This document shows positions 1 through 64,000 of a stretch of DNA of 64,000 bases, piece by piece. The translations under genes and the position numbers were made by a program. The number at the start of each line of letters is the position of its first letter. Position 1 is the first letter of the stretch. The notes beneath the pieces were generated by a model. That model was not told where the DNA came from. It ran no database searches and worked only from the letters and a program-made list of their open reading frames with translations. Source of the stretch: Cytophagaceae bacterium (lineage in GTDB: Bacteria > Bacteroidota > Bacteroidia > Cytophagales > Cytophagaceae); assembly GCA_025455005.1 (NCBI GenBank), contig JALONH010000002.1, positions 124,001-188,000 on the forward strand. The letters are read 5' to 3'.

Positions 1-409
1 TAGTCTTATTGAAGCCAAATGCTTCCTCAATCACAAACGTTTTATAATATGTAAAAGGGGTTTGAGTGAGATCAGAAATAATGAATAGCAAACCAAAAAA
101 AAGCAATTGGTTTAAAAGGGGATATGCGGTGAGAGCACCTGTCCAATCGTATAATAAACCCAAATAACCAAAATATAACACAATGAGTTGAATTAGGAAT
201 GCCCCCCAACTTACTTTTTGATCAAAAGCATTATTGATAGATAGATATTTTTGTGATGTATTGTATTCGTCTACCGGATAAATATCACGTACATTTTCGG
301 GTAGTGGGTGATTTAAGTATGAAATATTTAAATAATTCAACAAACGTTCCAGTATAAAATCGAACGTAATAATACCAAGTAAGGTAAATAATAACTCGTT
401 TGCACTCAT
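1..409 (-). CDS. Ste24/CAAX prenyl protease 1-like M48 membrane protease (N-terminal part, cut by window edge)
   Basis: Reading the complement from an ATG at 409 gives an open frame of 136 codons that runs off the left edge. It begins MSANELLFTLLGIITFDF, has hydrophobic segments at about residues 5-25 and 70-120, and carries FVIEEAFGFNKT near the window edge. That string matches the conserved '(Y)(S/K)TFVIEEK(F/H)GFNK' stretch just before the catalytic domain of Ste24-type M48 zinc proteases. The HExxH domain would lie beyond position 1. Family knowledge suggests an inner-membrane protease of protein quality control. The identification rests on the N-terminal domain only. Confidence 0.8.
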   Translation of the reverse strand, partial: MSANELLFTLLGIITFDFILERLLNYLNISYLNHPLPENVRDIYPVDEYNTSQKYLSINNAFDQKVSWGAFLIQLIVLYFGYLGLLYDWTGALTAYPLLNQLLFFGLLFIISDLTQTPFTYYKTFVIEEAFGFNKT

Positions 410-476
410 AATGAATTCTTCAATCGTTGATTCTTAAAACGAAGATACGTATATTCGATAGATTCTTATTCAAGAG

Positions 477-671
477 ATGTCTACTTGTGGGTATTTATGT
501 CCTAAATGTGAAGGATCCGGTTATTTAGAAACGGGAGATTCATGTGAATGGTGTGCCCTTCCACCGACACCTTCTCCGAACAACACAACACAGATTATTA
601 CGGAAGAGGTATGGTTAAAGTCTGTTCATGAAGGAAATTGTTGTGGCCATTGGGAGGAATCAAAGTCCTAA
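477..671 (+). CDS. Small Cys-rich, zinc-ribbon-like protein
   Basis: A 64-residue protein of unknown function. Seven cysteines are present. Six lie in the first half or so: C4, then a CxxCxGxG-like box (CPKCEGSGY), then CEWC, and a CC pair near the end (GNCCGHWEE). The CPxC...CxWC spacing resembles one DnaJ-type zinc-binding unit, so metal binding is a reasonable inference. There is no signal peptide or membrane segment. It lies 67 bp from the divergent Ste24-like gene, and its 3' end overlaps the convergent OM-protein gene by 12 bp. The composition is clearly non-random for a short frame, which favours a real gene, but I do not recognise a named family. Confidence 0.6.
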   Translation: MSTCGYLCPKCEGSGYLETGDSCEWCALPPTPSPNNTTQIITEEVWLKSVHEGNCCGHWEESKS

Positions 672-1739
672 AAAACGAGTAAAGGTTGATTGATATCCTT
701 TTTGTAGCCATTTAGGAGCACCAAAACGATAGCCGAAATCGATAGTAAATACCCCAAGATTATTTTCATACCGCATATCGTTTGTTTTGAAAACGGTACG
801 GTCTCCAATGTATTTAAACGCAGCATAAAATCGTTTTGATTGATACCCTAATGAAGCTCTACCTTCTGTATAAGCAGATAAAGTAGCACTGCGTTCTACT
901 AATTGACTTTCATTATATGTTCGATAACGAATATTATCAACAGATAAAAATGCTAATACTGAAACATATACTCTTTTAAACACAACAATATTAATTCCTA
1001 TACCCGGACCGGCTTTTATGGATAAATAATCCAATCGGTGAGCATCATCAAACAATGGGTATTGAGCGATAAGAGTAGTACTAACCAGTAAAGAATCCGA
1101 AAAGGTGTTGTTATCACTTATTCCGGCTTTAACTAAAAATCCGACTTTAGACTTAATTTGCCTCTGAGTATAATTTAAAGGGCCCAGTAAGCTGAATTTT
1201 TTCCAATTAAAATTATAGATACCACTTATACTAAAATATTTCTGTTGAAGATTTCTTTCAATATCATATATTCGTTCGTTTTTTTCATTTAGTGTAGAAA
1301 TCGATTCATTATAGAAACTTTTCATTCGTCTCCAATCCACTGCAATCATAAACCGAGGATTATTAAATCGTATACCTATCCCACTAAAACTTGTTTTGCC
1401 TTTAGATGTAGCGGATTCAGGATCAAGAGGCGTTCTGAAACCAAATCCAACGTATATACTTCTAAAGGCCACTGTAAAACCTAGCGCATTCGAAATATTT
1501 GCTTGTAATGTTGTATGATATTGAGTTGAATCGATTTGGTTAATGGGGGCAAAGGTGAAAGAGTTATGTGGAGTTGCACTAAAAATGCCAATCGTTAAGT
1601 ACTCTCTATAACTTTGTATGAATTGAGTATTCGGTTTAGGTGGACCTTTTTTAGAAAGCCTAAATAAGGTATCCGTTTGGCCGAAAAGAATAGTGCACGA
1701 ACAGATACAATAGAACCATATAAAAAGAAATGGTTTCAT
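660..1739 (-). CDS. Predicted outer-membrane beta-barrel protein, possibly DUF4421
   Basis: The start is placed at the internal ATG at 1739, which begins a clear signal peptide (MKPFLFIWFYCICSCTILFGQ). An upstream ATG at 1775 would put 12 charged/aromatic residues in front of it and overlap rnc. The mature part alternates polar and aromatic residues in beta-strand style. It contains SIYVGFGFRTPL and GKTSFSGIGIRFNN, reminiscent of DUF4421 proteins of Bacteroidota, which are predicted OM barrels of unknown function. It lies 11 bp downstream of rnc, so it is probably the last gene of the acpP-fabF-rnc unit. The family assignment is from memory of the pattern; the OM location is an inference. Confidence 0.7.
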   Translation of the reverse strand: MKPFLFIWFYCICSCTILFGQTDTLFRLSKKGPPKPNTQFIQSYREYLTIGIFSATPHNSFTFAPINQIDSTQYHTTLQANISNALGFTVAFRSIYVGFGFRTPLDPESATSKGKTSFSGIGIRFNNPRFMIAVDWRRMKSFYNESISTLNEKNERIYDIERNLQQKYFSISGIYNFNWKKFSLLGPLNYTQRQIKSKVGFLVKAGISDNNTFSDSLLVSTTLIAQYPLFDDAHRLDYLSIKAGPGIGINIVVFKRVYVSVLAFLSVDNIRYRTYNESQLVERSATLSAYTEGRASLGYQSKRFYAAFKYIGDRTVFKTNDMRYENNLGVFTIDFGYRFGAPKWLQKGYQSTFTRFLGL

Positions 1740-1750
1740 AAAATATATCT

Positions 1751-2491
1751 TTAAATTAAACCAAGAGACGTGCAAGTTCGTTCAGCTGCGGCTTGTTCGG
1801 ATTTCTTTTTACTGAAACCGACACCTTCCATAAAATCTTCACCATCTATCACAACTTTTGAAGTGAATACTTTTTGATGTCGATGTCCAGCTTCTTTAAC
1901 TAAAACAAAATCTAATTTTTTATTTTCTTTTTGACACCATTCTAATAAAATACTTTTGAAGTTTTTATTTTGGAGGATAATGGTATCGATATCAATTGAA
2001 TTTAAAACGATTTTGTTTAAAATAAAATGTTTGGCCGCTAAAAATCCCTTATCTAAATAAATGGCACCCGTTACCGCTTCAACAACATCTCCTAATAAAG
2101 ATTTGTGACTTTGATTTCCAAATCGACCACTGTATTGGACCAATTCTAATAAACCTAATTCTTTCCCTACTTGATTTAATACTTCTCGATTTACTATACG
2201 AGAACGTATTTCAGTAAGAAATCCTTCATCTTTAAACGGGTACTTTTTGAAAAGATACTCTGCTACTACTGCACCCAAAATAGAATCTCCTAAAAATTCT
2301 AAGCGTTCGTAGGAATCCTTAATTCCATGAATAGTCGAATCTTCTGCTACGGAAGAGTGTTTAACGGCTAATTGATATAAGGAAAGATTAGTAGGGGGGA
2401 TACCCGTAATGTGATAAACCTTAAGGGCAAAATCTTTATTTTCTCCTTTTCGAAAGGTGTTTCTAAAGGTGAAAATAAGGGAACGAATCAA
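1751..2491 (-). CDS. rnc: Ribonuclease III
   Basis: Double-strand-specific endoribonuclease for rRNA precursor processing and cleavage of structured or antisense RNA. The nuclease signature ERLEFLGDS is at residues 62-70. The second acidic cluster (GDVVEAVTGAIYLDKG) is at about 132-147, and a dsRNA-binding domain follows at about 178-244. Length (246 aa) is normal for Bacteroidota, which carry about 20 extra N-terminal residues. It sits 6 bp downstream of fabF in the conserved acpP-fabF-rnc order. The assignment is secure; the exact start (ATG 2491) is probable. Confidence 0.96.
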   Translation of the reverse strand: MIRSLIFTFRNTFRKGENKDFALKVYHITGIPPTNLSLYQLAVKHSSVAEDSTIHGIKDSYERLEFLGDSILGAVVAEYLFKKYPFKDEGFLTEIRSRIVNREVLNQVGKELGLLELVQYSGRFGNQSHKSLLGDVVEAVTGAIYLDKGFLAAKHFILNKIVLNSIDIDTIILQNKNFKSILLEWCQKENKKLDFVLVKEAGHRHQKVFTSKVVIDGEDFMEGVGFSKKKSEQAAAERTCTSLGLI

Positions 2492-2497
2492 GGGCTA

Positions 2498-3745
2498 TTA
2501 ATCTATTTTACGAAGTACAATAGAGGCATTATGTCCACCGAATCCAAATGTATTGCTTATTGCAATGTTAATTGTACGAGATTGTGCCTTATTCAAGGTT
2601 AAATTTAATCTCGTATCAAATTGTTCATCAGGAGTTTCGTGATTAATCGTAGGAGGCACGATCTGATTTTTTATAGCTAATACAGATGCAATAGCCTCTA
2701 TAGCACCGGCAGCACCTAATAAGTGTCCGGTCATAGATTTGGTAGAACTGATATTTAGTTGGAAAGCATGGTCGCCAAATACCTCTTGAATAGCTTTTAC
2801 TTCTGCTATATCCCCAAGTGGTGTTGAGGTTCCATGGACATTGATATAATCAACTTCTGAAGGTTGAATACCAGCGTCACTGATGGCATTTAATAGTACG
2901 TTACGAGCGCCAAGTCCTTCCGGATGAGGAGCTGTTAAGTGATAAGCGTCAGCAGACAATCCACCACCTATAACTTCACAATAGATTTTAGCACCGCGAG
3001 CTTTAGCATGTTCATATTCCTCTAAAACTAAAGCGCCTGCACCTTCACCCATTACAAAACCATCTCTGTTTTTGTCGAAGGGACGAGATGCGGTAGCAGG
3101 GGAATCATTGCGTTCAGATAATGCTTTACAAGCATTAAATCCACCAATTCCGGATTCAACGACTGCAGCTTCAGAACCGCCTGCAATAATTATATCTGCT
3201 TTATTTAATCGAATGTAATTAAACGCGTCAATAATAGCATTAGAAGAGGAAGCACAGGCCGATACAGTAGAGAAATTGGGTCCTCTAAAGCCGTTACGAA
3301 TAGAAATATAACCGGCACTGATGTCAATAATCATTTTGGGAATGAAGAAAGGATTGAAACGTGGTGTTCCTTCTCCTTTGGCAAATCCACCAACTTCTTC
3401 TTCAAATGTTTTGAGACCACCAATGCCGGCTCCCCAAATCACACCAATGCGATCTGGATTTAATTCATTGGTTATACCTGCGTCTTTTATCGCTTCTTCT
3501 GAAACTACAACAGCATATTGAGTGAAAGGATCCATCTTTCTGGATTCTTTACGCTCAATAAAATCTTCTACATTAAAACCTTTGACTTCACAAGCAAATT
3601 TAGTCTTGTGTTTTTCGGGATTAAACTTAGTTATAATGGCAGCACCACTGACACCTTTTACAAGAGAATCCCAATATGCCGGAACATTATTACCAATAGG
3701 AGTAAGGGCTCCAAGCCCCGTAACTACAACTCTTTTTAAATTCAT
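2498..3745 (-). CDS. fabF: Beta-ketoacyl-ACP synthase II
   Basis: Condensing enzyme of type II fatty-acid synthesis: it extends acyl-ACP with malonyl-ACP. The catalytic cysteine is C164 in STVSACASSS. The two histidines lie in NVHGTSTPLGD (about 304) and TGHLLGAAGA (about 340). The C-terminal NTFGFGGHNAS loop is also intact. At 415 aa it is full length. It lies 39 bp downstream of acpP, whose product carries its substrates, and 6 bp before rnc, so the three are almost certainly co-transcribed. Confidence 0.98.
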   Translation of the reverse strand: MNLKRVVVTGLGALTPIGNNVPAYWDSLVKGVSGAAIITKFNPEKHKTKFACEVKGFNVEDFIERKESRKMDPFTQYAVVVSEEAIKDAGITNELNPDRIGVIWGAGIGGLKTFEEEVGGFAKGEGTPRFNPFFIPKMIIDISAGYISIRNGFRGPNFSTVSACASSSNAIIDAFNYIRLNKADIIIAGGSEAAVVESGIGGFNACKALSERNDSPATASRPFDKNRDGFVMGEGAGALVLEEYEHAKARGAKIYCEVIGGGLSADAYHLTAPHPEGLGARNVLLNAISDAGIQPSEVDYINVHGTSTPLGDIAEVKAIQEVFGDHAFQLNISSTKSMTGHLLGAAGAIEAIASVLAIKNQIVPPTINHETPDEQFDTRLNLTLNKAQSRTINIAISNTFGFGGHNASIVLRKID

Positions 3746-3784
3746 AAATGAATTTTTCCCGAATAAATCTTTGGAAAGTGAAAA

Positions 3785-4021
3785 TTACTTTACGTGTTGC
3801 TCTAAATAAGAGATTGCTTGACCAACAGTGGTGATGTTTTCTGCTTGTTCGTCAGGAATAGAAATATTGAATTCTTTTTCAAATTCCATGATTAACTCTA
3901 CAGTATCCAAAGAATCTGCACCAAGGTCGTTGGTGAAACTTGCTTCAGCAGTAACTTCTGATTCTTCAACACCTAATTTCTCAACAATGATGCTTTTTAC
4001 TTTTTGTGCGATTTCTGACAT
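3785..4021 (-). CDS. acpP: Acyl carrier protein
   Basis: Carries growing acyl chains on phosphopantetheine. The attachment serine is S37 in [11 protein letters not shown]. The 78-residue acidic protein has the usual four-helix pattern. The start is set at ATG 4021 ([10 protein letters not shown]); an in-frame ATG at 4054 would add 11 basic residues not seen in ACPs. It is the first gene of acpP-fabF-rnc and is divergent from the IPExxxVDY-pyk pair, with 187 bp between the starts. Confidence 0.97.
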
Positions 4022-4208
4022 TTTTTTACGTTGTTTAGTAAAACTCGGCGACAAAGGAATGAATTTTACATTTTAATGTCAACAAATTTGAATGATTCTT
4101 TTTCCCCATTCTCCTTAAAATCCCCTAATTTGTTTAAATTCACAACAAATTATTAAAATAAATAAGTTCCAGTACTCGGTCAAAACGTCCTTCTATACAA
4201 TTTTAACC

Positions 4209-4640
4209 ATGAAATCCACCCGTTTAATCATTGATTTTGAATATGATTTCCATTTAATCGGCGTGATTTCGTCTGCTAAAGAATATAAATTAGCCTGGTG
4301 GATAAATAAATTACTTCAGGTACAATTAGTTAAGATAGAGGATATTTTTTTAGAATTCACTAAAGAAGCTAACATGTTACATAGCTGCTATTTATATGAA
4401 TCTCCTTATAGTCAATTGAGATTGATTAAAAATAAATCCCATGAATTTACTAATATTGTCCGTCCGTTTTTATTGCCGGAGTATAAAGATTATGACTACT
4501 TCGTGCATATTTGCGGGGAAGGCAATATATTTGACCCTTCAGAAATATTAGAACGATTGTCCGAATGTCCATTTGTTCAATATTCTAAAATAATTCAAGT
4601 CACGGATATAAAAACCAAAGACAATCTTATATTTAATTAA
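4209..4640 (+). CDS. IPExxxVDY family protein
   Basis: A 143-residue protein of unknown function. It carries FLLPEYKDYDYFVHI near residues 87-101, a variant of the IPExxxVDYF signature that names this Bacteroidota family. No signal peptide or transmembrane segment is visible. It stops 7 bp before pyk and is divergent from acpP-fabF-rnc; to my knowledge this arrangement recurs in the phylum. Physical coupling to pyruvate kinase suggests a shared promoter. Whether it affects pyruvate kinase itself is unknown. Confidence 0.85.
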   Translation: MKSTRLIIDFEYDFHLIGVISSAKEYKLAWWINKLLQVQLVKIEDIFLEFTKEANMLHSCYLYESPYSQLRLIKNKSHEFTNIVRPFLLPEYKDYDYFVHICGEGNIFDPSEILERLSECPFVQYSKIIQVTDIKTKDNLIFN

Positions 4641-4647
4641 TACTAAA

Positions 4648-6060
4648 ATGGTAAACAAGAAAACTAAGATCATTGCCACCGTTGGACCAGCATGTAATAC
4701 GAAAGAGAAATTATGGGAGTTGGTGCAGTCCGGTGTAAATATTTTCAGATTGAATTTTTCACATGGGACACATGAAGTGCATCAAGGAGTTATTAATGCT
4801 ATTCGTGAAATTAGAAAAGAACATAACGTAAACATTGCCATACTTCAAGATTTACAAGGCCCAAAGATTCGTACGGACGAAGTTGAAAACAATGGAGTAG
4901 AATTAGAGCCAGGAGCTAAAATAGTTATCACACGCGAGAAGATGTTGGGAACTAAAGATAAGATTTCTACCTCCTACAAAAACTTAACGTCTGATGTTAA
5001 ACCGGGCGATTCTATATTAATTGATGATGGTAATCTAGAATTGAAAGTAGTACAAACCGGAAATGGTGAAGTAACGTGTGAAGTAGTATATGGAGGGATC
5101 TTAAAATCAAGAAAAGGGATTAACTTACCTAATACAGAGGTATCGGAGCCTTCGTTAACAGATAAAGATAAAGAAGATTTGTTGTTTGGTTTACAAAACG
5201 ATGTAGACTGGATTGCATTATCATTTGTTCGAAGAGCGGCAGATTTAAGAGATATTAAAGAAATTATCGCTAAAGCAGGAAGAGACTCTAAGGTAGTTGC
5301 TAAAATTGAAAAACCGGAGGCTGTTAAAGAGATTGACGAAATTATAAAGTTGTCGGATGCCATCATGGTTGCACGTGGAGACTTGGGTGTGGAATTGTTA
5401 ATGGAAGATGTTCCTATGATTCAGAAGATGATTGTAAAGAAGTGTAATGATTTAGGTAAGCCGGTTATTGTAGCAACTCAAATGATGGAAAGCATGATTA
5501 GCAATCCAAGACCTACACGAGCAGAAGCGAGTGATGTTGCCAATGCCATAATCGATGGAGCTGATACTGTTATGTTATCTGCCGAAACAGCATCCGGAAA
5601 ATATCCTGCGATTACAGTACAATCCATGGCACGGATTTGTAAAAAAGTAGAAGAACAAGCCGATATATATAATAAAACAACTCTTGATGATGAAGATAAT
5701 ACAAGCGATAGTTTAATCTCTACTGCTTGTCAACTAGCTGATCAAGTGAATGCTAAGGCTATAATAGGGTTGTCCCAATCCGGTTATTCTGCCTTCCGTA
5801 TTTCTTCTCACCGACCGAAGGCGGATATTTATATCGCCACACCTAATGAAAAGTTGATGCACCAATTAAATTTAGTTTGGGGTGTAAAAGCATTTTACTT
5901 TGATAATTTTACTACCACTGATGATTCGATAGAAGCTGTTAAAAATCATTTGATTGAACAAGGTGTCTTGAAAAAAGGTGATATCTATGTTACTACAGCA
6001 TCTATGCCTATGGCGGCTAAGCAACTAGCGAATAGCTTAAAATTAGGTGTAGTTGAATAA
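4648..6060 (+). CDS. pyk: Pyruvate kinase
   Basis: Final glycolytic step: phosphoenolpyruvate plus ADP to pyruvate plus ATP. Visible motifs are the N-terminal NIFRLNFSHG, DLQGPKIRTDEV, the catalytic-lysine region VVAKIEKPEAV, MVARGDLGVE and the long substrate/K+ segment around MMESMISNPRPTRAEASD. The C-terminal allosteric domain occupies about residues 350-470. At 470 aa it is complete and lacks the extra C-terminal PEP-utiliser-like domain found in some Gram-positives. A strong hairpin terminator follows at 6080-6108. Confidence 0.98.
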   Translation: MVNKKTKIIATVGPACNTKEKLWELVQSGVNIFRLNFSHGTHEVHQGVINAIREIRKEHNVNIAILQDLQGPKIRTDEVENNGVELEPGAKIVITREKMLGTKDKISTSYKNLTSDVKPGDSILIDDGNLELKVVQTGNGEVTCEVVYGGILKSRKGINLPNTEVSEPSLTDKDKEDLLFGLQNDVDWIALSFVRRAADLRDIKEIIAKAGRDSKVVAKIEKPEAVKEIDEIIKLSDAIMVARGDLGVELLMEDVPMIQKMIVKKCNDLGKPVIVATQMMESMISNPRPTRAEASDVANAIIDGADTVMLSAETASGKYPAITVQSMARICKKVEEQADIYNKTTLDDEDNTSDSLISTACQLADQVNAKAIIGLSQSGYSAFRISSHRPKADIYIATPNEKLMHQLNLVWGVKAFYFDNFTTTDDSIEAVKNHLIEQGVLKKGDIYVTTASMPMAAKQLANSLKLGVVE

Positions 6061-6079
6061 TATTATACATTACAATACG

Positions 6080-6108
6080 AACCCTTTGAGTAATCAAAGG
6101 GTTTTTTT
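6080..6108 (+). terminator. Intrinsic terminator after pyk
   Basis: A 10-bp perfect stem AACCCTTTGA / TCAAAGGGTT with a 4-nt loop is followed by a T run. It ends only 15 bp before the ATG of the next gene (6124). Confidence 0.9.
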
Positions 6109-6123
6109 ATAACCACAAGAACC

Positions 6124-7191
6124 ATGATACAATTGAATATAGATTTACTGAAACGTATTTGTGAGACTCCGGGAGTTCCGGGTTATGAAAAAAAAATACG
6201 TTCTCTAATTTTAGATGAAATACAATCCTTAGTGTCCTATGTATGGGTAGATAATATTGGGAATGTTTTTGCATTGAAGAAAGGGACTCGAAATCCACAT
6301 GAGAAAAAAATTATGGTTGCCGCTCATATGGATGAAATAGGATTTATCGTAACACATATCGACGATCAGGGATATTTACGATTTCAACCTTTAGGTGGGT
6401 TTGACCCGAAAACGTTAACAGCACAACGAGTAATAGTACACGGAGTAGAAGATGTAATGGGTGTAATGGGTACTAAACCCATACATGTCATGACTGCGGA
6501 TGAACGGAATAAGCCAGCAAAAATGGAAGAATTTTTTGTTGACTTAGGTATGCCTAAAGACGAGGTAGAAAAGTGGGTTCGAATTGGTGATACTATTACT
6601 AGAGAACGCAGTTTGGTTGAGATGGGGCAATGTATAAATTGTAAGTCTTTAGATAATAGAATATCAGTTTTTGTTTTAATGGAGACTTTACGTCGTTTGA
6701 AAGATGTATCCATACCGTATGATTTTTATGCCGTGTTCACCGTGCAAGAAGAGGTAGGTTTAAGAGGTGCTACCGTAGCGGCACATAGTATCAATCCGGA
6801 TTTTGCCATAGCTTTGGATACTACTATTGCATATGATGTTCCGGGTGCCCGACCATATGAAAAATGCACAGAACTAGGAAAAGGAACTGCTATTAAAATT
6901 TTGGATTCATCTGTTATTTGTGATTATCGAATGGTTCAATATTTAAAACAGACAGCCGAAAAGAATTCGATTACATGGCAACACGAGATATTAGTGGCCG
7001 GCGGTACAGACACGGCATCTCTTCAGCGTCAAGGAAAGTTTGGCTCTATAGCCGGTGCTATATCTATTCCTACTCGACATATTCATCAAGTAATTGAAAT
7101 GGTGCATAAGTCCGATGTTCAACTTAGTATTGACTTATTGTGTGAAGCGTTAATCGATTTAGATACCTTTGACTGGAGTCATCAACGATAA
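6124..7191 (+). CDS. M42 family metalloaminopeptidase (FrvX/glutamyl aminopeptidase type)
   Basis: Cytosolic di-metal aminopeptidase. Metal and catalytic motifs of the M42 fold are in order: VAAHMDEIGFIV (about 66-77), KSLDNRISVFVL, VQEEVGLRGA (catalytic Glu pair), ALDTTIAYD, and the C-terminal PTRHIHQVIEM histidine. At 355 aa it is full length with no signal peptide. It lies 15 bp beyond the pyk terminator, so its mRNA must come either from readthrough or from a start at the terminator. It shares a bidirectional terminator with gcdH at its 3' end. The natural peptide substrate cannot be read from sequence. Confidence 0.93.
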   Translation: MIQLNIDLLKRICETPGVPGYEKKIRSLILDEIQSLVSYVWVDNIGNVFALKKGTRNPHEKKIMVAAHMDEIGFIVTHIDDQGYLRFQPLGGFDPKTLTAQRVIVHGVEDVMGVMGTKPIHVMTADERNKPAKMEEFFVDLGMPKDEVEKWVRIGDTITRERSLVEMGQCINCKSLDNRISVFVLMETLRRLKDVSIPYDFYAVFTVQEEVGLRGATVAAHSINPDFAIALDTTIAYDVPGARPYEKCTELGKGTAIKILDSSVICDYRMVQYLKQTAEKNSITWQHEILVAGGTDTASLQRQGKFGSIAGAISIPTRHIHQVIEMVHKSDVQLSIDLLCEALIDLDTFDWSHQR

Positions 7192-7215
7192 CAAAAATTA
7201 AAAACAAACAATCTT

Positions 7216-7248
7216 AAAAAAAGGCTAAATCTATGTTAGCCTTTTTTT
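7216..7248. terminator. Bidirectional terminator between M42 peptidase and gcdH
   Basis: The stem AGGCTAA / TTAGCCT is flanked by a run of A on the left and T on the right, so it works on both strands. Its right arm overlaps the gcdH stop codon (7247-7249). Confidence 0.88.
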
Positions 7249-8428
7249 ATTTGAAAGCATTCCAACCCGTAATATCATGCCCCGTAATTAATAAATGAAT
7301 ATCATGAGTGCCTTCATACGTAATGACAGATTCTAAATTCATCATATGTCGCATAATTGGGAAATCACCTGTAATGCCCATGCCGCCTAGTATTTGACGA
7401 GCTTCTCGAGCTATAGTTAAAGCTGTCTCTACTGAATTACGTTTAGCCATTGATATCTGAGCCGTGGTAGCTCTGCCTTCATTTTTTAACATTCCCAGTC
7501 TCCAAACCATAAGTTGTCCCTTTGTTATTTCTGTTATCATTTCTGCCAGTTTTTTTTGTACCAATTGAAATCCGGCAATGGGCTTTCCAAATTGTATTCT
7601 TTCTAAAGCATAGGTTCGAGCTGTATGGTAACAATCCATGGCTGCGCCTAAAGCACCCCATGCTATTCCATAACGAGCGCTATCAAGGCAACTTAATGGT
7701 GCACTCAAACCATCTGCCAACGGTAATTGGTTTTTCTTGGGAACGCGAACATCTTGAAATACTAATTCTCCGGTACTGCTTGCGCGTAAGGACCATTTAT
7801 GTCCAATCTCCGGAGTAGAAAAACCTTCCATTCCACGTTCAACCAATAATCCTTTAATACGTCCGTTGGAATCTTTTGCCCATACAACGGCGACATCCGC
7901 TAACGGTGCATTCGTAATCCACATCTTGGATCCATTTAAAATATAATATTCATCCTCTTCTTTAAAATGAGTGGTCATACCGGATGGATTGGAACCATGA
8001 TCGGGTTCTGTTAATCCAAAACAACCTAATTTTTTTCCGGATGCTAATAAGGGAAGCCAATATTTTTTTTGTTCTTCTGAGCCATATTTTAGGATAGGAA
8101 ACATAACCAGAGAACCTTGTACCGAAGCCATTGAGCGCATGCCGGAATCCACGCGTTCTATCTCTTGCATCATAATTCCGTAAGATATCGAATCCAATCC
8201 GGCTCCACCATATTCTATTGGTGTAGTAGGTCCTAATAAACCCATTGAACCGAACCGTTCCACCAAGTGAAAGGGGAAAGTGTGGTTTTGTGCATGCTGT
8301 TCAATGATGGGGTATACTTCAGCTGACAAAAAGGAGCGAGTAGTAGCCCGAATGAGCTTATGTTCTTCTGTCAGTAAATCGTCCAGTAAATAATAATCCG
8401 GTGACTGATAATTATCCTTGTTGTTCAT
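7247..8428 (-). CDS. gcdH: Glutaryl-CoA dehydrogenase-like acyl-CoA dehydrogenase
   Basis: FAD enzyme predicted to oxidise and decarboxylate glutaryl-CoA to crotonyl-CoA, a late step of lysine and tryptophan breakdown. GCFGLTEPDHGSNPSGM and GSKMWITNAPLADVAVVWAK are typical of the glutaryl branch. So is the C-terminal TYEGTHDIHLLITGHDITG, which holds the catalytic Glu and the GcdH-style 'G..ITG' tail. At 393 aa it is full length. It is divergently arranged with kynA (102 bp between starts), the entry enzyme of tryptophan catabolism. A short/branched-chain acyl-CoA dehydrogenase is the alternative, but the motifs favour GcdH. Confidence 0.88.
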   Translation of the reverse strand: MNNKDNYQSPDYYLLDDLLTEEHKLIRATTRSFLSAEVYPIIEQHAQNHTFPFHLVERFGSMGLLGPTTPIEYGGAGLDSISYGIMMQEIERVDSGMRSMASVQGSLVMFPILKYGSEEQKKYWLPLLASGKKLGCFGLTEPDHGSNPSGMTTHFKEEDEYYILNGSKMWITNAPLADVAVVWAKDSNGRIKGLLVERGMEGFSTPEIGHKWSLRASSTGELVFQDVRVPKKNQLPLADGLSAPLSCLDSARYGIAWGALGAAMDCYHTARTYALERIQFGKPIAGFQLVQKKLAEMITEITKGQLMVWRLGMLKNEGRATTAQISMAKRNSVETALTIAREARQILGGMGITGDFPIMRHMMNLESVITYEGTHDIHLLITGHDITGWNAFK

Positions 8429-8530
8429 ATTAATTTGATTTACATTAGTTTTCTACTGCTAGATGGGTTTGAATTAACTAATTTATTGACCATCTTTACT
8501 ATAAGCTTTAACGTAATAAATCCCCAAACG

Positions 8531-9526
8531 ATGCATTCTCACTCAAAAGAAGATACAGCTGAAAAAATCCATACTTTATTGGAACAATTGACCCATCATT
8601 TTGAGGAAGATGGTCAAGACACAGCTACTCATTTAGAAGGGCTTTTACATTCTAATTATGTAAAGTATTGGGAGTATATTCGTTTAGATACGTTATTGAC
8701 CTTGCAAAATCCCAAAACTGCCTTTCCGGACGAGATGATATTTATAGTATATCATCAAATTACGGAACTCTATTTCAAAATGGTTTTACATGAGTTGAAT
8801 CAATTGAAAGAAGAAGTTTCGGCAACAGGTGACTATTTTTTAAAACGCATGGAACGGGTGAATTGGTATTTTGGACAACTAATCAGTTCATTTGATTTAA
8901 TATCTGTTGGACTAGATCAACATCAATTTCTTAAGTTTAGAGCAGCCTTAACTCCTGCTAGTGGGTTTCAATCGGTTCAATATCGAATGGTTGAAATAGC
9001 GTCTACTGATCTTATTAATTTAGTTCACCGCGACCAGCGCGATCATTTTGATGATTATTCCACCATTGAAGAAATGTTTGAACAATTATATTGGAAAAAA
9101 GGAGCACAAGATGTTCAAACAGGAAAAAAAACATTGACATTACGTCAGTTCGAAAAAGAATACACGGATACTTTGATTCGTTTAGCATATGAATACAAAT
9201 CGAGAAACATTTGGTCTGTATTTAAGCGATTGAGTTTTGAAGAACAATCGGACGAACGTATTCGACAATCCATGAAACAACTCGATCAACATGTTAATAT
9301 CAATTGGCCATTAATGCATTACAAGTATGCATTAGGTTATTTGATTAAAAACAAGTCTATCTATGGTGCAACAGGAGGAACCAATTGGAGAGAATATTTA
9401 CCACCTCGTTTTCAAAAGTTAATGTTTTTTCCGGATTTATATTCAACAGAAGAAATTGATTTATGGGGTAAAAATTGGGTGGAAAAAGAAGTCTTAAGTA
9501 AAATACAGGCCTCAAAGCAAGTGTAA
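8531..9526 (+). CDS. kynA: Tryptophan 2,3-dioxygenase
   Basis: Heme enzyme that opens the indole ring of L-tryptophan to N-formylkynurenine. The motifs are YWEYIRLDTLLTLQ, DEMIFIVYHQITELYFK (active-site His and substrate contacts) and KFRAALTPASGFQSVQYR. The C-terminal LMHYKYALGYLI holds the probable axial heme His, followed by GATGGTNWREYL. The start is set at ATG 8531; the frame is open further upstream but that stretch is unlike the family. The next gene starts 1 bp after its stop. No other kynurenine-pathway gene is adjacent. Confidence 0.93.
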   Translation: MHSHSKEDTAEKIHTLLEQLTHHFEEDGQDTATHLEGLLHSNYVKYWEYIRLDTLLTLQNPKTAFPDEMIFIVYHQITELYFKMVLHELNQLKEEVSATGDYFLKRMERVNWYFGQLISSFDLISVGLDQHQFLKFRAALTPASGFQSVQYRMVEIASTDLINLVHRDQRDHFDDYSTIEEMFEQLYWKKGAQDVQTGKKTLTLRQFEKEYTDTLIRLAYEYKSRNIWSVFKRLSFEEQSDERIRQSMKQLDQHVNINWPLMHYKYALGYLIKNKSIYGATGGTNWREYLPPRFQKLMFFPDLYSTEEIDLWGKNWVEKEVLSKIQASKQV

Positions 9527-9527
9527 G

Positions 9528-11384
9528 TTGAAGACATTCAATCGAATTAAAGTAATTTTTTTTCTTTCTATAATAGGCACTTCGTTTGTGCAGGGCCAAT
9601 CTCTTCTTAAAAAGGAAGTATACTATGATGCTTCCAAGAAAATGATTAAAGAAATTTTTTATGTCTCGATAAAAAATAATTTACGGGATAGTGTCTATAC
9701 ATCCTATTATTTTCAAGGTACAAAGAAATCAGAAGGGAATTTTAGTCAAGGAAAAACGATAGGAGAATGGAAATACTATTATGAAAATGGTCAGATAAAA
9801 ATGAAAGGCCAATTAATACATTCAATTAAAACGGGTAAATGGGAATATTTTTATGAAAACGGAATACTACAAATGGTAGGTGCATCTTCCGGATCAATTA
9901 AAGAAGGAGAATGGATTTTTTATTTTGAGAATGGAGCTATACGAGCAAGGGGAAATTTTTTAAATGGAAAGAAAGAGGGGCAATGGATGTATTACTATGA
10001 AGATGGTTCTATGAAAGCCCTGGCGACTTTTTCTCAAGACAATGGAACGTATATGGAATATTATCCCGGAGGAGGACTTAAGGCTCAGGGCGAAATCAAA
10101 AATGGTCAAAGCAATGGGGAGTGGATATATTATGCTGAAGATGGTAGTATTCAATCAAGAGGAATAGAAGTGAATGGATTAAAAGAAGGTGAATGGGTAA
10201 CCTATCATCCTAATGGCACTGTCGCTGCTAAAGGGATGTATAAGAACGGAAAACCTATTGGCAACTGGACCTATTATTATGACAATGGAACTGTGAGTGA
10301 GGAAGGACAAATTTCAGCTGATGGTGTAAAAGAAGGTGTCTGGAAAATGTATTATAGAAATGGTCAATACAAAGGAGAAAGTGTTTTTGTAAATGGAGAA
10401 GGAGAATATAAAGAGTTTTATGAAAATGGAAAACTGAAAGCCACCGGAAAGGTAATACAGGATGTAAATGAAGGGACTTGGAAATACTATTATCCAACCG
10501 GTGAATTAGAAGGTACTTGTTTTTATGTTAATGGAGAGGGGCAATATAAAGGCTATTATGAAAATGGTAAATTAAAAATGGAAGGGCGCATGCGCAACGG
10601 CGAGAATATTGGATTGTGGACAATTTATAATGAAGATGGATCGGTGGCAGGATATTATAAAACCTACTATGAAGCCATACAAAACCAGATTTTACCCGAT
10701 TCCATATCTTCTACATCGATAGTTAAAGATACATTACCGGTAACTTCTTCGCTTCCTAAGATTTCTTTACCCAAAAAGAAATCCAGATATTTTACTTCTA
10801 GAATAAATGAGTCAAGAGCATTTATCGTTTCTACGAATCCGCTTTATTTATTGTTTTTTAGTTTTCCTTTATCTATTGAATATTACTTACAGGAACGTCA
10901 AGGTTTTGAATTTGGATTACTTTATTTTAGAAAACCAATGTTTAAATCCCATTCCAACATATCGCCCGGCAACTTATATAACATCGGATATGAAGGATTT
11001 GTAAGACATCGTTTTTATCAAAAAGAAAAAGATTTTGGTATGTTGTATTTTGCTTACGAAATACGAGGCAGTTATTTTATTTATGAAAATAATTATAAGG
11101 ACGTCAGTATAGGAGTTGTAGATCCTGTTCCGTTGTCACAACAACATACAAGAGTTGAAATGTCCTTTTTGTTAGGTAATCGACTGTTAGAAGATCAACG
11201 CAGGCAATGTTGGACGTTGGACGCATATTTAGGAATTGGAATAGGGTATCAATCGGTTCAAAAAAGTTGGGAAGGAGACAGAATTGAATATGATCGTTTG
11301 TTTTCAGGTGTAAACGAGAATGCTATTGTTTTCCCATTTCGTTTTGGTTTTACGGCCGGTTATAAGTTTAATAGAAACTATTGA
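9528..11384 (+). CDS. MORN-type repeat protein fused to an outer-membrane beta-barrel-like domain; TTG start
   Basis: A 618-residue exported protein. The start must be TTG (9528): it opens a clear signal peptide (MKTFNRIKVIFFLSIIGTSF...QG), and the first in-frame ATG comes after the cleavage site. Residues about 60-380 hold about 14 tandem repeats of 20-23 residues with the pattern 'GEWKYYYENGQIKMKG', the MORN_2 / YwqK-like repeat. After a Ser/Thr/Pro/Lys-rich linker (about 385-420), residues 425-618 alternate like an OM barrel and end in an aromatic residue (GYKFNRNY). It follows kynA by 1 bp, so it is probably co-transcribed, although no functional link to tryptophan is apparent. Function unknown. 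Confidence 0.85.
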   Translation: MKTFNRIKVIFFLSIIGTSFVQGQSLLKKEVYYDASKKMIKEIFYVSIKNNLRDSVYTSYYFQGTKKSEGNFSQGKTIGEWKYYYENGQIKMKGQLIHSIKTGKWEYFYENGILQMVGASSGSIKEGEWIFYFENGAIRARGNFLNGKKEGQWMYYYEDGSMKALATFSQDNGTYMEYYPGGGLKAQGEIKNGQSNGEWIYYAEDGSIQSRGIEVNGLKEGEWVTYHPNGTVAAKGMYKNGKPIGNWTYYYDNGTVSEEGQISADGVKEGVWKMYYRNGQYKGESVFVNGEGEYKEFYENGKLKATGKVIQDVNEGTWKYYYPTGELEGTCFYVNGEGQYKGYYENGKLKMEGRMRNGENIGLWTIYNEDGSVAGYYKTYYEAIQNQILPDSISSTSIVKDTLPVTSSLPKISLPKKKSRYFTSRINESRAFIVSTNPLYLLFFSFPLSIEYYLQERQGFEFGLLYFRKPMFKSHSNISPGNLYNIGYEGFVRHRFYQKEKDFGMLYFAYEIRGSYFIYENNYKDVSIGVVDPVPLSQQHTRVEMSFLLGNRLLEDQRRQCWTLDAYLGIGIGYQSVQKSWEGDRIEYDRLFSGVNENAIVFPFRFGFTAGYKFNRNY

Positions 11385-11395
11385 TTTTTTTTAAG

Positions 11396-11403
11396 TAATT
11401 TTG
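11396..11403 (+). promoter_or_regulatory. Candidate -7 element for the FAD oxidoreductase
   Basis: TAATTTTG fits the Bacteroidota -7 consensus TAnnTTTG exactly and lies 30 bp before the ATG. No convincing TTG at -33 is seen at normal spacing, so support is partial. Confidence 0.3.
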
Positions 11404-11433
11404 ACTATTGTTTTAAGGATAAACACCTTACCC

Positions 11434-13005
11434 ATGAGTCATATTGTTGATATAGCCTTACTTCCTGAAGAAGCTTTTGATGATTATTGTATTCGTAAAG
11501 CGATTCAATTTAAAATTGCAAATCGAACCACTTTTTATTATAAGATTAAAAAAAGATCCATTGATGCTAGAGGTAGGCAGGTTCTTTATCGTTTACAAGT
11601 AGAGATTTTTGACCAAGAAGATACCATTACTTCTACAATAGATTTTTCACCGGATCAATATCAATGGGTAAAAGATGCACCTAAAGTAATTATTATTGGT
11701 GCAGGACCAGCAGGTATGTTTGCTGCGTTAAAACTGATAGAATTAGGATTGTGTCCGATCATTCTAGAGAGAGGGAAAGATGTTCGGAGTAGAAGACGCG
11801 ATTTAGCGGCCATTAATAAAGATCATATCGTTAATCCGGAATCAAATTATTGTTTTGGAGAAGGGGGGGCGGGTACTTATTCAGATGGTAAACTCTATAC
11901 GCGTTCAAAAAAAAGAGGAGATATAAAAAAGATTTTAGAGGTTTTAGTATTACATGGTGCTACACCTGAAATTCTTATAGATGCACATCCACATATAGGG
12001 ACAAATAAATTACCACAAGTAGTAACAAATTTAAGAGAACGAATTTTAGCTCATGGAGGACAGATACATTTCGAGTCAAAAGTAAATGAGTTTATTATAG
12101 TCCAAAATAGATGTAAAGGAGTTGTTCTGACGAATGGTAGTCGAGTAGAGGCGGAGGCTGTAGTATTGGCAACAGGTCATTCTGCCAGAGATATATTTGA
12201 GTTGTTAGATAGGCAAAATGTAAAAATTCAGGCAAAGCCTTTCGCTTTAGGTGTTCGAATAGAACATCCCCAAACTATGATTGATGCTTGCCAATACCAT
12301 AGAAAGGAAAGAGGTATATATTTGCCGGCTGCATCTTATTCGTTGGTAACGCAAACTATATTAAGTGGTAAGGAGCGTGGTGTATTTTCATTCTGTATGT
12401 GTCCCGGAGGTTTTATCGTTCCCGCAGCTACAGCTCCGGGTGAAATTGTTGTAAATGGGATGTCACCCAGTCGAAGGGATTCTAAATTTGCTAATTCCGG
12501 AATGGTTGTAGCGGTTGAACTGGAAGATTTAAAAGCATACCATACATTTGGGGAGCTCTCCGCTTTACGTTTTCAACAGGCGGTTGAGCAAAAAACATGG
12601 GAAGCAGGGGGTAAAACTCAGGTTGCTCCGGCGCAACGCGTAGGAGATTTTTTGGCCAAAAAAAGATCATCAAGCTTGCCCAATACATCTTATCAACCGG
12701 GATTAGCTTCAATTGAATTAGAGGATTTTTTACCTGATTTTATTGTAAATCGATTACGACAAGGATTAACTGTTTTTTCTAAAAAGATTCAAGGATATGG
12801 TAGTAACGAAGGTATACTCGTTGGGGTAGAGAGTAGGACATCTTCCCCTGTTTTGATACCTCGTAATTCGGAGTCACTAGAGCATATTGAGATCAATGGT
12901 TTTTATCCCTGTGGAGAGGGTGCCGGTTATGCAGGAGGTATAATGTCGGCAGCTATGGATGGAGAGAGAGTTGCCGACAGTATCGCCGCTAGAATTGGAA
13001 AATGA
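11434..13005 (+). CDS. NAD(P)/FAD-dependent oxidoreductase of the COG2509 type
   Basis: Uncharacterised flavoprotein. The Rossmann FAD motif VIIIGAGPAGMFAALKLIELG is at about residues 85-105 (behind an N-terminal ferredoxin-like domain), then FGEGGAGTYSDGKLYTR, VLATGHSARDIF, and the C-terminal FAD contact YPCGEGAGYAGGI. This is the architecture of COG2509 FAD-dependent dehydrogenases. The start is ATG 11434 (MSHIVDIALLPEEAF); the open frame reaches a TTG at 11401, which overlaps the candidate -7 element. Substrate unknown. Confidence 0.9.
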   Translation: MSHIVDIALLPEEAFDDYCIRKAIQFKIANRTTFYYKIKKRSIDARGRQVLYRLQVEIFDQEDTITSTIDFSPDQYQWVKDAPKVIIIGAGPAGMFAALKLIELGLCPIILERGKDVRSRRRDLAAINKDHIVNPESNYCFGEGGAGTYSDGKLYTRSKKRGDIKKILEVLVLHGATPEILIDAHPHIGTNKLPQVVTNLRERILAHGGQIHFESKVNEFIIVQNRCKGVVLTNGSRVEAEAVVLATGHSARDIFELLDRQNVKIQAKPFALGVRIEHPQTMIDACQYHRKERGIYLPAASYSLVTQTILSGKERGVFSFCMCPGGFIVPAATAPGEIVVNGMSPSRRDSKFANSGMVVAVELEDLKAYHTFGELSALRFQQAVEQKTWEAGGKTQVAPAQRVGDFLAKKRSSSLPNTSYQPGLASIELEDFLPDFIVNRLRQGLTVFSKKIQGYGSNEGILVGVESRTSSPVLIPRNSESLEHIEINGFYPCGEGAGYAGGIMSAAMDGERVADSIAARIGK

Positions 13006-13056
13006 TGGAATGTTTTATTTATATATTATGTTGATTTAAAAATAAAATCTAATAAT

Positions 13057-13422
13057 ATGAAAGTAGTATTAATAGGAGCAACAAATAATCCGGATCGTTA
13101 TGCATATGAATGTACCTTGTCTTTAATCCAACACGGTCATGAAGTGATTTTAAAAGGAATTAAAACAGGAGAAGTAGCCGGTATCCCCATTCAAAGGGAT
13201 AAAACAGTACCGAAGGATGTTCATACTATTACCCTATACATAGGGCCTCAAGTTCAAGAGGAATGGTTAGATTTTATAGAACAAGTCCAACCCAAACGGG
13301 TTATTTTTAATCCCGGTACAGAAAATGATGTTGCGTTTGAACGATTAAAAACAGCCGGTATTCAGTATGAACAAGCCTGTACTTTAGTGTTGCTTTCCAC
13401 CCGTCAATTTGAGGTGGAATAG
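13057..13422 (+). CDS. CoA-binding domain protein
   Basis: A 121-residue single-domain protein with a Rossmann-like CoA_binding_2 fold. The N-terminus MKVVLIGATNNPDRYAYE is followed by PKDVHTITLYIGP, KRVIFNPGTEN and a short C-terminal helix with a Cys. Members bind CoA or a nucleotide; no activity is assigned. It lies 51 bp after the FAD oxidoreductase and is followed by a terminator at 13475-13514. Confidence 0.9.
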   Translation: MKVVLIGATNNPDRYAYECTLSLIQHGHEVILKGIKTGEVAGIPIQRDKTVPKDVHTITLYIGPQVQEEWLDFIEQVQPKRVIFNPGTENDVAFERLKTAGIQYEQACTLVLLSTRQFEVE

Positions 13423-13462
13423 GGGCAGTGAGAGTTTGTTTAAGTATTTGATTTACAAATAA

Positions 13463-15505
<2,043 letters not shown>

Positions 15506-15524
15506 TTTATTGTAAATACTTTTT

Positions 15525-15552
15525 AAAGGGGTTTTTTAGCCCCTTTTTTTTT
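15525..15552 (+). terminator. Intrinsic terminator after gyrB
   Basis: The stem AAAGGGG / CCCCTTT has a loop of about nine nucleotides and a T tract. It lies 20 bp after the gyrB stop and ends 32 bp before the ppk1 ATG. Confidence 0.85.
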
Positions 15553-15584
15553 CTATATTGAGGGGTTTTAGAAGCATTACATCA

Positions 15585-17699
15585 ATGGATATTAAACAAT
15601 CAAACACAGATAATAGTACAACAAATTATATTAGTAGAGATTTAAGTTGGATAAATTTTAATAGAAGAGTACTTGACCAAGCCTCCAATAAAAAAAGGAA
15701 TTTATTAGAACGATTAAAATTCCTAGCGATTACTTCTTCTAATTTAGATGAGTTTTTTCAAATTCGGGTTGGTAGTTTGTATAATTACATCGATTATAAT
15801 AAAGAACGTGTAGATTATTCCGGACTTAAGGAACATCAATTTAGAAAGGTTTTACTAAGTGAAGTACATCAGTTTTGTAAGGATCAACAATCATTATATC
15901 TAAAGGAACTAGAGCCGGAATTTTTAAAATATAACATTCAATTAGTTCAGTCTCCGGAGGTGCTCTCTGAAAAGGAGAAAGAAACGGTATACGCCTTCTA
16001 TAAAAAGACCGTATTCCCTATGTTAACACCTATGACTTATGATAGTTACCATTCGTTTCCTATCATGATGAATAAGTTATTAGTATTTGGTGTTGTTTCT
16101 ATCAATACAAAGATTATTGGAGATCAAAAAAGGTTAACATTCATTCAAATTCCTCAAAACTTGCCTAGATTTTATGAGTTAAAACGAGAGGGTAAGGTTT
16201 TGTTTATTCCTATTCATGAAGTGATTCGATGGAATATGCAGAAGTTGTTTCGCAATGTAGAGCTGCAATCTATTTCTTTGTTTCGAATTACCCGTAACGG
16301 TGATTTTTTAGTGGAAGAAAGTGATGATATAGATGAAGAATTTATAGACGAGATAAAAAAGAAAATTAAAACAAGAAGAACAGCTCGAGTAGTTCGGTTG
16401 GAAGTGGAAGAAAATGTGTCTTCTTGGATGTTACAAATTCTTCAAGAACGATATACGATTGATGATTACAATATTTTTAAAAATAATTCACTGATAGATT
16501 ATACCTGTTTTTGGCAATTGGTGAATCATCCGGATTTTAAAGATTACCAATTTAAAGCCGGACAAGCACATAAGCCATTAGGATTAACTTCCGGTGATCT
16601 TGAAAAAGACAGATTTGAATTATTACGAGAGAAAGATGTTTTTTTACATCAACCATTTAATGATTTTAATTATGTAGTAGAGTTGTTAGAACAAGCTGCA
16701 GAAGATCCCAATGTGTTGGCTATTAAAATGACGATATATCGATTAGCCAAGAATTCTAGAATTACTCAAGCTTTGTTAAAAGCAGCCGAAAACGGTAAAC
16801 ACGTTTCGGTTTTATTTGAAGTAAAAGCTCGATTCGATGAAGAAAACAATATTAAAGAAGGGCAACGACTTCAGAAAGCAGGCTGTTTTGTTATTTATGG
16901 TGTTAGTAGATATAAGACACATACTAAATTATTATTAATTGTTCGTAAGAATTTGGACGATAGTATAACTCGATATGTGCACTTGTCCAGTGGTAATTAT
17001 AATGAGACTACATCTAAAATATATACGGACGTAAGTTTGCTGACTACCAAAGAAGAGTATGGGCAAGATGTTAGTGAGTTTTTTAATGTTATCACCGGTC
17101 ATTCCGATCCGGAACACTATCAAAATATTATTACAGCACCTGGAAATATGAGGACTTCCTTGATTGCACTTATTCAACAAGAAGCGAATAATGCTAAACT
17201 AGGTAAGTCTTCCGGTATCGTGATAAAGATAAATTCGTTACAAGATAAGGAGTCGATAGACGCTCTTTATGAGGCTTCGAAAGCCGGGGTTCCGATTCGA
17301 TTAATCGTAAGAGGAATGTGTTGTTTAAAGCCTCAAATAGCCGGATTGAGTGATAATATTATTGTGCGATCTATAATAGGTGATTTTTTGGAACATACAC
17401 GAATATATTATTTCCATAACAATGGACAACCGCTTGTGTATTCGGGAAGTGCAGATATGATGGTGCGAAGTTTTGATCGAAGAATTGAGTCATTGTTTAA
17501 AATTGTAGATCCTATTGCTCAAAAAATGGCCATGTATATTTTGGACTTGAATTTGAAGGATAATGTCAATTCATATGAATTGAAATCGGATGATACCTAT
17601 TCAAAAATCACAGTGGAATCGAAAGAAAAAAGCATTGATTCACATAAAGATTTCTATCAAGTGTCATTGGAAGATATTCAAAACTGTCAGTTGTTTTAA
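15585..17699 (+). CDS. ppk1: Polyphosphate kinase 1
   Basis: Polymerises the terminal phosphate of ATP into polyphosphate. The start is ATG 15585 (MDIKQSN). The N-terminal domain has ISRDLSWINFNRRVLDQA and SSNLDEFFQIRVG. The catalytic C-terminal half has the phosphorylated histidine at about H466 in VHLSSGNYNETT and a second conserved His at about H604 in DFLEHTRIYYFHN. At 704 aa it is full length. A Ppx/GppA homologue lies at 30815-31756 in the same window. It converges with the GH3 gene, with 6 bp between stops and no hairpin. Confidence 0.97.
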   Translation: MDIKQSNTDNSTTNYISRDLSWINFNRRVLDQASNKKRNLLERLKFLAITSSNLDEFFQIRVGSLYNYIDYNKERVDYSGLKEHQFRKVLLSEVHQFCKDQQSLYLKELEPEFLKYNIQLVQSPEVLSEKEKETVYAFYKKTVFPMLTPMTYDSYHSFPIMMNKLLVFGVVSINTKIIGDQKRLTFIQIPQNLPRFYELKREGKVLFIPIHEVIRWNMQKLFRNVELQSISLFRITRNGDFLVEESDDIDEEFIDEIKKKIKTRRTARVVRLEVEENVSSWMLQILQERYTIDDYNIFKNNSLIDYTCFWQLVNHPDFKDYQFKAGQAHKPLGLTSGDLEKDRFELLREKDVFLHQPFNDFNYVVELLEQAAEDPNVLAIKMTIYRLAKNSRITQALLKAAENGKHVSVLFEVKARFDEENNIKEGQRLQKAGCFVIYGVSRYKTHTKLLLIVRKNLDDSITRYVHLSSGNYNETTSKIYTDVSLLTTKEEYGQDVSEFFNVITGHSDPEHYQNIITAPGNMRTSLIALIQQEANNAKLGKSSGIVIKINSLQDKESIDALYEASKAGVPIRLIVRGMCCLKPQIAGLSDNIIVRSIIGDFLEHTRIYYFHNNGQPLVYSGSADMMVRSFDRRIESLFKIVDPIAQKMAMYILDLNLKDNVNSYELKSDDTYSKITVESKEKSIDSHKDFYQVSLEDIQNCQLF

Positions 17700-17705
17700 T
17701 TGGAG

Positions 17706-18908
17706 TTAGATTAACTTATATTTCTCCTTTAATAACATCACTCGTATAAATGCTTCGTTTATTCTTTGTTCAGTAATCGCTTTAGACTTATATAAGTTTA
17801 GAAGGGTTTCGTGCAGTTGTTTGCCAGACATTCGGTCACTGATATTAACATTGTTTCCAAAAACTAGAACATCTACACCGGCATTGATTGCCATTTTTAT
17901 AGATTCAGTAAACCCATAAGTTTGTGAAATAGCATGCATTTGCATGTCATCGGAAAAGACTACTCCTTTAAATCCTAAACTATCTCTTAAAAGGTGGGTT
18001 GTTATTTTTTTTGATAAGGTAGCCGGAATGCATTGGTCGTCCAGTATACAATTCGTAACATGGCAAGATAGAACTGCATCTAAAAGATTTTTTTGAATTA
18101 AATAGGAATAAGGGGTTAACTCTTTTTTAGTCCAGGTATTTGTTACATCAGCTATGCCTTTATGAGTGTCATTAGTGGAGCTGCCATGTCCGGGGAAGTG
18201 TTTTAAGGTAGTAATAATATTCATTTTCTGATGACCACTTACAAAAGCTTCAGCGAAATAGGAGACAGTATCCGGATTTGCGCTATAACTTCTTTGTACT
18301 TTGGCTATAATAGGATTATTGGGGTTGACCGCAATATCTACACAAGGAGCAAAATTGACGTTTATGCCTAAAGTGTGTAATTGTTGGGCCATCTGAATTG
18401 ATAAGTTCAGCATAGTATCCGGACGTCCTGATTTGCCAACTTCAAAAGCTGATGGAAATCGAATAAATCCATATTTTTCTTTTAAACGGTGTACTTTCCC
18501 CCCTTCTTCATCTATGGAAATGAAAAGTTTAAGAGTGCTGAATTTTTGACAAGAATCAATCAGTCCTTTTAACGTTAAGAATGGAGAAGTGGAAGTCTTA
18601 GAAATATTTTTTTCAAATAAAATGATTCCTCCAATCTTTCCGGATTGTATATCTGAAATTAAACTGTCTTTATATTGAAGACTGGTTCGGTCATTAATTC
18701 CAATCATAATTAATTGACCTATTTTTTGTTCAATAGTATACTTTTGTAACCATTCGCTAATTTTTTTTTGTTCCAGCTCTTCCTTAGTAAGTTGACGGGG
18801 TAACAACGTGCTACTGTCTTTTGAGACTGCAGAAGTACGTAGGGTGGTGCCCGGGTTTTTACAGGTAATACAGAATAGAAGTGTAAAAAGAAGTATGTAA
18901 TAGTACAT
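17706..18908 (-). CDS. GH3 beta-N-acetylhexosaminidase-like lipoprotein (NagZ family)
   Basis: Predicted glycoside hydrolase family 3 enzyme acting on N-acetylglucosaminides such as peptidoglycan fragments. KHFPGHGSSTNDTHKG is the NagZ-type loop carrying the Asp-His catalytic dyad. FVSIDEEGGKVHRL-like and VVFSDDMQMHAI (nucleophile Asp) segments are also present. The N-terminus is a signal sequence ending in a lipobox-like LFCITC (C16), so it is probably membrane-anchored on the periplasmic side, unlike cytoplasmic NagZ of E. coli. Only the N-terminal barrel is present (400 aa). The 84-aa membrane protein gene ends 4 bp before its start. Confidence 0.9.
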   Translation of the reverse strand: MYYYILLFTLLFCITCKNPGTTLRTSAVSKDSSTLLPRQLTKEELEQKKISEWLQKYTIEQKIGQLIMIGINDRTSLQYKDSLISDIQSGKIGGIILFEKNISKTSTSPFLTLKGLIDSCQKFSTLKLFISIDEEGGKVHRLKEKYGFIRFPSAFEVGKSGRPDTMLNLSIQMAQQLHTLGINVNFAPCVDIAVNPNNPIIAKVQRSYSANPDTVSYFAEAFVSGHQKMNIITTLKHFPGHGSSTNDTHKGIADVTNTWTKKELTPYSYLIQKNLLDAVLSCHVTNCILDDQCIPATLSKKITTHLLRDSLGFKGVVFSDDMQMHAISQTYGFTESIKMAINAGVDVLVFGNNVNISDRMSGKQLHETLLNLYKSKAITEQRINEAFIRVMLLKEKYKLI

Positions 18909-18912
18909 CAGT

Positions 18913-19167
18913 TTAATGTGTTTTGTTTTTGTAAATTCGAAATAAGCTATATATCGCCACTATTGTCCAAATTACATTGACAAATGCAGAAGGTAAAGCA
19001 TTGTTATAAATTGTATGAAGAATTAAACAAAGAGCACCCAATAAATTTAACCATTGATAATACCCATTTGTACTGTCCACTTTGTTCGTAGAGTTTAAAA
19101 AATAAGCATAGAGTACCAAAATGGCTCCAATCCAACCTATGCTTTCAATAATTAATACCTCACTCAT
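18913..19167 (-). CDS. Small membrane protein, CBU_0592-like
   Basis: An 84-residue protein with three hydrophobic helices (about 7-24, 38-55, 60-76). The pattern IIESIGWIGAILVLYAYFL...NLLGALCLILHTIYNNALPS matches the small CBU_0592-type family of bacterial membrane proteins, of unknown function. Its stop is 4 bp upstream of the GH3 lipoprotein start, so the two probably form an operon. Confidence 0.8.
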   Translation of the reverse strand: MSEVLIIESIGWIGAILVLYAYFLNSTNKVDSTNGYYQWLNLLGALCLILHTIYNNALPSAFVNVIWTIVAIYSLFRIYKNKTH

Positions 19168-19205
19168 ACTTCGAATATACTATTTCAAAGTAAGTAATGC
19201 TATAA

Positions 19206-19562
19206 TTAAAAACTAAGTATGAATTGAAATTTTGAAGGTTTGCCTTCTTGGTTGACTCCTGGACTCCATAATGGCATTTTTAATAGAATATATTTCATGG
19301 CAGTTTGTATTGAAATAGGAATTTGATCGCTTAAAATGGTTACGTCGATAACTTGACCGATTTCATTAATAGTAAATTCTATGTACCATTCTTCCGATTT
19401 TTTATCCAATATGATATTGAAATCACTTTTTAAGTGTTGTATTAAGTATTGTTGGAAAGCAGATGTCCCGCCGGGGAATTCCGGATATTGAGTTTTATCT
19501 ACTTGTGCAAATGTAACGAATTGCATACAGTAGATACTAATGGTTAGAATCAGTTGTCTCAT
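19206..19562 (-). CDS. Secreted stand-alone TonB C-terminal-like domain protein
   Basis: A 118-residue protein with a signal peptide (MRQLILTISIYCMQFVTFAQ), then YPEFPGGTSAFQQYLIQHL, EFTINEIGQVIDVTIL and MPLWSPGVNQEGKPSKFQF. These are the successive elements of the TonB C-terminal domain (FPGG..A...YL / F.I...G.V..V / MP.W.PG...GKP). It has no N-terminal membrane anchor or proline-rich linker, so it cannot be a normal energy-transducing TonB. In Bacteroidota such single domains are common in envelope proteins. It lies 39 bp upstream of the small membrane protein on the same strand. Confidence 0.75.
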   Translation of the reverse strand: MRQLILTISIYCMQFVTFAQVDKTQYPEFPGGTSAFQQYLIQHLKSDFNIILDKKSEEWYIEFTINEIGQVIDVTILSDQIPISIQTAMKYILLKMPLWSPGVNQEGKPSKFQFILSF

Positions 19563-19730
19563 AGATACTCCTTTCTAGGGACTACAGAAGTATCGTTTTA
19601 AAAAAAGAGACAATGAATAGTAACACAATATAACGGTACCTATGTTAACCCTTTTTTTTATTATAAACGGAAATGCTAAACATCAAGATGATATTATAGT
19701 AAATTTTTTTACATTAAATGGAATTTGTTT

Positions 19731-19748
19731 AGATTTAAACTTAAATCT
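19731..19748. promoter_or_regulatory. Perfect palindrome in front of an OM-protein gene
   Basis: AGATTTAA-AC-TTAAATCT is a perfect inverted repeat with a 2-bp centre, 16 bp before the ATG at 19765. It could be a dimeric repressor site or a small hairpin over the translation start. Its AT-richness means chance is possible. Confidence 0.35.
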
Positions 19749-19764
19749 TACACTATAATTTAGG

Positions 19765-20523
19765 ATGAAACTATTTTCATTATTTTCAGTTTTGGTTTTC
19801 TCTTCCGTTATCGCATGGGGACAGCCTAGTAAAGGAAGATGGGATGGACGATTGTTTTTGGGTTCAACTTTTACTCACGTTGACGATGCTTCTGAACTAC
19901 CCTCTTCAATTGATAAAAGCAGCGATGGATATACGCAAAGCGAAGGTTCAAAGGGGGCTTTAGCTTTAGGGATACAACGTAGATTTTCAATGAATGAATC
20001 TGTAGATTTTAGTGTTGGTTTGTCTTTGTCCCAACGTCAATTGTTTATTCGTAATACAGATGGGAATTATACCGGAGTTTCTAATTATAAATTAACCTAT
20101 TTACAGGTTCCAGTACTTTTTCATTATACCTTTAAAGAGTTCACTACAAATGCTCGATTTTATTTATACACAGGACCAGTTGTAGAGTTAAAGTTAAAAG
20201 AGTCTTTGGATGGAGGAGATGGAGCGCATTATTGGAATTTAGCTAACAATAATTTTAATTTAGATCCTACCAGAGGGAGAAACGGGTCGAATACTTCGAT
20301 GGATTTATTTCAATCCTTCGATTTTAGTTGGATGCTTTCCGGAGGAGTAAAATATTCGTTTTCAGATACGATAATAGGTTATGGGGGGATATTTGTCAAT
20401 CCTTCGTTTTTAAATTTAATAAATTCAAAACTTACTTTTGATGACTCCGATAAAACACCCGTAAATAAAGAGGTGTCCTTTAGAACAACTTTAGTAGGGT
20501 TGGATGTAGGGATTTTATTTTAA
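19765..20523 (+). CDS. Outer-membrane beta-barrel protein
   Basis: A 252-residue exported protein with signal peptide MKLFSLFSVLVFSSVIAWGQ. It has regularly spaced amphipathic strands (GALALGIQRRFSMNE, VDFSVGLSLSQRQLF, YLQVPVLFHYTF, FYLYTGPVVEL) and a C-terminal strand LVGLDVGILF ending in Phe. This resembles the porin-family OMP_b-brl_2 fold. Function unknown. Its stop codon shares TTAA with the convergent downstream gene. Confidence 0.8.
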   Translation: MKLFSLFSVLVFSSVIAWGQPSKGRWDGRLFLGSTFTHVDDASELPSSIDKSSDGYTQSEGSKGALALGIQRRFSMNESVDFSVGLSLSQRQLFIRNTDGNYTGVSNYKLTYLQVPVLFHYTFKEFTTNARFYLYTGPVVELKLKESLDGGDGAHYWNLANNNFNLDPTRGRNGSNTSMDLFQSFDFSWMLSGGVKYSFSDTIIGYGGIFVNPSFLNLINSKLTFDDSDKTPVNKEVSFRTTLVGLDVGILF

Positions 20524-21215
20524 CCACCGGCAGCTTCTCTATGAAATTGCTTTATGGGTATGTATATTTTAAAAACGGATTGAAGTAAATTATCCTTTTT
20601 GCTTCTGTTCCCCCATTCTGAAATATTATCGATATAATCAGAGGAAGGATGTAGAAAACCTATTTCACATCCTAATCCAAAACCATGTTTAGTAAAGTAG
20701 GCGCCACCTAATTTTAGAGGCAAACTTATGGTGAGAGGATTAAAGGTTTCGTTTTTTGCACGAGTTGAAAATTGATTGGTAAGGCTTTCTTTAAATTGAT
20801 CTCTTGGATTAAAACGTAAAGCTTGAATACCCGGGCTTACAAAGATTAGCCAGCGCTCATTTTTTAAAATATTTATTCTTAATTCATATCCCAAAGAAAA
20901 ATAATTTGTTGTGAAAAAAGTATTGGGGGTTGCAGAAGGATTATCTGTAACGCTATAATTGTTATTTTCTCCTTGTACAGATCCTATGTTAAGATGAAAG
21001 CACCCATTCATTCTGTGCTTCTTATTAAAAAGGAGGGATGCGTCAAATCCTCCTGACCAAGATTGATATCGGTCGCTTAAATCACCTTTGTAAGATGTGG
21101 CACTAATTCCCAGTGTTAAAAAAAGTCTATACTTTTCGTTTTGACTCCAACTAGTCAAAGGACTAACAGAAAGAAAAAAAAATAGCATGTAAACAATAAA
21201 TCGTCTGAAAATCAT
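20520..21215 (-). CDS. Predicted outer-membrane beta-barrel protein (DUF6089-like)
   Basis: A 231-residue protein with an N-terminal signal segment (IVYMLFFFLSVSPLTSWSQ). LGISATSYKGDLSDRY resembles the 'G.s.Y.GDL' opening of DUF6089-like OM proteins of Bacteroidota, and amphipathic strands follow. It is probably an OM barrel of unknown role. The tail HREAAGG is not the usual terminal aromatic, which is slightly odd for a BAM substrate. It lies 58 bp downstream of the transketolase genes on the same strand. Confidence 0.72.
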   Translation of the reverse strand: MIFRRFIVYMLFFFLSVSPLTSWSQNEKYRLFLTLGISATSYKGDLSDRYQSWSGGFDASLLFNKKHRMNGCFHLNIGSVQGENNNYSVTDNPSATPNTFFTTNYFSLGYELRINILKNERWLIFVSPGIQALRFNPRDQFKESLTNQFSTRAKNETFNPLTISLPLKLGGAYFTKHGFGLGCEIGFLHPSSDYIDNISEWGNRSKKDNLLQSVFKIYIPIKQFHREAAGG

Positions 21216-21273
21216 ACTTGTAGTATTGGTTTACATGCTATAGATTACATTAATAGTTAAAAGGTAAACGAAA

Positions 21274-22239
21274 TTATCGAGTTTTTCTTGCCAATACTTT
21301 TTTAACGGCAGCTACGATATGGTGGTCTTTTAATCCGTATTTTTCCATTAACTGGTCTGGAGTACCACTTTCGCCAAATGTATCTTGGACACCAACAAAT
21401 TCCATTGGAGTAGGTAATTGTGTGCTTAGTACATGTGCTACACTTTCTCCGAGTCCACCTAAGATATTATGTTCTTCACAAGTAACTACTGCTCCCGTTT
21501 TTTGGGCAGATGTTAGGATGGCTTCTTTATCGATAGGTTTAATCGTATGAATGTTTATTATTTCAGCATCAATACCTTCTTCAGCAAGTTTTTCTCCAGC
21601 AAGAATAGCTTCCCAAACCATATGGCCGGTTGCAATGATTGTAACATCTTTACCTTCATTTACCATCCATGCTTTCCCAATTACAAAAGGTTGATTGGCA
21701 TCTGTAAAAACCGGAACAGCCGGTCTGCCGAAACGTAAATATACCGGTCCTACATGTTCTGCTATAGCTATAGTGGCAGCTTTGGTTTGATTGTAATCAC
21801 AAGGATTAATAACTGTCATACCCGGTAGCATTTTCATTAAACCGATATCTTCTAAAATTTGATGCGTAGCTCCGTCTTCGCCTAGAGTTAAGCCGGCATG
21901 AGATGCACATACTTTTACATTTTTTTCAGAATACGCAACTGATTGGCGGATCTGGTCATATACACGACCGGTAGAAAAGTTTGCAAATGTAGAAGTAAAA
22001 GGTATTTTCCCACCTACTGTTAAACCTGCAGCTAAACCGATCATATTTGCTTCTGCAATTCCGGTCTGTATAAATCGTTCCGGATGGTTTTTTTTGAAAT
22101 CATCTAATTTTAGTGACCCTGTTAAGTCGGCACAAAGGGCAACTACGTTTGGGTTCTTTTTCCCTAATTCCGTCATTCCATCTCCAAAACCGGAACGCGT
22201 ATCTTTTTTTTCTGTATAGGTAAATTTTTTCATGTTCAA
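21274..22239 (-). CDS. Transketolase, C-terminal subunit
   Basis: Supplies the pyrimidine-binding and C-terminal domains of transketolase. It contains GIAEANMIGLAAGL (catalytic Glu that activates thiamine diphosphate), ASHAGLTLGEDGATHQ, and TCEEHNILGGLGESVA in the C-terminal domain. At 321 aa it corresponds to the second half of a classical 650-residue enzyme. The N-terminal subunit gene lies 16 bp upstream. Split transketolases are known in many bacteria, including Bacteroidota. A DXS-like enzyme is the alternative, but the lengths and partner fit transketolase. Confidence 0.92.
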   Translation of the reverse strand: MNMKKFTYTEKKDTRSGFGDGMTELGKKNPNVVALCADLTGSLKLDDFKKNHPERFIQTGIAEANMIGLAAGLTVGGKIPFTSTFANFSTGRVYDQIRQSVAYSEKNVKVCASHAGLTLGEDGATHQILEDIGLMKMLPGMTVINPCDYNQTKAATIAIAEHVGPVYLRFGRPAVPVFTDANQPFVIGKAWMVNEGKDVTIIATGHMVWEAILAGEKLAEEGIDAEIINIHTIKPIDKEAILTSAQKTGAVVTCEEHNILGGLGESVAHVLSTQLPTPMEFVGVQDTFGESGTPDQLMEKYGLKDHHIVAAVKKVLARKTR

Positions 22240-22255
22240 TCAAAAGAGTTAATAA

Positions 22256-23098
22256 TTAATAGTCGCCCAAAGTTTCTTCTAATTGAGCTAATGCTTTAGC
22301 CAGCTCTTCATCATTAGGTGCAACACCATGCCATTTATGAGAGCCCATCATATAATCAATCGGGTATCCCATTTCAGTTTTCATAACAATACAAGTAGGT
22401 TTGCCTGTTCCTTTATTTTTTTGAGCATGTAGAATAGCTTTTTCTAGTGATTCGAAATCATTGCCATTACATTCTAAAACATGCCAACCAAAAGCTTTGT
22501 ATTTATCACCAATGCTACCTAGGTTTAATACCTTAGAGACCGGGCCATCTATTTGCTGTCCGTTATCATCGACAAAAGCAATTAAGTTATCCAGTCCATT
22601 ATGTGGAGCAAACATTGCGGCTTCCCATACTTGTCCTTCTTGTTGTTCTCCGTCGCCCATTAGTACATATACAAATTGTGCGTCTTCGTTTAATCGTTTA
22701 GCAAGTGCAGTACCTGCGCCTACAGATAAGCCCTGACCTAAAGAACCGGTTGCTAAACGAACACCGGGTAAATGACTATGTGGAGTAGGGTGTCCTTGTA
22801 GTCTGGAATTTATTTTTCTATGTGTGCTTAATTCTTTAACAGTAAAAAAACCTCTTCGAGCCAACGTACTATAAAGACCTGCTGATATATGGCCATTAGA
22901 TAAATAAAAGATATCTTCTCCTTTTCCATCCATTGAAAAATTGGTATCTACTTTCATTATTTTAAAGTAGAGTAGAACAAATAATTCTGTACATCCTAAG
23001 GCTCCGCCGGGGTGACCTCCTTTAGCGCCATGAACCATACGTACAATATCTCTACGAACTTGTGAGGCGACTTTTTTTAACTCTGTGTAATCTGACAT
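22256..23098 (-). CDS. Transketolase, N-terminal subunit
   Basis: Pyrophosphate-binding half of transketolase. AKGGHPGGALGCTELFVLLY opens the thiamine-diphosphate domain. YVLMGDGEQQEGQVWEAAMF followed by DDNGQQIDG is the GDG...N metal-diphosphate motif. The C-terminus has MGSHKWHGVAP. At 280 aa it must pair with the 321-aa partner to make a full active site. The start ATG 23098 is 11 bp below the Bcp stop, so it is in the same operon. Confidence 0.93.
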   Translation of the reverse strand: MSDYTELKKVASQVRRDIVRMVHGAKGGHPGGALGCTELFVLLYFKIMKVDTNFSMDGKGEDIFYLSNGHISAGLYSTLARRGFFTVKELSTHRKINSRLQGHPTPHSHLPGVRLATGSLGQGLSVGAGTALAKRLNEDAQFVYVLMGDGEQQEGQVWEAAMFAPHNGLDNLIAFVDDNGQQIDGPVSKVLNLGSIGDKYKAFGWHVLECNGNDFESLEKAILHAQKNKGTGKPTCIVMKTEMGYPIDYMMGSHKWHGVAPNDEELAKALAQLEETLGDY

Positions 23099-23109
23099 GT
23101 TATCGAAAT

Positions 23110-23562
23110 CTATTTATTAAGAAGTTGAGCGCTATGCTCTTTAGTATTTACTTTTTCAATTATATCGGAAATTATTCCATTTTCATTTATAACAAATGTT
23201 GTTCTAATGGTACCCATATATGTTTTACCATACATGCTTTTTTCTCCCCATACACCATAGGCCTTTTGGATAGATTGGTCTTCGTCTGCAATTAAGGAGA
23301 AAGGGAGTTCAAACTTTGTTTTAAATTTTAGATGGGATGATATAGAATCGGAACTAACTCCTAATATCGTAAATCCCTTTTTTTTGAATTGAGTTATATT
23401 ATCTCTAAGATTACATGCTTGAGCAGTACAACCCGGTGTATTATCTTTAGGGTAAAAATACAATACAAAAGATGTACCTTTAAGAGACTTCAACGAAAGG
23501 GTAGAGCCGTCTTCAATCATACCGGTAAAATCCGGAGCTTTATCACCTATTTTTAATTTCAT
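23110..23562 (-). CDS. bcp: Thiol peroxidase of the Bcp/PrxQ type
   Basis: Reduces hydroperoxides at a reactive cysteine. TPGCTAQACNLRD carries the peroxidatic Cys and a second Cys five residues on, as in atypical 2-Cys Bcp/PrxQ. KIGDKAPDFTG and FVLYFYPKDNTPGC are typical. The start is ATG 23562, overlapping the upstream M23 gene's stop as ATGA. An ATG at 23577 would only add MVKGI. 150 aa, cytoplasmic. Confidence 0.95.
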   Translation of the reverse strand: MKLKIGDKAPDFTGMIEDGSTLSLKSLKGTSFVLYFYPKDNTPGCTAQACNLRDNITQFKKKGFTILGVSSDSISSHLKFKTKFELPFSLIADEDQSIQKAYGVWGEKSMYGKTYMGTIRTTFVINENGIISDIIEKVNTKEHSAQLLNK

Positions 23563-25451
23563 AATTCCTTTGACCAACGAGTTGTATTACCTGCTTTATC
23601 TGTTATCTCCAAAATGAAAGTTCCTTTTAATAAGTCGTTTTTATCTAGAAATTCAGACCAAATTTTTCCTGTTTTGTGTTCGTAATGCATAAGAACCCAG
23701 TTGCCGTTTAGGGTAGCACGAATAACTCCTACACCGGAACCTACATCAAAGATATTAAAATTAATACGTTTATAAGTATGTGAGGTATAAGTTATCGAAG
23801 GGGCTTTGGTGTCAATGGCTACTTTGTATTTTCCTAAATACTTTAAGGAGTGATTTAGAGAATCTTGCGTCCATTCGCCTCCTTCATATTTACCGGTGGA
23901 AGATTGGTTAATATTATACAAATAGCACTTATTGGGCTTTAAGAGCGTGTCTTTGGGGCAGTAAATAACTCCTATTGGACCAAATATTGGAACTGTTGCA
24001 TTGTTGATTTCAAAGGTTTCTGTTCCATCCATTGGAATATGGTTTTTTACTCTTAGGTACAGCGTGTCGAATAACGTTGTATCGCTGAATTGCAATGTGA
24101 TATTTTCGTATTCTACCGTTCTTTTTCCTGGAGGTACCATACGAATAAAATCAAAAACTTCTTTATACGAATTGTTTCGAATAGAATCCGGAAGGCCTTT
24201 TCGCATATCATATAGATAAACCCCCATATTATTTTGCTTATATTTAAGAGGTAGGAGTATTGGCCCTTTTTCTTTTACATAAATAGTGCAATTGTCCAGT
24301 GTTGTAGGCGCAGTAATTTTTAAGGTATTTTCAAAAAGTTTAGAACCGGAAGTTATCGTATTGTTTGTTGTGATGACGGGTTTAGGATTTGCTCCATTGA
24401 TTGTACAGGAAAAGGTAGAATAGTTTCCGGACGCATCAAATATTTTAATTTCTATGTTATAATTTTTTCCTACTTCAATGAATATTCTACCCATCGAAGG
24501 GTTCATTAAATAGGAAGATAAATTATTTCCATCCGATACATAACACTTTTCAAACCGTTGACCTTTTAAAATCATAGTTTCATAATCTATATGTGCATTT
24601 ATATATCGATTTTCATAAAAGTGGAAGGATTCTAAATTGTGAAAGAATGTTTCTTTACCATTTACTTTTACTTCAATACAACTGATACCATAACTATTAT
24701 GTGTATCATTCATTCTATCGTGTGTACGAATTTCTAGGCCAAGCCAACCGTTAGCTGGTATGGGTTCTGTTATTTTATATTGGTTATTACCCAGAGGTGT
24801 AGGTGCGAATTCTTTACGCCCGAATTCATGTTGTATACGAGCGTCAATATCCAATGTGCGAATGGCTATTTTGTCAAAAACGGGCGCTAACTGGTCGACA
24901 ATTTCTGAAAACTGAAAGCGCATTGGATCCAATAAATGTTCCGATGGTGTTCTAATTTCCCAGTGTAAATGGGGGCCTCCACTGCTTCCCGTATTTCCGG
25001 AATACGCGATAATGTCACCTTTTTTAACTCTATAAAGTTGTGGAGTTAATAGGGTGTCGATTTCAAAGGATTGTAGGGCGTATTGTAATTGAAGGGCTAT
25101 GGAATGGATGGAAGTATTAAATCGATCTATATGTGCATACACAGAAGTTAATCCATTCGTATGTGTGATATACAAAGTTTTCCCATATCCGTATGTAGAA
25201 ACTCGTATTCTGGAAATATAACCATCAGCAGCACAATAAATGGGCAATCCAATTACACCACCGGTTTTAATATCCATACCTCCATGAAAGTGATTAGGGC
25301 GTAATTCCCCCATATTAGCAGAAAGGTAGTTTCGCTGTCCCGGATTAATTGGAAACATGAAATATCCCTTCGGATAAGACATAGATTGACCTAAACAATA
25401 AGGAATTATTGAGAGATAAAGGAATACGTAAAGGAATTTATTTAATGGCAC
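23559..25451 (-). CDS. M23 (LytM) family peptidase with long C-terminal region
   Basis: A 630-residue exported protein (signal peptide ending in PYCLGQ). The LytM domain is near the N-terminus: NHFHGGMDIKTGG (HxxxD zinc motif, about 52-64), IHRFNTS-type loop YAHIDRF, and GPHLHWEIRTP (HxH). The remaining ~400 residues are beta-rich and resemble Ig-like or carbohydrate-binding modules. Predicted to act on peptidoglycan cross-links or as a regulator of amidases. Its start overlaps the FAA hydrolase gene by 14 bp and its stop overlaps bcp by 4 bp, so it is translationally coupled on both sides. Confidence 0.92.
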   Translation of the reverse strand: MPLNKFLYVFLYLSIIPYCLGQSMSYPKGYFMFPINPGQRNYLSANMGELRPNHFHGGMDIKTGGVIGLPIYCAADGYISRIRVSTYGYGKTLYITHTNGLTSVYAHIDRFNTSIHSIALQLQYALQSFEIDTLLTPQLYRVKKGDIIAYSGNTGSSGGPHLHWEIRTPSEHLLDPMRFQFSEIVDQLAPVFDKIAIRTLDIDARIQHEFGRKEFAPTPLGNNQYKITEPIPANGWLGLEIRTHDRMNDTHNSYGISCIEVKVNGKETFFHNLESFHFYENRYINAHIDYETMILKGQRFEKCYVSDGNNLSSYLMNPSMGRIFIEVGKNYNIEIKIFDASGNYSTFSCTINGANPKPVITTNNTITSGSKLFENTLKITAPTTLDNCTIYVKEKGPILLPLKYKQNNMGVYLYDMRKGLPDSIRNNSYKEVFDFIRMVPPGKRTVEYENITLQFSDTTLFDTLYLRVKNHIPMDGTETFEINNATVPIFGPIGVIYCPKDTLLKPNKCYLYNINQSSTGKYEGGEWTQDSLNHSLKYLGKYKVAIDTKAPSITYTSHTYKRINFNIFDVGSGVGVIRATLNGNWVLMHYEHKTGKIWSEFLDKNDLLKGTFILEITDKAGNTTRWSKEL

Positions 25452-26049
25452 AAGTTAGAAGTTTTTGATTGTCTAAATAACCTTCCAATACATCACCCCT
25501 AGCTATGGAGCCGACACCAGCAGGGGTCCCAGTAAAAATTAAATCCCCTTTTTTTAATGTAATGAAGGTGGAAATATAATGAATTAAAGTAGGCACAGGG
25601 AACACCATATCAGCGGTGTTTCCTTGTTGTTTCCAAACATCGTTTTGCTTTAAACCAAAAGGTATAGACTGAATATTGGGCCAGTTTTTTTTAGATACGA
25701 ATTCAGAAATAGGTGCAGAGTGATTAAATCCTTTAGCTAGAGTCCACGGTAGTCCTTGAGCTTTTGCTTTATCTTGAAGATCGCGAGCCGTAAAATCAAT
25801 ACCAATACCTATTTCATCGTAGTAATTGTCGGCATATTTTTCAGATATAAATTTTCCTTCTTTAGAGATTTTAATTACCAATTCTATTTCATAGTGAATA
25901 TCCTTTGTGAAATCCGGGTAATAAAAGTCATCATTGTTTTTTAGTAATGCTGTATCCGGTTTCAGGAAGAGGATCGGCTCTGTTGGTATTGGATTATGGA
26001 GTTCGCCGGCATGTGCTTTATAATTTCTACCAACACCTATGATTTTCAT
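25438..26049 (-). CDS. Fumarylacetoacetate hydrolase family protein
   Basis: A 203-residue single FAH domain. Motifs include GVGRNYKAHAGEL, the metal site HYEIELVIKI (Glu pair), GIDFTARDLQDKAK, AKGFNHSAPISEF, and the C-terminal LIFTGTPAGVGSIARGD. Members act as acylpyruvases, oxaloacetate decarboxylases or ring-cleavage hydrolases. The short form suggests acylpyruvase or oxaloacetate tautomerase-like activity rather than true fumarylacetoacetase. It is the first gene of the run down to the transketolase genes. Confidence 0.92.
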   Translation of the reverse strand: MKIIGVGRNYKAHAGELHNPIPTEPILFLKPDTALLKNNDDFYYPDFTKDIHYEIELVIKISKEGKFISEKYADNYYDEIGIGIDFTARDLQDKAKAQGLPWTLAKGFNHSAPISEFVSKKNWPNIQSIPFGLKQNDVWKQQGNTADMVFPVPTLIHYISTFITLKKGDLIFTGTPAGVGSIARGDVLEGYLDNQKLLTCAIK

Positions 26050-26127
26050 ATAAACGATGTATTTCTATGGTTGACTAAAACTGCAGATGTTAATCTTATT
26101 GACAGTCTATTTAATTAGTAAAATTCT

Positions 26128-26135
26128 TATATTTG
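26128..26135 (+). promoter_or_regulatory. Candidate -7 element for the M48 lipoprotein gene
   Basis: TATATTTG matches TAnnTTTG exactly, 30 bp before the ATG at 26166. A TTG at 26099-26101 is 26 bp upstream, longer than usual spacing. Confidence 0.35.
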
Positions 26136-26165
26136 GCTGACAATAACCATAGTATGTGGATAAGT

Positions 26166-26972
26166 ATGAAAAAGTTTACATGGATTTTCTTAGCAGTTAC
26201 AGTATTAGTGATGGCTTGTCATAAAGTTGCCGTTACAAATAGAGCATCTTTAGCCTTAATGCCGAACTCAACATTAGCAGAAATGAGCGCTGCAGAATAC
26301 CAACAGGTAATTCAAAAAGGGCCGTTATCAACTGATGTTGCTAAAACCCAGATGGTCAAGACGGTTGGGGATAGGATTAAAACAGCCGTTGAGAAATATA
26401 TGACCGATAATGGTCGAAGTGAGGAATTGAAAAATTATGCTTGGGAATTCAATTTAATTAAAGACGATACTACCTTAAATGCCTGGTGTATGCCGGGGGG
26501 GAAAGTTGCGTTTTATACCGGTATACTTCCGGTTTGTAAAACAGAAGCAGGAGTTGCAGTAGTAATGGGGCATGAAATAGCGCACGCCATAGCAAATCAT
26601 GGTAATGAGCGTATGAGTCAGCAAATGATTGCACAATATGGAGCGTCGGCTTTAGATCTAGCTACATCACAAAAATCGTCACAAGCCAGAGGAATCTTTC
26701 AACAAATGTATGGAGTAGGAGCCCAAATTGGGGTTTTATTACCATTTAGTAGAAAGCAAGAATCAGAAGCTGATAAAATGGGTTTGGTTTTTATGGCTAT
26801 GGCCGGGTATGACCCTTCGGAAGCGGTAGCCTTTTGGGAGCGAATGGATGCGGCAACCGGTGGTGGTGCTCCACCTGAATTTATGTCCACACACCCTTCA
26901 AATGCAACACGTATCAGTGAATTAAAGGCCTATTTACCGGAAGCTATGAAGTATTATGCACCTACCAAATAA
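26166..26972 (+). CDS. M48 family metallopeptidase lipoprotein (LoiP/BepA-like)
   Basis: Periplasmic zinc protease for outer-membrane quality control. The start at ATG 26166 gives a lipoprotein signal sequence with Cys18 (VLVMAC). The HExxH motif is MGHEIAHAIANHG (His136 first). The third ligand lies in SRKQESEADKMGL. The C-terminus has the FMSTHPSNATRISEL motif of this family. 268 aa. A longer frame from a TTG at 26133 would hide the lipoprotein signal. This is a second M48 type, distinct from the Ste24-like gene at the left edge. Confidence 0.94.
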   Translation: MKKFTWIFLAVTVLVMACHKVAVTNRASLALMPNSTLAEMSAAEYQQVIQKGPLSTDVAKTQMVKTVGDRIKTAVEKYMTDNGRSEELKNYAWEFNLIKDDTTLNAWCMPGGKVAFYTGILPVCKTEAGVAVVMGHEIAHAIANHGNERMSQQMIAQYGASALDLATSQKSSQARGIFQQMYGVGAQIGVLLPFSRKQESEADKMGLVFMAMAGYDPSEAVAFWERMDAATGGGAPPEFMSTHPSNATRISELKAYLPEAMKYYAPTK

Positions 26973-27029
26973 TTCTTCATGGAACTTAACTGGCACAGTT
27001 TTGGTTTAACATATAATAAAAACAAGAAG

Positions 27030-27527
27030 ATGAAAGCATCCCTATTGGCCACCGTTATATCAGTGTTCGTATTAACGTCTTTTACAAAAGATAATAGAAC
27101 TGTTGCACCAAATTTTACTTTACAAAGTATGGAAGGAACGATGGTAAGTTTAAGTTCTTTCAAAGGAAAGGTGGTTTATATAGATGTATGGGCTACTTGG
27201 TGTCGACCTTGTTTGATGGAAATGCCTTACTCTAAAAAGTTGAAAGAAAGATTTACATCAACTGATAATATCGTTTTTTTATATGTTTCAATAGATAATG
27301 GAGATAATATCGCAGGATGGAAAGATATGGTTCAAAAGAAAGAAATTTCAGGGGTTCATTTAATATCAAGAGGAGGAATGGAAGAAAAATTACTGGAAAG
27401 ATATGGAATAGCTACTATTCCTAGGTTTATAATGATAGATAAACAAGGCAATATTGCTCAATACAATGCTACACCTCCTTCAGATCCGGCAACGTATGAA
27501 ACTTTAAAAAAGCTTCTCTCTGAATAA
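27030..27527 (+). CDS. TlpA-like periplasmic thioredoxin
   Basis: A 165-residue thioredoxin-fold protein with an N-terminal signal sequence (MKASLLATVISVFVLTSF). The redox site is WATWCRPC at about residues 54-61. APNFTLQSMEGTMVSLSSFKG is the TlpA/ResA-type opening, and the cis-Pro loop is GIATIPRFIMID. Expected role: reducing disulfides in the periplasm. The start ATG 27030 is preferred to 26979 because it begins the signal peptide. It lies 57 bp after the M48 lipoprotein and ends in a terminator at 27565-27590. Confidence 0.92.
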   Translation: MKASLLATVISVFVLTSFTKDNRTVAPNFTLQSMEGTMVSLSSFKGKVVYIDVWATWCRPCLMEMPYSKKLKERFTSTDNIVFLYVSIDNGDNIAGWKDMVQKKEISGVHLISRGGMEEKLLERYGIATIPRFIMIDKQGNIAQYNATPPSDPATYETLKKLLSE

Positions 27528-27564
27528 TATATACCTGTTAGTTCTTTAAAAGAATTAGTAAATT

Positions 27565-27590
27565 GCCTTCTTAAAACAGAAGGCTTTTTT
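27565..27590 (+). terminator. Intrinsic terminator touching the PBP1A start
   Basis: The 7-bp perfect stem GCCTTCT / AGAAGGC with a 6-nt loop is followed by six T. The next base (27591) is the A of the annotated PBP1A ATG. Confidence 0.88.
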
Positions 27591-29828
27591 ATGTCCAGAA
27601 AAAACTATAATAAAATGGTTCGTTGGTTATGGTATGGTACCGGAGCCCTATTTTTTTCTTTACTAATATTTATAAGTTTGATTTTATGGAATCCGTTTGA
27701 TCTTTTTGGAGAACTTCCGGATGCTAAAGTTTTAGAAAACCCGGAAAGTCATTTAGCATCTGAAGTCTATTCTTCTGATGGAGTTTTATTAGGAAAATAT
27801 TTTAATGTTTATAATCGAAGTTTTACGGAATACAATGAACTTCCTAAGTCAGTAGAACAAGCCTTAATCGCAACAGAGGACGTACGTTTTGAATCGCATT
27901 CCGGTATCGATTTTATTGGGATTTCAACTATTGTCCCGTATTTAATGATAGGAAAAAAAAGAGGTGCTTCCACATTGACTCAACAGTTAGCAAAAAATTT
28001 ATTTAAGTTGCGAGAAGCAGAAGGGTATACTGGAAAAGTGGACAATAAGATTATTCATAAAATTAAAGAATGGATAGTTGCAGTCCAATTAGAAAGAGCA
28101 TATTCCAAGCAAGAGATATTAATGATGTATTTAAATACAGTTGATTTTGGTAATAATTCATATGGAATAAAATCAGCCGCTCGAAGATATTTTAGTAAAG
28201 ATCTAACTCAACTGAACGTGGAAGAAGCGGCACTTCTAATAGGATTACTAAAAGGGCCTAGTTATTATAGCCCTTTCAGGAAGAAGGAACGAGCACTTTC
28301 GAGAAGAAATACGGTAATTGATCAACTTGAAAAATATGATTATATATCAGAAGCATTAGCCGTTAGTTTAAAGTCTAAACCATTAAAACTTAAATATGGT
28401 AAAGAGGGTGATGCAGCCGGATTAGCTCCGCATTATCGAAATTACATTAAACAAATTATGTTAAAATGGTGTAAAGAGAAAGGGTATAAACTGTATGAAG
28501 ACGGATTGAAAATTTATACAGGATTGGATTCTCGATTACAACAATCGGCGGAAGATGCAGTAGATAAACATATGGAGTTCCTTCAATCAGAGTTTATTAA
28601 ACATTGGAAAGGGAAAACACCATGGAAAAATAAAAATCCGGATTTAATCTATGATATAGCTAAAACTACTGCTCAATATAAAGAATTAGAAGAAATTTAT
28701 GGTAATGAACCGGCATTGCTGGATAAAGCAATAAAAGAAAAATCACCCATGCGGGTATTTACTTATAAAGGATATAAAGATACCTTATTCTCTACGTTAG
28801 ATTCCATACAATACGCGTTGATGATGTTAAGAACCGGTTTGTATTCGATAGATCCTCATTCCGGGATGGTAAGGTCTTGGGTAGGCAACATCGATTTTGG
28901 ATCGTTTCCATATGATCATGTTGCACAAGGTAGACGACAAGCAGGGTCTACGTTTAAGCCATTGGTTTATGCCTATGCTATAGAAGAAAAAGGACTAACA
29001 CCGGACTCAAAAATTACAGATGCTCCTGTCGTCATAGATATTCCGGGTGGAAGCCCTTGGAGTCCTAAAAATTCAAATGGGAAATATACCAATGAAGAAG
29101 TAACCCTGAAGCAAGCATTAGCTCGATCTATAAATACTGTAAGTGCGCAATTGATAAATATGGTTGGGCCGGATTCCATTGTTCAATTTGCACAACGAAT
29201 GGGAGTTAAAAGTCCTTTAGAGCCTACTTATTCATTAGCACTAGGCGTAGGGGATGTGACCTTGATGGAAATGGTTAACGCGTATAGTGTTTTTGTAGGA
29301 AATGGTTATCGTATGCAACCACAATTTATTCTTCGAATAGAAGATCGATATGGAAATGTATTAGAAGAATTTGGTGCCGGAGGGGCTCAAGTATTAAGCC
29401 AACAAACTTCCCAATATATGGTCGAGCTATTGAAAGGGTCAGTAGAAGAAGAGGGCGGAACTTCGGTTGATTTAATTCGAAAGTATGGAATCAAAGGGGA
29501 GATTGGGGGCAAAACGGGTACTACACAAGAGTCTGCGGACGGGTGGTTTATAGGTATAACACCTAATTTAGTAACGGGTGTTTGGGTCGGAGGAGAAATG
29601 CGGATAATTCGATTTACAACAATGACATACGGTCAAGGAGCTCGTATGGCCCTGCCTATTTGGGCGTACTATATGCAAAACGTACAACAGAATGTAAATT
29701 GGGGGTATCCCCCCGGTTCGTTTCACCAACGCGTTTCTAAAAAAATAGGTGTCGATACCACTACACTTTTACAAGAAGAAATGCTTCCGGTTTTTGAAGA
29801 CCCTATGCAAGTGTATGATGGTTTGTAA
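27591..29828 (+). CDS. mrcA: Penicillin-binding protein 1A (bifunctional transglycosylase/transpeptidase)
   Basis: Class A PBP that polymerises glycan strands and cross-links peptides. One N-terminal membrane helix lies at about 11-33. The GT51 domain has ATEDVRFESHSGID (catalytic Glu about 96) and GASTLTQQLAKNLF (125-138). The transpeptidase has S453-T-F-K456, SINT and K641-T-G. At 745 aa it is full length. Two starts are possible: ATG 27591, directly on the terminator T-tract, or ATG 27615 (MVRWLWYG), which leaves 24 nt of leader. The second would still keep the membrane helix. Confidence 0.95.
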   Translation: MSRKNYNKMVRWLWYGTGALFFSLLIFISLILWNPFDLFGELPDAKVLENPESHLASEVYSSDGVLLGKYFNVYNRSFTEYNELPKSVEQALIATEDVRFESHSGIDFIGISTIVPYLMIGKKRGASTLTQQLAKNLFKLREAEGYTGKVDNKIIHKIKEWIVAVQLERAYSKQEILMMYLNTVDFGNNSYGIKSAARRYFSKDLTQLNVEEAALLIGLLKGPSYYSPFRKKERALSRRNTVIDQLEKYDYISEALAVSLKSKPLKLKYGKEGDAAGLAPHYRNYIKQIMLKWCKEKGYKLYEDGLKIYTGLDSRLQQSAEDAVDKHMEFLQSEFIKHWKGKTPWKNKNPDLIYDIAKTTAQYKELEEIYGNEPALLDKAIKEKSPMRVFTYKGYKDTLFSTLDSIQYALMMLRTGLYSIDPHSGMVRSWVGNIDFGSFPYDHVAQGRRQAGSTFKPLVYAYAIEEKGLTPDSKITDAPVVIDIPGGSPWSPKNSNGKYTNEEVTLKQALARSINTVSAQLINMVGPDSIVQFAQRMGVKSPLEPTYSLALGVGDVTLMEMVNAYSVFVGNGYRMQPQFILRIEDRYGNVLEEFGAGGAQVLSQQTSQYMVELLKGSVEEEGGTSVDLIRKYGIKGEIGGKTGTTQESADGWFIGITPNLVTGVWVGGEMRIIRFTTMTYGQGARMALPIWAYYMQNVQQNVNWGYPPGSFHQRVSKKIGVDTTTLLQEEMLPVFEDPMQVYDGL

Positions 29829-29832
29829 AGGA

Positions 29833-30183
29833 TTAATTGGACTTTCGAACAAATTCGGATTTTAAAGCCATTGAACCAAATCCATCTATTTTGCAGTCGA
29901 TATTGTGGTCTCCTTCTGTGAGGCGTATGTTTTTTACCTTAGTGCCGGATTTAATTGCCTTAGGTGCTCCTTTTACTGGCAGGTCTTTAATAATAATGAC
30001 ATTGTCGCCATCTTTTAATACGATACCGTTGGAGTCCTTAACTTCAATAGTGTCGAACGTTTCTGTTTCAATAACTTCTTCAGAGGGTTGCCATTCATAA
30101 AAACACTCCGGACACACAAGAAGATTATCCATGGGGTAAACATGAGTGGATTGACACTTTGGACAGGCAGGAGTAAGGCTCAT
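29833..30183 (-). CDS. phnA: PhnA/YjdM family zinc-ribbon protein
   Basis: A 116-residue protein. The N-terminal zinc ribbon is [21 protein letters not shown], then FEW-type YEWQPSE, a PhnA domain with [38 protein letters not shown] and the [16 protein letters not shown] tail. The family was named for alkylphosphonate utilisation, but in most genomes the role is unclear; there are no other phn genes here. The start is ATG 30183; the longer frame to 30330 overlaps the DUF4337-like gene. It is 8 bp downstream of that gene. Confidence 0.95.
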
Positions 30184-30191
30184 ATTATTGT

Positions 30192-30818
30192 TTAGATGCT
30201 GTAGGCTGTTTGATAGGCTAAAATGGTAAAAACTGATCCAATAATTCCAATAAGAATCATTAGATACATAAATATTTTTCGAGTACTTAACTTTTGTATG
30301 ACCAAACTGATGGCTCCAAATACTATACAAATTTGAAGAAACAATGTGCTCAGATCAAAATAATCGCCGGCTTTACCAAGTACTTCTGCTGTATTTTCCC
30401 ATTCTTTCGCACCTATAATATTACCTAAAGCCCCACTGTCGTCTTCTAACATCCAATTATCTTTTCCTACTACTTGGCTTCCAAGTAAAATTTCTTTCTT
30501 TTCTTTTTTGTACCGTTTAATGTCTGTTATTTTATTTTCACGGACAGAATCCAATATAGTTTTGCTTTCTTTGTTTATTAAGCTGGTATGTTCTAACGTT
30601 TCTAATAAATCGATTTGATTTTCATGTAGATTTTGTTTGATACTTTTTGACTGATACCAACTATATTGTTTTGCTTGTTGATTGTGCGCTATCATTTCGT
30701 CATCGCCAAACCTTCCTGCTCCTAAATCATTGATAGCTAAAACCGCTGCAAATACAGCTATTAATACGCCTAATAACAGTTCTATATTTTTACTTAAATT
30801 AGATTCTGGCTCACTCAT
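30192..30818 (-). CDS. DUF4337-like membrane protein
   Basis: A 208-residue protein with one N-terminal membrane helix (about 12-32), a charged helical middle (33-150) and two C-terminal helices (about 155-175 and 180-205). The stretch [20 protein letters not shown] followed by [11 protein letters not shown] is the DUF4337 pattern. Function unknown. Its start overlaps the Ppx/GppA gene's stop as ATGA, and phnA follows 8 bp later, so the three form one operon. Confidence 0.8.
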
Positions 30819-31756
30819 TTTTGATATTTATTTACGTTTTTAATCGATTGTAGATTGTCAATTTTGTGTTTGTTTTTTTCAAACAACATCAACATTAAAC
30901 CATCTTTTAAGCCTACTTCCGGCACAATCATCTTCTTAGCTTTAGCGAATTCCATCACGCTAATATAGATTTCAGAGGCGGGAATAATAACATCCGCGCG
31001 ATCAGGGTTAAGCATTAATACGTTAATTCGTTCTTCATAATTGTATTGCTCTATTTGAGCTTTCACTTCCATCATTTTTTTTAGAGCAATAGAGCGTTTG
31101 TCTTTGTCTTTGGTGGATTTATCACTATTCCCAAGTTCATATATTTTTCCTATGTTACCACCTGTACCAATAGCATTGATAGGTTGAGGTAACCGCAATG
31201 TATTTTCCTTTATCCAATGTTTCATTTCCTCCCATTCTTCCGGTTGGTCTAAACCTTGCATGCGCCTAACGGAACCTATTTTAAATGAACGGGAAGCGAT
31301 TTTTTTTCTCTTGTAGAACAAGTTTAATTCTGTACTACCTCCACCAACATCAATATGGACATATGACTCGTCGTCAAGTTCATTATATAAAACTGTGTTA
31401 ATTAAATCGGCCTCTTTCTCACCATCAATAATATTAATTTCAACACCCAGCAAGTCTTTCACTTTATAGGCAATGTCTTTCCCATTTTTTGATTCTCGCA
31501 TGGCAGAGGTCGCACAGACCATATAGTCGGTTACTTCATACAGTTCAAATAAGTTCTTGAATGTATGAATGAGTTTGATGAATTTAGACTCTTTTTCTGC
31601 CGAAATCATACCTAGCTTGAACACATCTTCTCCCAAGCGTAGCGGGAAACGGACATATTCCATTTTTTTGAACATTATCATGCCATTGTATTCCAGTATT
31701 TTACTCACTTGAAAACGAATGGCATTGGATCCGATATCTACTGCTGCTAGCTTCAC
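30815..31756 (-). CDS. Ppx/GppA family exopolyphosphatase
   Basis: An actin-fold phosphatase of 313 aa. It has AVDIGSNAIRFQVS (phosphate loop 1), YMVCATSAMRESKNG, HIDVGGGSTELNLF (loop 2) and AIGTGGNIGKIYEL. It has only the two-lobe core and lacks the HD-like C-terminal domains of long Ppx/GppA enzymes. It may hydrolyse polyphosphate or pppGpp; the presence of ppk1 in the window makes polyphosphate plausible. It is the first gene of an operon with the DUF4337-like gene and phnA, divergent from metH. Confidence 0.92.
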   Translation of the reverse strand: MKLAAVDIGSNAIRFQVSKILEYNGMIMFKKMEYVRFPLRLGEDVFKLGMISAEKESKFIKLIHTFKNLFELYEVTDYMVCATSAMRESKNGKDIAYKVKDLLGVEINIIDGEKEADLINTVLYNELDDESYVHIDVGGGSTELNLFYKRKKIASRSFKIGSVRRMQGLDQPEEWEEMKHWIKENTLRLPQPINAIGTGGNIGKIYELGNSDKSTKDKDKRSIALKKMMEVKAQIEQYNYEERINVLMLNPDRADVIIPASEIYISVMEFAKAKKMIVPEVGLKDGLMLMLFEKNKHKIDNLQSIKNVNKYQK

Positions 31757-31853
31757 TACATCTATTGTTTAATTTTTAAAAATAGTCAGAAACTATGGCT
31801 TTTGAAAATAAATTAGAAGGGATGTCGGTGGGGGGAACTTTAGTTCATTATAC

Positions 31854-31884
31854 TTGTCATTCAGCTAACTAGTATGTAGGTTTG
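31854..31884 (+). promoter_or_regulatory. Candidate Bacteroidota promoter for metH
   Basis: TTG (31854-31856), a 20-bp spacer and TAGGTTTG (31877-31884, exact TAnnTTTG). Transcription would start near 31891, about 12 nt before ATG 31903. This supports that start over the upstream TTG at 31882. Confidence 0.5.
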
Positions 31885-31902
31885 TATGTTAAATTCTATC
31901 CT

Positions 31903-32913
31903 ATGAATAAGCCACCGATTCAAGAAATATTAAAACAACGGGTACTTGTTTTAGATGGTGCAATGGGTACCATGATTCAACGGTATTCGTTAGATGAAAA
32001 TGATTTTAGAAATGATGCGTTAAAAGAACATCCCCATTCGTTAAAAGGTAATAACGACTTATTAGTTCTTACACGACCGGATATTATTAAGGCAATTCAT
32101 AAAGAATATTTAGCAGCCGGTGCTGACATTTTAGAAACGAATACGTTTAGTGGCACAACCATTGCGCAGGCGGATTACAAATTAGAACATTTGGTATACG
32201 ATATAAATTATCAAGGAGCAGTCGTAGCTCGAGAAGCAATTGAAGAATATTATCAAGTGGATTCCAGTCGTCCACGTTATGTGGCTGGTTCCATGGGGCC
32301 AACAAATCGAACTGCTTCGATTTCTCCTGATGTAAATGACCCGGGATACAGAGCTGTTACCTTTGATGAATTAGCTAAGGCATTTAAAGAACAAGCTAAA
32401 GCATTGATGGATGGAGGAGTAGATTTATTGTTGTTAGAAACTATAATAGATACATTAAATGTTAAGGCTGCTTTATATGCTATCATGGAGCTTTTCGAAG
32501 AAGAAGGGCGTTCACTACCGGTGATGGTTTCAGCTACTATAACGGATGCCTCCGGCCGAACATTATCGGGACAAACAACTGAGGCGTTTCTAATTTCAGT
32601 CGCTCATGCTCCATTGTTATCCGTTGGTTTAAATTGTGCATTGGGTGCTAAAGAATTGAGACCATATATGCAAGTATTAGGGAAGGAGTCTCCATTTTTT
32701 GTAAGTGCGTATCCTAATGCAGGTTTGCCGAATGAGTTTGGATTGTATGATCAAACGGCCGGTGAGATGGCTGAACAAGTGAAGTCCTTTTTGGAGGAAG
32801 GATTAGTTAATATATTAGGAGGGTGTTGTGGGACAACACCGGAACATATTAAAGCAATGGCTGAATTAGCAAAACAATATACTCCACGACCATTACCTAC
32901 TGTTGAAGTTTAA
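31903..32913 (+). CDS. metH: Methionine synthase, homocysteine-binding subunit
   Basis: N-terminal module of cobalamin-dependent methionine synthase, encoded as its own gene. RVLVLDGAMGTMIQ opens the barrel. Zinc-binding cysteines are in SVGLNCALGA and GGCCGTTPEHI. At 336 aa it ends just where the folate-binding module would begin, and the next gene starts 3 bp later with that module. The two-gene split is seen in other Bacteroidota. The start ATG 31903 is supported by the promoter. Confidence 0.95.
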   Translation: MNKPPIQEILKQRVLVLDGAMGTMIQRYSLDENDFRNDALKEHPHSLKGNNDLLVLTRPDIIKAIHKEYLAAGADILETNTFSGTTIAQADYKLEHLVYDINYQGAVVAREAIEEYYQVDSSRPRYVAGSMGPTNRTASISPDVNDPGYRAVTFDELAKAFKEQAKALMDGGVDLLLLETIIDTLNVKAALYAIMELFEEEGRSLPVMVSATITDASGRTLSGQTTEAFLISVAHAPLLSVGLNCALGAKELRPYMQVLGKESPFFVSAYPNAGLPNEFGLYDQTAGEMAEQVKSFLEEGLVNILGGCCGTTPEHIKAMAELAKQYTPRPLPTVEV

Positions 32914-32916
32914 TAC

Positions 32917-35595
32917 ATGAAATCTTATTTAAAGTTAAGCGGTCTAGAGCCATTAGTAATAACACCAGAAACTAATTTTGTTAACATCGGCGAGCGTACC
33001 AATGTTACCGGTTCTGCAAAATTTCTACGATTAATTAAAGAAAATAAATTTGAAGAGGCATTAGAAGTTGCATTAGAACAAGTCCGGGGAGGTGCACAAG
33101 TCATCGATGTGAACATGGACGAAGGGATGATTGACAGCGAAGCGGCAATGGTTAAGTTTCTTAATCTCATGGCGTCAGAACCGGAGATTTCTCGCGTTCC
33201 GGTTATGATTGATTCTTCAAAATGGGATGTTATAGAGGCCGGTTTGAAATGTATACAAGGTAAGGGAATCGTAAATTCAATAAGTTTAAAATCGGGTGAA
33301 GCTGAATTTATATATCAAGCAAAGAAAATAAAACGATATGGAGCCGCCACGGTTGTAATGGCCTTTGATGAAAAAGGTCAAGCAGATACATACGAGCGCA
33401 GAATCCAAATTTGTGAACGAGCCTATCGAATATTAGTCGATAAAGTACAGTTTCAACCTGAAGATATTATTTTTGATCCGAATATATTTCCGGTAGGAAC
33501 AGGAATTGAAGAACATAAAAACTATGCCATCGATTTCTTTAAAGCTACCCGTTGGATTCGGACACATTTACCGGGCGCACATGTTAGTGGTGGCGTAAGT
33601 AATGTTTCGTTTTCATTTAGAGGGAATAATTCTGTTCGGGAAGCCATGCATTCCGCCTTTTTATATCATGCGATTAAAGAAGGCATGGATATGGGAATTG
33701 TGAATCCGAGCATGTTAGAAGTATATGAAAACATTCCGAAAGATTTATTAGAACGCGTAGAAGACGTATTGTTAAACAGGAGAGAGGATGCCACCGAACG
33801 TTTATTAGAATATGCGGAACAAGTTAAAAGTAGTGGTAAGGTTCAAGTAAAAGATTTAGAATGGAGAAATACGACTGTCGAAGAGCGCTTAACCTATGCT
33901 CTAGTAAAAGGTGAAATTGAATTTATTGATCAAGACACGGAAGAAGCTCGATTGAAATATGGTCATCCATTGAAAGTAATAGAAGGCCCATTAATGGCTG
34001 GGATGAATGTCGTCGGCGACCTATTTGGAGAAGGTAAAATGTTTTTACCACAAGTAGTAAAAAGCGCTCGAGTGATGAAAAAATCAGTAGCGTATTTATT
34101 TCCGTATCTAGAAGCAGAAAAATCAAAAGGTGGGAGTAGTACTGCCGGAAAAATATTGCTAGCTACTGTAAAAGGTGATGTACACGATATTGGTAAAAAT
34201 ATTGTTGGGGTTGTATTAGCTTGTAACAACTATGAAATTATAGATCTAGGTGTTATGGTACCGGCTGATAAGATATTAGCGGCTGCTCGAGAACATCAGG
34301 TTGATATTATTGGTTTATCCGGTTTAATTACGCCTTCTTTAGATGAAATGGTGCATGTTGCAAAAGAGATGCAACGAGAAGGGTTTACTATTCCACTCTT
34401 GATAGGAGGTGCTACGACCTCTAGAATTCATACAGCCGTTAAAATCGATCCTTGTTATAGTGGTGCGGTAGTACATGTTTTAGATGCTTCCAAAAGTGTT
34501 CCGGTAGCAAGTACCTTATTAAGTACCACCTTAAAGGATACAACAAAAGAGAAGTATAAACAAGAGTATGTTAAAATGAGGGAAGAACATGCTGCGAAAC
34601 AAGAGGATAAACATTATATCTCCTACACCGAAGCTTGTTTGAATAAAAAGAAGATAGATTGGGCTTCTTATACTCCTCCGATTCCAAATAAACTCGGTGT
34701 TCATACGTGTACAAATGTGCCGGTAGCTACACTTCGTCAGTATATTGATTGGACTCCTTTCTTTCAAACATGGATGTTGAAAGGAAAGTATCCTAAGATT
34801 TTGAAAGATCCTGTCATAGGTGTAGAAGCACAGAAATTATTGAAAGATGCTCAAGAAATGTTAGATACTATTGAAGCAGAGCATTGGTTACAAGCAAATG
34901 GAGTATATGGTTTGTTTCCGGCAAATACAGTCAGCGACGATGCTATTGAAGTGTATGATTTGAATGCATACGAGGTTAAGGAAAAATTATTCCATTTAAG
35001 ACAACAAGGTAAAAAAGGTACAACAATTCCTAATCTTTCTTTAGCAGATTTTATCGCCCCTAAAGCATCCGGGAAAACCGATTATATTGGAGCTTTTGCT
35101 GTAACTGCAGGTTTAGGGATAGAAAAACATTTAGAACGTTTTGCTAAAGAACAGGATGATTATAATAGCATTTTGTTAAAGGCTCTCGCAGACAGATTAG
35201 CGGAAGCGTTTGCTGAATATCTTCATGAACAGATACGGAAAGAATTTTGGGGTTATGCTCCCAGTGAGAATTTATCGAATGAGTCATTAATCGACGAAGA
35301 ATATAGAGGTATTCGTCCTGCTCCTGGATATCCTGCTTGTCCAGATCACACTGAAAAAACAACTCTATTTAGATTATTGGATGTTGAGCATTCAACCGGT
35401 ATACGATTAACAGAAAGTTTAGCTATGTATCCGGCAGCTTCTGTATCCGGCTTTTATCTAGCTCATCCTGATGCCATTTATTTTGGTTTAGGAAAAATTT
35501 CAAAGGATCAAGTAGAGGCTTATTCCCAACACAAAGGTCAAGATATTTCTTTCGTAGAAAAGTGGCTGGCCCCTAATTTAAACTACGATATATAA
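32917..35595 (+). CDS. metH: Methionine synthase, folate/cobalamin/activation subunit
   Basis: An 892-residue protein carrying the remaining MetH modules in order: pterin-binding barrel ([13 protein letters not shown] at about 20-32, then [10 protein letters not shown]), cobalamin cap and B12-binding domain ([14 protein letters not shown], with the Co-ligating His, then [13 protein letters not shown]), and the AdoMet-dependent reactivation domain ([17 protein letters not shown] near 805). It transfers the methyl of methyltetrahydrofolate via B12 to homocysteine held by the preceding gene's product. A terminator follows at 35621-35653. No cobalamin or SAM riboswitch was recognised upstream of the pair. 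Confidence 0.97.
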
Positions 35596-35620
35596 TAAAA
35601 TTCAATATATTGAATAATGT

Positions 35621-35653
35621 AAAGCAGTAATTAAAATACTGCTTTTTCTTTTT
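35621..35653 (+). terminator. Intrinsic terminator after metH
   Basis: The stem AAAGCAGTA / TACTGCTTT has a 7-nt loop and a T-rich tail. A separate 14-bp palindrome (TTCAATATATTGAA, 35601-35614) lies just before it. Confidence 0.85.
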
Positions 35654-36019
35654 AAATTAATTTATGGGATAAGTTTAAAGGGAATTAGGGCTTTGCTTTA
35701 TTAGAAAAGTACAATTATTTATATTTTATCTAGTTTTAACTTTTAGTACATCTGTTAAATTTTTTTTAAATAAAATTAAGTTGTTGATTGACTGTATATT
35801 GATTATTTGAAAGGTATTTGATGTATAATAATTTTAAGAAATAGTGGTATTAAAATCATAAAATATACCTGATGATCTTTTATAAAATATGCGAAATTGT
35901 TTTAAAATCCTTAATTTTTTCCTAGATTAGTATCCTAATCCTTCTACAGTTAATGAAGATTCCCAATCAACATTAATTGATTTTTGTAATTAAATAAACT
36001 ATTTGCTTGACTAAAGTTT
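35654..36019. other. AT-rich non-coding stretch
   Basis: No open frame of plausible composition, tRNA-like fold or known riboswitch motif is visible. The region is strikingly AT-rich even for this genome. It ends in a strong terminator, so it may contain a small RNA or a decayed gene, but I cannot identify either. Confidence 0.5.
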
Positions 36020-36055
36020 GAAACTGCCGAAGTGTTTCGGCAGTTTCTTTTTTTT
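36020..36055 (+). terminator. Strong intrinsic terminator with no obvious upstream gene
   Basis: A 12-bp perfect stem GAAACTGCCGAA / TTCGGCAGTTTC with loop GTGT is followed by eight T. It lies 367 bp after the metH terminator and 197 bp before the HMG-CoA lyase ATG. The 36056-36251 interval beyond it shows no clear promoter match or ORF. Confidence 0.88.
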
Positions 36056-36251
36056 ATAGATAACATATTTATTCACACTCAATACATCATTTTTAATATT
36101 AGTCAAATACAAATTGTGAATATCTGTATGTCATCGCGTCAAGCAGTTGTTAGTTATAGTTCGAATTTTTATTCTCTCTATTATTTTAAAAGAATTGATT
36201 CCATTCAACTTAAATTACGTATAGTAAATAGTTATCATATTAATTCATTGA

Positions 36252-37130
36252 ATGATTTCCTATACACCACAAACAGCTTTTACTTGGGTAGAATGTCCCA
36301 GAGATGCTTTTCAAGGTATTCACTATCCTATTCCAACACCCGTAAAACTACATTATTATTCCTGTTTAGTAAATGTGGGTTTCGATATTATCGATATAGG
36401 ATCATTTGTATCACCTAAAGCTGTTCCACAGATGAGTGATACGGCTATTCTCTTGGATTCATTGGATTTGAGTAGTAGTTCATCTAAATTATTAATCATT
36501 GCAGCAAATGAACGAGGTGTTTTAAATGCTCTACGCTATCCTCAAATTCAACAAATAGGATATCCTTTATCGTTATCTCCTACTTTCCAGAAGAACAATA
36601 CCCATTCAACTCTTGAAGAAAGTGTTATTTTAATAGAAAAATGTTTGGTTCATACCAAAGGGGCAAAAGAATTGATTATATATGTTTCTATGGCTTTTGG
36701 TAATCCATATGGAGAGGCTTATTCAATAGATCTTTTGCTACAGACGATAGAAAAGTTGAAACAAATTGGAATTCATACCATTTCCCTAGCGGATACTATT
36801 GGAATGGCAACGCCGGAATTTTTAGCAAATGTATTGAAACAATTACCTTCTAATAGTCTAGGTATTACTATTGGTCTTCACTTACATAGTACGTATACCT
36901 CCTCTAAAGAAAAGTTTAAGATGATATTAGATTACGGTATACAACGAATTGATACCGCTTTTCTTGGAATGGGAGGGTGTCCCTTTGCTCAAGATACCTT
37001 AGTGGGGAATATGCCAACAGAAATTCTATTCGACATTTTAGAAGAAAAGTCAGTACCTTTGTCTTTGAATACCAAAAAGTATCAGGAAGCGCTCTCTATA
37101 GTGTCCGATATAAAGTCGAAATATCATTAA
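36252..37130 (+). CDS. mvaB: Hydroxymethylglutaryl-CoA lyase
   Basis: Cleaves HMG-CoA to acetoacetate and acetyl-CoA, the last step of leucine breakdown. ECPRDAFQGIHYPIPTPVK replaces the usual VGPRDGLQNE...IPT opening. IDIGSFVSPKAVPQMSDT, ISLADTIGMATPE (metal site), HLHSTYTSSKEK and DTAFLGMGGCPFA (catalytic Cys loop) are present. 292 aa. The N-terminal 'RDGLQ' is changed to RDAFQ, a variation near the catalytic Arg-Asp pair, but R and D are kept. The next gene starts 3 bp after. Confidence 0.9.
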   Translation: MISYTPQTAFTWVECPRDAFQGIHYPIPTPVKLHYYSCLVNVGFDIIDIGSFVSPKAVPQMSDTAILLDSLDLSSSSSKLLIIAANERGVLNALRYPQIQQIGYPLSLSPTFQKNNTHSTLEESVILIEKCLVHTKGAKELIIYVSMAFGNPYGEAYSIDLLLQTIEKLKQIGIHTISLADTIGMATPEFLANVLKQLPSNSLGITIGLHLHSTYTSSKEKFKMILDYGIQRIDTAFLGMGGCPFAQDTLVGNMPTEILFDILEEKSVPLSLNTKKYQEALSIVSDIKSKYH

Positions 37131-37133
37131 TCA

Positions 37134-37877
37134 ATGAAAAAAAATAAAAAGGTTGTAGATATATTTATCCCCTGCTTCGTAGACCAAGTGTACCCGGAGA
37201 CGGGATTTTCCATGGTTAAAGTTTTAGAGCATTTAGGATGTGAGGTTCATTATAATCCGGATCAAACATGTTGCGGTCAACCGGCTTTCAATGCCGGTTA
37301 TTTTGATGAAGCCCGAGAAGTAGCCATTAAGTTCCTGAAAGATTTCCCATCTAGTGATCGATATGTTGTATCCCCATCCGCTTCATGTGTAGGAATGGTT
37401 TGTAATAGTTACTCCAGATTATTTGACCATACTTCCTATGTACTAGAATATAAAAGAATTCAGCGCAATACATTTGAGTTAACCGATTTTATTACCAATG
37501 TATTGGGAATACAGCACATTCCGGGAGCTCATTTTAATGCAAAGGTTACGTATCATGATTCTTGTAGTGCTTTACGGGAATGTAAGATTAAAGAAGGGCC
37601 AAGAAAATTACTGGAAAGTGTAAAGGGTATAGAAATACTTGAATTAAAGGACAATGAAACGTGCTGTGGTTTTGGTGGTACTTTTGCTGTTAAATTTGAA
37701 CCAATTTCTGTCGGCATGGCGGAACAAAAAGTAACCAATGCGATTGAAACAGGTGCGGATATTATTACTTCCACTGATGTTTCTTGTTTGATGCATTTGG
37801 ATGGATATATTAAAAAGAACCAACTACCTATTCGCACCCTGCATATAGCTGATATTTTAGCCTCCGGTTTAAAATAA
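37134..37877 (+). CDS. CCG-domain (Fe-S)-binding protein, LutA/GlcF-like
   Basis: A 247-residue protein with two cysteine-rich CCG domains: FIPCFVDQVYPETG ... DQTCCGQPAFNAG (about 12-55) and HDSCSALRECKI ... ETCCGFGGTFAVKF (about 143-190). This is the LutA / heterodisulfide-reductase subunit-like architecture that binds an Fe-S or related cluster in lactate and glycolate oxidases. lutB and lutC partners are not adjacent. It is coupled to mvaB by 3 bp, and its stop lies 1 bp from the stop of the convergent DUF4249 gene. Confidence 0.92.
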   Translation: MKKNKKVVDIFIPCFVDQVYPETGFSMVKVLEHLGCEVHYNPDQTCCGQPAFNAGYFDEAREVAIKFLKDFPSSDRYVVSPSASCVGMVCNSYSRLFDHTSYVLEYKRIQRNTFELTDFITNVLGIQHIPGAHFNAKVTYHDSCSALRECKIKEGPRKLLESVKGIEILELKDNETCCGFGGTFAVKFEPISVGMAEQKVTNAIETGADIITSTDVSCLMHLDGYIKKNQLPIRTLHIADILASGLK

Positions 37878-37878
37878 A

Positions 37879-38694
37879 TTAAGGAGTAGGGACCAGTACA
37901 ACCTCACGATCGCTAGACAAGCAGGTAAAGATACCTATTCCACCTGTTATATTTGATCTTATAGAACTTGGTTGAGCAAATGGATTTCCGTTTGCATTGT
38001 TGGCATCCTCCACTGATTTTAAAAAATAATAATGTTCAGGTGTTAGGTGAGTTAAGTTGATATTAATAAATCCGGGCTCTACAGTAGATCGAGAAGTTAC
38101 TTGAATAGTGTTACCGGTTACTAGTTCATCAGAAAATATTATATCTCCTTTTTCAATAAAATTTTCAATGTCTACAATAATTAAGTATCTATAAAAATTT
38201 TTATTAAAAATATCAACATCATTAAATCGTATTGTTGTTGTAGCTCTATTTTGATTATTAAAAACAAACCATACACTATCTAGTGTTGGTCTTTTTACTT
38301 GTTTAGTACTGGAATAAAGTTCTCGTCCTTTTGAATCTTTTACATACAATTGATAATTATTAACAAAATCATCTACAACGTGTTTGGAAGTATCTCCAAC
38401 ATAATTATAGAATTTACCGCCAAGAGTATCTGGAATGGTTTGATATTTTAATGTATCTGAAATACCATTATGGGTAATAACGACAAGAGCATTAGCCAAT
38501 AAAGTGATTTGAGGGGAGCCAAAATAATCCACAGTTTCATATAATGCTAATCTATACGGTTTTCCACTTTCTATATAACATTCCACTATGGGTTGGGCTT
38601 CATAAGGTGGAAGATTAATGGTTATATCCTTTTCTAGATCACAACTAAAAAGAGTAAGAAGCAATAATAAAATAAAACAACGTAGTGTTACCAT
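37879..38694 (-). CDS. DUF4249 family lipoprotein
   Basis: A 271-residue lipoprotein with a signal sequence and lipobox Cys18 (LTLFSC). It has INLPPYEAQPIVECYIESG and LALYETVDYFG, the N-terminal pattern of DUF4249, and a beta-rich body. In Bacteroidota these lipoproteins follow TonB-dependent receptors and may sit over them like SusD, but their substrate is unknown. The start overlaps the receptor gene's 3' end by 7 bp. Confidence 0.9.
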   Translation of the reverse strand: MVTLRCFILLLLLTLFSCDLEKDITINLPPYEAQPIVECYIESGKPYRLALYETVDYFGSPQITLLANALVVITHNGISDTLKYQTIPDTLGGKFYNYVGDTSKHVVDDFVNNYQLYVKDSKGRELYSSTKQVKRPTLDSVWFVFNNQNRATTTIRFNDVDIFNKNFYRYLIIVDIENFIEKGDIIFSDELVTGNTIQVTSRSTVEPGFININLTHLTPEHYYFLKSVEDANNANGNPFAQPSSIRSNITGGIGIFTCLSSDREVVLVPTP

Positions 38695-40991
38695 TTGAAA
38701 TTAAATGTAATGGAAGGAATAACCGGAAATAGTGAAACTTGTTTTGCTTGATAACCTATCACTTTATCATTGATATCTTTCACTTCATCAAAATAAATAA
38801 AATATGGGTTATATCGATTGTAAACATTATATATACTAAAGGTAAGGTCGGCATAGCCCCATTTGGGTTCTAGTTTCCAAATTAACGCGAGATCTAATCT
38901 GTGGTATGCCGCCATTCTATATGCATTTCGATCAGTGTATATAGATACAACAGTAGGAGATGAGCTATAGATATCTTGGAAAAAGGCCCTGGCTACGGGA
39001 AGTGAAACAGCATTTCCTGAACCATAAACCCAAGTTGCAGAACAGCTCAATCGCTTATTGATTTTATGCATAATTACTAAGCTGATATCATGTCGCCTAT
39101 CATAGCGAGCCGGGAAATACTGACCTTGATTAATTGAATCAAATCGTCGTTCTGTTTTAGATAAAGTATATCCAATCCAACCTGTCGTTTTTCCTGTCTT
39201 TTTTTCGATATACAATTCCCAACCAAAACTTCTTCCTACTCCAAATACAAATTCGTTTTCTAAATTGTTATTAACAAAAATCTCCGCTCCATCTCTGAAA
39301 TCAATTACATTATTAAATCCCTTATAGTACAATTCATTCGTTATAAATATTTTGTTTCCCGGCAATAGTAATTCATGACCGATAGATACTTGTCTAGAAC
39401 GTTGTGGTTGAACCTTAGTAGTGGATGGGTACCAAATATCGGTAGGTAAGGATGCGCCGGAATTGGATACTAAATGCAAATATTGAAACATTTGATTCAT
39501 TGATACTTTAAGACTTTGACGTCCGGAAACTTTATAACGTAAAGATACTCTTGGTTCTATTCCTGAATAAAATGTTTCATTTATAAAACCGGAGTATCGA
39601 ACACCTAATGTTGTTTTTATTTTATTACTCCATCTGTACGTATCGCTAAAATAAAGCCCGAATTCTTGACCTATTAAATTTGAACCGGAATTGAAATTCA
39701 CTTGACCATCATCAGACCCTGCTTTCAGTCTGGCCACTGTGAAAGTATGAAAGGTATATTGTAATCCAACATTTATAGTGTGTTGACTATCTACAGAGTA
39801 TTTCCAATCTTGTGCAATAGTATAGTCTCTGATTTGTGATTTTAAGTTTAATCCAAAACCGGTTATTTGATTTTCTAATTCATATTTGTATCGACTATAT
39901 ATAATACTATTGGTAACTTGAATTTTAGTTGAGATATTACTTTGAATTTGGAGCGATTGAACAAAATTTCCCCAGGTAAAATTGAAATTAAAGTCATCGT
40001 CTTTAAATTTAAATCGATCTCGTCCATAATATCCTGTATATATAAACGTGTGTTTTTTGTTTAAAGCATATTGAATATTTCCATTTAAATCCCAAAAAAA
40101 ATAGTCTGGTATAGGATTATAATCCGGATTGTCTTGTTGGGATAGATTGATCTGACGAGTAAATATATCGGCATATGTTCTTCTACCGGAGATCAACCAA
40201 CTCCCTTTTTTGTTAGCAAAAGGACCTTCTAATGTTAAACGAGATGAAATTAGCCCTATGCCTCCGCTCGCATGAAAAGTGGTATCTCCTGATCGCATAT
40301 GGACATCCACAACTGAAGATAAACGTCCACCAAAATTAGAAGGGAAATCACCTTTATAAAGATCTATACTCCGCACAGCATCAGTATTGAATACACTAAA
40401 GAAACCAAATAAATGAGATGGATTATATATTTGTGCTCCATTTAATAAAAATAGATTTTGATCAGGCCCCCCGCCTCTTACATATAATCCGGCAGAACCT
40501 TCGCCACCATTTTTAATACCGGGTTTGAGTTGTAATACTTTAAGCATATCTATTTCGCCACCTAAGCTCGGGAGTAATAAGGCTTCTTCACGTGTGATTT
40601 CAACTTTACCCATTTGAGTGGTTTCTAACTGTTGGGTATATGGGTTATCTAAAATAAGGACGGACTTCGTATTAGAGGTATCGATTTCTAAATAAAGTGT
40701 TAAGGAAAGGGTAGTCTCTATTAGAATACTTTGAACATATTTTTTATAACCGGTTGATTGTACTATAAGCGTATCTCTACCAGCAATACTTTGAAAACTA
40801 AACTGTCCATTATAATCTGTACTGGTTCCTTTGTTTTGTTTTTTTAAATATACAATGGCACCAATAATCGTTTCTTCACTGCTTTTATCTTTTACAACTC
40901 CGGAAATCGTGATAGTTTGGGCTTTTACTCCTTTAAAAAGTAGACTAAGAGATAGGAATAGTAATAGTAAAAGCCAATACTTGAGAAGCAT
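38688..40991 (-). CDS. TonB-dependent receptor with CarboxypepD_reg-like N-terminal domain
   Basis: A 767-residue outer-membrane transporter. The signal peptide ends near KGVKAQ. A carboxypeptidase-regulatory-like domain follows (ISGVVKDKSSEETIIGAIVYL, about 28-110). The plug contains LPSLGGEIDMLKVLQLKPGI and GLYVRGGGPDQNLFLLNGAQ (about 165-190). The barrel closes with SLFPVIPSITFNFKW, ending in an aromatic residue. The partner is the DUF4249 lipoprotein. It lies 2 bp below the M1 peptidase gene. Ligand unknown; there is no evidence for a polysaccharide locus. Confidence 0.94.
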   Translation of the reverse strand: MLLKYWLLLLLFLSLSLLFKGVKAQTITISGVVKDKSSEETIIGAIVYLKKQNKGTSTDYNGQFSFQSIAGRDTLIVQSTGYKKYVQSILIETTLSLTLYLEIDTSNTKSVLILDNPYTQQLETTQMGKVEITREEALLLPSLGGEIDMLKVLQLKPGIKNGGEGSAGLYVRGGGPDQNLFLLNGAQIYNPSHLFGFFSVFNTDAVRSIDLYKGDFPSNFGGRLSSVVDVHMRSGDTTFHASGGIGLISSRLTLEGPFANKKGSWLISGRRTYADIFTRQINLSQQDNPDYNPIPDYFFWDLNGNIQYALNKKHTFIYTGYYGRDRFKFKDDDFNFNFTWGNFVQSLQIQSNISTKIQVTNSIIYSRYKYELENQITGFGLNLKSQIRDYTIAQDWKYSVDSQHTINVGLQYTFHTFTVARLKAGSDDGQVNFNSGSNLIGQEFGLYFSDTYRWSNKIKTTLGVRYSGFINETFYSGIEPRVSLRYKVSGRQSLKVSMNQMFQYLHLVSNSGASLPTDIWYPSTTKVQPQRSRQVSIGHELLLPGNKIFITNELYYKGFNNVIDFRDGAEIFVNNNLENEFVFGVGRSFGWELYIEKKTGKTTGWIGYTLSKTERRFDSINQGQYFPARYDRRHDISLVIMHKINKRLSCSATWVYGSGNAVSLPVARAFFQDIYSSSPTVVSIYTDRNAYRMAAYHRLDLALIWKLEPKWGYADLTFSIYNVYNRYNPYFIYFDEVKDINDKVIGYQAKQVSLFPVIPSITFNFKW

Positions 40992-40993
40992 AA

Positions 40994-43900
40994 TTAAAAA
41001 CTCTTTTGAATACTTAAGACATATCGTAAGTCTATATTGTTTTCGTTTATAAATGTTTGATTTTTATAAATAGGAAAATCAAGTCGTAGTACCATAGGTT
41101 GAATATCATAAGGAGAAAATTTTAATGTTCCTGTAAAACCAAAACCGGCATTCATATAAATAGACGACCATTGGGTTTTTGTTGAAGGTTGTGTATTAAT
41201 AAGTCCTATATCATAAAATAAATAATAATCAATGTGTATATTTTTATGAAAGCCTTTTGCCCGAATAGGAGTTAAGGCATCGATTTCTATTTCAGTAGAA
41301 TAAGATAGGCCACTTTTGCCTACATATCGATAAACAATTGTGTCGCGACCATCCAATGTAGTAGTGGTCTCCGGTAATAATTGTCCGGCATATCCCCTAA
41401 TATTCAACCCTCCGGATGAATGAAATGGAGTAGAAGATAGAGAGTAGCCAACCCAATCATACGGAATCCATCCTGCTGCTCTTGTAAATCGATTGTTTAG
41501 CATTTGTTCCGGACTTCCTCCTGCTAAGTATAAAGCACTTTCTAATGGTGCCGTTCTTAATCCAATTTGAGCATAGAGTCGGTTTCTCCAATCCAACTTT
41601 TTTAAAAATTTATAGTACTCTTTTATTTCGATTCGTACTTGAGAAAAGTTATAATCTGAACCTATAAATGGTGTTCGAATACTAATGCTATAGTCTCCTT
41701 TCCCCTTGTGATTTCGATGCGGTTGAGTTCTGGAACAACCTATTAGTATCGTACTGTTTAATCGTTCTACTGCTGCTGAGCCCGTTCCCCATTGGTACGG
41801 ATAGTTTTGATAACTATAGGATTTGCTTTCATTGTATAAAAATTGAGTGGTTAAAAATAATTTTGTAAATCTTGGATTGGTTTTGTCTTGTTTTTTTATT
41901 GTTTTCTCTAAATGAAGGATTCCTTTATGTATACCACCATAATAAGATAGAGATGCGCTACCTGTAAAATCTCTTGAGAATCTGTGTAATGATTTTTGAT
42001 AATAAGCTTGATATGAAAATAAGGAAGGCGTAAAGGTGGAATCTTTATAAGGATGTTGTCCAATACGAGTGTTTCCCCAAACGGTAACGTTATATCTATA
42101 TTTATTAAAATAAGATCCATTTATATGTCCACCTAATTGCATTCCATCAAAACCGTTGTACCATATATCCGGTCTCCAGTAATTACGTTGGTATTTCCAA
42201 GGTTGGTATACCGGAACACGATGATCCCATTGCCATGTTGAAAATTGATTGGATTTCCATTGATTGTCTGTTAAATCATAATCAACTAATTCTCTTTTTC
42301 TATCTATGGAAAGTTGTCGTATTTTACTATGGGTAGTGTCATAAAATATATACTTCGATTGAAGTAAGTCCCAACCATACCATTTAGGTAATACAATGGA
42401 ACTATCTCTTGGAATATACCATGTGTTGGGTATGTACAATTGTTTGGTTGTATTGTTGGTATACTCTATACTAAGTTTTAGGGGCATTTGCATTCTTCCC
42501 TTTCGTTCTAATACGATTTTATAAACGTAGGCGCTATCTGTTTTAGTCTTTTTAACCTGATGAATTCCATAATTTATATTTTTTGTAGTTTCTAACCATT
42601 GATCAAAAAACCAGTTTAAATCTATCTGTGTATATTCAATAATAGACGTTCGGAAGTCTTCTGGATAAGGATGTTTGAACTTCCACTTTTCGACATAGTG
42701 TTTCATGGATAAAATAAACAGAGAGTCTCCTAAAATGTATTTTAACTGATACAACATAGTGCCTGATTTGTAATACACCAAACCATAATTTCCTCCATGT
42801 CGAATAGCTCCATTAAAGGCACAGGAATGAGTATTTAATGGCTCATCCCTTCCTTCCGTTACATGTGTTAAGTAGGGATGGTATAGATAATCGAACCGAT
42901 TATCAGTAGAATCTAAATGATGTTCCACAAATTTCGATGTATGTATTCTTTTTCTATTGGGACCTACTATTTTATCCATAGACCATACTGTTAAAAATTG
43001 TGTAAATCCTTCATCTAAAAATGCTCTGTATGTTTCATTTGAGCCAACCATTCCATAAAACCACATATGACCGACTTCGTGGGATAAAAGATATTGGTGT
43101 TGAGGATATGTTCCATTATCCAATGTCAGCATTGGGTACTCCATTCCATCTTTAGCATCGGCAATTATAATTTTTGGCCAATCATACATTCCAAAATCGG
43201 TTGAGTAGATGCGGATGACTTGTGCGGTGTACCAACCGGATAATTGCCATTTGGAAGCATGAGGTTCTTGTGCTAAGGTTATGACTTGTATACCATTCCA
43301 CTGTGTTTCACCAATACGATATAAAGGGTCAGCCGTAAAAGCAAAATTATGAACATTTTCAGCGTGGTAAATCCAAGTCTTTGTTTTTCCATATTCTCTT
43401 GGAATGATTATCGATGCTTTTTCGTTCCAAGGTTTTTTAGCGAAATTTTTTAAGTCCAGTTTTTTTCTTAAAGTATCCGGCAAAGTAGTATTCCGGTTTA
43501 TTAAGTTACCCGTAGCTTCTACAATATATTCATGAGGAAAGGTTAAGGCTACATCAAATGTGCCATAATTATGATAGAATTCTTTATCTAAGTGTTGGTC
43601 GGTATCCCAAGTGAGTTTTTGATCGTATACACAGATGGTTGGATACCAAAAAACGCCATCATAGTGTTTGGTACTGTCGGTAGTATATACTTTCATCCTT
43701 CTTCGCATGGACCCAGTATCAAAATAGGTTTCAAATTGAAGGGTGACTACTAGAGAATCACCACTTTTTAATTCATGGTTTAGATTTATTTTTAAAATGG
43801 TATTATCTAAGGTTGATTTTACGGGTTGTCCATTTATTCGTATATTCTGGATAACTGTGCCTAATCCATTGGCTTCATATTGCTTTCCTAACTGTACAGG

Positions 43901-44239
43901 AAGGTGATTGGCTTGAATAAGTTTGTCGTAGTAGGAATCTTTTACAAAGGCATTTTGAAATACGTGAAAGTACAATTCTTTTAATGAGAAGGGAGAATTA
44001 TTCCAATAGGTCAGTTCATAATAACGTCCTTCTATCTTATCTAATGTGTCGTTAATATAGGCTACTATTTTATAATGAACATCTTGTTGCCAATAATCAC
44101 TAAAGGGTTTATTGTTTTTCCAATAATGTACATTTTTATCCGTTCGATAAAGGTTTGGAGTATCAAATTGGGTGGTTTGAGCGGATAAAATCCTAGAGCA
44201 GAAAGTAAAAAGAAAGAAATAGAATAGATACTTTTTCAT
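40994..44239 (-). CDS. M1 metallopeptidase with C-terminal outer-membrane (Omp85-like) barrel region
   Basis: A 1081-residue exported protein. The start is ATG 44239 ([21 protein letters not shown]), overlapping the J-protein stop as ATGA. Residues about 30-620 are an M1 aminopeptidase: [12 protein letters not shown] in place of GAMEN, HEVGH with His about 387, and DEGFTQFLT for the third zinc ligand. Residues about 650-1081 do not look like an M1 ARM domain. They alternate like beta-strands, contain [11 protein letters not shown] (similar to the (V/I)RG(F/Y) loop of Omp85 barrels) and end in [11 protein letters not shown]...LSIQKSF. Inference: a peptidase tethered to an OM barrel. Confidence 0.88.
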
Positions 44240-45294
44240 GGTGTATTGCAATATACATCAAATGGGTGACGGGGTAACTCTTGGTCAAGTTGATATCCAA
44301 TGGAGAGTTCTTCGCAGGCCAAAGGGTATTGTTTTTTAAAAATGTAGAGAAACGCATTGTAGTAATAAGTAGCACCTTTGTTGGGGTATTTTTCTCTTAA
44401 TTCGGCTAATGTTATAATACATCCTGTGGTGTCAGATTGTTGAAGTTGATTTCTGGCTTTTAATAAAAGTATAGGATAGGTTTCTTCTTGATTTGTAAGT
44501 AGAATATCAATAAATTTTAATGTTTCTTGCGGATTATTTTTTTCATTTAGAATTAATAACTGTAAGAAGTTTAAACTGTCCGTATAGCTTTTTCTTAAAG
44601 TGTCATAAGGCAAGGATAAAATAGATGATTCTGCTTTATAATTTTGATTGCTTTTAATCAGGGCGTCTATGTATTTATAATGTACTCTTAATTTATCGTT
44701 CATTGACCTGTGATGAGCATATGATAAAATATAATGTTCTACAGCTATAGTATAATTTTTATTGATTTGAATAAACAAGTCAGCACTTTTTTCTAAAGCA
44801 ATCGGGTTATCTTTGTCAAATTCAAGTGCAGATAAATAAGATTGAAGTGCGGAAGGATAATGTTGTATGCGCTCCATTTGTCTTCCTTTTTCTAAAAATT
44901 TTTGGGCAGACAAGTCATTCATGAAATAATAAAAATAGGTTCCAAGTATAATAACTAGAAGGGCTATGATAAAAGTATATGTATAATATTTTTTTAAGAG
45001 CTTAGCCTCCTCCTGTTTCTCTTTAGAGGAGGGCGTTTTGGGTTTATACTGTTTTTTAGGAGCAGGATTGGAGGGAGGGATTGGATTTAAATAATAAGCA
45101 TCATAACGTTGTTTCTTTATTGGATCGCTTAAGGTTTGATAGGCCTCATTTATTTTTTTGAAATAGTCTTCTTTATTTTTATCTCCTTTGTGTACATCCG
45201 GATGGTATTTTTTGGCTAAATTTTTATAAGCTTTTTTGATTTCATCCAAGGATGCAGAAGTCGGTATACCTAATATAGCGTAGTGATTTTGCAT
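44236..45294 (-). CDS. Membrane-anchored J-domain protein with TPR-like repeats
   Basis: 352 aa. A J-domain at residues 3-66 has HPD at 31-33 and the [20 protein letters not shown] helix I. A Lys/Pro-rich linker (70-100), one transmembrane helix (about 105-125) and a helical TPR-like region (about 130-345, [20 protein letters not shown] and others) follow. The J-domain would face the cytoplasm with DnaK, and the TPR part the periplasm. The C-terminus overlaps the M1 peptidase start (ATGA), indicating translational coupling. It is not DnaJ itself: it lacks the zinc-finger and G/F regions. Confidence 0.88.
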
Positions 45295-45332
45295 ATGCGA
45301 ATTCTAATATACATAAAATTAGATTAGGATTT

Positions 45333-46430
45333 TTAGCCCTTCAATGTATACTTTTTACCCGATAATGCTTTGATAATTCCGGAAAATTCAAGTGTGAGGA
45401 GGATAGAAGATAATTTAGATAATGGAATTTGAGATTTCCAACTGATTTCATCAATATGTATAGGTTCGGATTGAAGAAGTAAATTTACAACTGTTTTTTC
45501 TTCTATAGTAAGATCACTATAGGTAGAGGCTGATAATACTGTATTATCGGAGGTTTTATCCCAATTCATGAGTTTGATTAATGACTCAATACCGGTATAG
45601 ATATGTGCTTTATGTTGTTGGATAAGGTGGTTGCATCCCTCTGAATAGATATCATTTGTTCTACCCGGTAAAGCCATAATTTCTCTATTATAGGAATTAG
45701 CAATTTCGGCGGTTATTAAGGCGCCTCCTTCTTTGGCTGCTTCTACAACAATGGTTACGTCGGTCATACCAGCGACTATTCGATTACGAGCAGGGAATCG
45801 CATGGGTTCCGGATGAATTCCAAACGTGTATTCTGAAAGTATGCCACCGTTCCCCATCATCTTTTGAGCAACAGAACGGTGGACTGCCGGATAAAGGATA
45901 TCAATACCACTGCCCATTACACCTACTGTTGGTATGGATTGTTGTACACACCGACGATGTGCAGCAATGTCAATACCGTAGGCTAAACCACTTACGATTA
46001 GGGGTTGAATACTTTGTAAATCATCGATTAATTTATCTACTGCTATTTTCCCATAATCCGTCGCTTTACGGGTGCCAACAATAGCAATAGATTTTTCCGG
46101 ATTCAACGTACTGTTTCCTCTGTAATATAAGAGGGTGGGAGCATCTGCCAGTTGTTTTAATCGGTTGGGAAAGGCGGAATCGGTGTAATGTAAAAGTTGA
46201 GTATTAGTTTGTTTGGCTTTGAGTATAATTTTCTCAGCCAGTTCTACCGTTTTTTTTTCTCGAATTCGAATGGCTGTTTGTTCCCCGATTCCGGGTATTT
46301 GAAGTAGTTTTCCCTTAGAAATCTCAAAAACGTTTTCGGCGGAACCCGCATAACTAATTAACGTTCGGGTGTTCATATGCCCTATGCCCGGGACTAATCC
46401 CAAGGCAACTTGAAATAATTTATCTTGCAT
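45333..46430 (-). CDS. dprA: DNA processing protein DprA
   Basis: Loads RecA on incoming single-stranded DNA in natural transformation. The N-terminal HhH/SAM-like region has GIGEQTAIRIREKK. The Rossmann-like core has SIAIVGTRKATDYGK, VSGLAYGIDIAAHR, VGVMGSGIDILYPAVH, PARNRIVAGMTD and ALPGRTNDIYSEGCNHLI. The C-terminal winged helix covers about 300-365. 365 aa, full length. It lies 38 bp upstream of the J-protein gene and 43 bp below merR. Confidence 0.96.
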   Translation of the reverse strand: MQDKLFQVALGLVPGIGHMNTRTLISYAGSAENVFEISKGKLLQIPGIGEQTAIRIREKKTVELAEKIILKAKQTNTQLLHYTDSAFPNRLKQLADAPTLLYYRGNSTLNPEKSIAIVGTRKATDYGKIAVDKLIDDLQSIQPLIVSGLAYGIDIAAHRRCVQQSIPTVGVMGSGIDILYPAVHRSVAQKMMGNGGILSEYTFGIHPEPMRFPARNRIVAGMTDVTIVVEAAKEGGALITAEIANSYNREIMALPGRTNDIYSEGCNHLIQQHKAHIYTGIESLIKLMNWDKTSDNTVLSASTYSDLTIEEKTVVNLLLQSEPIHIDEISWKSQIPLSKLSSILLTLEFSGIIKALSGKKYTLKG

Positions 46431-46473
46431 AGCTGGTCTGGTAAAAATGAACCTTAAAATTAATTAAAAAAGG

Positions 46474-46815
46474 TTAGCTGTCCAGTTGTTTTTTTAAATC
46501 TATTAAAAAGGACCTCACTTTATGTAAGGCGTCCAAAATATCTTCTGTGTTTTTAACTTTTTGTTTATCTTTTTTTAATAACTCTCTAGCTCCATTGATA
46601 GTATATCCCTTTTCTTTTAAAAGGCTATAAATTACTCTGAACTGTTCGATGTCATCTTTTGTGAATTGACGATTTCCCTTTTTGTTTTTTTGAGGTTGTA
46701 TCGTATCAAATTCAGATTCCCAATACCGTATAAGAGAAGGTGCCACTTGAAACATGTCAGCAACCTCACCTATACTGAAGTATTTTTTTTCGATATCTTT
46801 CTCTTTATAAGGCAA
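46474..46815 (-). CDS. MerR family transcriptional regulator
   Basis: A 113-residue DNA-binding protein. The winged-helix motif is YFSIGEVADMFQVAPSLIRY (about 12-31), then WESEFDTIQPQKNKKGNRQF and a dimerisation helix ending DLKKQLDS. No cysteines suitable for metal sensing are present, so it is not a metal sensor. This type is widespread and of unknown regulon in Bacteroidota. It is the first gene of the minus-strand run through dprA. Confidence 0.93.
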   Translation of the reverse strand: MPYKEKDIEKKYFSIGEVADMFQVAPSLIRYWESEFDTIQPQKNKKGNRQFTKDDIEQFRVIYSLLKEKGYTINGARELLKKDKQKVKNTEDILDALHKVRSFLIDLKKQLDS

Positions 46816-46842
46816 ATCCTTTGAATCAGTTCAATCTTTCCT

Positions 46843-46850
46843 CAAAAATA
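46843..46850 (-). promoter_or_regulatory. Candidate -7 element for the merR gene
   Basis: On the minus strand the sequence reads TATTTTTG, an exact TAnnTTTG, 28 bp before the merR ATG (46815). No clear -33 TTG is seen. Confidence 0.3.
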
Positions 46851-47024
46851 CATTTTATTCTAACGGTATGAATTGGTTCTGCTTCTGCTCTCTTAATATA
46901 CTTATCCACATATCTAGGGGAAAGGGTTGTGGAAGAAGGGTGGATAGGATGAAATTGCAGGGTGTGATCATTAAAGAAAACTGCTATAAATACGCATATC
47001 CATGCATAAATCCGATGAATTTTG

Positions 47025-47032
47025 TACATTTG
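47025..47032 (+). promoter_or_regulatory. Candidate -7 element for alaS
   Basis: TACATTTG matches TAnnTTTG exactly, 43 bp before the alaS ATG. The -33 side is weak. Confidence 0.35.
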
Positions 47033-47074
47033 AAGTTCGTTTGGACTATTGTTGAAAACCTAAAATTGTAGAGC

Positions 47075-49714
47075 ATGTCAAAGTTGATGACAGCGGCTGA
47101 AATACGCCAAAAATATTTAGACTTTTTTAAAAGTAAAGGACATCAAATTGTACCTTCAGCACCCATAGTAAATAAAAACGATCCTACCTTGATGTTTACC
47201 AATGCGGGGATGAATCAATTTAAAGATTATTTTCTAGGTAATGAATCTCCCAAATACAAACGAGTAGCGGATACCCAAAAATGTTTGCGTGTTTCAGGGA
47301 AGCATAATGATCTAGAGGAAGTAGGATTAGATACGTATCATCATACCATGTTTGAAATGTTGGGCAATTGGTCGTTTGGAGATTATTTTAAAAAAGAAGC
47401 GATTGCATGGTCTTGGGAATTACTTACAAAAGAATATGGATTACCTAAAGATCGTCTGTATGTTACCGTATTTGAAGGTGATGCAAAAGAGAAAATAGAA
47501 AAAGATAATGAAGCCTATTCTTATTGGAAAGAGTGGATCGCAGAAGACCGCATTTTAATGGGAAACAAAAAAGATAATTTTTGGGAGATGGGCGACCAAG
47601 GTCCTTGTGGTCCTTGTACAGAAATACATATTGATTTACGTTCAGAAGAAGAAGTACAAAAAGTGCCCGGTAAAGAACTAGTCAATATGGGGGATCCAAG
47701 GGTGGTCGAAATCTGGAACAACGTATTCATACAATTTAACCGAAAAGCAGACGGAAGTTTAGAAGAGTTACCGGCGAAACACGTAGATACCGGAATGGGC
47801 TTTGAACGTTTGTGTATGGCGGTTCAAGGGAAGCAGTCAAATTATGATACCGACGTATTTACCCCTTTGATTCATTTCATAGCTACTTCCTCCGGTAAGG
47901 TGTATGGTACTTCAGAAAAGATTGATATTGCCATGCGGGTTATTGCCGACCATATTCGTGCGATATCTTTTGTAATCGCTGATGGTCAATTGCCTTCAAA
48001 TGTGAAAGCCGGTTACGTAATCCGTAGAATCTTACGTAGAGCCGTACGATATGGCTATACTTTTTTAGGTTTTAAAGAACCATTTTTATATCAATTGGTA
48101 GCAGTGTTAGCCAATCAAATGGCGCACGTTTTTCCGGAATTAAAACAGCAAGAAGCATTTGTATCCAAAGTGATACAAGAAGAAGAAATAGCGTTTTTAA
48201 GAACATTAGATAATGGATTGAAGCGCCTTGAATCTATTAAGGAAGAATTAACCGGAGTATCTAAAGTGATTTCCGGTAAAGCGGTATTTGAACTCTATGA
48301 TACCTACGGTTTTCCGGTAGACTTAACAGCCTTAATTGCCCGTGATTATCAATTGGAAATTGATGAAGCTGGATTTGAAGCGGAAATGTCAAAACAACGT
48401 GAACGTTCCAAAAAAGCGGCGAATGTAGAGACAGGTGACTGGGTAATGGTTAAAGAAGAAGAACAAATTGATTTTATAGGGTATGATACTTTAGAGTCCA
48501 ATGTTCATATAGTTAAATACAGACAAGTCCAAACTAAAAATAAACAACAATATCAATTGGTGTTAGATGTTACACCTTTTTATGCTGAAAGCGGTGGACA
48601 AGTAGGCGATACCGGATATTTAACTCAAAATGGAACACAAATTCCTGTTTTGGATACTAAAAAAGAAAACAATTTAATTGTGCATTGGGTAGAGCAATTA
48701 CCTATGGATTTAAATAAACCTATGCTAGCACAAGTAAATGTTGATAGAAGGAAAAGTATACAACGACACCATTCAGCAACGCATTTGTTGCATGCTGCCT
48801 TAAAACAGGTGTTGGGAAATCATGTTAATCAAAAGGGATCGTTTGTTTCGGACACTGTTTTGCGATTTGATTTTTCACATTTCTCTAAAGTAACTGAAGA
48901 GGAAATACGTAGAATCGAAAAAATAGTCAATGAAAAAATTCGAGCTACTATTTCTTTGGATGAAAAAAGAAACATCCCAATTGAACAAGCTAAACAATTA
49001 GGGGCTACAGCATTATTTGGTGAGAAATATGGTGAATTTGTTCGAGTTATCACTTTCGACGAACATTTTTCCAGAGAATTATGTGGAGGCACACACGTTC
49101 AGTCAACCGGAGAAATTGGTTATATAAAAATCACTTCCGAGTCGTCGGTAGCAGCCGGTGTAAGACGATTAGAAGCTGTATGTGGAGCCGCGGCAGAATC
49201 GGTTATCATAGAACAAGAAACGGTATTAAATCAAATTAAAGAACTCGTAAAGTCTCCCGGTGATGTACTCAAATCGATTCAGGATTTAATAGACGAACGA
49301 AACTCGTTGTTGAAAGAAATGGAACTTGTTTCAGTAGAGAAAACTCAACACGCTAAAGATCATCTTAAAAACCTAGTGGAGACGATTGGGGATATTCAAC
49401 TTATTCAAGCGAAGATATCATTGCCTTCAACAGATGCTATTCGTCAGATTTCATTTGAATTAAAACAACTGTATCCTAACCTTTTCTTAGTATTAGCGGT
49501 TGAGGTAAAAGGTAAACCTAATATTGCCGTTATGTTAAGCGATACTTTAGTAGGCAAAGGATTAAATGCAGTTACTATGGTTAAAGAATTAGCTAAAGAT
49601 ATTCAAGGCGGCGGTGGAGGTCAGCCATTCTTTGCAACAGCCGGAGGAAAAGAACTTCAAGGTTTGGATGTTGTATTAACGAAAGTGAAAAATTTGTTAC
49701 CGGTTAATGTATAA
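47075..49714 (+). CDS. alaS: Alanyl-tRNA synthetase
   Basis: Charges tRNA-Ala and edits Ser/Gly mischarges. The catalytic domain has FTNAGMNQFKDYFLG, KHNDLEEVGLDTYHHTMFEM and HVDTGMGFERL. The editing domain has the HHSATHLLHAAL zinc-site histidines and the C-terminal CGGTHV motif. The C-Ala domain ends with GGGGGQPFFATAGGK. At 879 aa it is complete. gatB follows 9 bp later. Confidence 0.98.
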   Translation: MSKLMTAAEIRQKYLDFFKSKGHQIVPSAPIVNKNDPTLMFTNAGMNQFKDYFLGNESPKYKRVADTQKCLRVSGKHNDLEEVGLDTYHHTMFEMLGNWSFGDYFKKEAIAWSWELLTKEYGLPKDRLYVTVFEGDAKEKIEKDNEAYSYWKEWIAEDRILMGNKKDNFWEMGDQGPCGPCTEIHIDLRSEEEVQKVPGKELVNMGDPRVVEIWNNVFIQFNRKADGSLEELPAKHVDTGMGFERLCMAVQGKQSNYDTDVFTPLIHFIATSSGKVYGTSEKIDIAMRVIADHIRAISFVIADGQLPSNVKAGYVIRRILRRAVRYGYTFLGFKEPFLYQLVAVLANQMAHVFPELKQQEAFVSKVIQEEEIAFLRTLDNGLKRLESIKEELTGVSKVISGKAVFELYDTYGFPVDLTALIARDYQLEIDEAGFEAEMSKQRERSKKAANVETGDWVMVKEEEQIDFIGYDTLESNVHIVKYRQVQTKNKQQYQLVLDVTPFYAESGGQVGDTGYLTQNGTQIPVLDTKKENNLIVHWVEQLPMDLNKPMLAQVNVDRRKSIQRHHSATHLLHAALKQVLGNHVNQKGSFVSDTVLRFDFSHFSKVTEEEIRRIEKIVNEKIRATISLDEKRNIPIEQAKQLGATALFGEKYGEFVRVITFDEHFSRELCGGTHVQSTGEIGYIKITSESSVAAGVRRLEAVCGAAAESVIIEQETVLNQIKELVKSPGDVLKSIQDLIDERNSLLKEMELVSVEKTQHAKDHLKNLVETIGDIQLIQAKISLPSTDAIRQISFELKQLYPNLFLVLAVEVKGKPNIAVMLSDTLVGKGLNAVTMVKELAKDIQGGGGGQPFFATAGGKELQGLDVVLTKVKNLLPVNV

Positions 49715-49723
49715 TAATTTAAA

Positions 49724-51178
49724 ATGAGCACATCAGCAATCGATAAATATCAGCCTGTAATAGGTTTAGAGGTTCACGCACAATTATCAACTTTAAGTAA
49801 AATTTTTGCTCCGGACTCTACCGAATTTGGTAATATGCCTAATACGAATGTAAGTGTAATTACACTAGGCCATCCGGGTACCCTACCTAAATTGAACAAA
49901 AAAGCGGTAGAGTATGCAGTCAAAATGGGTATTGCGTGTCACTCAGAAATAAATGATTTTACATTTTTTGATCGAAAAAATTATTTTTATCCGGATCTTC
50001 CCAAAGGGTATCAAACTACCCAAGATAGGGCACCTATTTGTAAAGGTGGTTATATACTGATTAAACTAAAATCCGGGGAAGAAAAAAAGATTCGACTCAA
50101 TAGGATACATTTAGAGGATGATGCCGGAAAAAATATGCATTTAGCCGGAGAAGTGGATACACTAGTAGATTATAATAGAGCAGGCGTTCCATTAATAGAA
50201 ATCGTAACTGAACCCGATTTAAGAACTTCTGAAGAAGCATATGCCTTGATGACTGAAATTCGGAAATTAGTTCGGTATTTGGAGGTCTGCGATGGAAATA
50301 TGGAAGAAGGGTCGATGCGTTGTGATGCTAACGTATCGGTAATGCTAAAAGGAGCAGATCAATACGGTAAAAAAGTGGAAGTGAAAAATATGAATTCCAT
50401 TCGTAATGTTCAACGCGCTATTGATTTTGAAATTGAACGACAAGTGTCGGCCATTGAGTCCGGAGAAGAAATATTTTCCGAGACGCGCCAGTTTGATGCT
50501 GTAGATGGCACTACACATGGAATGCGAACGAAAGAGGAATTGAACGATTATCGGTATTTCCCCGAGCCAGATTTGCAACCGGTGGTAATCCAGGGTGCAT
50601 GGTTAGAACAAATTAAAGCAACAATGCCTCCATTGCCTCAAATGTTATATGCTAAGTTCAAGAGCTTTGGGTTATCCGATTATGATGTTCAAGTATTGAC
50701 GGATACAAAAGAAGTAGCTATTTATTTTGATGCCGTTTGTGCCCATACGAATAACTATAAAGCAGCAGCCAATTGGATAAGTGGGCCTATCAAATCCCAT
50801 CTAAATGAATTGGCTTTAAATGTTTCCGATTTGAATGTAACGCCAGCTCAAATTGCGGATATTATTCGTTTAATTGAAAGTGGTAAAGTCAATACTACTA
50901 TTGCTACTCAACAAATTTTTCCGGTTTTTTTGGAAGGCACTACCAAAACCGCACTTCAAATTGCCGAGGAAAAAAATATCATTCAACAAAGTAATACCGA
51001 TGAATTGATACCTATGATTCAACAAATACTTTCAAAGTTTCCGGATAAAGTTGAAGAATACAAAAAAGGAAAAGTGGGTTTGTTGTCTATGTTCATGGGT
51101 GAGTTGATGAAAGTGACAAAAGGTAAAGCCGATCCTAAGGTGGCAACTGAATTAATTAAAAAAACATTAGAATCATGA
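49724..51178 (+). CDS. gatB: Aspartyl/glutamyl-tRNA amidotransferase subunit B
   Basis: Subunit that phosphorylates and amidates Glu-tRNA(Gln)/Asp-tRNA(Asn). It has PVIGLEVHAQLSTLSKIF, FFDRKNYFYPDLPKGYQ, LEDDAGKNMH, YNRAGVPLIEIVTEPDL, the GNMEEGSMRCDANVSV metal/tunnel region and YRYFPEPDLQPV. The C-terminal YqeY-like domain covers about 330-484. gatA and gatC are not next to it. It overlaps the next gene by 4 bp (ATGA). Confidence 0.98.
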   Translation: MSTSAIDKYQPVIGLEVHAQLSTLSKIFAPDSTEFGNMPNTNVSVITLGHPGTLPKLNKKAVEYAVKMGIACHSEINDFTFFDRKNYFYPDLPKGYQTTQDRAPICKGGYILIKLKSGEEKKIRLNRIHLEDDAGKNMHLAGEVDTLVDYNRAGVPLIEIVTEPDLRTSEEAYALMTEIRKLVRYLEVCDGNMEEGSMRCDANVSVMLKGADQYGKKVEVKNMNSIRNVQRAIDFEIERQVSAIESGEEIFSETRQFDAVDGTTHGMRTKEELNDYRYFPEPDLQPVVIQGAWLEQIKATMPPLPQMLYAKFKSFGLSDYDVQVLTDTKEVAIYFDAVCAHTNNYKAAANWISGPIKSHLNELALNVSDLNVTPAQIADIIRLIESGKVNTTIATQQIFPVFLEGTTKTALQIAEEKNIIQQSNTDELIPMIQQILSKFPDKVEEYKKGKVGLLSMFMGELMKVTKGKADPKVATELIKKTLES

Positions 51179-52326
51179 GAGTCCTAATCGTTTTTCTTTG
51201 TTTGCTTTTATTTTCTTGTTCAGAAAAAGAGACCTCTAAATCAAGTAAGATTCCTTATACAATTGGTGTTGAAATAAAGGGATTTCAAGATAATATTTTA
51301 TTTCTTGAAGAAATGAGGGATCAACGATGGATTCGAATTGATTCAGCAATTGCAGATAATGGTCGATTAGAATTGAAGGGGGAAGTTTTTGAAAAAGACA
51401 TTTATAGGTTAAGATCGAAAGACAACCAATTTATACTTGTTTATTTAGACGGAGAGCCGTTAACGTTAACCACGAAAGCAAATTCAATGTCCGAATGGGT
51501 TGAGGTTTTAAATTCACCCAACAATAAAATTTTATCAGATTTTAATAAGAAAGTTGTTGTTTTCAATAAACAACATTCTGCCTTACAGCAAAAATTAGAT
51601 AGTGTTAAAGTTATTAATACAAAATCGCCGGAAGCTACCGTTTGGATGCAATCCATTAAAACCTTAGAAGCAGAATTTGACGCCTACATACATACTACCA
51701 TACGCTCCAGCGTACATTCACCGGTCGTCTTCAGTTTTTTAAGTTATTTGGATTGGACGAATGATTTGAATTTTATTGAAGATATTACCAACCAAATAAA
51801 GAAAGCACAACCCAATTATAAATACACCCTTTTATTGGTAGAGAATTTAAATCGGTACAAAACATTTATAGAACAAAAAGCATTAGCCGATCAAAATAAT
51901 CCGGGAGCTGTAGGGAAGGAGGCTCCTGATTTTGCTTTGCCGGATCCCAAAGGTAAAATGATACGTTTGTCCTCCTACCGAGGAAAGTATGTACTCGTAG
52001 ATTTTTGGGCATCCTGGTGTGGACCTTGTCGTCAAGAAATGCCAACGGTCGTTGAGGCATATAAAAAATACAAAGGGAAAAACTTCGATGTTTTAGGTGT
52101 GTCATTAGATAACAATAAAGAGAATTGGCTTAAAGCTATTCAATCGGATGGAATGATTTGGAAGCAAGTCAGTGACTTAAAAATGTGGGAATCTACTGTT
52201 GTTCCTTTGTATAAAATTGAAGGGATTCCGGCTACATACTTGGTTGACCCTCAAGGAATCGTTATAGCTCGGGATTTAAGAGGGCCTGCTTTAGAGAAAA
52301 AGTTAGACGAGGTATTGCCCAAATAA
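51175..52326 (+). CDS. TlpA-like disulfide reductase lipoprotein with DUF4369 domain
   Basis: A 383-residue lipoprotein (Cys15 in LLLFSC). Residues about 27-120 look like DUF4369 (IGVEIKGFQDNILFLEEM, LDGEPLTLTT). The C-terminal thioredoxin fold (about 245-383) has PDFALPDPKGKMIRLSSYRG and the redox motif FWASWCGPCRQEMP. The cis-Pro loop is IEGIPATYLVD. It is expected in the periplasm, lipid-anchored, reducing protein disulfides. Its start overlaps gatB (ATGA); the link to translation genes is probably operon co-location only. Confidence 0.92.
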   Translation: MRVLIVFLCLLLFSCSEKETSKSSKIPYTIGVEIKGFQDNILFLEEMRDQRWIRIDSAIADNGRLELKGEVFEKDIYRLRSKDNQFILVYLDGEPLTLTTKANSMSEWVEVLNSPNNKILSDFNKKVVVFNKQHSALQQKLDSVKVINTKSPEATVWMQSIKTLEAEFDAYIHTTIRSSVHSPVVFSFLSYLDWTNDLNFIEDITNQIKKAQPNYKYTLLLVENLNRYKTFIEQKALADQNNPGAVGKEAPDFALPDPKGKMIRLSSYRGKYVLVDFWASWCGPCRQEMPTVVEAYKKYKGKNFDVLGVSLDNNKENWLKAIQSDGMIWKQVSDLKMWESTVVPLYKIEGIPATYLVDPQGIVIARDLRGPALEKKLDEVLPK

Positions 52327-52330
52327 TAAT

Positions 52331-52921
52331 ATGTTATTGTACCAACCACTTCATATAATATATATTTTGTATCTATTAATTACGGCAGTAGTGACACTCT
52401 TTCGTTTAACTATTGTATCATCAGACGTATTATATGCTATGTTTGTAATTATAGCCGCAGGATTGATTCTGAAAAATCAAAAATTAAAATGGATAAGTAA
52501 AGGCTTAATGTTACTGATTGGTTTGTCTGGCATTTTATACTTTTATCATTCTACAATAATTCATCCTGTGCTACAGGGATTTTGTTTTTTTCTAGGTTTA
52601 TGGACTATGTATAATACCTTTGTTCACTCCAAAAAATATGGTGGTCTTGAAATTACTGAATTTGTTTTAGCTGTAATTTTAATGGCTCCTTTTGTGTTGA
52701 ATTTACTTTCATTAGCTCCAGTAGACGGTATTGCTCTTCTACCTATTGAAAGTACACTTTCTGTTTTGCCTTTTGCATTATGCTTTATTATTGGAACCCT
52801 TATGTATAATAATAACTTGTGGTATCGATATTCAGAGACCTATAAAACATTGATTGGATTTGTTTTGGTAGTTACATTGGCTAAGGTAATGGAAATGGCA
52901 TTAGCTACATTACGGCTTTAA
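52331..52921 (+). CDS. Polytopic membrane protein, unrecognised
   Basis: 196 residues with six or seven predicted membrane helices (about 7-27, 34-50, 58-74, 82-98, 108-128, 138-156, 172-192). Short loops and few charged residues. No family motif recognised. It lies 4 bp after the TlpA-like lipoprotein gene, so it is the last gene of the alaS-gatB-TlpA run. Its 3' end overlaps the convergent methyltransferase gene by 12 bp. Confidence 0.7.
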   Translation: MLLYQPLHIIYILYLLITAVVTLFRLTIVSSDVLYAMFVIIAAGLILKNQKLKWISKGLMLLIGLSGILYFYHSTIIHPVLQGFCFFLGLWTMYNTFVHSKKYGGLEITEFVLAVILMAPFVLNLLSLAPVDGIALLPIESTLSVLPFALCFIIGTLMYNNNLWYRYSETYKTLIGFVLVVTLAKVMEMALATLRL

Positions 52922-53869
52922 TCCTTTTACTACAGCTGCTGTTAAGTTTCCTTCATAGGTTACATATTGTGCATCAATATTAGTAAGACCAAATTCTTTG
53001 AACCATGCTGCAACATCAGAAAGTTTTTGAGGTTGATCGTAGGTTGGGCTGTAGATGTCAAAAGTGTCTAATATAATCCATTCTTTTAACGCTTCTTTAG
53101 ATAGTCCTGTAGGTAATGTTTTATCAATATCACAAATAGGAATAAATCGGTTTAATATAGATAAACCAATACTAGAGTTGAATCGACTCCATTTGATAAG
53201 CCAATCAACATTTTTTCGAATGAGTTGTAGTAAGTAATCAGGTTGTAATTGAACGGTCCAAGGTCTTAGCCAATACTTTGCATTGAATTTAGTATACCAT
53301 CCTAGATAAGGATAAAAATCTACAATTAATTCGCCACCCGGTTTTAACATTTTTGTTAAGGCTTCTACACTTTTTTTAACATCAGGAGTATGCTGCAATA
53401 CACCAAAGCAGATTACTTTATCAAATTGGTGAGGAGCAAAAGGTAGTTCATAAATACTGGCTTGAAATAATTGAAGTCGTTCGTGTGGGCCATTGTTTTT
53501 ATAATTAGCATCTACAGCAGACGAGTAATCAACACTGTATAGATTGGCTTTTGTGTGGTCTAAAATTATTTGAGTAAATCTGCCGGCTCCACTTCCCACC
53601 TCTAAAATATTTTGATTTTCGAAATTGTTTTTGGGCCAATTGGTTTCGGTAAAAAATCTATTTTCACTTGTTTTTAAGCCTGAAAAAGTATCGATTTGTG
53701 TTCGTTGGAAAAGGTTCCACTCCATGCCGAAGTTGTGGGTGTAGCCTTCGTCCCGAACAACTCGAAATACCCCATCAATTTCCGGGTAAATTGTTTTCGT
53801 CGTAGATGAATAACCTGATTTTGTTTTGTTTAACTTTTCATTGGTTTTAACGTCAATCACACAAATCAT
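52910..53869 (-). CDS. Class I SAM-dependent methyltransferase
   Basis: 319 aa. The AdoMet-binding core has NILEVGSGAGRFTQIILDHT (motif I), DYSSAVDANYKNNG, KVICFGVLQHTPDVKKSVEA (motif III/IV) and LKPGGELIVDFYPYLG. The N-terminal VRDEGYTHNFGMEWNLF and the tryptophan-rich region after the core resemble methyltransferases of surface-polysaccharide clusters. No glycosyltransferases are adjacent, so the substrate is unknown. It stands alone, divergent from trxB. Confidence 0.9.
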   Translation of the reverse strand: MICVIDVKTNEKLNKTKSGYSSTTKTIYPEIDGVFRVVRDEGYTHNFGMEWNLFQRTQIDTFSGLKTSENRFFTETNWPKNNFENQNILEVGSGAGRFTQIILDHTKANLYSVDYSSAVDANYKNNGPHERLQLFQASIYELPFAPHQFDKVICFGVLQHTPDVKKSVEALTKMLKPGGELIVDFYPYLGWYTKFNAKYWLRPWTVQLQPDYLLQLIRKNVDWLIKWSRFNSSIGLSILNRFIPICDIDKTLPTGLSKEALKEWIILDTFDIYSPTYDQPQKLSDVAAWFKEFGLTNIDAQYVTYEGNLTAAVVKGLKP

Positions 53870-53967
53870 TTTATATAAAATTTAATAAATCAAAACTTAT
53901 TACGTAGTCTAAATGTTTTGGTTTTAGCTTTATTTTAGCGAAATTCAACTCTTAAATTAATCTCCCC

Positions 53968-54912
53968 ATGTCAGTAGAAAAAGTATCTTGTTTAATTATT
54001 GGTTCAGGACCAGCAGGTTATACAGCAGCTATATATGCCTCCCGTGCCGGCTTAAAACCGGTTATGTATACGGGGCCGCAACCCGGTGGTCAGTTGATGA
54101 TTACAAATGATGTAGAAAATTTTCCGGGTTATCCGGAAGGGGTTATGGGGCCTCAGATGATGGAGGATTTAAAAAAACAAGCAGAACGTTTTGGTGCTGA
54201 TATTCGCTATGCTACCATAACCGGAGTAGATTTTAGTGGTGCTACTCACAAAGTGATAGTAGATGAAAAGACAGTGATAGAATCCGATACCATAATCATT
54301 TCAACAGGTGCCTCAGCTAAGTGGTTAGGATTACCCTCTGAACAACGTTTAAATGGTAAAGGAGTATCAGCTTGTGCTGTATGCGATGGATTTTTCTTTA
54401 GAGGCCAAGACGTAGCAATAGTAGGTGCCGGAGATACTGCTTGTGAAGAGGCTAGTTATTTGTCTAAACTTTGTAAAAAAGTGTATATGTTGGTACGCAA
54501 AGATGTTTTTCGAGCATCCGTAATTATGCAAAAACGTGTATTAAATACACCTAATATCGAGGTGTTATTCAATACGGAAACCGATGAAATTCTTGGCGGT
54601 GATGGCGTGGAAGCAATTCGTGTAAAAAATACAATTACCGGTGAAAAGAAAGAAATTGCGGTTACCGGATTTTTTGTAGCAATTGGTCATGAGCCAAATA
54701 CTTCCATCTTTAAAAATAAAATTGATATGGATGAAAATGGATATATTAAAACTATTCCAGGTACATCCAAAACGAATGTAGAAGGGGTATTTGCATGCGG
54801 AGATGCGCAAGACCATGTGTACAGACAAGCTATTACAGCGGCAGGCACCGGTTGTATGGCCGCATTAGATGCAGAGCGATATTTAGCAGCAAAAGAAGCT
54901 CATGTAGCTTAA
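53968..54912 (+). CDS. trxB: Thioredoxin reductase
   Basis: NADPH-dependent flavoenzyme that reduces thioredoxin. The FAD motif is GSGPAGYTAAIYASRAGL (about 12-29). The redox-active CAVC is in ACAVCDGFFF. The NADPH motif is AIVGAGDTACEEASYLS, and the C-terminal FAD contact is GVFACGDAQDHVYRQAITAA. 314 aa, full length. It is followed 9 bp later by the M23/LysM gene, then bshB1; the TrxB-BshB1 proximity is consistent with thiol homeostasis. Confidence 0.97.
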   Translation: MSVEKVSCLIIGSGPAGYTAAIYASRAGLKPVMYTGPQPGGQLMITNDVENFPGYPEGVMGPQMMEDLKKQAERFGADIRYATITGVDFSGATHKVIVDEKTVIESDTIIISTGASAKWLGLPSEQRLNGKGVSACAVCDGFFFRGQDVAIVGAGDTACEEASYLSKLCKKVYMLVRKDVFRASVIMQKRVLNTPNIEVLFNTETDEILGGDGVEAIRVKNTITGEKKEIAVTGFFVAIGHEPNTSIFKNKIDMDENGYIKTIPGTSKTNVEGVFACGDAQDHVYRQAITAAGTGCMAALDAERYLAAKEAHVA

Positions 54913-54921
54913 ATCAATAGA

Positions 54922-55962
54922 ATGCGTTATTTTCTCTTTCTTTTCTTCCTTTTAGGTTATACCACATTAGTCCGCGCTCAGCAACCGGATAAGCCTAAAA
55001 ATGGAACAAAAGAATTTAATCCCTCTAAGACTCCTGCGATTGAATATCAAGTTCCGGACGCGAATAATACTTTATTTGAAGAAGAAATTGTTGATACGAT
55101 AGGTGGTGCTCAGGAAGGTTTTGGTTTCGATCCTTCCAAACAAGACTTTTCGATTTTAGAGGAAGATACACTTTGGCAAGAAGGTGAGGAGGTAGGTGAA
55201 GATGAATTCGCGATAGTAGAAGTAGAAGAACAAATAATTTATGATACTACTTGGGTAACAACATCTACCTATTATGCTATCTGGGATACACGAAATGTAG
55301 ATCCTTACAAGTTAGACCCTGCTGATTTTAAAGACAGTATATCCATGTTGTTGTTTGATTCAGTACAGTTTAGGATGTGGTCTATGCCCTTAACACAATC
55401 GGTTATGAATTCTAGATTTGGTATGCGCGGGTATCGTTGGCACTATGGAACCGATTTGGATCTATCAATAGGAGATCCTGTAATGTCTTGTTTTGATGGT
55501 GTTGTCCGAATTGCTCAATACAATGCCGGGGGGTATGGTTATTATGTTTTAATAAGACATTATAATGGCTTGGAAACGCTGTACGGTCATTTAAGTAGGA
55601 TTGATGTAAAAGTAAATCAAGTGGTAAAAGCAGGTGAATTGATCGGATTAGGAGGAAGTACCGGCCGTAGCTCCGGCCCTCATTTGCATTTTGAAGTTCG
55701 TTATGTAGGAAATGCATTTAATCCTGAATATATTTTTGATTTTACTAAACATACCATACGTAGTCAACAATTTATGTTAACACCTGCTCACTATGCCTAT
55801 GCTAAAGAGGCTCGTAAGGTGTATTATCATACTGTCCGTTCAGGTGAATCGTTAGGTTCAATTTCACGAAAGTATGGCGTTTCTGTGTCTCAATTATGTA
55901 AGTATAATCGCTTAACTACTCGTTCAGTACTTCGCGTAGGACAGCGTATCCGTGTTCGCTGA
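54922..55962 (+). CDS. M23 peptidase with C-terminal LysM domain
   Basis: A 346-residue exported protein (signal peptide to VRAQ). A long acidic region (about 25-110, many Glu/Asp) is followed by the LytM domain with RWHYGTDLDLSIG (HxxxD) and GPHLHFEVRYVG (HxH). The C-terminal LysM is YHTVRSGESLGSISRKYGV and on. Predicted peptidoglycan hydrolase or amidase activator. The acidic stretch before the catalytic domain is unusual. It ends in a TGATG overlap with bshB1. Confidence 0.93.
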   Translation: MRYFLFLFFLLGYTTLVRAQQPDKPKNGTKEFNPSKTPAIEYQVPDANNTLFEEEIVDTIGGAQEGFGFDPSKQDFSILEEDTLWQEGEEVGEDEFAIVEVEEQIIYDTTWVTTSTYYAIWDTRNVDPYKLDPADFKDSISMLLFDSVQFRMWSMPLTQSVMNSRFGMRGYRWHYGTDLDLSIGDPVMSCFDGVVRIAQYNAGGYGYYVLIRHYNGLETLYGHLSRIDVKVNQVVKAGELIGLGGSTGRSSGPHLHFEVRYVGNAFNPEYIFDFTKHTIRSQQFMLTPAHYAYAKEARKVYYHTVRSGESLGSISRKYGVSVSQLCKYNRLTTRSVLRVGQRIRVR

Positions 55963-56684
55963 TGAGTTCTACAATAGATGTATTAGTATTTGCTGCCCAT
56001 CCGGACGATGCCGAATTAGCTTGTTCCGGAACAATAGCTAAATTGGTTCGACAGGGTAAACGAGTAGCCCTTGTCGATTTAACATTAGGAGAATTAGGCA
56101 CAAGAGGTACGCCGGAGATTAGATTACAAGAAGCATCGGCATCAGCAACAATACTAGGATTATCGAGTCGTCATAATGCTCAATTTAAGGATGGGTATTT
56201 TGAAATAGATGCCTCCCATATACAAACTGTTATTTCTTATATCCGTTTTTTTCAACCGGATATTATTTTGGCCAATGCGCCGGAAGATCGACATCCGGAT
56301 CATGGGCGTGCTGCTCAATTAATTCAACGCGCACATTTTATGAGTGGCCTTACAAAAATCGAAACAAGTTGGGAAGGCCTAACACAACAAGCACATAGAG
56401 CCCGTAAATTATATCATTATATTCAAGACCGTTGGTTAACGCCTAGTTTTATTGTCGATATTACAGATACCTATCCTATCAAATTAGACTCTATAAAAGC
56501 TTTTTCCTCACAATTTTATAATCCTTCTAATCAAGAACCGTCTACCTATATTTCCTCTCCTACTTTTTTATCTTACATCGAAGGTAGGGCCATCGAAATG
56601 GGACATCAAATAGGGGTGAAGTACGGAGAAGGTTTTATTTCTTCTTCTCCGATAGGTATTGAAGATGTAACGGAACTGCTTTAA
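55962..56684 (+). CDS. bshB1: Bacillithiol biosynthesis deacetylase BshB1
   Basis: A zinc-dependent PIG-L/LmbE deacetylase that converts GlcNAc-malate to GlcN-malate in bacillithiol synthesis. It has VFAAHPDDAELACSG (metal and catalytic Asp), LGELGTRGTPEIRLQEA and NAPEDRHPDHGRA (zinc His). 240 aa, typical of BshB1 in Bacteroidota. bshA and bshC are not in view. Its stop codon shares TTAA with convergent pdxH. Confidence 0.95.
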   Translation: MSSTIDVLVFAAHPDDAELACSGTIAKLVRQGKRVALVDLTLGELGTRGTPEIRLQEASASATILGLSSRHNAQFKDGYFEIDASHIQTVISYIRFFQPDIILANAPEDRHPDHGRAAQLIQRAHFMSGLTKIETSWEGLTQQAHRARKLYHYIQDRWLTPSFIVDITDTYPIKLDSIKAFSSQFYNPSNQEPSTYISSPTFLSYIEGRAIEMGHQIGVKYGEGFISSSPIGIEDVTELL

Positions 56685-57322
56685 GGGTATAGTCTCTCAA
56701 TTATCCAATTGGAATCATTTAAAGAGAAGACAATTCTATCATGAAGTCTACTCGGTCTTCCCTGCCAAAATTCAATTTTATGCGCAGTCACCCCATAACC
56801 GCCCCAATGAGCGGGTTTTTCTATTGCTTCTTCTTGTTTAAACAATAGGGTTAATTCTTTTATTTTTTCTTCTAATGTATTTCGGTCTTTTAAAATCTGA
56901 CTTTGATGGGATGCAATGGCTCCTAATTGACTCCCTATCGGTCGTGATTTGAAATACTCGGTTGAATATTGCACATCTGTTTTTTCTACTATCCCTTCGA
57001 TTCGTACTTGACGTTCTAATTCCGGCCAAAAAAAGGTTAATGCAACATATGGGCAATAGTCCATGTCTTTACCTTTGTGACTTTCATAATTAGTAAAAAA
57101 AATAAATCGATTGGCTTCTATTCCTTTCAATAAAACAATTCTACTACTTGGCTTATTGTCCGGTGTAATGGTTGCTAGATTCATGGCAGTAGGTTCATTC
57201 ACATCTGCTTCCAACGCATCCGTCATCCAAGTTTTGAATTGTTCCAGCGGATCTGCTGATACATCTGTTATATCCAAGGAGCGAGAGGCGTACTCTTTTC
57301 GTATATCGGCTAAATTTTTCAT
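56681..57322 (-). CDS. pdxH: Pyridoxamine 5'-phosphate oxidase
   Basis: FMN enzyme making pyridoxal 5'-phosphate from PNP/PMP. It has MNLATITPDNKPSSRIVLLK, FFTNYESHKGKDMD, LERQVRIEGIVEK (FMN and PLP contacts), SRPIGSQLGAIAS and the C-terminal WQGRPSRLHDRIVF. 213 aa, full length. Monocistronic by position, divergent from the YqgE gene. Confidence 0.97.
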   Translation of the reverse strand: MKNLADIRKEYASRSLDITDVSADPLEQFKTWMTDALEADVNEPTAMNLATITPDNKPSSRIVLLKGIEANRFIFFTNYESHKGKDMDYCPYVALTFFWPELERQVRIEGIVEKTDVQYSTEYFKSRPIGSQLGAIASHQSQILKDRNTLEEKIKELTLLFKQEEAIEKPAHWGGYGVTAHKIEFWQGRPSRLHDRIVFSLNDSNWIIERLYP

Positions 57323-57461
57323 GTTTTCTAAATTTAAATATGTCTTTTAAATCTTAATATGACTATTATCATATTAAATAGTAATCTCCAATTTTTAATA
57401 CAAATTAAACAAAACATAGTTTACATTATTCCCTTTTTTTTCGATATTGAAACCTTGTACT

Positions 57462-58013
57462 ATGTCGGCGACCAAGGGCAATATATTGATATCTTATCCT
57501 TTTTTAGGAGATGCTAATTTTGAACGATCTGTTGTATTATTATGTGAAAATAATGACAGTGGTTCTTTTGGATTTATATTGAACAAATCTACCGATTTAA
57601 CCTTAAATGAAGTGATAGATAAACCTTTATTACTTGATTGTCCCATTTATTTGGGCGGTCCGGTAGCACAAGATGCTATTTTCTTCATCGTTCAACAAGA
57701 TCAACCGCTTCTAAAGGATTCTACTTGGATTGCAGAAGATATTTATTGGGGAGGTGATTTTGATCATTTATTAGACTTGCTCTCCAAAGGTGAGTACTCC
57801 GGTGAACAATGCCGCTTTTTTCTTGGTTATTCCGGTTGGTCAGATGGTCAGCTTGAAAGCGAGTTGCAGTCGGATGCATGGATTGTATCTGATATAAACC
57901 CCACTGTTGTCTTACATACACAGCCGAATAAAATGTGGCAACAATCCCTAATTACACTTGGCGGAAAATATAAACAAATGGCCAATTACCCAATAGACCC
58001 TAGACTTAATTAA
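57462..58013 (+). CDS. YqgE/AlgH family protein
   Basis: A 183-residue cytoplasmic protein. It has GNILISYPFLGDANFERSVV and GSFGFILNKSTDLTLNEV, then PIYLGGPVAQDAIFF, RFFLGYSGWSDGQLESEL and the WIVSD segment. This family has no settled function; a link to AlgH regulation is historical. The start is ATG 57462; an in-frame TTG at 57447 is less likely. The DUF349 gene starts 3 bp after its stop. Confidence 0.95.
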   Translation: MSATKGNILISYPFLGDANFERSVVLLCENNDSGSFGFILNKSTDLTLNEVIDKPLLLDCPIYLGGPVAQDAIFFIVQQDQPLLKDSTWIAEDIYWGGDFDHLLDLLSKGEYSGEQCRFFLGYSGWSDGQLESELQSDAWIVSDINPTVVLHTQPNKMWQQSLITLGGKYKQMANYPIDPRLN

Positions 58014-58016
58014 CAC

Positions 58017-59789
58017 ATGCACATTATGGCAGATGACGTTCAAGTATCTGAAAATTTTAATTCTGAATTATCATCGGAAACACCCCAAGCTTCTCCGGAA
58101 CAATGGAAAGATTATTTCAGTAATTATTCAAAAGAACAGCTTTTACACTACGTAAAAAATTATTCTTTGGAAGACCATCTTTCGGAAGCTTCTGCTGTAT
58201 TGAAGTATATTAAAAGTCAGTTTGATCATATTACAGAACAAGAAACAGAGAGCGCTCTTCAACGCTTTTTAGCCAATGGCAGTGAAGCTGCTGATTTTGA
58301 ATTTCGAAAAGATGACGTATCGGTTGAGTTTGAAAAGATATATTTTAAAATAAAAGATCAGTTTCAACATCAATTACAACAATTAGAAAAACAAAAGTTA
58401 AGTAATCTCGAAAAAAAGAAATCTATACTAGAGCAAATGCGCACCTTGCTTGCCGGTGAAGAATCTGCAGAGTCTCATAAACAATTTAGAAGTCTCCAAG
58501 ATGCTTGGAAGCAAACAGGGCCGGTTCCTACAGCGAATAATAAAGACCTCTGGTCGAATTACCAAGCGCTAACAGATATGTACTATAACAGACGTAGTAT
58601 GTATTTTGAATTAAAAGAATTAGATCGTAAAAAGAATTTAGAGTTAAAAAAACAAATTCTTTCAAAAGTGGAAGCTTTATTGGATTCACCATCGGTTAAT
58701 AAAGCCTTTACAGAGTTACGCAAGCTTCAAGAAGAGTTTCGTGCGATTGGGCCTGTTCCCAAAGAGGAAGCCGATAAGTTGTGGAATCAAATGAAGTCGT
58801 CTATCGATGCTTTAAATGAAAAGAGAAAACAGTTTTTTGATGATTTATCTGTTCAAAAGAAAAATAATTTAGTTCAAAAAGAATTGTTGATTGCAAAAAT
58901 AAAATCTTTAGAAGATTTCATGTCGGATAAGATTGATGAATGGAAAGTACAATCAGATTTTTTATTGTCTATTCAAGAAGAGTGGAAGAAAATAGGACCG
59001 GTTCCGGAGGAACAAATAAAAGAATCAACAAAACAATTTTGGACTTCTGCTAAAAAGTTTTTTGCAAACAAATCACAATTTTTTAAGGAGTTAGATGCTA
59101 AGAGGAAAGAGAACCTGGATAAAAAAGTAGCGTTGTGTGAGCAAGCTGAGGCTTTACAGTCCAATACCGATTTTGCCGCCACTTCTAAAAAGTTAATGAA
59201 TTTACAGAATGAGTGGAAGAAGATAGGGCAAGTTCCGATTAAGTATAAGGATAGTATTTATCAACGTTTTAAAAAAGCATGTGATACATTTTTTGACCAA
59301 CAGAGACAATCTTTACATGCTGCAGAAGAAGCGCTGCATCTAAATGCCAAAGAGAAAGAAACGTTTATTACTTCTTTAGAAAATAAAGTAGCAGATGGAC
59401 GGGAAGTTGTATTGTCTTGGTTGGAGGAATGGGGAAAATTAGGTGAAACACCTGCTGAAAAAAAGAAAGAATTATCTGAACGATTTAAATCCGTACTCCA
59501 ACAAGCGGTCGATAAATTAGAAGATATAACTGAAGAAAAAGAAAAGCTCCAACTACATATTGAAGTGAAGTTAGCCGGAGCTAAACGGATGGAAGGTGTA
59601 TTGAAGGAACTACAGAAAAAGGCAGGGGCTTTAAAAGCAGACATTGATCGATATAAAACAAACATGGACTTTTTAGCCAATTCTCCTAAAGCAGAATCCC
59701 TAAAAGCGGATGTTCGTAAAAAAATAGAAGAGGCGGATGAAGAGTTAAAGAAATTAACGGACAAAATTAATATCCTAAAAAAATATTAG
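58017..59789 (+). CDS. DUF349 repeat coiled-coil protein
   Basis: 590 residues, very rich in Lys/Glu/Gln. At least five DUF349 units are visible, each with a 'W+..G.VP' turn: DAWKQTGPVPTANN, EEFRAIGPVPKEEA, EEWKKIGPVPEEQ, NEWKKIGQVPIKYK and EEWGKLGETPAEKK. The C-terminus (about 500-590) is coiled coil. No enzymatic motif. Some DUF349 proteins have been tied to RNA/ribosome metabolism in other phyla, but nothing here tests that. Start ATG 58017 or 58026. It lies 3 bp below the YqgE gene and 14 bp above menB, so readthrough is possible. Confidence 0.92.
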   Translation: MHIMADDVQVSENFNSELSSETPQASPEQWKDYFSNYSKEQLLHYVKNYSLEDHLSEASAVLKYIKSQFDHITEQETESALQRFLANGSEAADFEFRKDDVSVEFEKIYFKIKDQFQHQLQQLEKQKLSNLEKKKSILEQMRTLLAGEESAESHKQFRSLQDAWKQTGPVPTANNKDLWSNYQALTDMYYNRRSMYFELKELDRKKNLELKKQILSKVEALLDSPSVNKAFTELRKLQEEFRAIGPVPKEEADKLWNQMKSSIDALNEKRKQFFDDLSVQKKNNLVQKELLIAKIKSLEDFMSDKIDEWKVQSDFLLSIQEEWKKIGPVPEEQIKESTKQFWTSAKKFFANKSQFFKELDAKRKENLDKKVALCEQAEALQSNTDFAATSKKLMNLQNEWKKIGQVPIKYKDSIYQRFKKACDTFFDQQRQSLHAAEEALHLNAKEKETFITSLENKVADGREVVLSWLEEWGKLGETPAEKKKELSERFKSVLQQAVDKLEDITEEKEKLQLHIEVKLAGAKRMEGVLKELQKKAGALKADIDRYKTNMDFLANSPKAESLKADVRKKIEEADEELKKLTDKINILKKY

Positions 59790-59803
59790 TACATTCAATC
59801 CGT

Positions 59804-60649
59804 ATGAAAAACATTGATTGGGTTACCGTAAAATCCTACACTGATATTACGTATAAAAAAGCAGGTGGGGTAGCACGTATTGCATTTAATCGACCGGAAG
59901 TACGAAATGCTTTCCGTCCTCAAACAACATCAGAGTTATATGATGCTTTTTATGATGCATATGAGGATGCCACTATCGGTGTTGTATTATTATCAGCAGA
60001 GGGACCTTCGCCAAAAGATGGCGTTTATTCCTTTTGCAGTGGTGGAGATCAAAAGGCTAGGGGTGAAAAGGGGTATGTTGGAGAAGATGGTCGACATCGA
60101 TTAAATATTTTAGAGGTACAGCGACTCATTCGCTTTATGCCCAAAGTAGTAATTGCGGTAGTCCCGGGTTGGGCCGTTGGTGGGGGTCATAGTCTTCATG
60201 TGGTTTGTGATTTAACACTGGCGAGTAAAGAACACGCTATATTTAAACAAACAGATGCTGATGTTACCAGTTTTGATGGCGGATATGGGTCTGCATATTT
60301 GGCCAAGTTAGTGGGACAAAAAAAAGCACGGGAGATATTTTTCTTGGGTAGAAATTATTCAGCTCAGGAAGCCTTTGATATGGGTATGGTGAACGCAGTG
60401 ATTCCGCATGAAGAACTTGAATCTACTGCCTTTCAATGGGCAGAGGAGATTTTAGAAAAGTCACCTACGTCAATAAAAATGCTGAAGTACGCTATGAATT
60501 TAACAGACGATGGAATGGTGGGGCAACAAATTTTTGCCGGTGAAGCTACTCGTTTGGCGTACGGTACGGAAGAGGCCAAAGAAGGAAGGAATGCCTTTTT
60601 AGAAAAACGTAAACCTAATTTTAAAAAAGACACTTACGGTCCTTGTTAA
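59804..60649 (+). CDS. menB: 1,4-dihydroxy-2-naphthoyl-CoA synthase
   Basis: Crotonase-fold enzyme closing the naphthalene ring in menaquinone synthesis. It has RIAFNRPEVRNAFRPQT, the oxyanion loop FCSGGDQKARGEKGY, VPGWAVGGGHSLHVVCDLT and DGGYGSAYLAKLVGQKKARE. The C-terminal FLEKRKPNFK is MenB-specific. 281 aa, full length. It converges on menD; the two stops share TTAA. Confidence 0.97.
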   Translation: MKNIDWVTVKSYTDITYKKAGGVARIAFNRPEVRNAFRPQTTSELYDAFYDAYEDATIGVVLLSAEGPSPKDGVYSFCSGGDQKARGEKGYVGEDGRHRLNILEVQRLIRFMPKVVIAVVPGWAVGGGHSLHVVCDLTLASKEHAIFKQTDADVTSFDGGYGSAYLAKLVGQKKAREIFFLGRNYSAQEAFDMGMVNAVIPHEELESTAFQWAEEILEKSPTSIKMLKYAMNLTDDGMVGQQIFAGEATRLAYGTEEAKEGRNAFLEKRKPNFKKDTYGPC

Positions 60650-62301
60650 GTTTTTAAATATGATTTAAATGCCTTAAACCCAAGAACCGCATCTTGGGTT
60701 TTTATTTGTACTTCAATTACTTTAGCATGGTTAGAGGAGTGATAAAAGGTTGCTAATGCCCTTTGTAACGATTCTACAGATGCACATGGGTAATATTCGA
60801 CACCATATTCTTTACACCAATGTTCTGCCGTTAAAGTATGAGGCGCAGTGAAGAGTTCTTCTAATTCGGATTGTTGCGACGGACCATCGATCATGCTGAA
60901 AATGACACCACCGTTATTGTTTAGTAAAATAATTCGTAAGTTGTTTTTGGATACTTGATTCCAAAATGCATTTCGATCGTAAAAAAAGGCTTGATCTCCT
61001 ATGATAATTGTATTCAATCGTGAGGAGGTTGAAGCATAACCCAAAGCAGTACTTAAGCAACCATCTATCCCGCTCACACCTCTGTTTGATTGAACAAGAA
61101 ATGGTTGTGTGTTAAAATAATTCAGATATCGAACACTCATACTGTTAGCTAAATGTACAATGCTATTGGTAGGAATATGCGGAACGATATAACCTATCGC
61201 ACTAAAATCATCCCATGAGGTTGTAGAAGCGATATATTCCTTGAGTTTGATGTCATACTTTTTTTGTAAGGCAAGCCATTGATTAGTGTAATCTTGTTGT
61301 TCAATTTGTAGCGTAGAAATGAAATCAATAGCCGAGCCTGGAATTTGATGGGTTAGGTGCTGAAAAATATCTGTTAAAGAATTTTCTGCTCCAATATGCC
61401 AATGTTCCATTGTACAATGCCGCAACCATTGTTTGATATTTTTAGACAAAATGGAATTACCTATCGTCAGGACCAATTGAGGTTCCAGTTCTTTTTTCTC
61501 TTCTTCTGTGATAAAGTTCCAAATTCCATCCGTTGCGTAAATAGAAGTAGGAAGATGCCGTAGATTACCAATAGAATCACAAAGTATTGGTACATGAATA
61601 TGAGTAAAGGCTTTTGAAAGTTCTAAGTCGTCTTGTTGTCCGATTACAAATAAAATTTTAGAGTATCCAGCGATACGTTTTTGGAATACCTCAGATTCTT
61701 TGATGTGAACAATGCTGGGAGTTACCGGAATTACAGGCAGAGTCTCTTCTATCGATGTGGGACCGGTAGGATAAAACGGTTCTCTAAAAGGAATGTTAAT
61801 GTGGACCGGTCCATATGGAACTTGAACAGCGATATGAAAGGATTCATTTAGTTTACGGTAACAGTCCCACGCCGTAGTCGGGTGTTGGTAATCGGTTTGG
61901 AATGTATAAGACTTTTTAACATGCGCATGGAGTACTTGGTTTTGTCGAATACTTTGACCATCGTTTTGGTCAATCCACTCCGCAGGGCGATCGGCAGACA
62001 ATACTATTAGAGGAACGTGTTGGTAAAACGCTTCAGCAATTGCCGGGTAATAGTTTAAAAGAGCCGATCCACTAGTACAAACAAGGATGACAGGATTTTT
62101 TGTGTTTAGGGCTATACCAAGGGCAACAAAAGCTGCGCTGCGCTCATCAGAAATTACTTGTAAAGTAAATTTCCCTTGACGTTTAAAAGCTAACGCTAAT
62201 GGGGCTGAGCGGGACCCTGGAGATAGTATGACGTGGCGACAACCCAGTTGGTAATAGATTTCAGGCAGGTTATAAATAGGTTGTAGCGGATTAGTTGTCA
62301 T
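60646..62301 (-). CDS. menD: SEPHCHC synthase MenD
   Basis: Thiamine-diphosphate enzyme adding 2-oxoglutarate to isochorismate. It has HVILSPGSRSAPLALAF, the cofactor-activating Glu in ISDERSAAFVALGIAL, VCTSGSALLNYYPAIAEA, SADRPAEWIDQNDGQSIRQ and VSGIDGCLSTALGYA, with NNNGGVIFSM near the diphosphate site. 551 aa. Its start overlaps menF by 11 bp, so they are co-translated. Confidence 0.97.
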   Translation of the reverse strand: MTTNPLQPIYNLPEIYYQLGCRHVILSPGSRSAPLALAFKRQGKFTLQVISDERSAAFVALGIALNTKNPVILVCTSGSALLNYYPAIAEAFYQHVPLIVLSADRPAEWIDQNDGQSIRQNQVLHAHVKKSYTFQTDYQHPTTAWDCYRKLNESFHIAVQVPYGPVHINIPFREPFYPTGPTSIEETLPVIPVTPSIVHIKESEVFQKRIAGYSKILFVIGQQDDLELSKAFTHIHVPILCDSIGNLRHLPTSIYATDGIWNFITEEEKKELEPQLVLTIGNSILSKNIKQWLRHCTMEHWHIGAENSLTDIFQHLTHQIPGSAIDFISTLQIEQQDYTNQWLALQKKYDIKLKEYIASTTSWDDFSAIGYIVPHIPTNSIVHLANSMSVRYLNYFNTQPFLVQSNRGVSGIDGCLSTALGYASTSSRLNTIIIGDQAFFYDRNAFWNQVSKNNLRIILLNNNGGVIFSMIDGPSQQSELEELFTAPHTLTAEHWCKEYGVEYYPCASVESLQRALATFYHSSNHAKVIEVQIKTQDAVLGFKAFKSYLKT

Positions 62302-63478
62302 AAAAAAATGATTGTATGGTTTCTAATTTTAGTTCGGTTTCTTGCCACTCTTTTTCAGCATTTGATTCTTCAGTAATACCGGCACCGGCATACAATATAG
62401 CTTCCTGATCCAATAGTTGAGCACATCGTATGTTTACATATAACGTAGTAGTGCCGGCTTCTTGTGTTGGGCCTATAAAACCACAATACAGACCTCGTTC
62501 AAATCCTTCGATGGAGTTTACCATTTCTAATGCAATATCTTTCGGCATTCCACATACTGCAGAGGTAGGGTGGAGTAAGCGCATCATAGTATCCGGAAGT
62601 TCAGGAAAATGAATTTCTTTGGTGTCTACTGTGTAATCTGTTTTAAGATGGACCACATTTCCGGCTCTGATGGTTCGGGGGCCTATCTCTTCGTATTCTC
62701 TTAAGCGAATTTTCTTAAAACAATTTATGATGTATCGGCTAACCAGTGCTTGTTCTTCGATTTCTTTATGACTCCAACGCACTTGACTGATGTCTCCTGC
62801 AGGAAAGGATTGTGTCCCGGCTAAGGCCATAGTTCTGAACTTTCCGAAAGCATCCATAGACAAAAGAGTTTCAGGAGTTGCGGTAATCCATGAATTCGTT
62901 AACGGGTGATACAAAAAAGATAAAAAAGCATGGGGATGTTTTTTCCTAAGGGATAGAAACCGCTCTCCAATTTGAATGTGTTGAAAAGAAAGGATTCTTC
63001 TTCGAGCAAAAACAATTTTTTGTAAAGAACCATCCAGCATATTTTTTTTTGCTGTTTCGATATTCGATAAAAAAGACGAAGGGTTCTCTTCTTCTTTTAA
63101 ACGGAAACGGGTAGTTGATTCTTTTGTTTTTTTACCAAAGTATAAAAAAGATTCTACTTCCGATTCCAGTTGGCTGTGTAGCAATCGACCTTCTAACGAA
63201 TACGTCAACACGCTTTTGGCTTCTATAAAAAAGGGCGTAGATAGATTATTAGAATTGGGAAAAGAGGTGGCTATATATCCCCGAGGCAATTCAGTTAATT
63301 TTACCTCATCATATTTCCATTGTTTGGGATTTCGGTCTATTAGTATAGTCCAATGTTCTTGTGTCGGTGCATTCCAACAAGCTAATCCCCATTGATTGAC
63401 TTTGCATAATGACCAAAGCAAATCCAATGCATCTTGAATTTGAACTAAAGAGTCGTTTAATACAGCGCCGGAATTCAT
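62291..63478 (-). CDS. menF: Isochorismate synthase MenF
   Basis: Converts chorismate to isochorismate. The chorismate-binding domain is the C-terminal two-thirds: MALAGTQSFPAG, SHKEIEEQALVSRYI (general base and Mg Glu), HPTSAVCGMPKDIAL, EGFERGLYCGFIGP and LYVNIRCAQLLDQEAILYAG. 395 aa. The start overlaps the thioesterase stop by 4 bp (ATGA). Confidence 0.96.
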   Translation of the reverse strand: MNSGAVLNDSLVQIQDALDLLWSLCKVNQWGLACWNAPTQEHWTILIDRNPKQWKYDEVKLTELPRGYIATSFPNSNNLSTPFFIEAKSVLTYSLEGRLLHSQLESEVESFLYFGKKTKESTTRFRLKEEENPSSFLSNIETAKKNMLDGSLQKIVFARRRILSFQHIQIGERFLSLRKKHPHAFLSFLYHPLTNSWITATPETLLSMDAFGKFRTMALAGTQSFPAGDISQVRWSHKEIEEQALVSRYIINCFKKIRLREYEEIGPRTIRAGNVVHLKTDYTVDTKEIHFPELPDTMMRLLHPTSAVCGMPKDIALEMVNSIEGFERGLYCGFIGPTQEAGTTTLYVNIRCAQLLDQEAILYAGAGITEESNAEKEWQETELKLETIQSFFYDN

Positions 63479-63897
63479 GACGGATTTTTATCTACAATCA
63501 TTACTGTTAAACTAGACTTGTTGACCAGTTTACCCTCTTCTGTATGGATGCTTATTTCCCATACATGTGTTTTTTTGCCTTTATGTAACAATTCAGCCGT
63601 ACCAATAACATGACCCTCACTTACCGGTCTGAAATGTTGAGATTGAATAGCCATACCTACACAATATTGTTTGGTGGTATCAATATGAAGGACAGAGCCG
63701 TAGCTTCCAAGGGTTTCAGCCAGCACTACGGATGCTCCACCATGTAACAAACCATAAGGTTGCTTAGTTCTATAATCAACCGGCATACTTCCGATTAGTC
63801 GTTTCGGTTGAACCTCTATCAGAGTGATGCCTAAATGTTCAATCATAGATTCGCGTGAAAGTTCATTGAAGTCGGTGTGAGTTTCTGGTTTTCTCAT
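63475..63897 (-). CDS. Hotdog-fold thioesterase, probable DHNA-CoA hydrolase
   Basis: A 140-residue PaaI/YdiI-type thioesterase. GLLHGGASVVLAETLGSYGS carries the HGG substrate loop and the catalytic Glu. It is followed by QSQHFRPVSEGHVIGTAEL and HVWEISIHTEEGKLV. Family knowledge: YdiI hydrolyses 1,4-dihydroxynaphthoyl-CoA, the step after MenB. Being first in the thioesterase-menF-menD unit makes this function likely here, but other acyl-CoAs are possible. Confidence 0.9.
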   Translation of the reverse strand: MRKPETHTDFNELSRESMIEHLGITLIEVQPKRLIGSMPVDYRTKQPYGLLHGGASVVLAETLGSYGSVLHIDTTKQYCVGMAIQSQHFRPVSEGHVIGTAELLHKGKKTHVWEISIHTEEGKLVNKSSLTVMIVDKNPS

Positions 63898-63920
63898 TAC
63901 TTTTGAGGGTATAGGTATAA

Positions 63921-63948
63921 CAAAAGTAGAAGAATTTTGACTAGCAAA
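63921..63948 (-). promoter_or_regulatory. Candidate promoter of the thioesterase-menF-menD operon
   Basis: On the minus strand TTTG (63945-63948), a 16-bp spacer and TACTTTTG (63921-63928, exact TAnnTTTG) lie upstream of ATG 63897. The elements fall inside the first codons of the divergent phosphatase gene. Confidence 0.45.
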
Positions 63949-64000
63949 AAAATATACTTAATTCGTCATGGACAGACAGAATTTAATCGTTTAGGTATAG
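63937..64000 (+). CDS. Histidine phosphatase (phosphoglycerate-mutase-like), N-terminus only
   Basis: The frame runs off the right edge after 21 codons: (M)TSKKIYLIRHGQTEFNRLGI. YLIRHGQTEFN is the phosphohistidine RHG motif of the histidine phosphatase superfamily. No in-frame ATG exists between the upstream stop (63904-63906) and the motif, so TTG 63937 is the likely start. It is 39 bp from the start of the divergent thioesterase gene. Substrate cannot be told from this fragment (cobalamin-phosphate phosphatase, PGM and SixA-like are options). Confidence 0.8.
   Translation, partial: MTSKKIYLIRHGQTEFNRLGI

Follow-up and report, generated by a model that had tools for sequence, protein, structure and literature searches.

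A second terminator in the gap between metH and mvaB

The locus lies in a 2.94-Mb draft genome of a Cytophagaceae bacterium (G000), of which a stretch of 64,000 nucleotides (hereafter the window) was analysed. The gap separating metH from the next gene, mvaB, spans 659 nt and is the fourth largest between ORFs of at least 150 aa in the window, where the median is 17 (Table 1). The stretch is AT-rich, as the original prediction had described it, with a G+C content of 0.226 vs 0.357 for the whole window. The claim that no reading frame precedes the second terminator was also borne out: 35654-36019 contains no ORF of at least 50 aa on either strand, and the next ORF (36032-36418) starts within the terminator and overlaps mvaB. 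No metF is present at this locus (35596-36252); relatives from two other genera (g8 and g4) have metF between the RNA described below and mvaB. Further long gaps between ORFs of at least 150 aa are found at 3745-4647, 18908-19764, 1739-2500, 46430-47074 and 13002-13546, and may contain RNAs or short genes.

Table 1. Features at the metH-mvaB locus, in window coordinates.
Feature	Position	Strand	Remarks
metH (methionine synthase, C-terminal part), preceding gene	32917..35595	+	ORF of 892 aa; last 264 aa 60-68% identical in relatives
metH terminator	35621..35653	+	9-pair stem (35621-35645), 7-nt loop, T-rich tail
-33-like TTG of proposed promoter	35897..35899	+	spacer of 23 here vs 20 in 9 relatives, the weakest point
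-7-like box TAGATTAG	35923..35930	+	relatives carry TAATTTAG or TATATTTA
Proposed small RNA, ~121 nt	35935..36055	+	homologues in 10/19 family genomes; exact 5′ end inferred
Block A, UAAUCCU	35936..35942	+	complementary to target Shine-Dalgarno (SD) sequence AGGAUUA
RNA hairpin, bulged out of predicted duplex	35947..35979	+	sequence varies between genera
Block B, 18 nt	35981..35998	+	perfect complement of target leader directly upstream of SD
Block C, CUUGACUAA	36006..36014	+	complementary to 5′ end of target leader; one mismatch at UA in own genome
Intrinsic terminator of the RNA	36020..36055	+	12-pair stem and eight T; compensatory changes in relatives
mvaB, hydroxymethylglutaryl-CoA lyase family, next gene	36252..37130	+	ORF and comparison with relatives

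Both terminators of the original prediction, that of metH and the second one with no reading frame before it, are real features of the sequence. The hairpin of the second (36020-36047) has 12 perfect pairs, six of them G-C, and a 4-nt loop, followed by the eight T at 36048-36055. It is the strongest of four terminator-like sites in 33000-39000. Shuffled sequence yields 2.8 +/- 1.7 such sites at the same loose criteria, so the number of sites is in itself no proof. What places this terminator above chance is the comparison of eight genomes from three genera, in which it occupies the same place and four of the eight consensus stem pairs are altered on both sides somewhere with pairing kept.

A putative small RNA gene and its homologues

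A DNA search with 35600-36260 against 59 genomes, the own genome included, returned three strong matches besides the query itself. All three cover a 46-nt block right before the terminator at 93-96% identity, and they come from all three g8 genomes. Each of these copies lies behind metH and its terminator, and has a downstream terminator of its own that differs in sequence. Four genomes of g4 (G003, G010, G014, G017), found by reading the locus, have the same architecture downstream of metH in more diverged form. When the own, g8 and g4 sequences (hereafter the first clade) were aligned, TTTTTGTAATTA and CTTGACTAA proved invariant in all eight. Terminator-like sites are common in AT-rich sequence, and the terminator could on that account be a chance orphan in a decaying intergenic stretch without any RNA gene. 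We give this reading practically no credence, since the 46 nt are 93-96% identical across genera, against 67-68% for the last 264 aa of MetH and 45-47% for MvaB in the own vs g8 comparison, and since the stem changes are compensatory. Conservation in relatives, which the original prediction had named as a test, was found both as homologues and as a stem with compensatory changes.

Two sequence models were used to extend the search. Model R1 (the 46-nt block and terminator), run on 341 genomes of the order Cytophagales, gave ten matches, four true and six weak (E 0.003-0.01). Two of the weak ones were in g4 genomes and were not true copies of the sRNA; R1 therefore missed g4. Model R2 (promoter to terminator) was run on 39 relatives and then on 390 order genomes, and found eight true genomes with E values of 6e-23 to 2e-18. 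The only other matches at E <= 0.1 in the 390 order genomes, two weak ones in g6 (E 0.018 and 0.037), were rejected because they fall where a thioredoxin-like gene ends in its terminator. Because R2 missed two genomes considered below (G006 and G008), absence of an R2 match is not proof of absence. Altogether, 10 of the 19 family genomes, representing five genera, carry a homologue, which precedes either metF or mvaB. One exact sequence pattern also matched two contig records, from Cytophaga aurantiaca and an uncultured Cytophaga. Separately, a weak R2 match in another genus of the family (L094, G004:C1:3763204-3763327, E 0.71) looks, from its sequence, like the promoter and terminator of a seemingly unrelated small RNA; a relation to the present RNA has not been shown.

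The consensus of Bacteroidota promoters is TAnnTTTG. Ahead of the conserved part, nine of the ten homologues carry a promoter-like TTG-N20-TAnnTTNR (TTG-N20-TAATTTAG or TTG-N20-TATATTTA), and this combination of TTG and -7-like box resembles the Bacteroidota promoter type. The position of the element puts the putative start of the RNA near 35935. A longer RNA of ~226 nt, suggested by a first alignment (fold of 35830-36055, z -4.5), was rejected, as the part shared with g4 begins only at the promoter-like element; nor did the stretch before that element have any convincing match in other genera in the 59-genome search. With sequence shared between genera starting only there, the RNA appears to occupy just about the last third of the 366-nt stretch between the two terminators (about 35935-36055). 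The original prediction had offered the whole 366 nt as a small RNA gene. The idea of such a gene is upheld by conserved sequence, position, promoter-like element and terminator, albeit without transcript data, but its extent must be cut to ~121 nt.

The predicted fold starts with a C-rich 5′ end, followed by a hairpin that varies between genera, a conserved AU-rich segment and finally the terminator, with a z-score of -5.3 in the own genome (35937-36055) and -4.0 to -5.0 in the four relatives folded. This anatomy and its conservation are computed; transcription of the RNA is inferred. The RNA is non-coding, having no ORF of its own of at least 50 aa, stops in the conserved blocks and alignment gaps that are not multiples of three. 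The absence of such an ORF and the stops within conserved blocks also speak against the suggestion that the gap is the remnant of a lost gene.

Known RNA families and the genes downstream

Across the whole window, Rfam gave no match at gathering score, and a relaxed threshold gave only matches far below it. The 6S model RF00013 had no match at E <= 1 in any of the 19 family genomes, while two of the 39 relatives searched with RF01685 had a match at E <= 0.1; both fell short of the cut-off, and neither was in the own genome. Searches for phage records and for tRNA or tmRNA returned nothing above cut-offs.

The original prediction had also raised a leader attenuator for mvaB. Cis action on whichever gene comes next, mvaB in this genome and metF in relatives, as its leader or attenuator would suit an RNA that sits upstream of a biosynthetic gene and has a terminator at its end. 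The downstream gene is not constant, however: mvaB directly follows the RNA in the own genome, and metF follows it in nine relatives, so that the criterion for a cis leader or riboswitch of mvaB or metF (a terminator in the leader of a single conserved gene that lacks a separate promoter) fails. In those nine relatives metF begins 91-454 nt beyond the terminator, and in 9/9 a promoter box that matches TAnnTTTG exactly lies 26-44 nt ahead of the metF ATG; with a box of its own at that distance, the RNA is not the metF leader. Moreover, no antiterminator was obvious by inspection of the predicted structures, and no riboswitch family matched. We therefore set the attenuator aside as very improbable and return to an independent small RNA.

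Complementarity to the leader of an unlinked gene

Four genomes were searched for TAATTACAAAAA, which is the reverse complement of the invariant 12-nt core. It was hit 3, 6, 7 and 6 times, vs 3, 5, 3 and 1 times for a reversed-pattern control. The three sites in the own genome are the sRNA itself, a coding site and a gene leader at G000:C2 near 185,985. In all four genomes one hit is the leader of an orthologous gene, whose Lys/Ala-rich product of 73-96 aa starts with MAKAK. The own copy is unlinked to the RNA (ATG at about G000:C2:186002) and encodes 73 aa. The target proteins have no significant Pfam or NCBIfam match, only weak low-complexity ones, and the description histone H1-like consequently rests on composition (small, Lys/Ala-rich).

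The own leader reads AGTCAAG - TTTATTTAATTACAAAAA - AGGAGGATTAC - ATG, which runs antiparallel to the sRNA and is complementary in turn to its blocks C, B and A. A promoter-like TTTGG-N19-TAnnATTG, identified by inspection, ends about 10 nt upstream of the block C complement, so that most of the leader would be covered by the sRNA. The longest Watson-Crick run is 18 in the own genome, G012 and G007, 14 in g4 and 10, with one mismatch, in G016. When the own sRNA was compared with 2453 window segments the control runs reached a maximum of 12; a run of 10, as in G016, is also reached by 40 of 500 shuffles. Cofolding of the eight first-clade pairs predicted a duplex of three blocks, from which the hairpin of the sRNA bulges, at -42.5 to -49.0 kcal/mol. 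The energy of the own duplex is unexceptional by itself (43 of 3644 window segments are as good), and because energy does not discriminate against the window background, runs, shuffles and cross-clade tests were relied on. Dinucleotide-shuffled leaders matched the true energy in only 0-2 of 500 cases in each of the ten genomes.

Within the first clade 308 of 352 pairing cells are standard, six pairs occur in more than one type and 1 of 47 is changed on both sides, which suggests a pairing that is mostly conserved and hardly covarying. First-clade sRNAs also pair equally well with the leaders of another first-clade genus.

When the g8 leader was searched against 390 order genomes, 89 of them had a match somewhere at E <= 0.01. 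Among the loci listed, nearly full-length leader matches occurred only in the eight first-clade genomes; many of the others lay in the Lys/Ala coding part, and several in AT-rich or SD-containing pieces of leader. The best partial match (G022, E 4e-7) was the SD-bearing leader of a ferredoxin-like gene, and four further loci that were read (L141, L145, L146 and L150) were not H1-like leaders either. The ferredoxin-like gene at L137 (G022:C1:6665616-6665673), in another family of the order, has a strong SD, ACAAAAAAGGAGGAATACATAATG, that is unusual for the phylum. Two other matches, L156 (G012) and L157 (G016), hit Lys/Ala-repeat coding sequence close to a long ORF. By eye this ORF resembles DNA topoisomerase I, and in Cytophaga that enzyme may bear an H1-like tail.

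A second clade in which both partners differ

G006 (g7) and G008 (g9) have an H1-like gene with the start GGAGGATCACATGGCAACAGC, and both contain a terminator-ended RNA upstream of metF with the same promoter-like spacing (L154 and L158, respectively). The last segment of these RNAs, GCTGTTGCCAC(T/A)TGATCC, is complementary to the SD, the AUG and the first codons except for a 2-nt internal loop. Duplexes with their own leaders are predicted at -37.6 (G006) and -38.5 kcal/mol (G008), vs -16 to -26 kcal/mol for cross-clade swaps. In G006 a 12-nt 5′ block is also complementary, yet it cannot join the same simple duplex. Computed complementarity thus lasts while both partners change; judged from the sequences, pairing would have been kept by covering the SD, AUG and first codons instead. 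These two genomes are not blind tests, as they were found partly via complementarity, but their RNA-like genes nonetheless stand at the conserved place upstream of metF. Their homology with the other RNAs is based on position, promoter spacing and having the same target, and for G006 alone also on TTTTGTAATTA, which its RNA has in common with the others.

Co-occurrence was assessed with the target pattern AAAGGAGGA-N(1-9)-ATGGCAAMAGC in the 390 order genomes. The SD-bearing target was present in 11, namely all 10 genomes that have the RNA plus G002, whose examined stretches yielded none. The remaining eight family genomes lack the target pattern, and nothing resembling the RNA turned up in those stretches beside metF, metH or mvaB that were read. 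All of these genomes belong to one family and so are not independent. The complementarity, which lies where translation of an unlinked mRNA starts, is beyond chance and conserved.

Many sRNAs have several targets, and our target search was not genome-wide. The conserved RNA could accordingly have another main job, on other mRNAs or through 6S-like protein binding, with the H1-like match being secondary or a relic such as an inverted copy of the leader. That no 6S RNA was recognised in these genomes leaves a 6S-like role formally open, although the predicted fold lacks the long closing rod of 6S. We consider a different main job unlikely: the conserved blocks of the RNA are those complementary to the leader, the partners in G006 and G008 both differ and still pair, and the RNA was found in all but one of the 11 genomes that have the SD-bearing target and in no other genome searched.

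A proposed translational repressor of an H1-like protein

We consider it probable, in the absence of expression data, that 35935-36055 encodes a trans-acting sRNA with its own promoter that represses translation of the H1-like gene by pairing with its leader. The sRNA would be transcribed from its own promoter and ended by the terminator at 36020-36055. Its 5′ end (UAAUCCU) would cover the SD of the H1-like mRNA, its middle block would form the 18-nt pairing immediately before the SD, and its 3′ block would pair near the mRNA 5′ end, with the sRNA hairpin bulging out; in g7 and g9 the AUG would be covered too. Such a duplex is predicted to keep ribosomes off the message, possibly exposing it to degradation, so that the nucleoid protein would be produced only at low levels of the sRNA. 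That the duplex forms in the cell and that its outcome is repression are inferences, and so is the signal. Leader-pairing sRNAs can also activate, and pairing might open or protect the H1-like mRNA; with the SD covered, and in G006 and G008 also the AUG, we hold activation to be highly improbable.

Pending expression data, the repressor would be a new family of an already known kind of sRNA. It shares with SD-blocking trans-encoded sRNAs a putatively independent gene, an intrinsic terminator, single-stranded conserved pairing blocks and a site over the ribosome-binding site. It differs from them in that the pairing is long, is apparently dedicated to one gene and occurs in a phylum where SDs are rare. 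None of the 46 window ORFs of at least 150 aa has GGAGG within 22 nt of its first ATG. According to the available part of one report, Bacteroidia ribosomes sequester the anti-SD, and strong SDs may be regulatory elements, as in rpsU, whose strong SD is read by ribosomes lacking bS21 (PMC9976891). The H1-like gene resembles rpsU in having an exceptional strong SD as a control element in SD-blind bacteria; it differs, as far as the accessible portion of that source goes, in the gene controlled and in the proposed control by an RNA (PMC9976891). Whether SD-reading ribosomes are relevant to the H1-like gene is speculation.

The closest parallel is IhtA-hctA of Chlamydia, where an sRNA of similar size (~110-120 nt) base-pairs with a histone H1-like message at the site where translation begins, according to those parts of the two reports that were available (PMC4355289, PMC3469542). 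IhtA covers the AUG, as the G006 and G008 RNAs would, but in the portion of the source at hand it involves only 7 nt around the AUG and leaves the SD untouched (PMC4355289), whereas the first-clade RNAs would pair in three blocks with the SD and leader and not with the AUG. Further differences are the phylum and the gene neighbours, and IhtA has, in the same partly available source, been demonstrated experimentally (PMC4355289), while the present RNA is computational only. By analogy, the RNA would resemble IhtA in function and differ in the length and site of pairing, and we do not class it as IhtA. Within the phylum, Rfp18 of Flavobacterium psychrophilum is likewise an independent small RNA with likely trans targets, although it belongs to another order and the targets named in the available text are metalloproteases and an adhesin (PMC9723704). 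Bacteroides thetaiotaomicron sRNAs, as described in the accessible part of PMC7366714, are also independent with likely trans targets, again in another order. Among the matches listed from the open-licence literature, none described this RNA, and none reported an sRNA directed at an H1-like protein in bacteria other than Chlamydia.

Taken together, these comparisons allow a wider reading, which we offer as tentative and rather doubtful. A dedicated sRNA would mask a strong SD, a signal that Bacteroidota ribosomes normally do not read, and the H1-like protein, a chromatin-like switch, would be made only at low sRNA, perhaps only by SD-reading (e.g. bS21-poor) ribosomes. The system would have arisen independently of IhtA-hctA, and between genera its pairing site would have moved from leader and SD to SD, AUG and first codons of the same target gene.

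If the proposal is true, it provides a specific, testable sRNA target for Cytophaga and its close relatives, for which none was among the literature matches listed, and deletion and reporter tests would be direct because cultured relatives exist. It would also bear on the open question of what purpose the rare strong SDs of Bacteroidota serve. Lastly, IhtA would gain a second, apparently independent counterpart among sRNAs that govern a histone H1-like protein, which would suggest that such DNA-packing proteins have repeatedly come under RNA control in bacteria.
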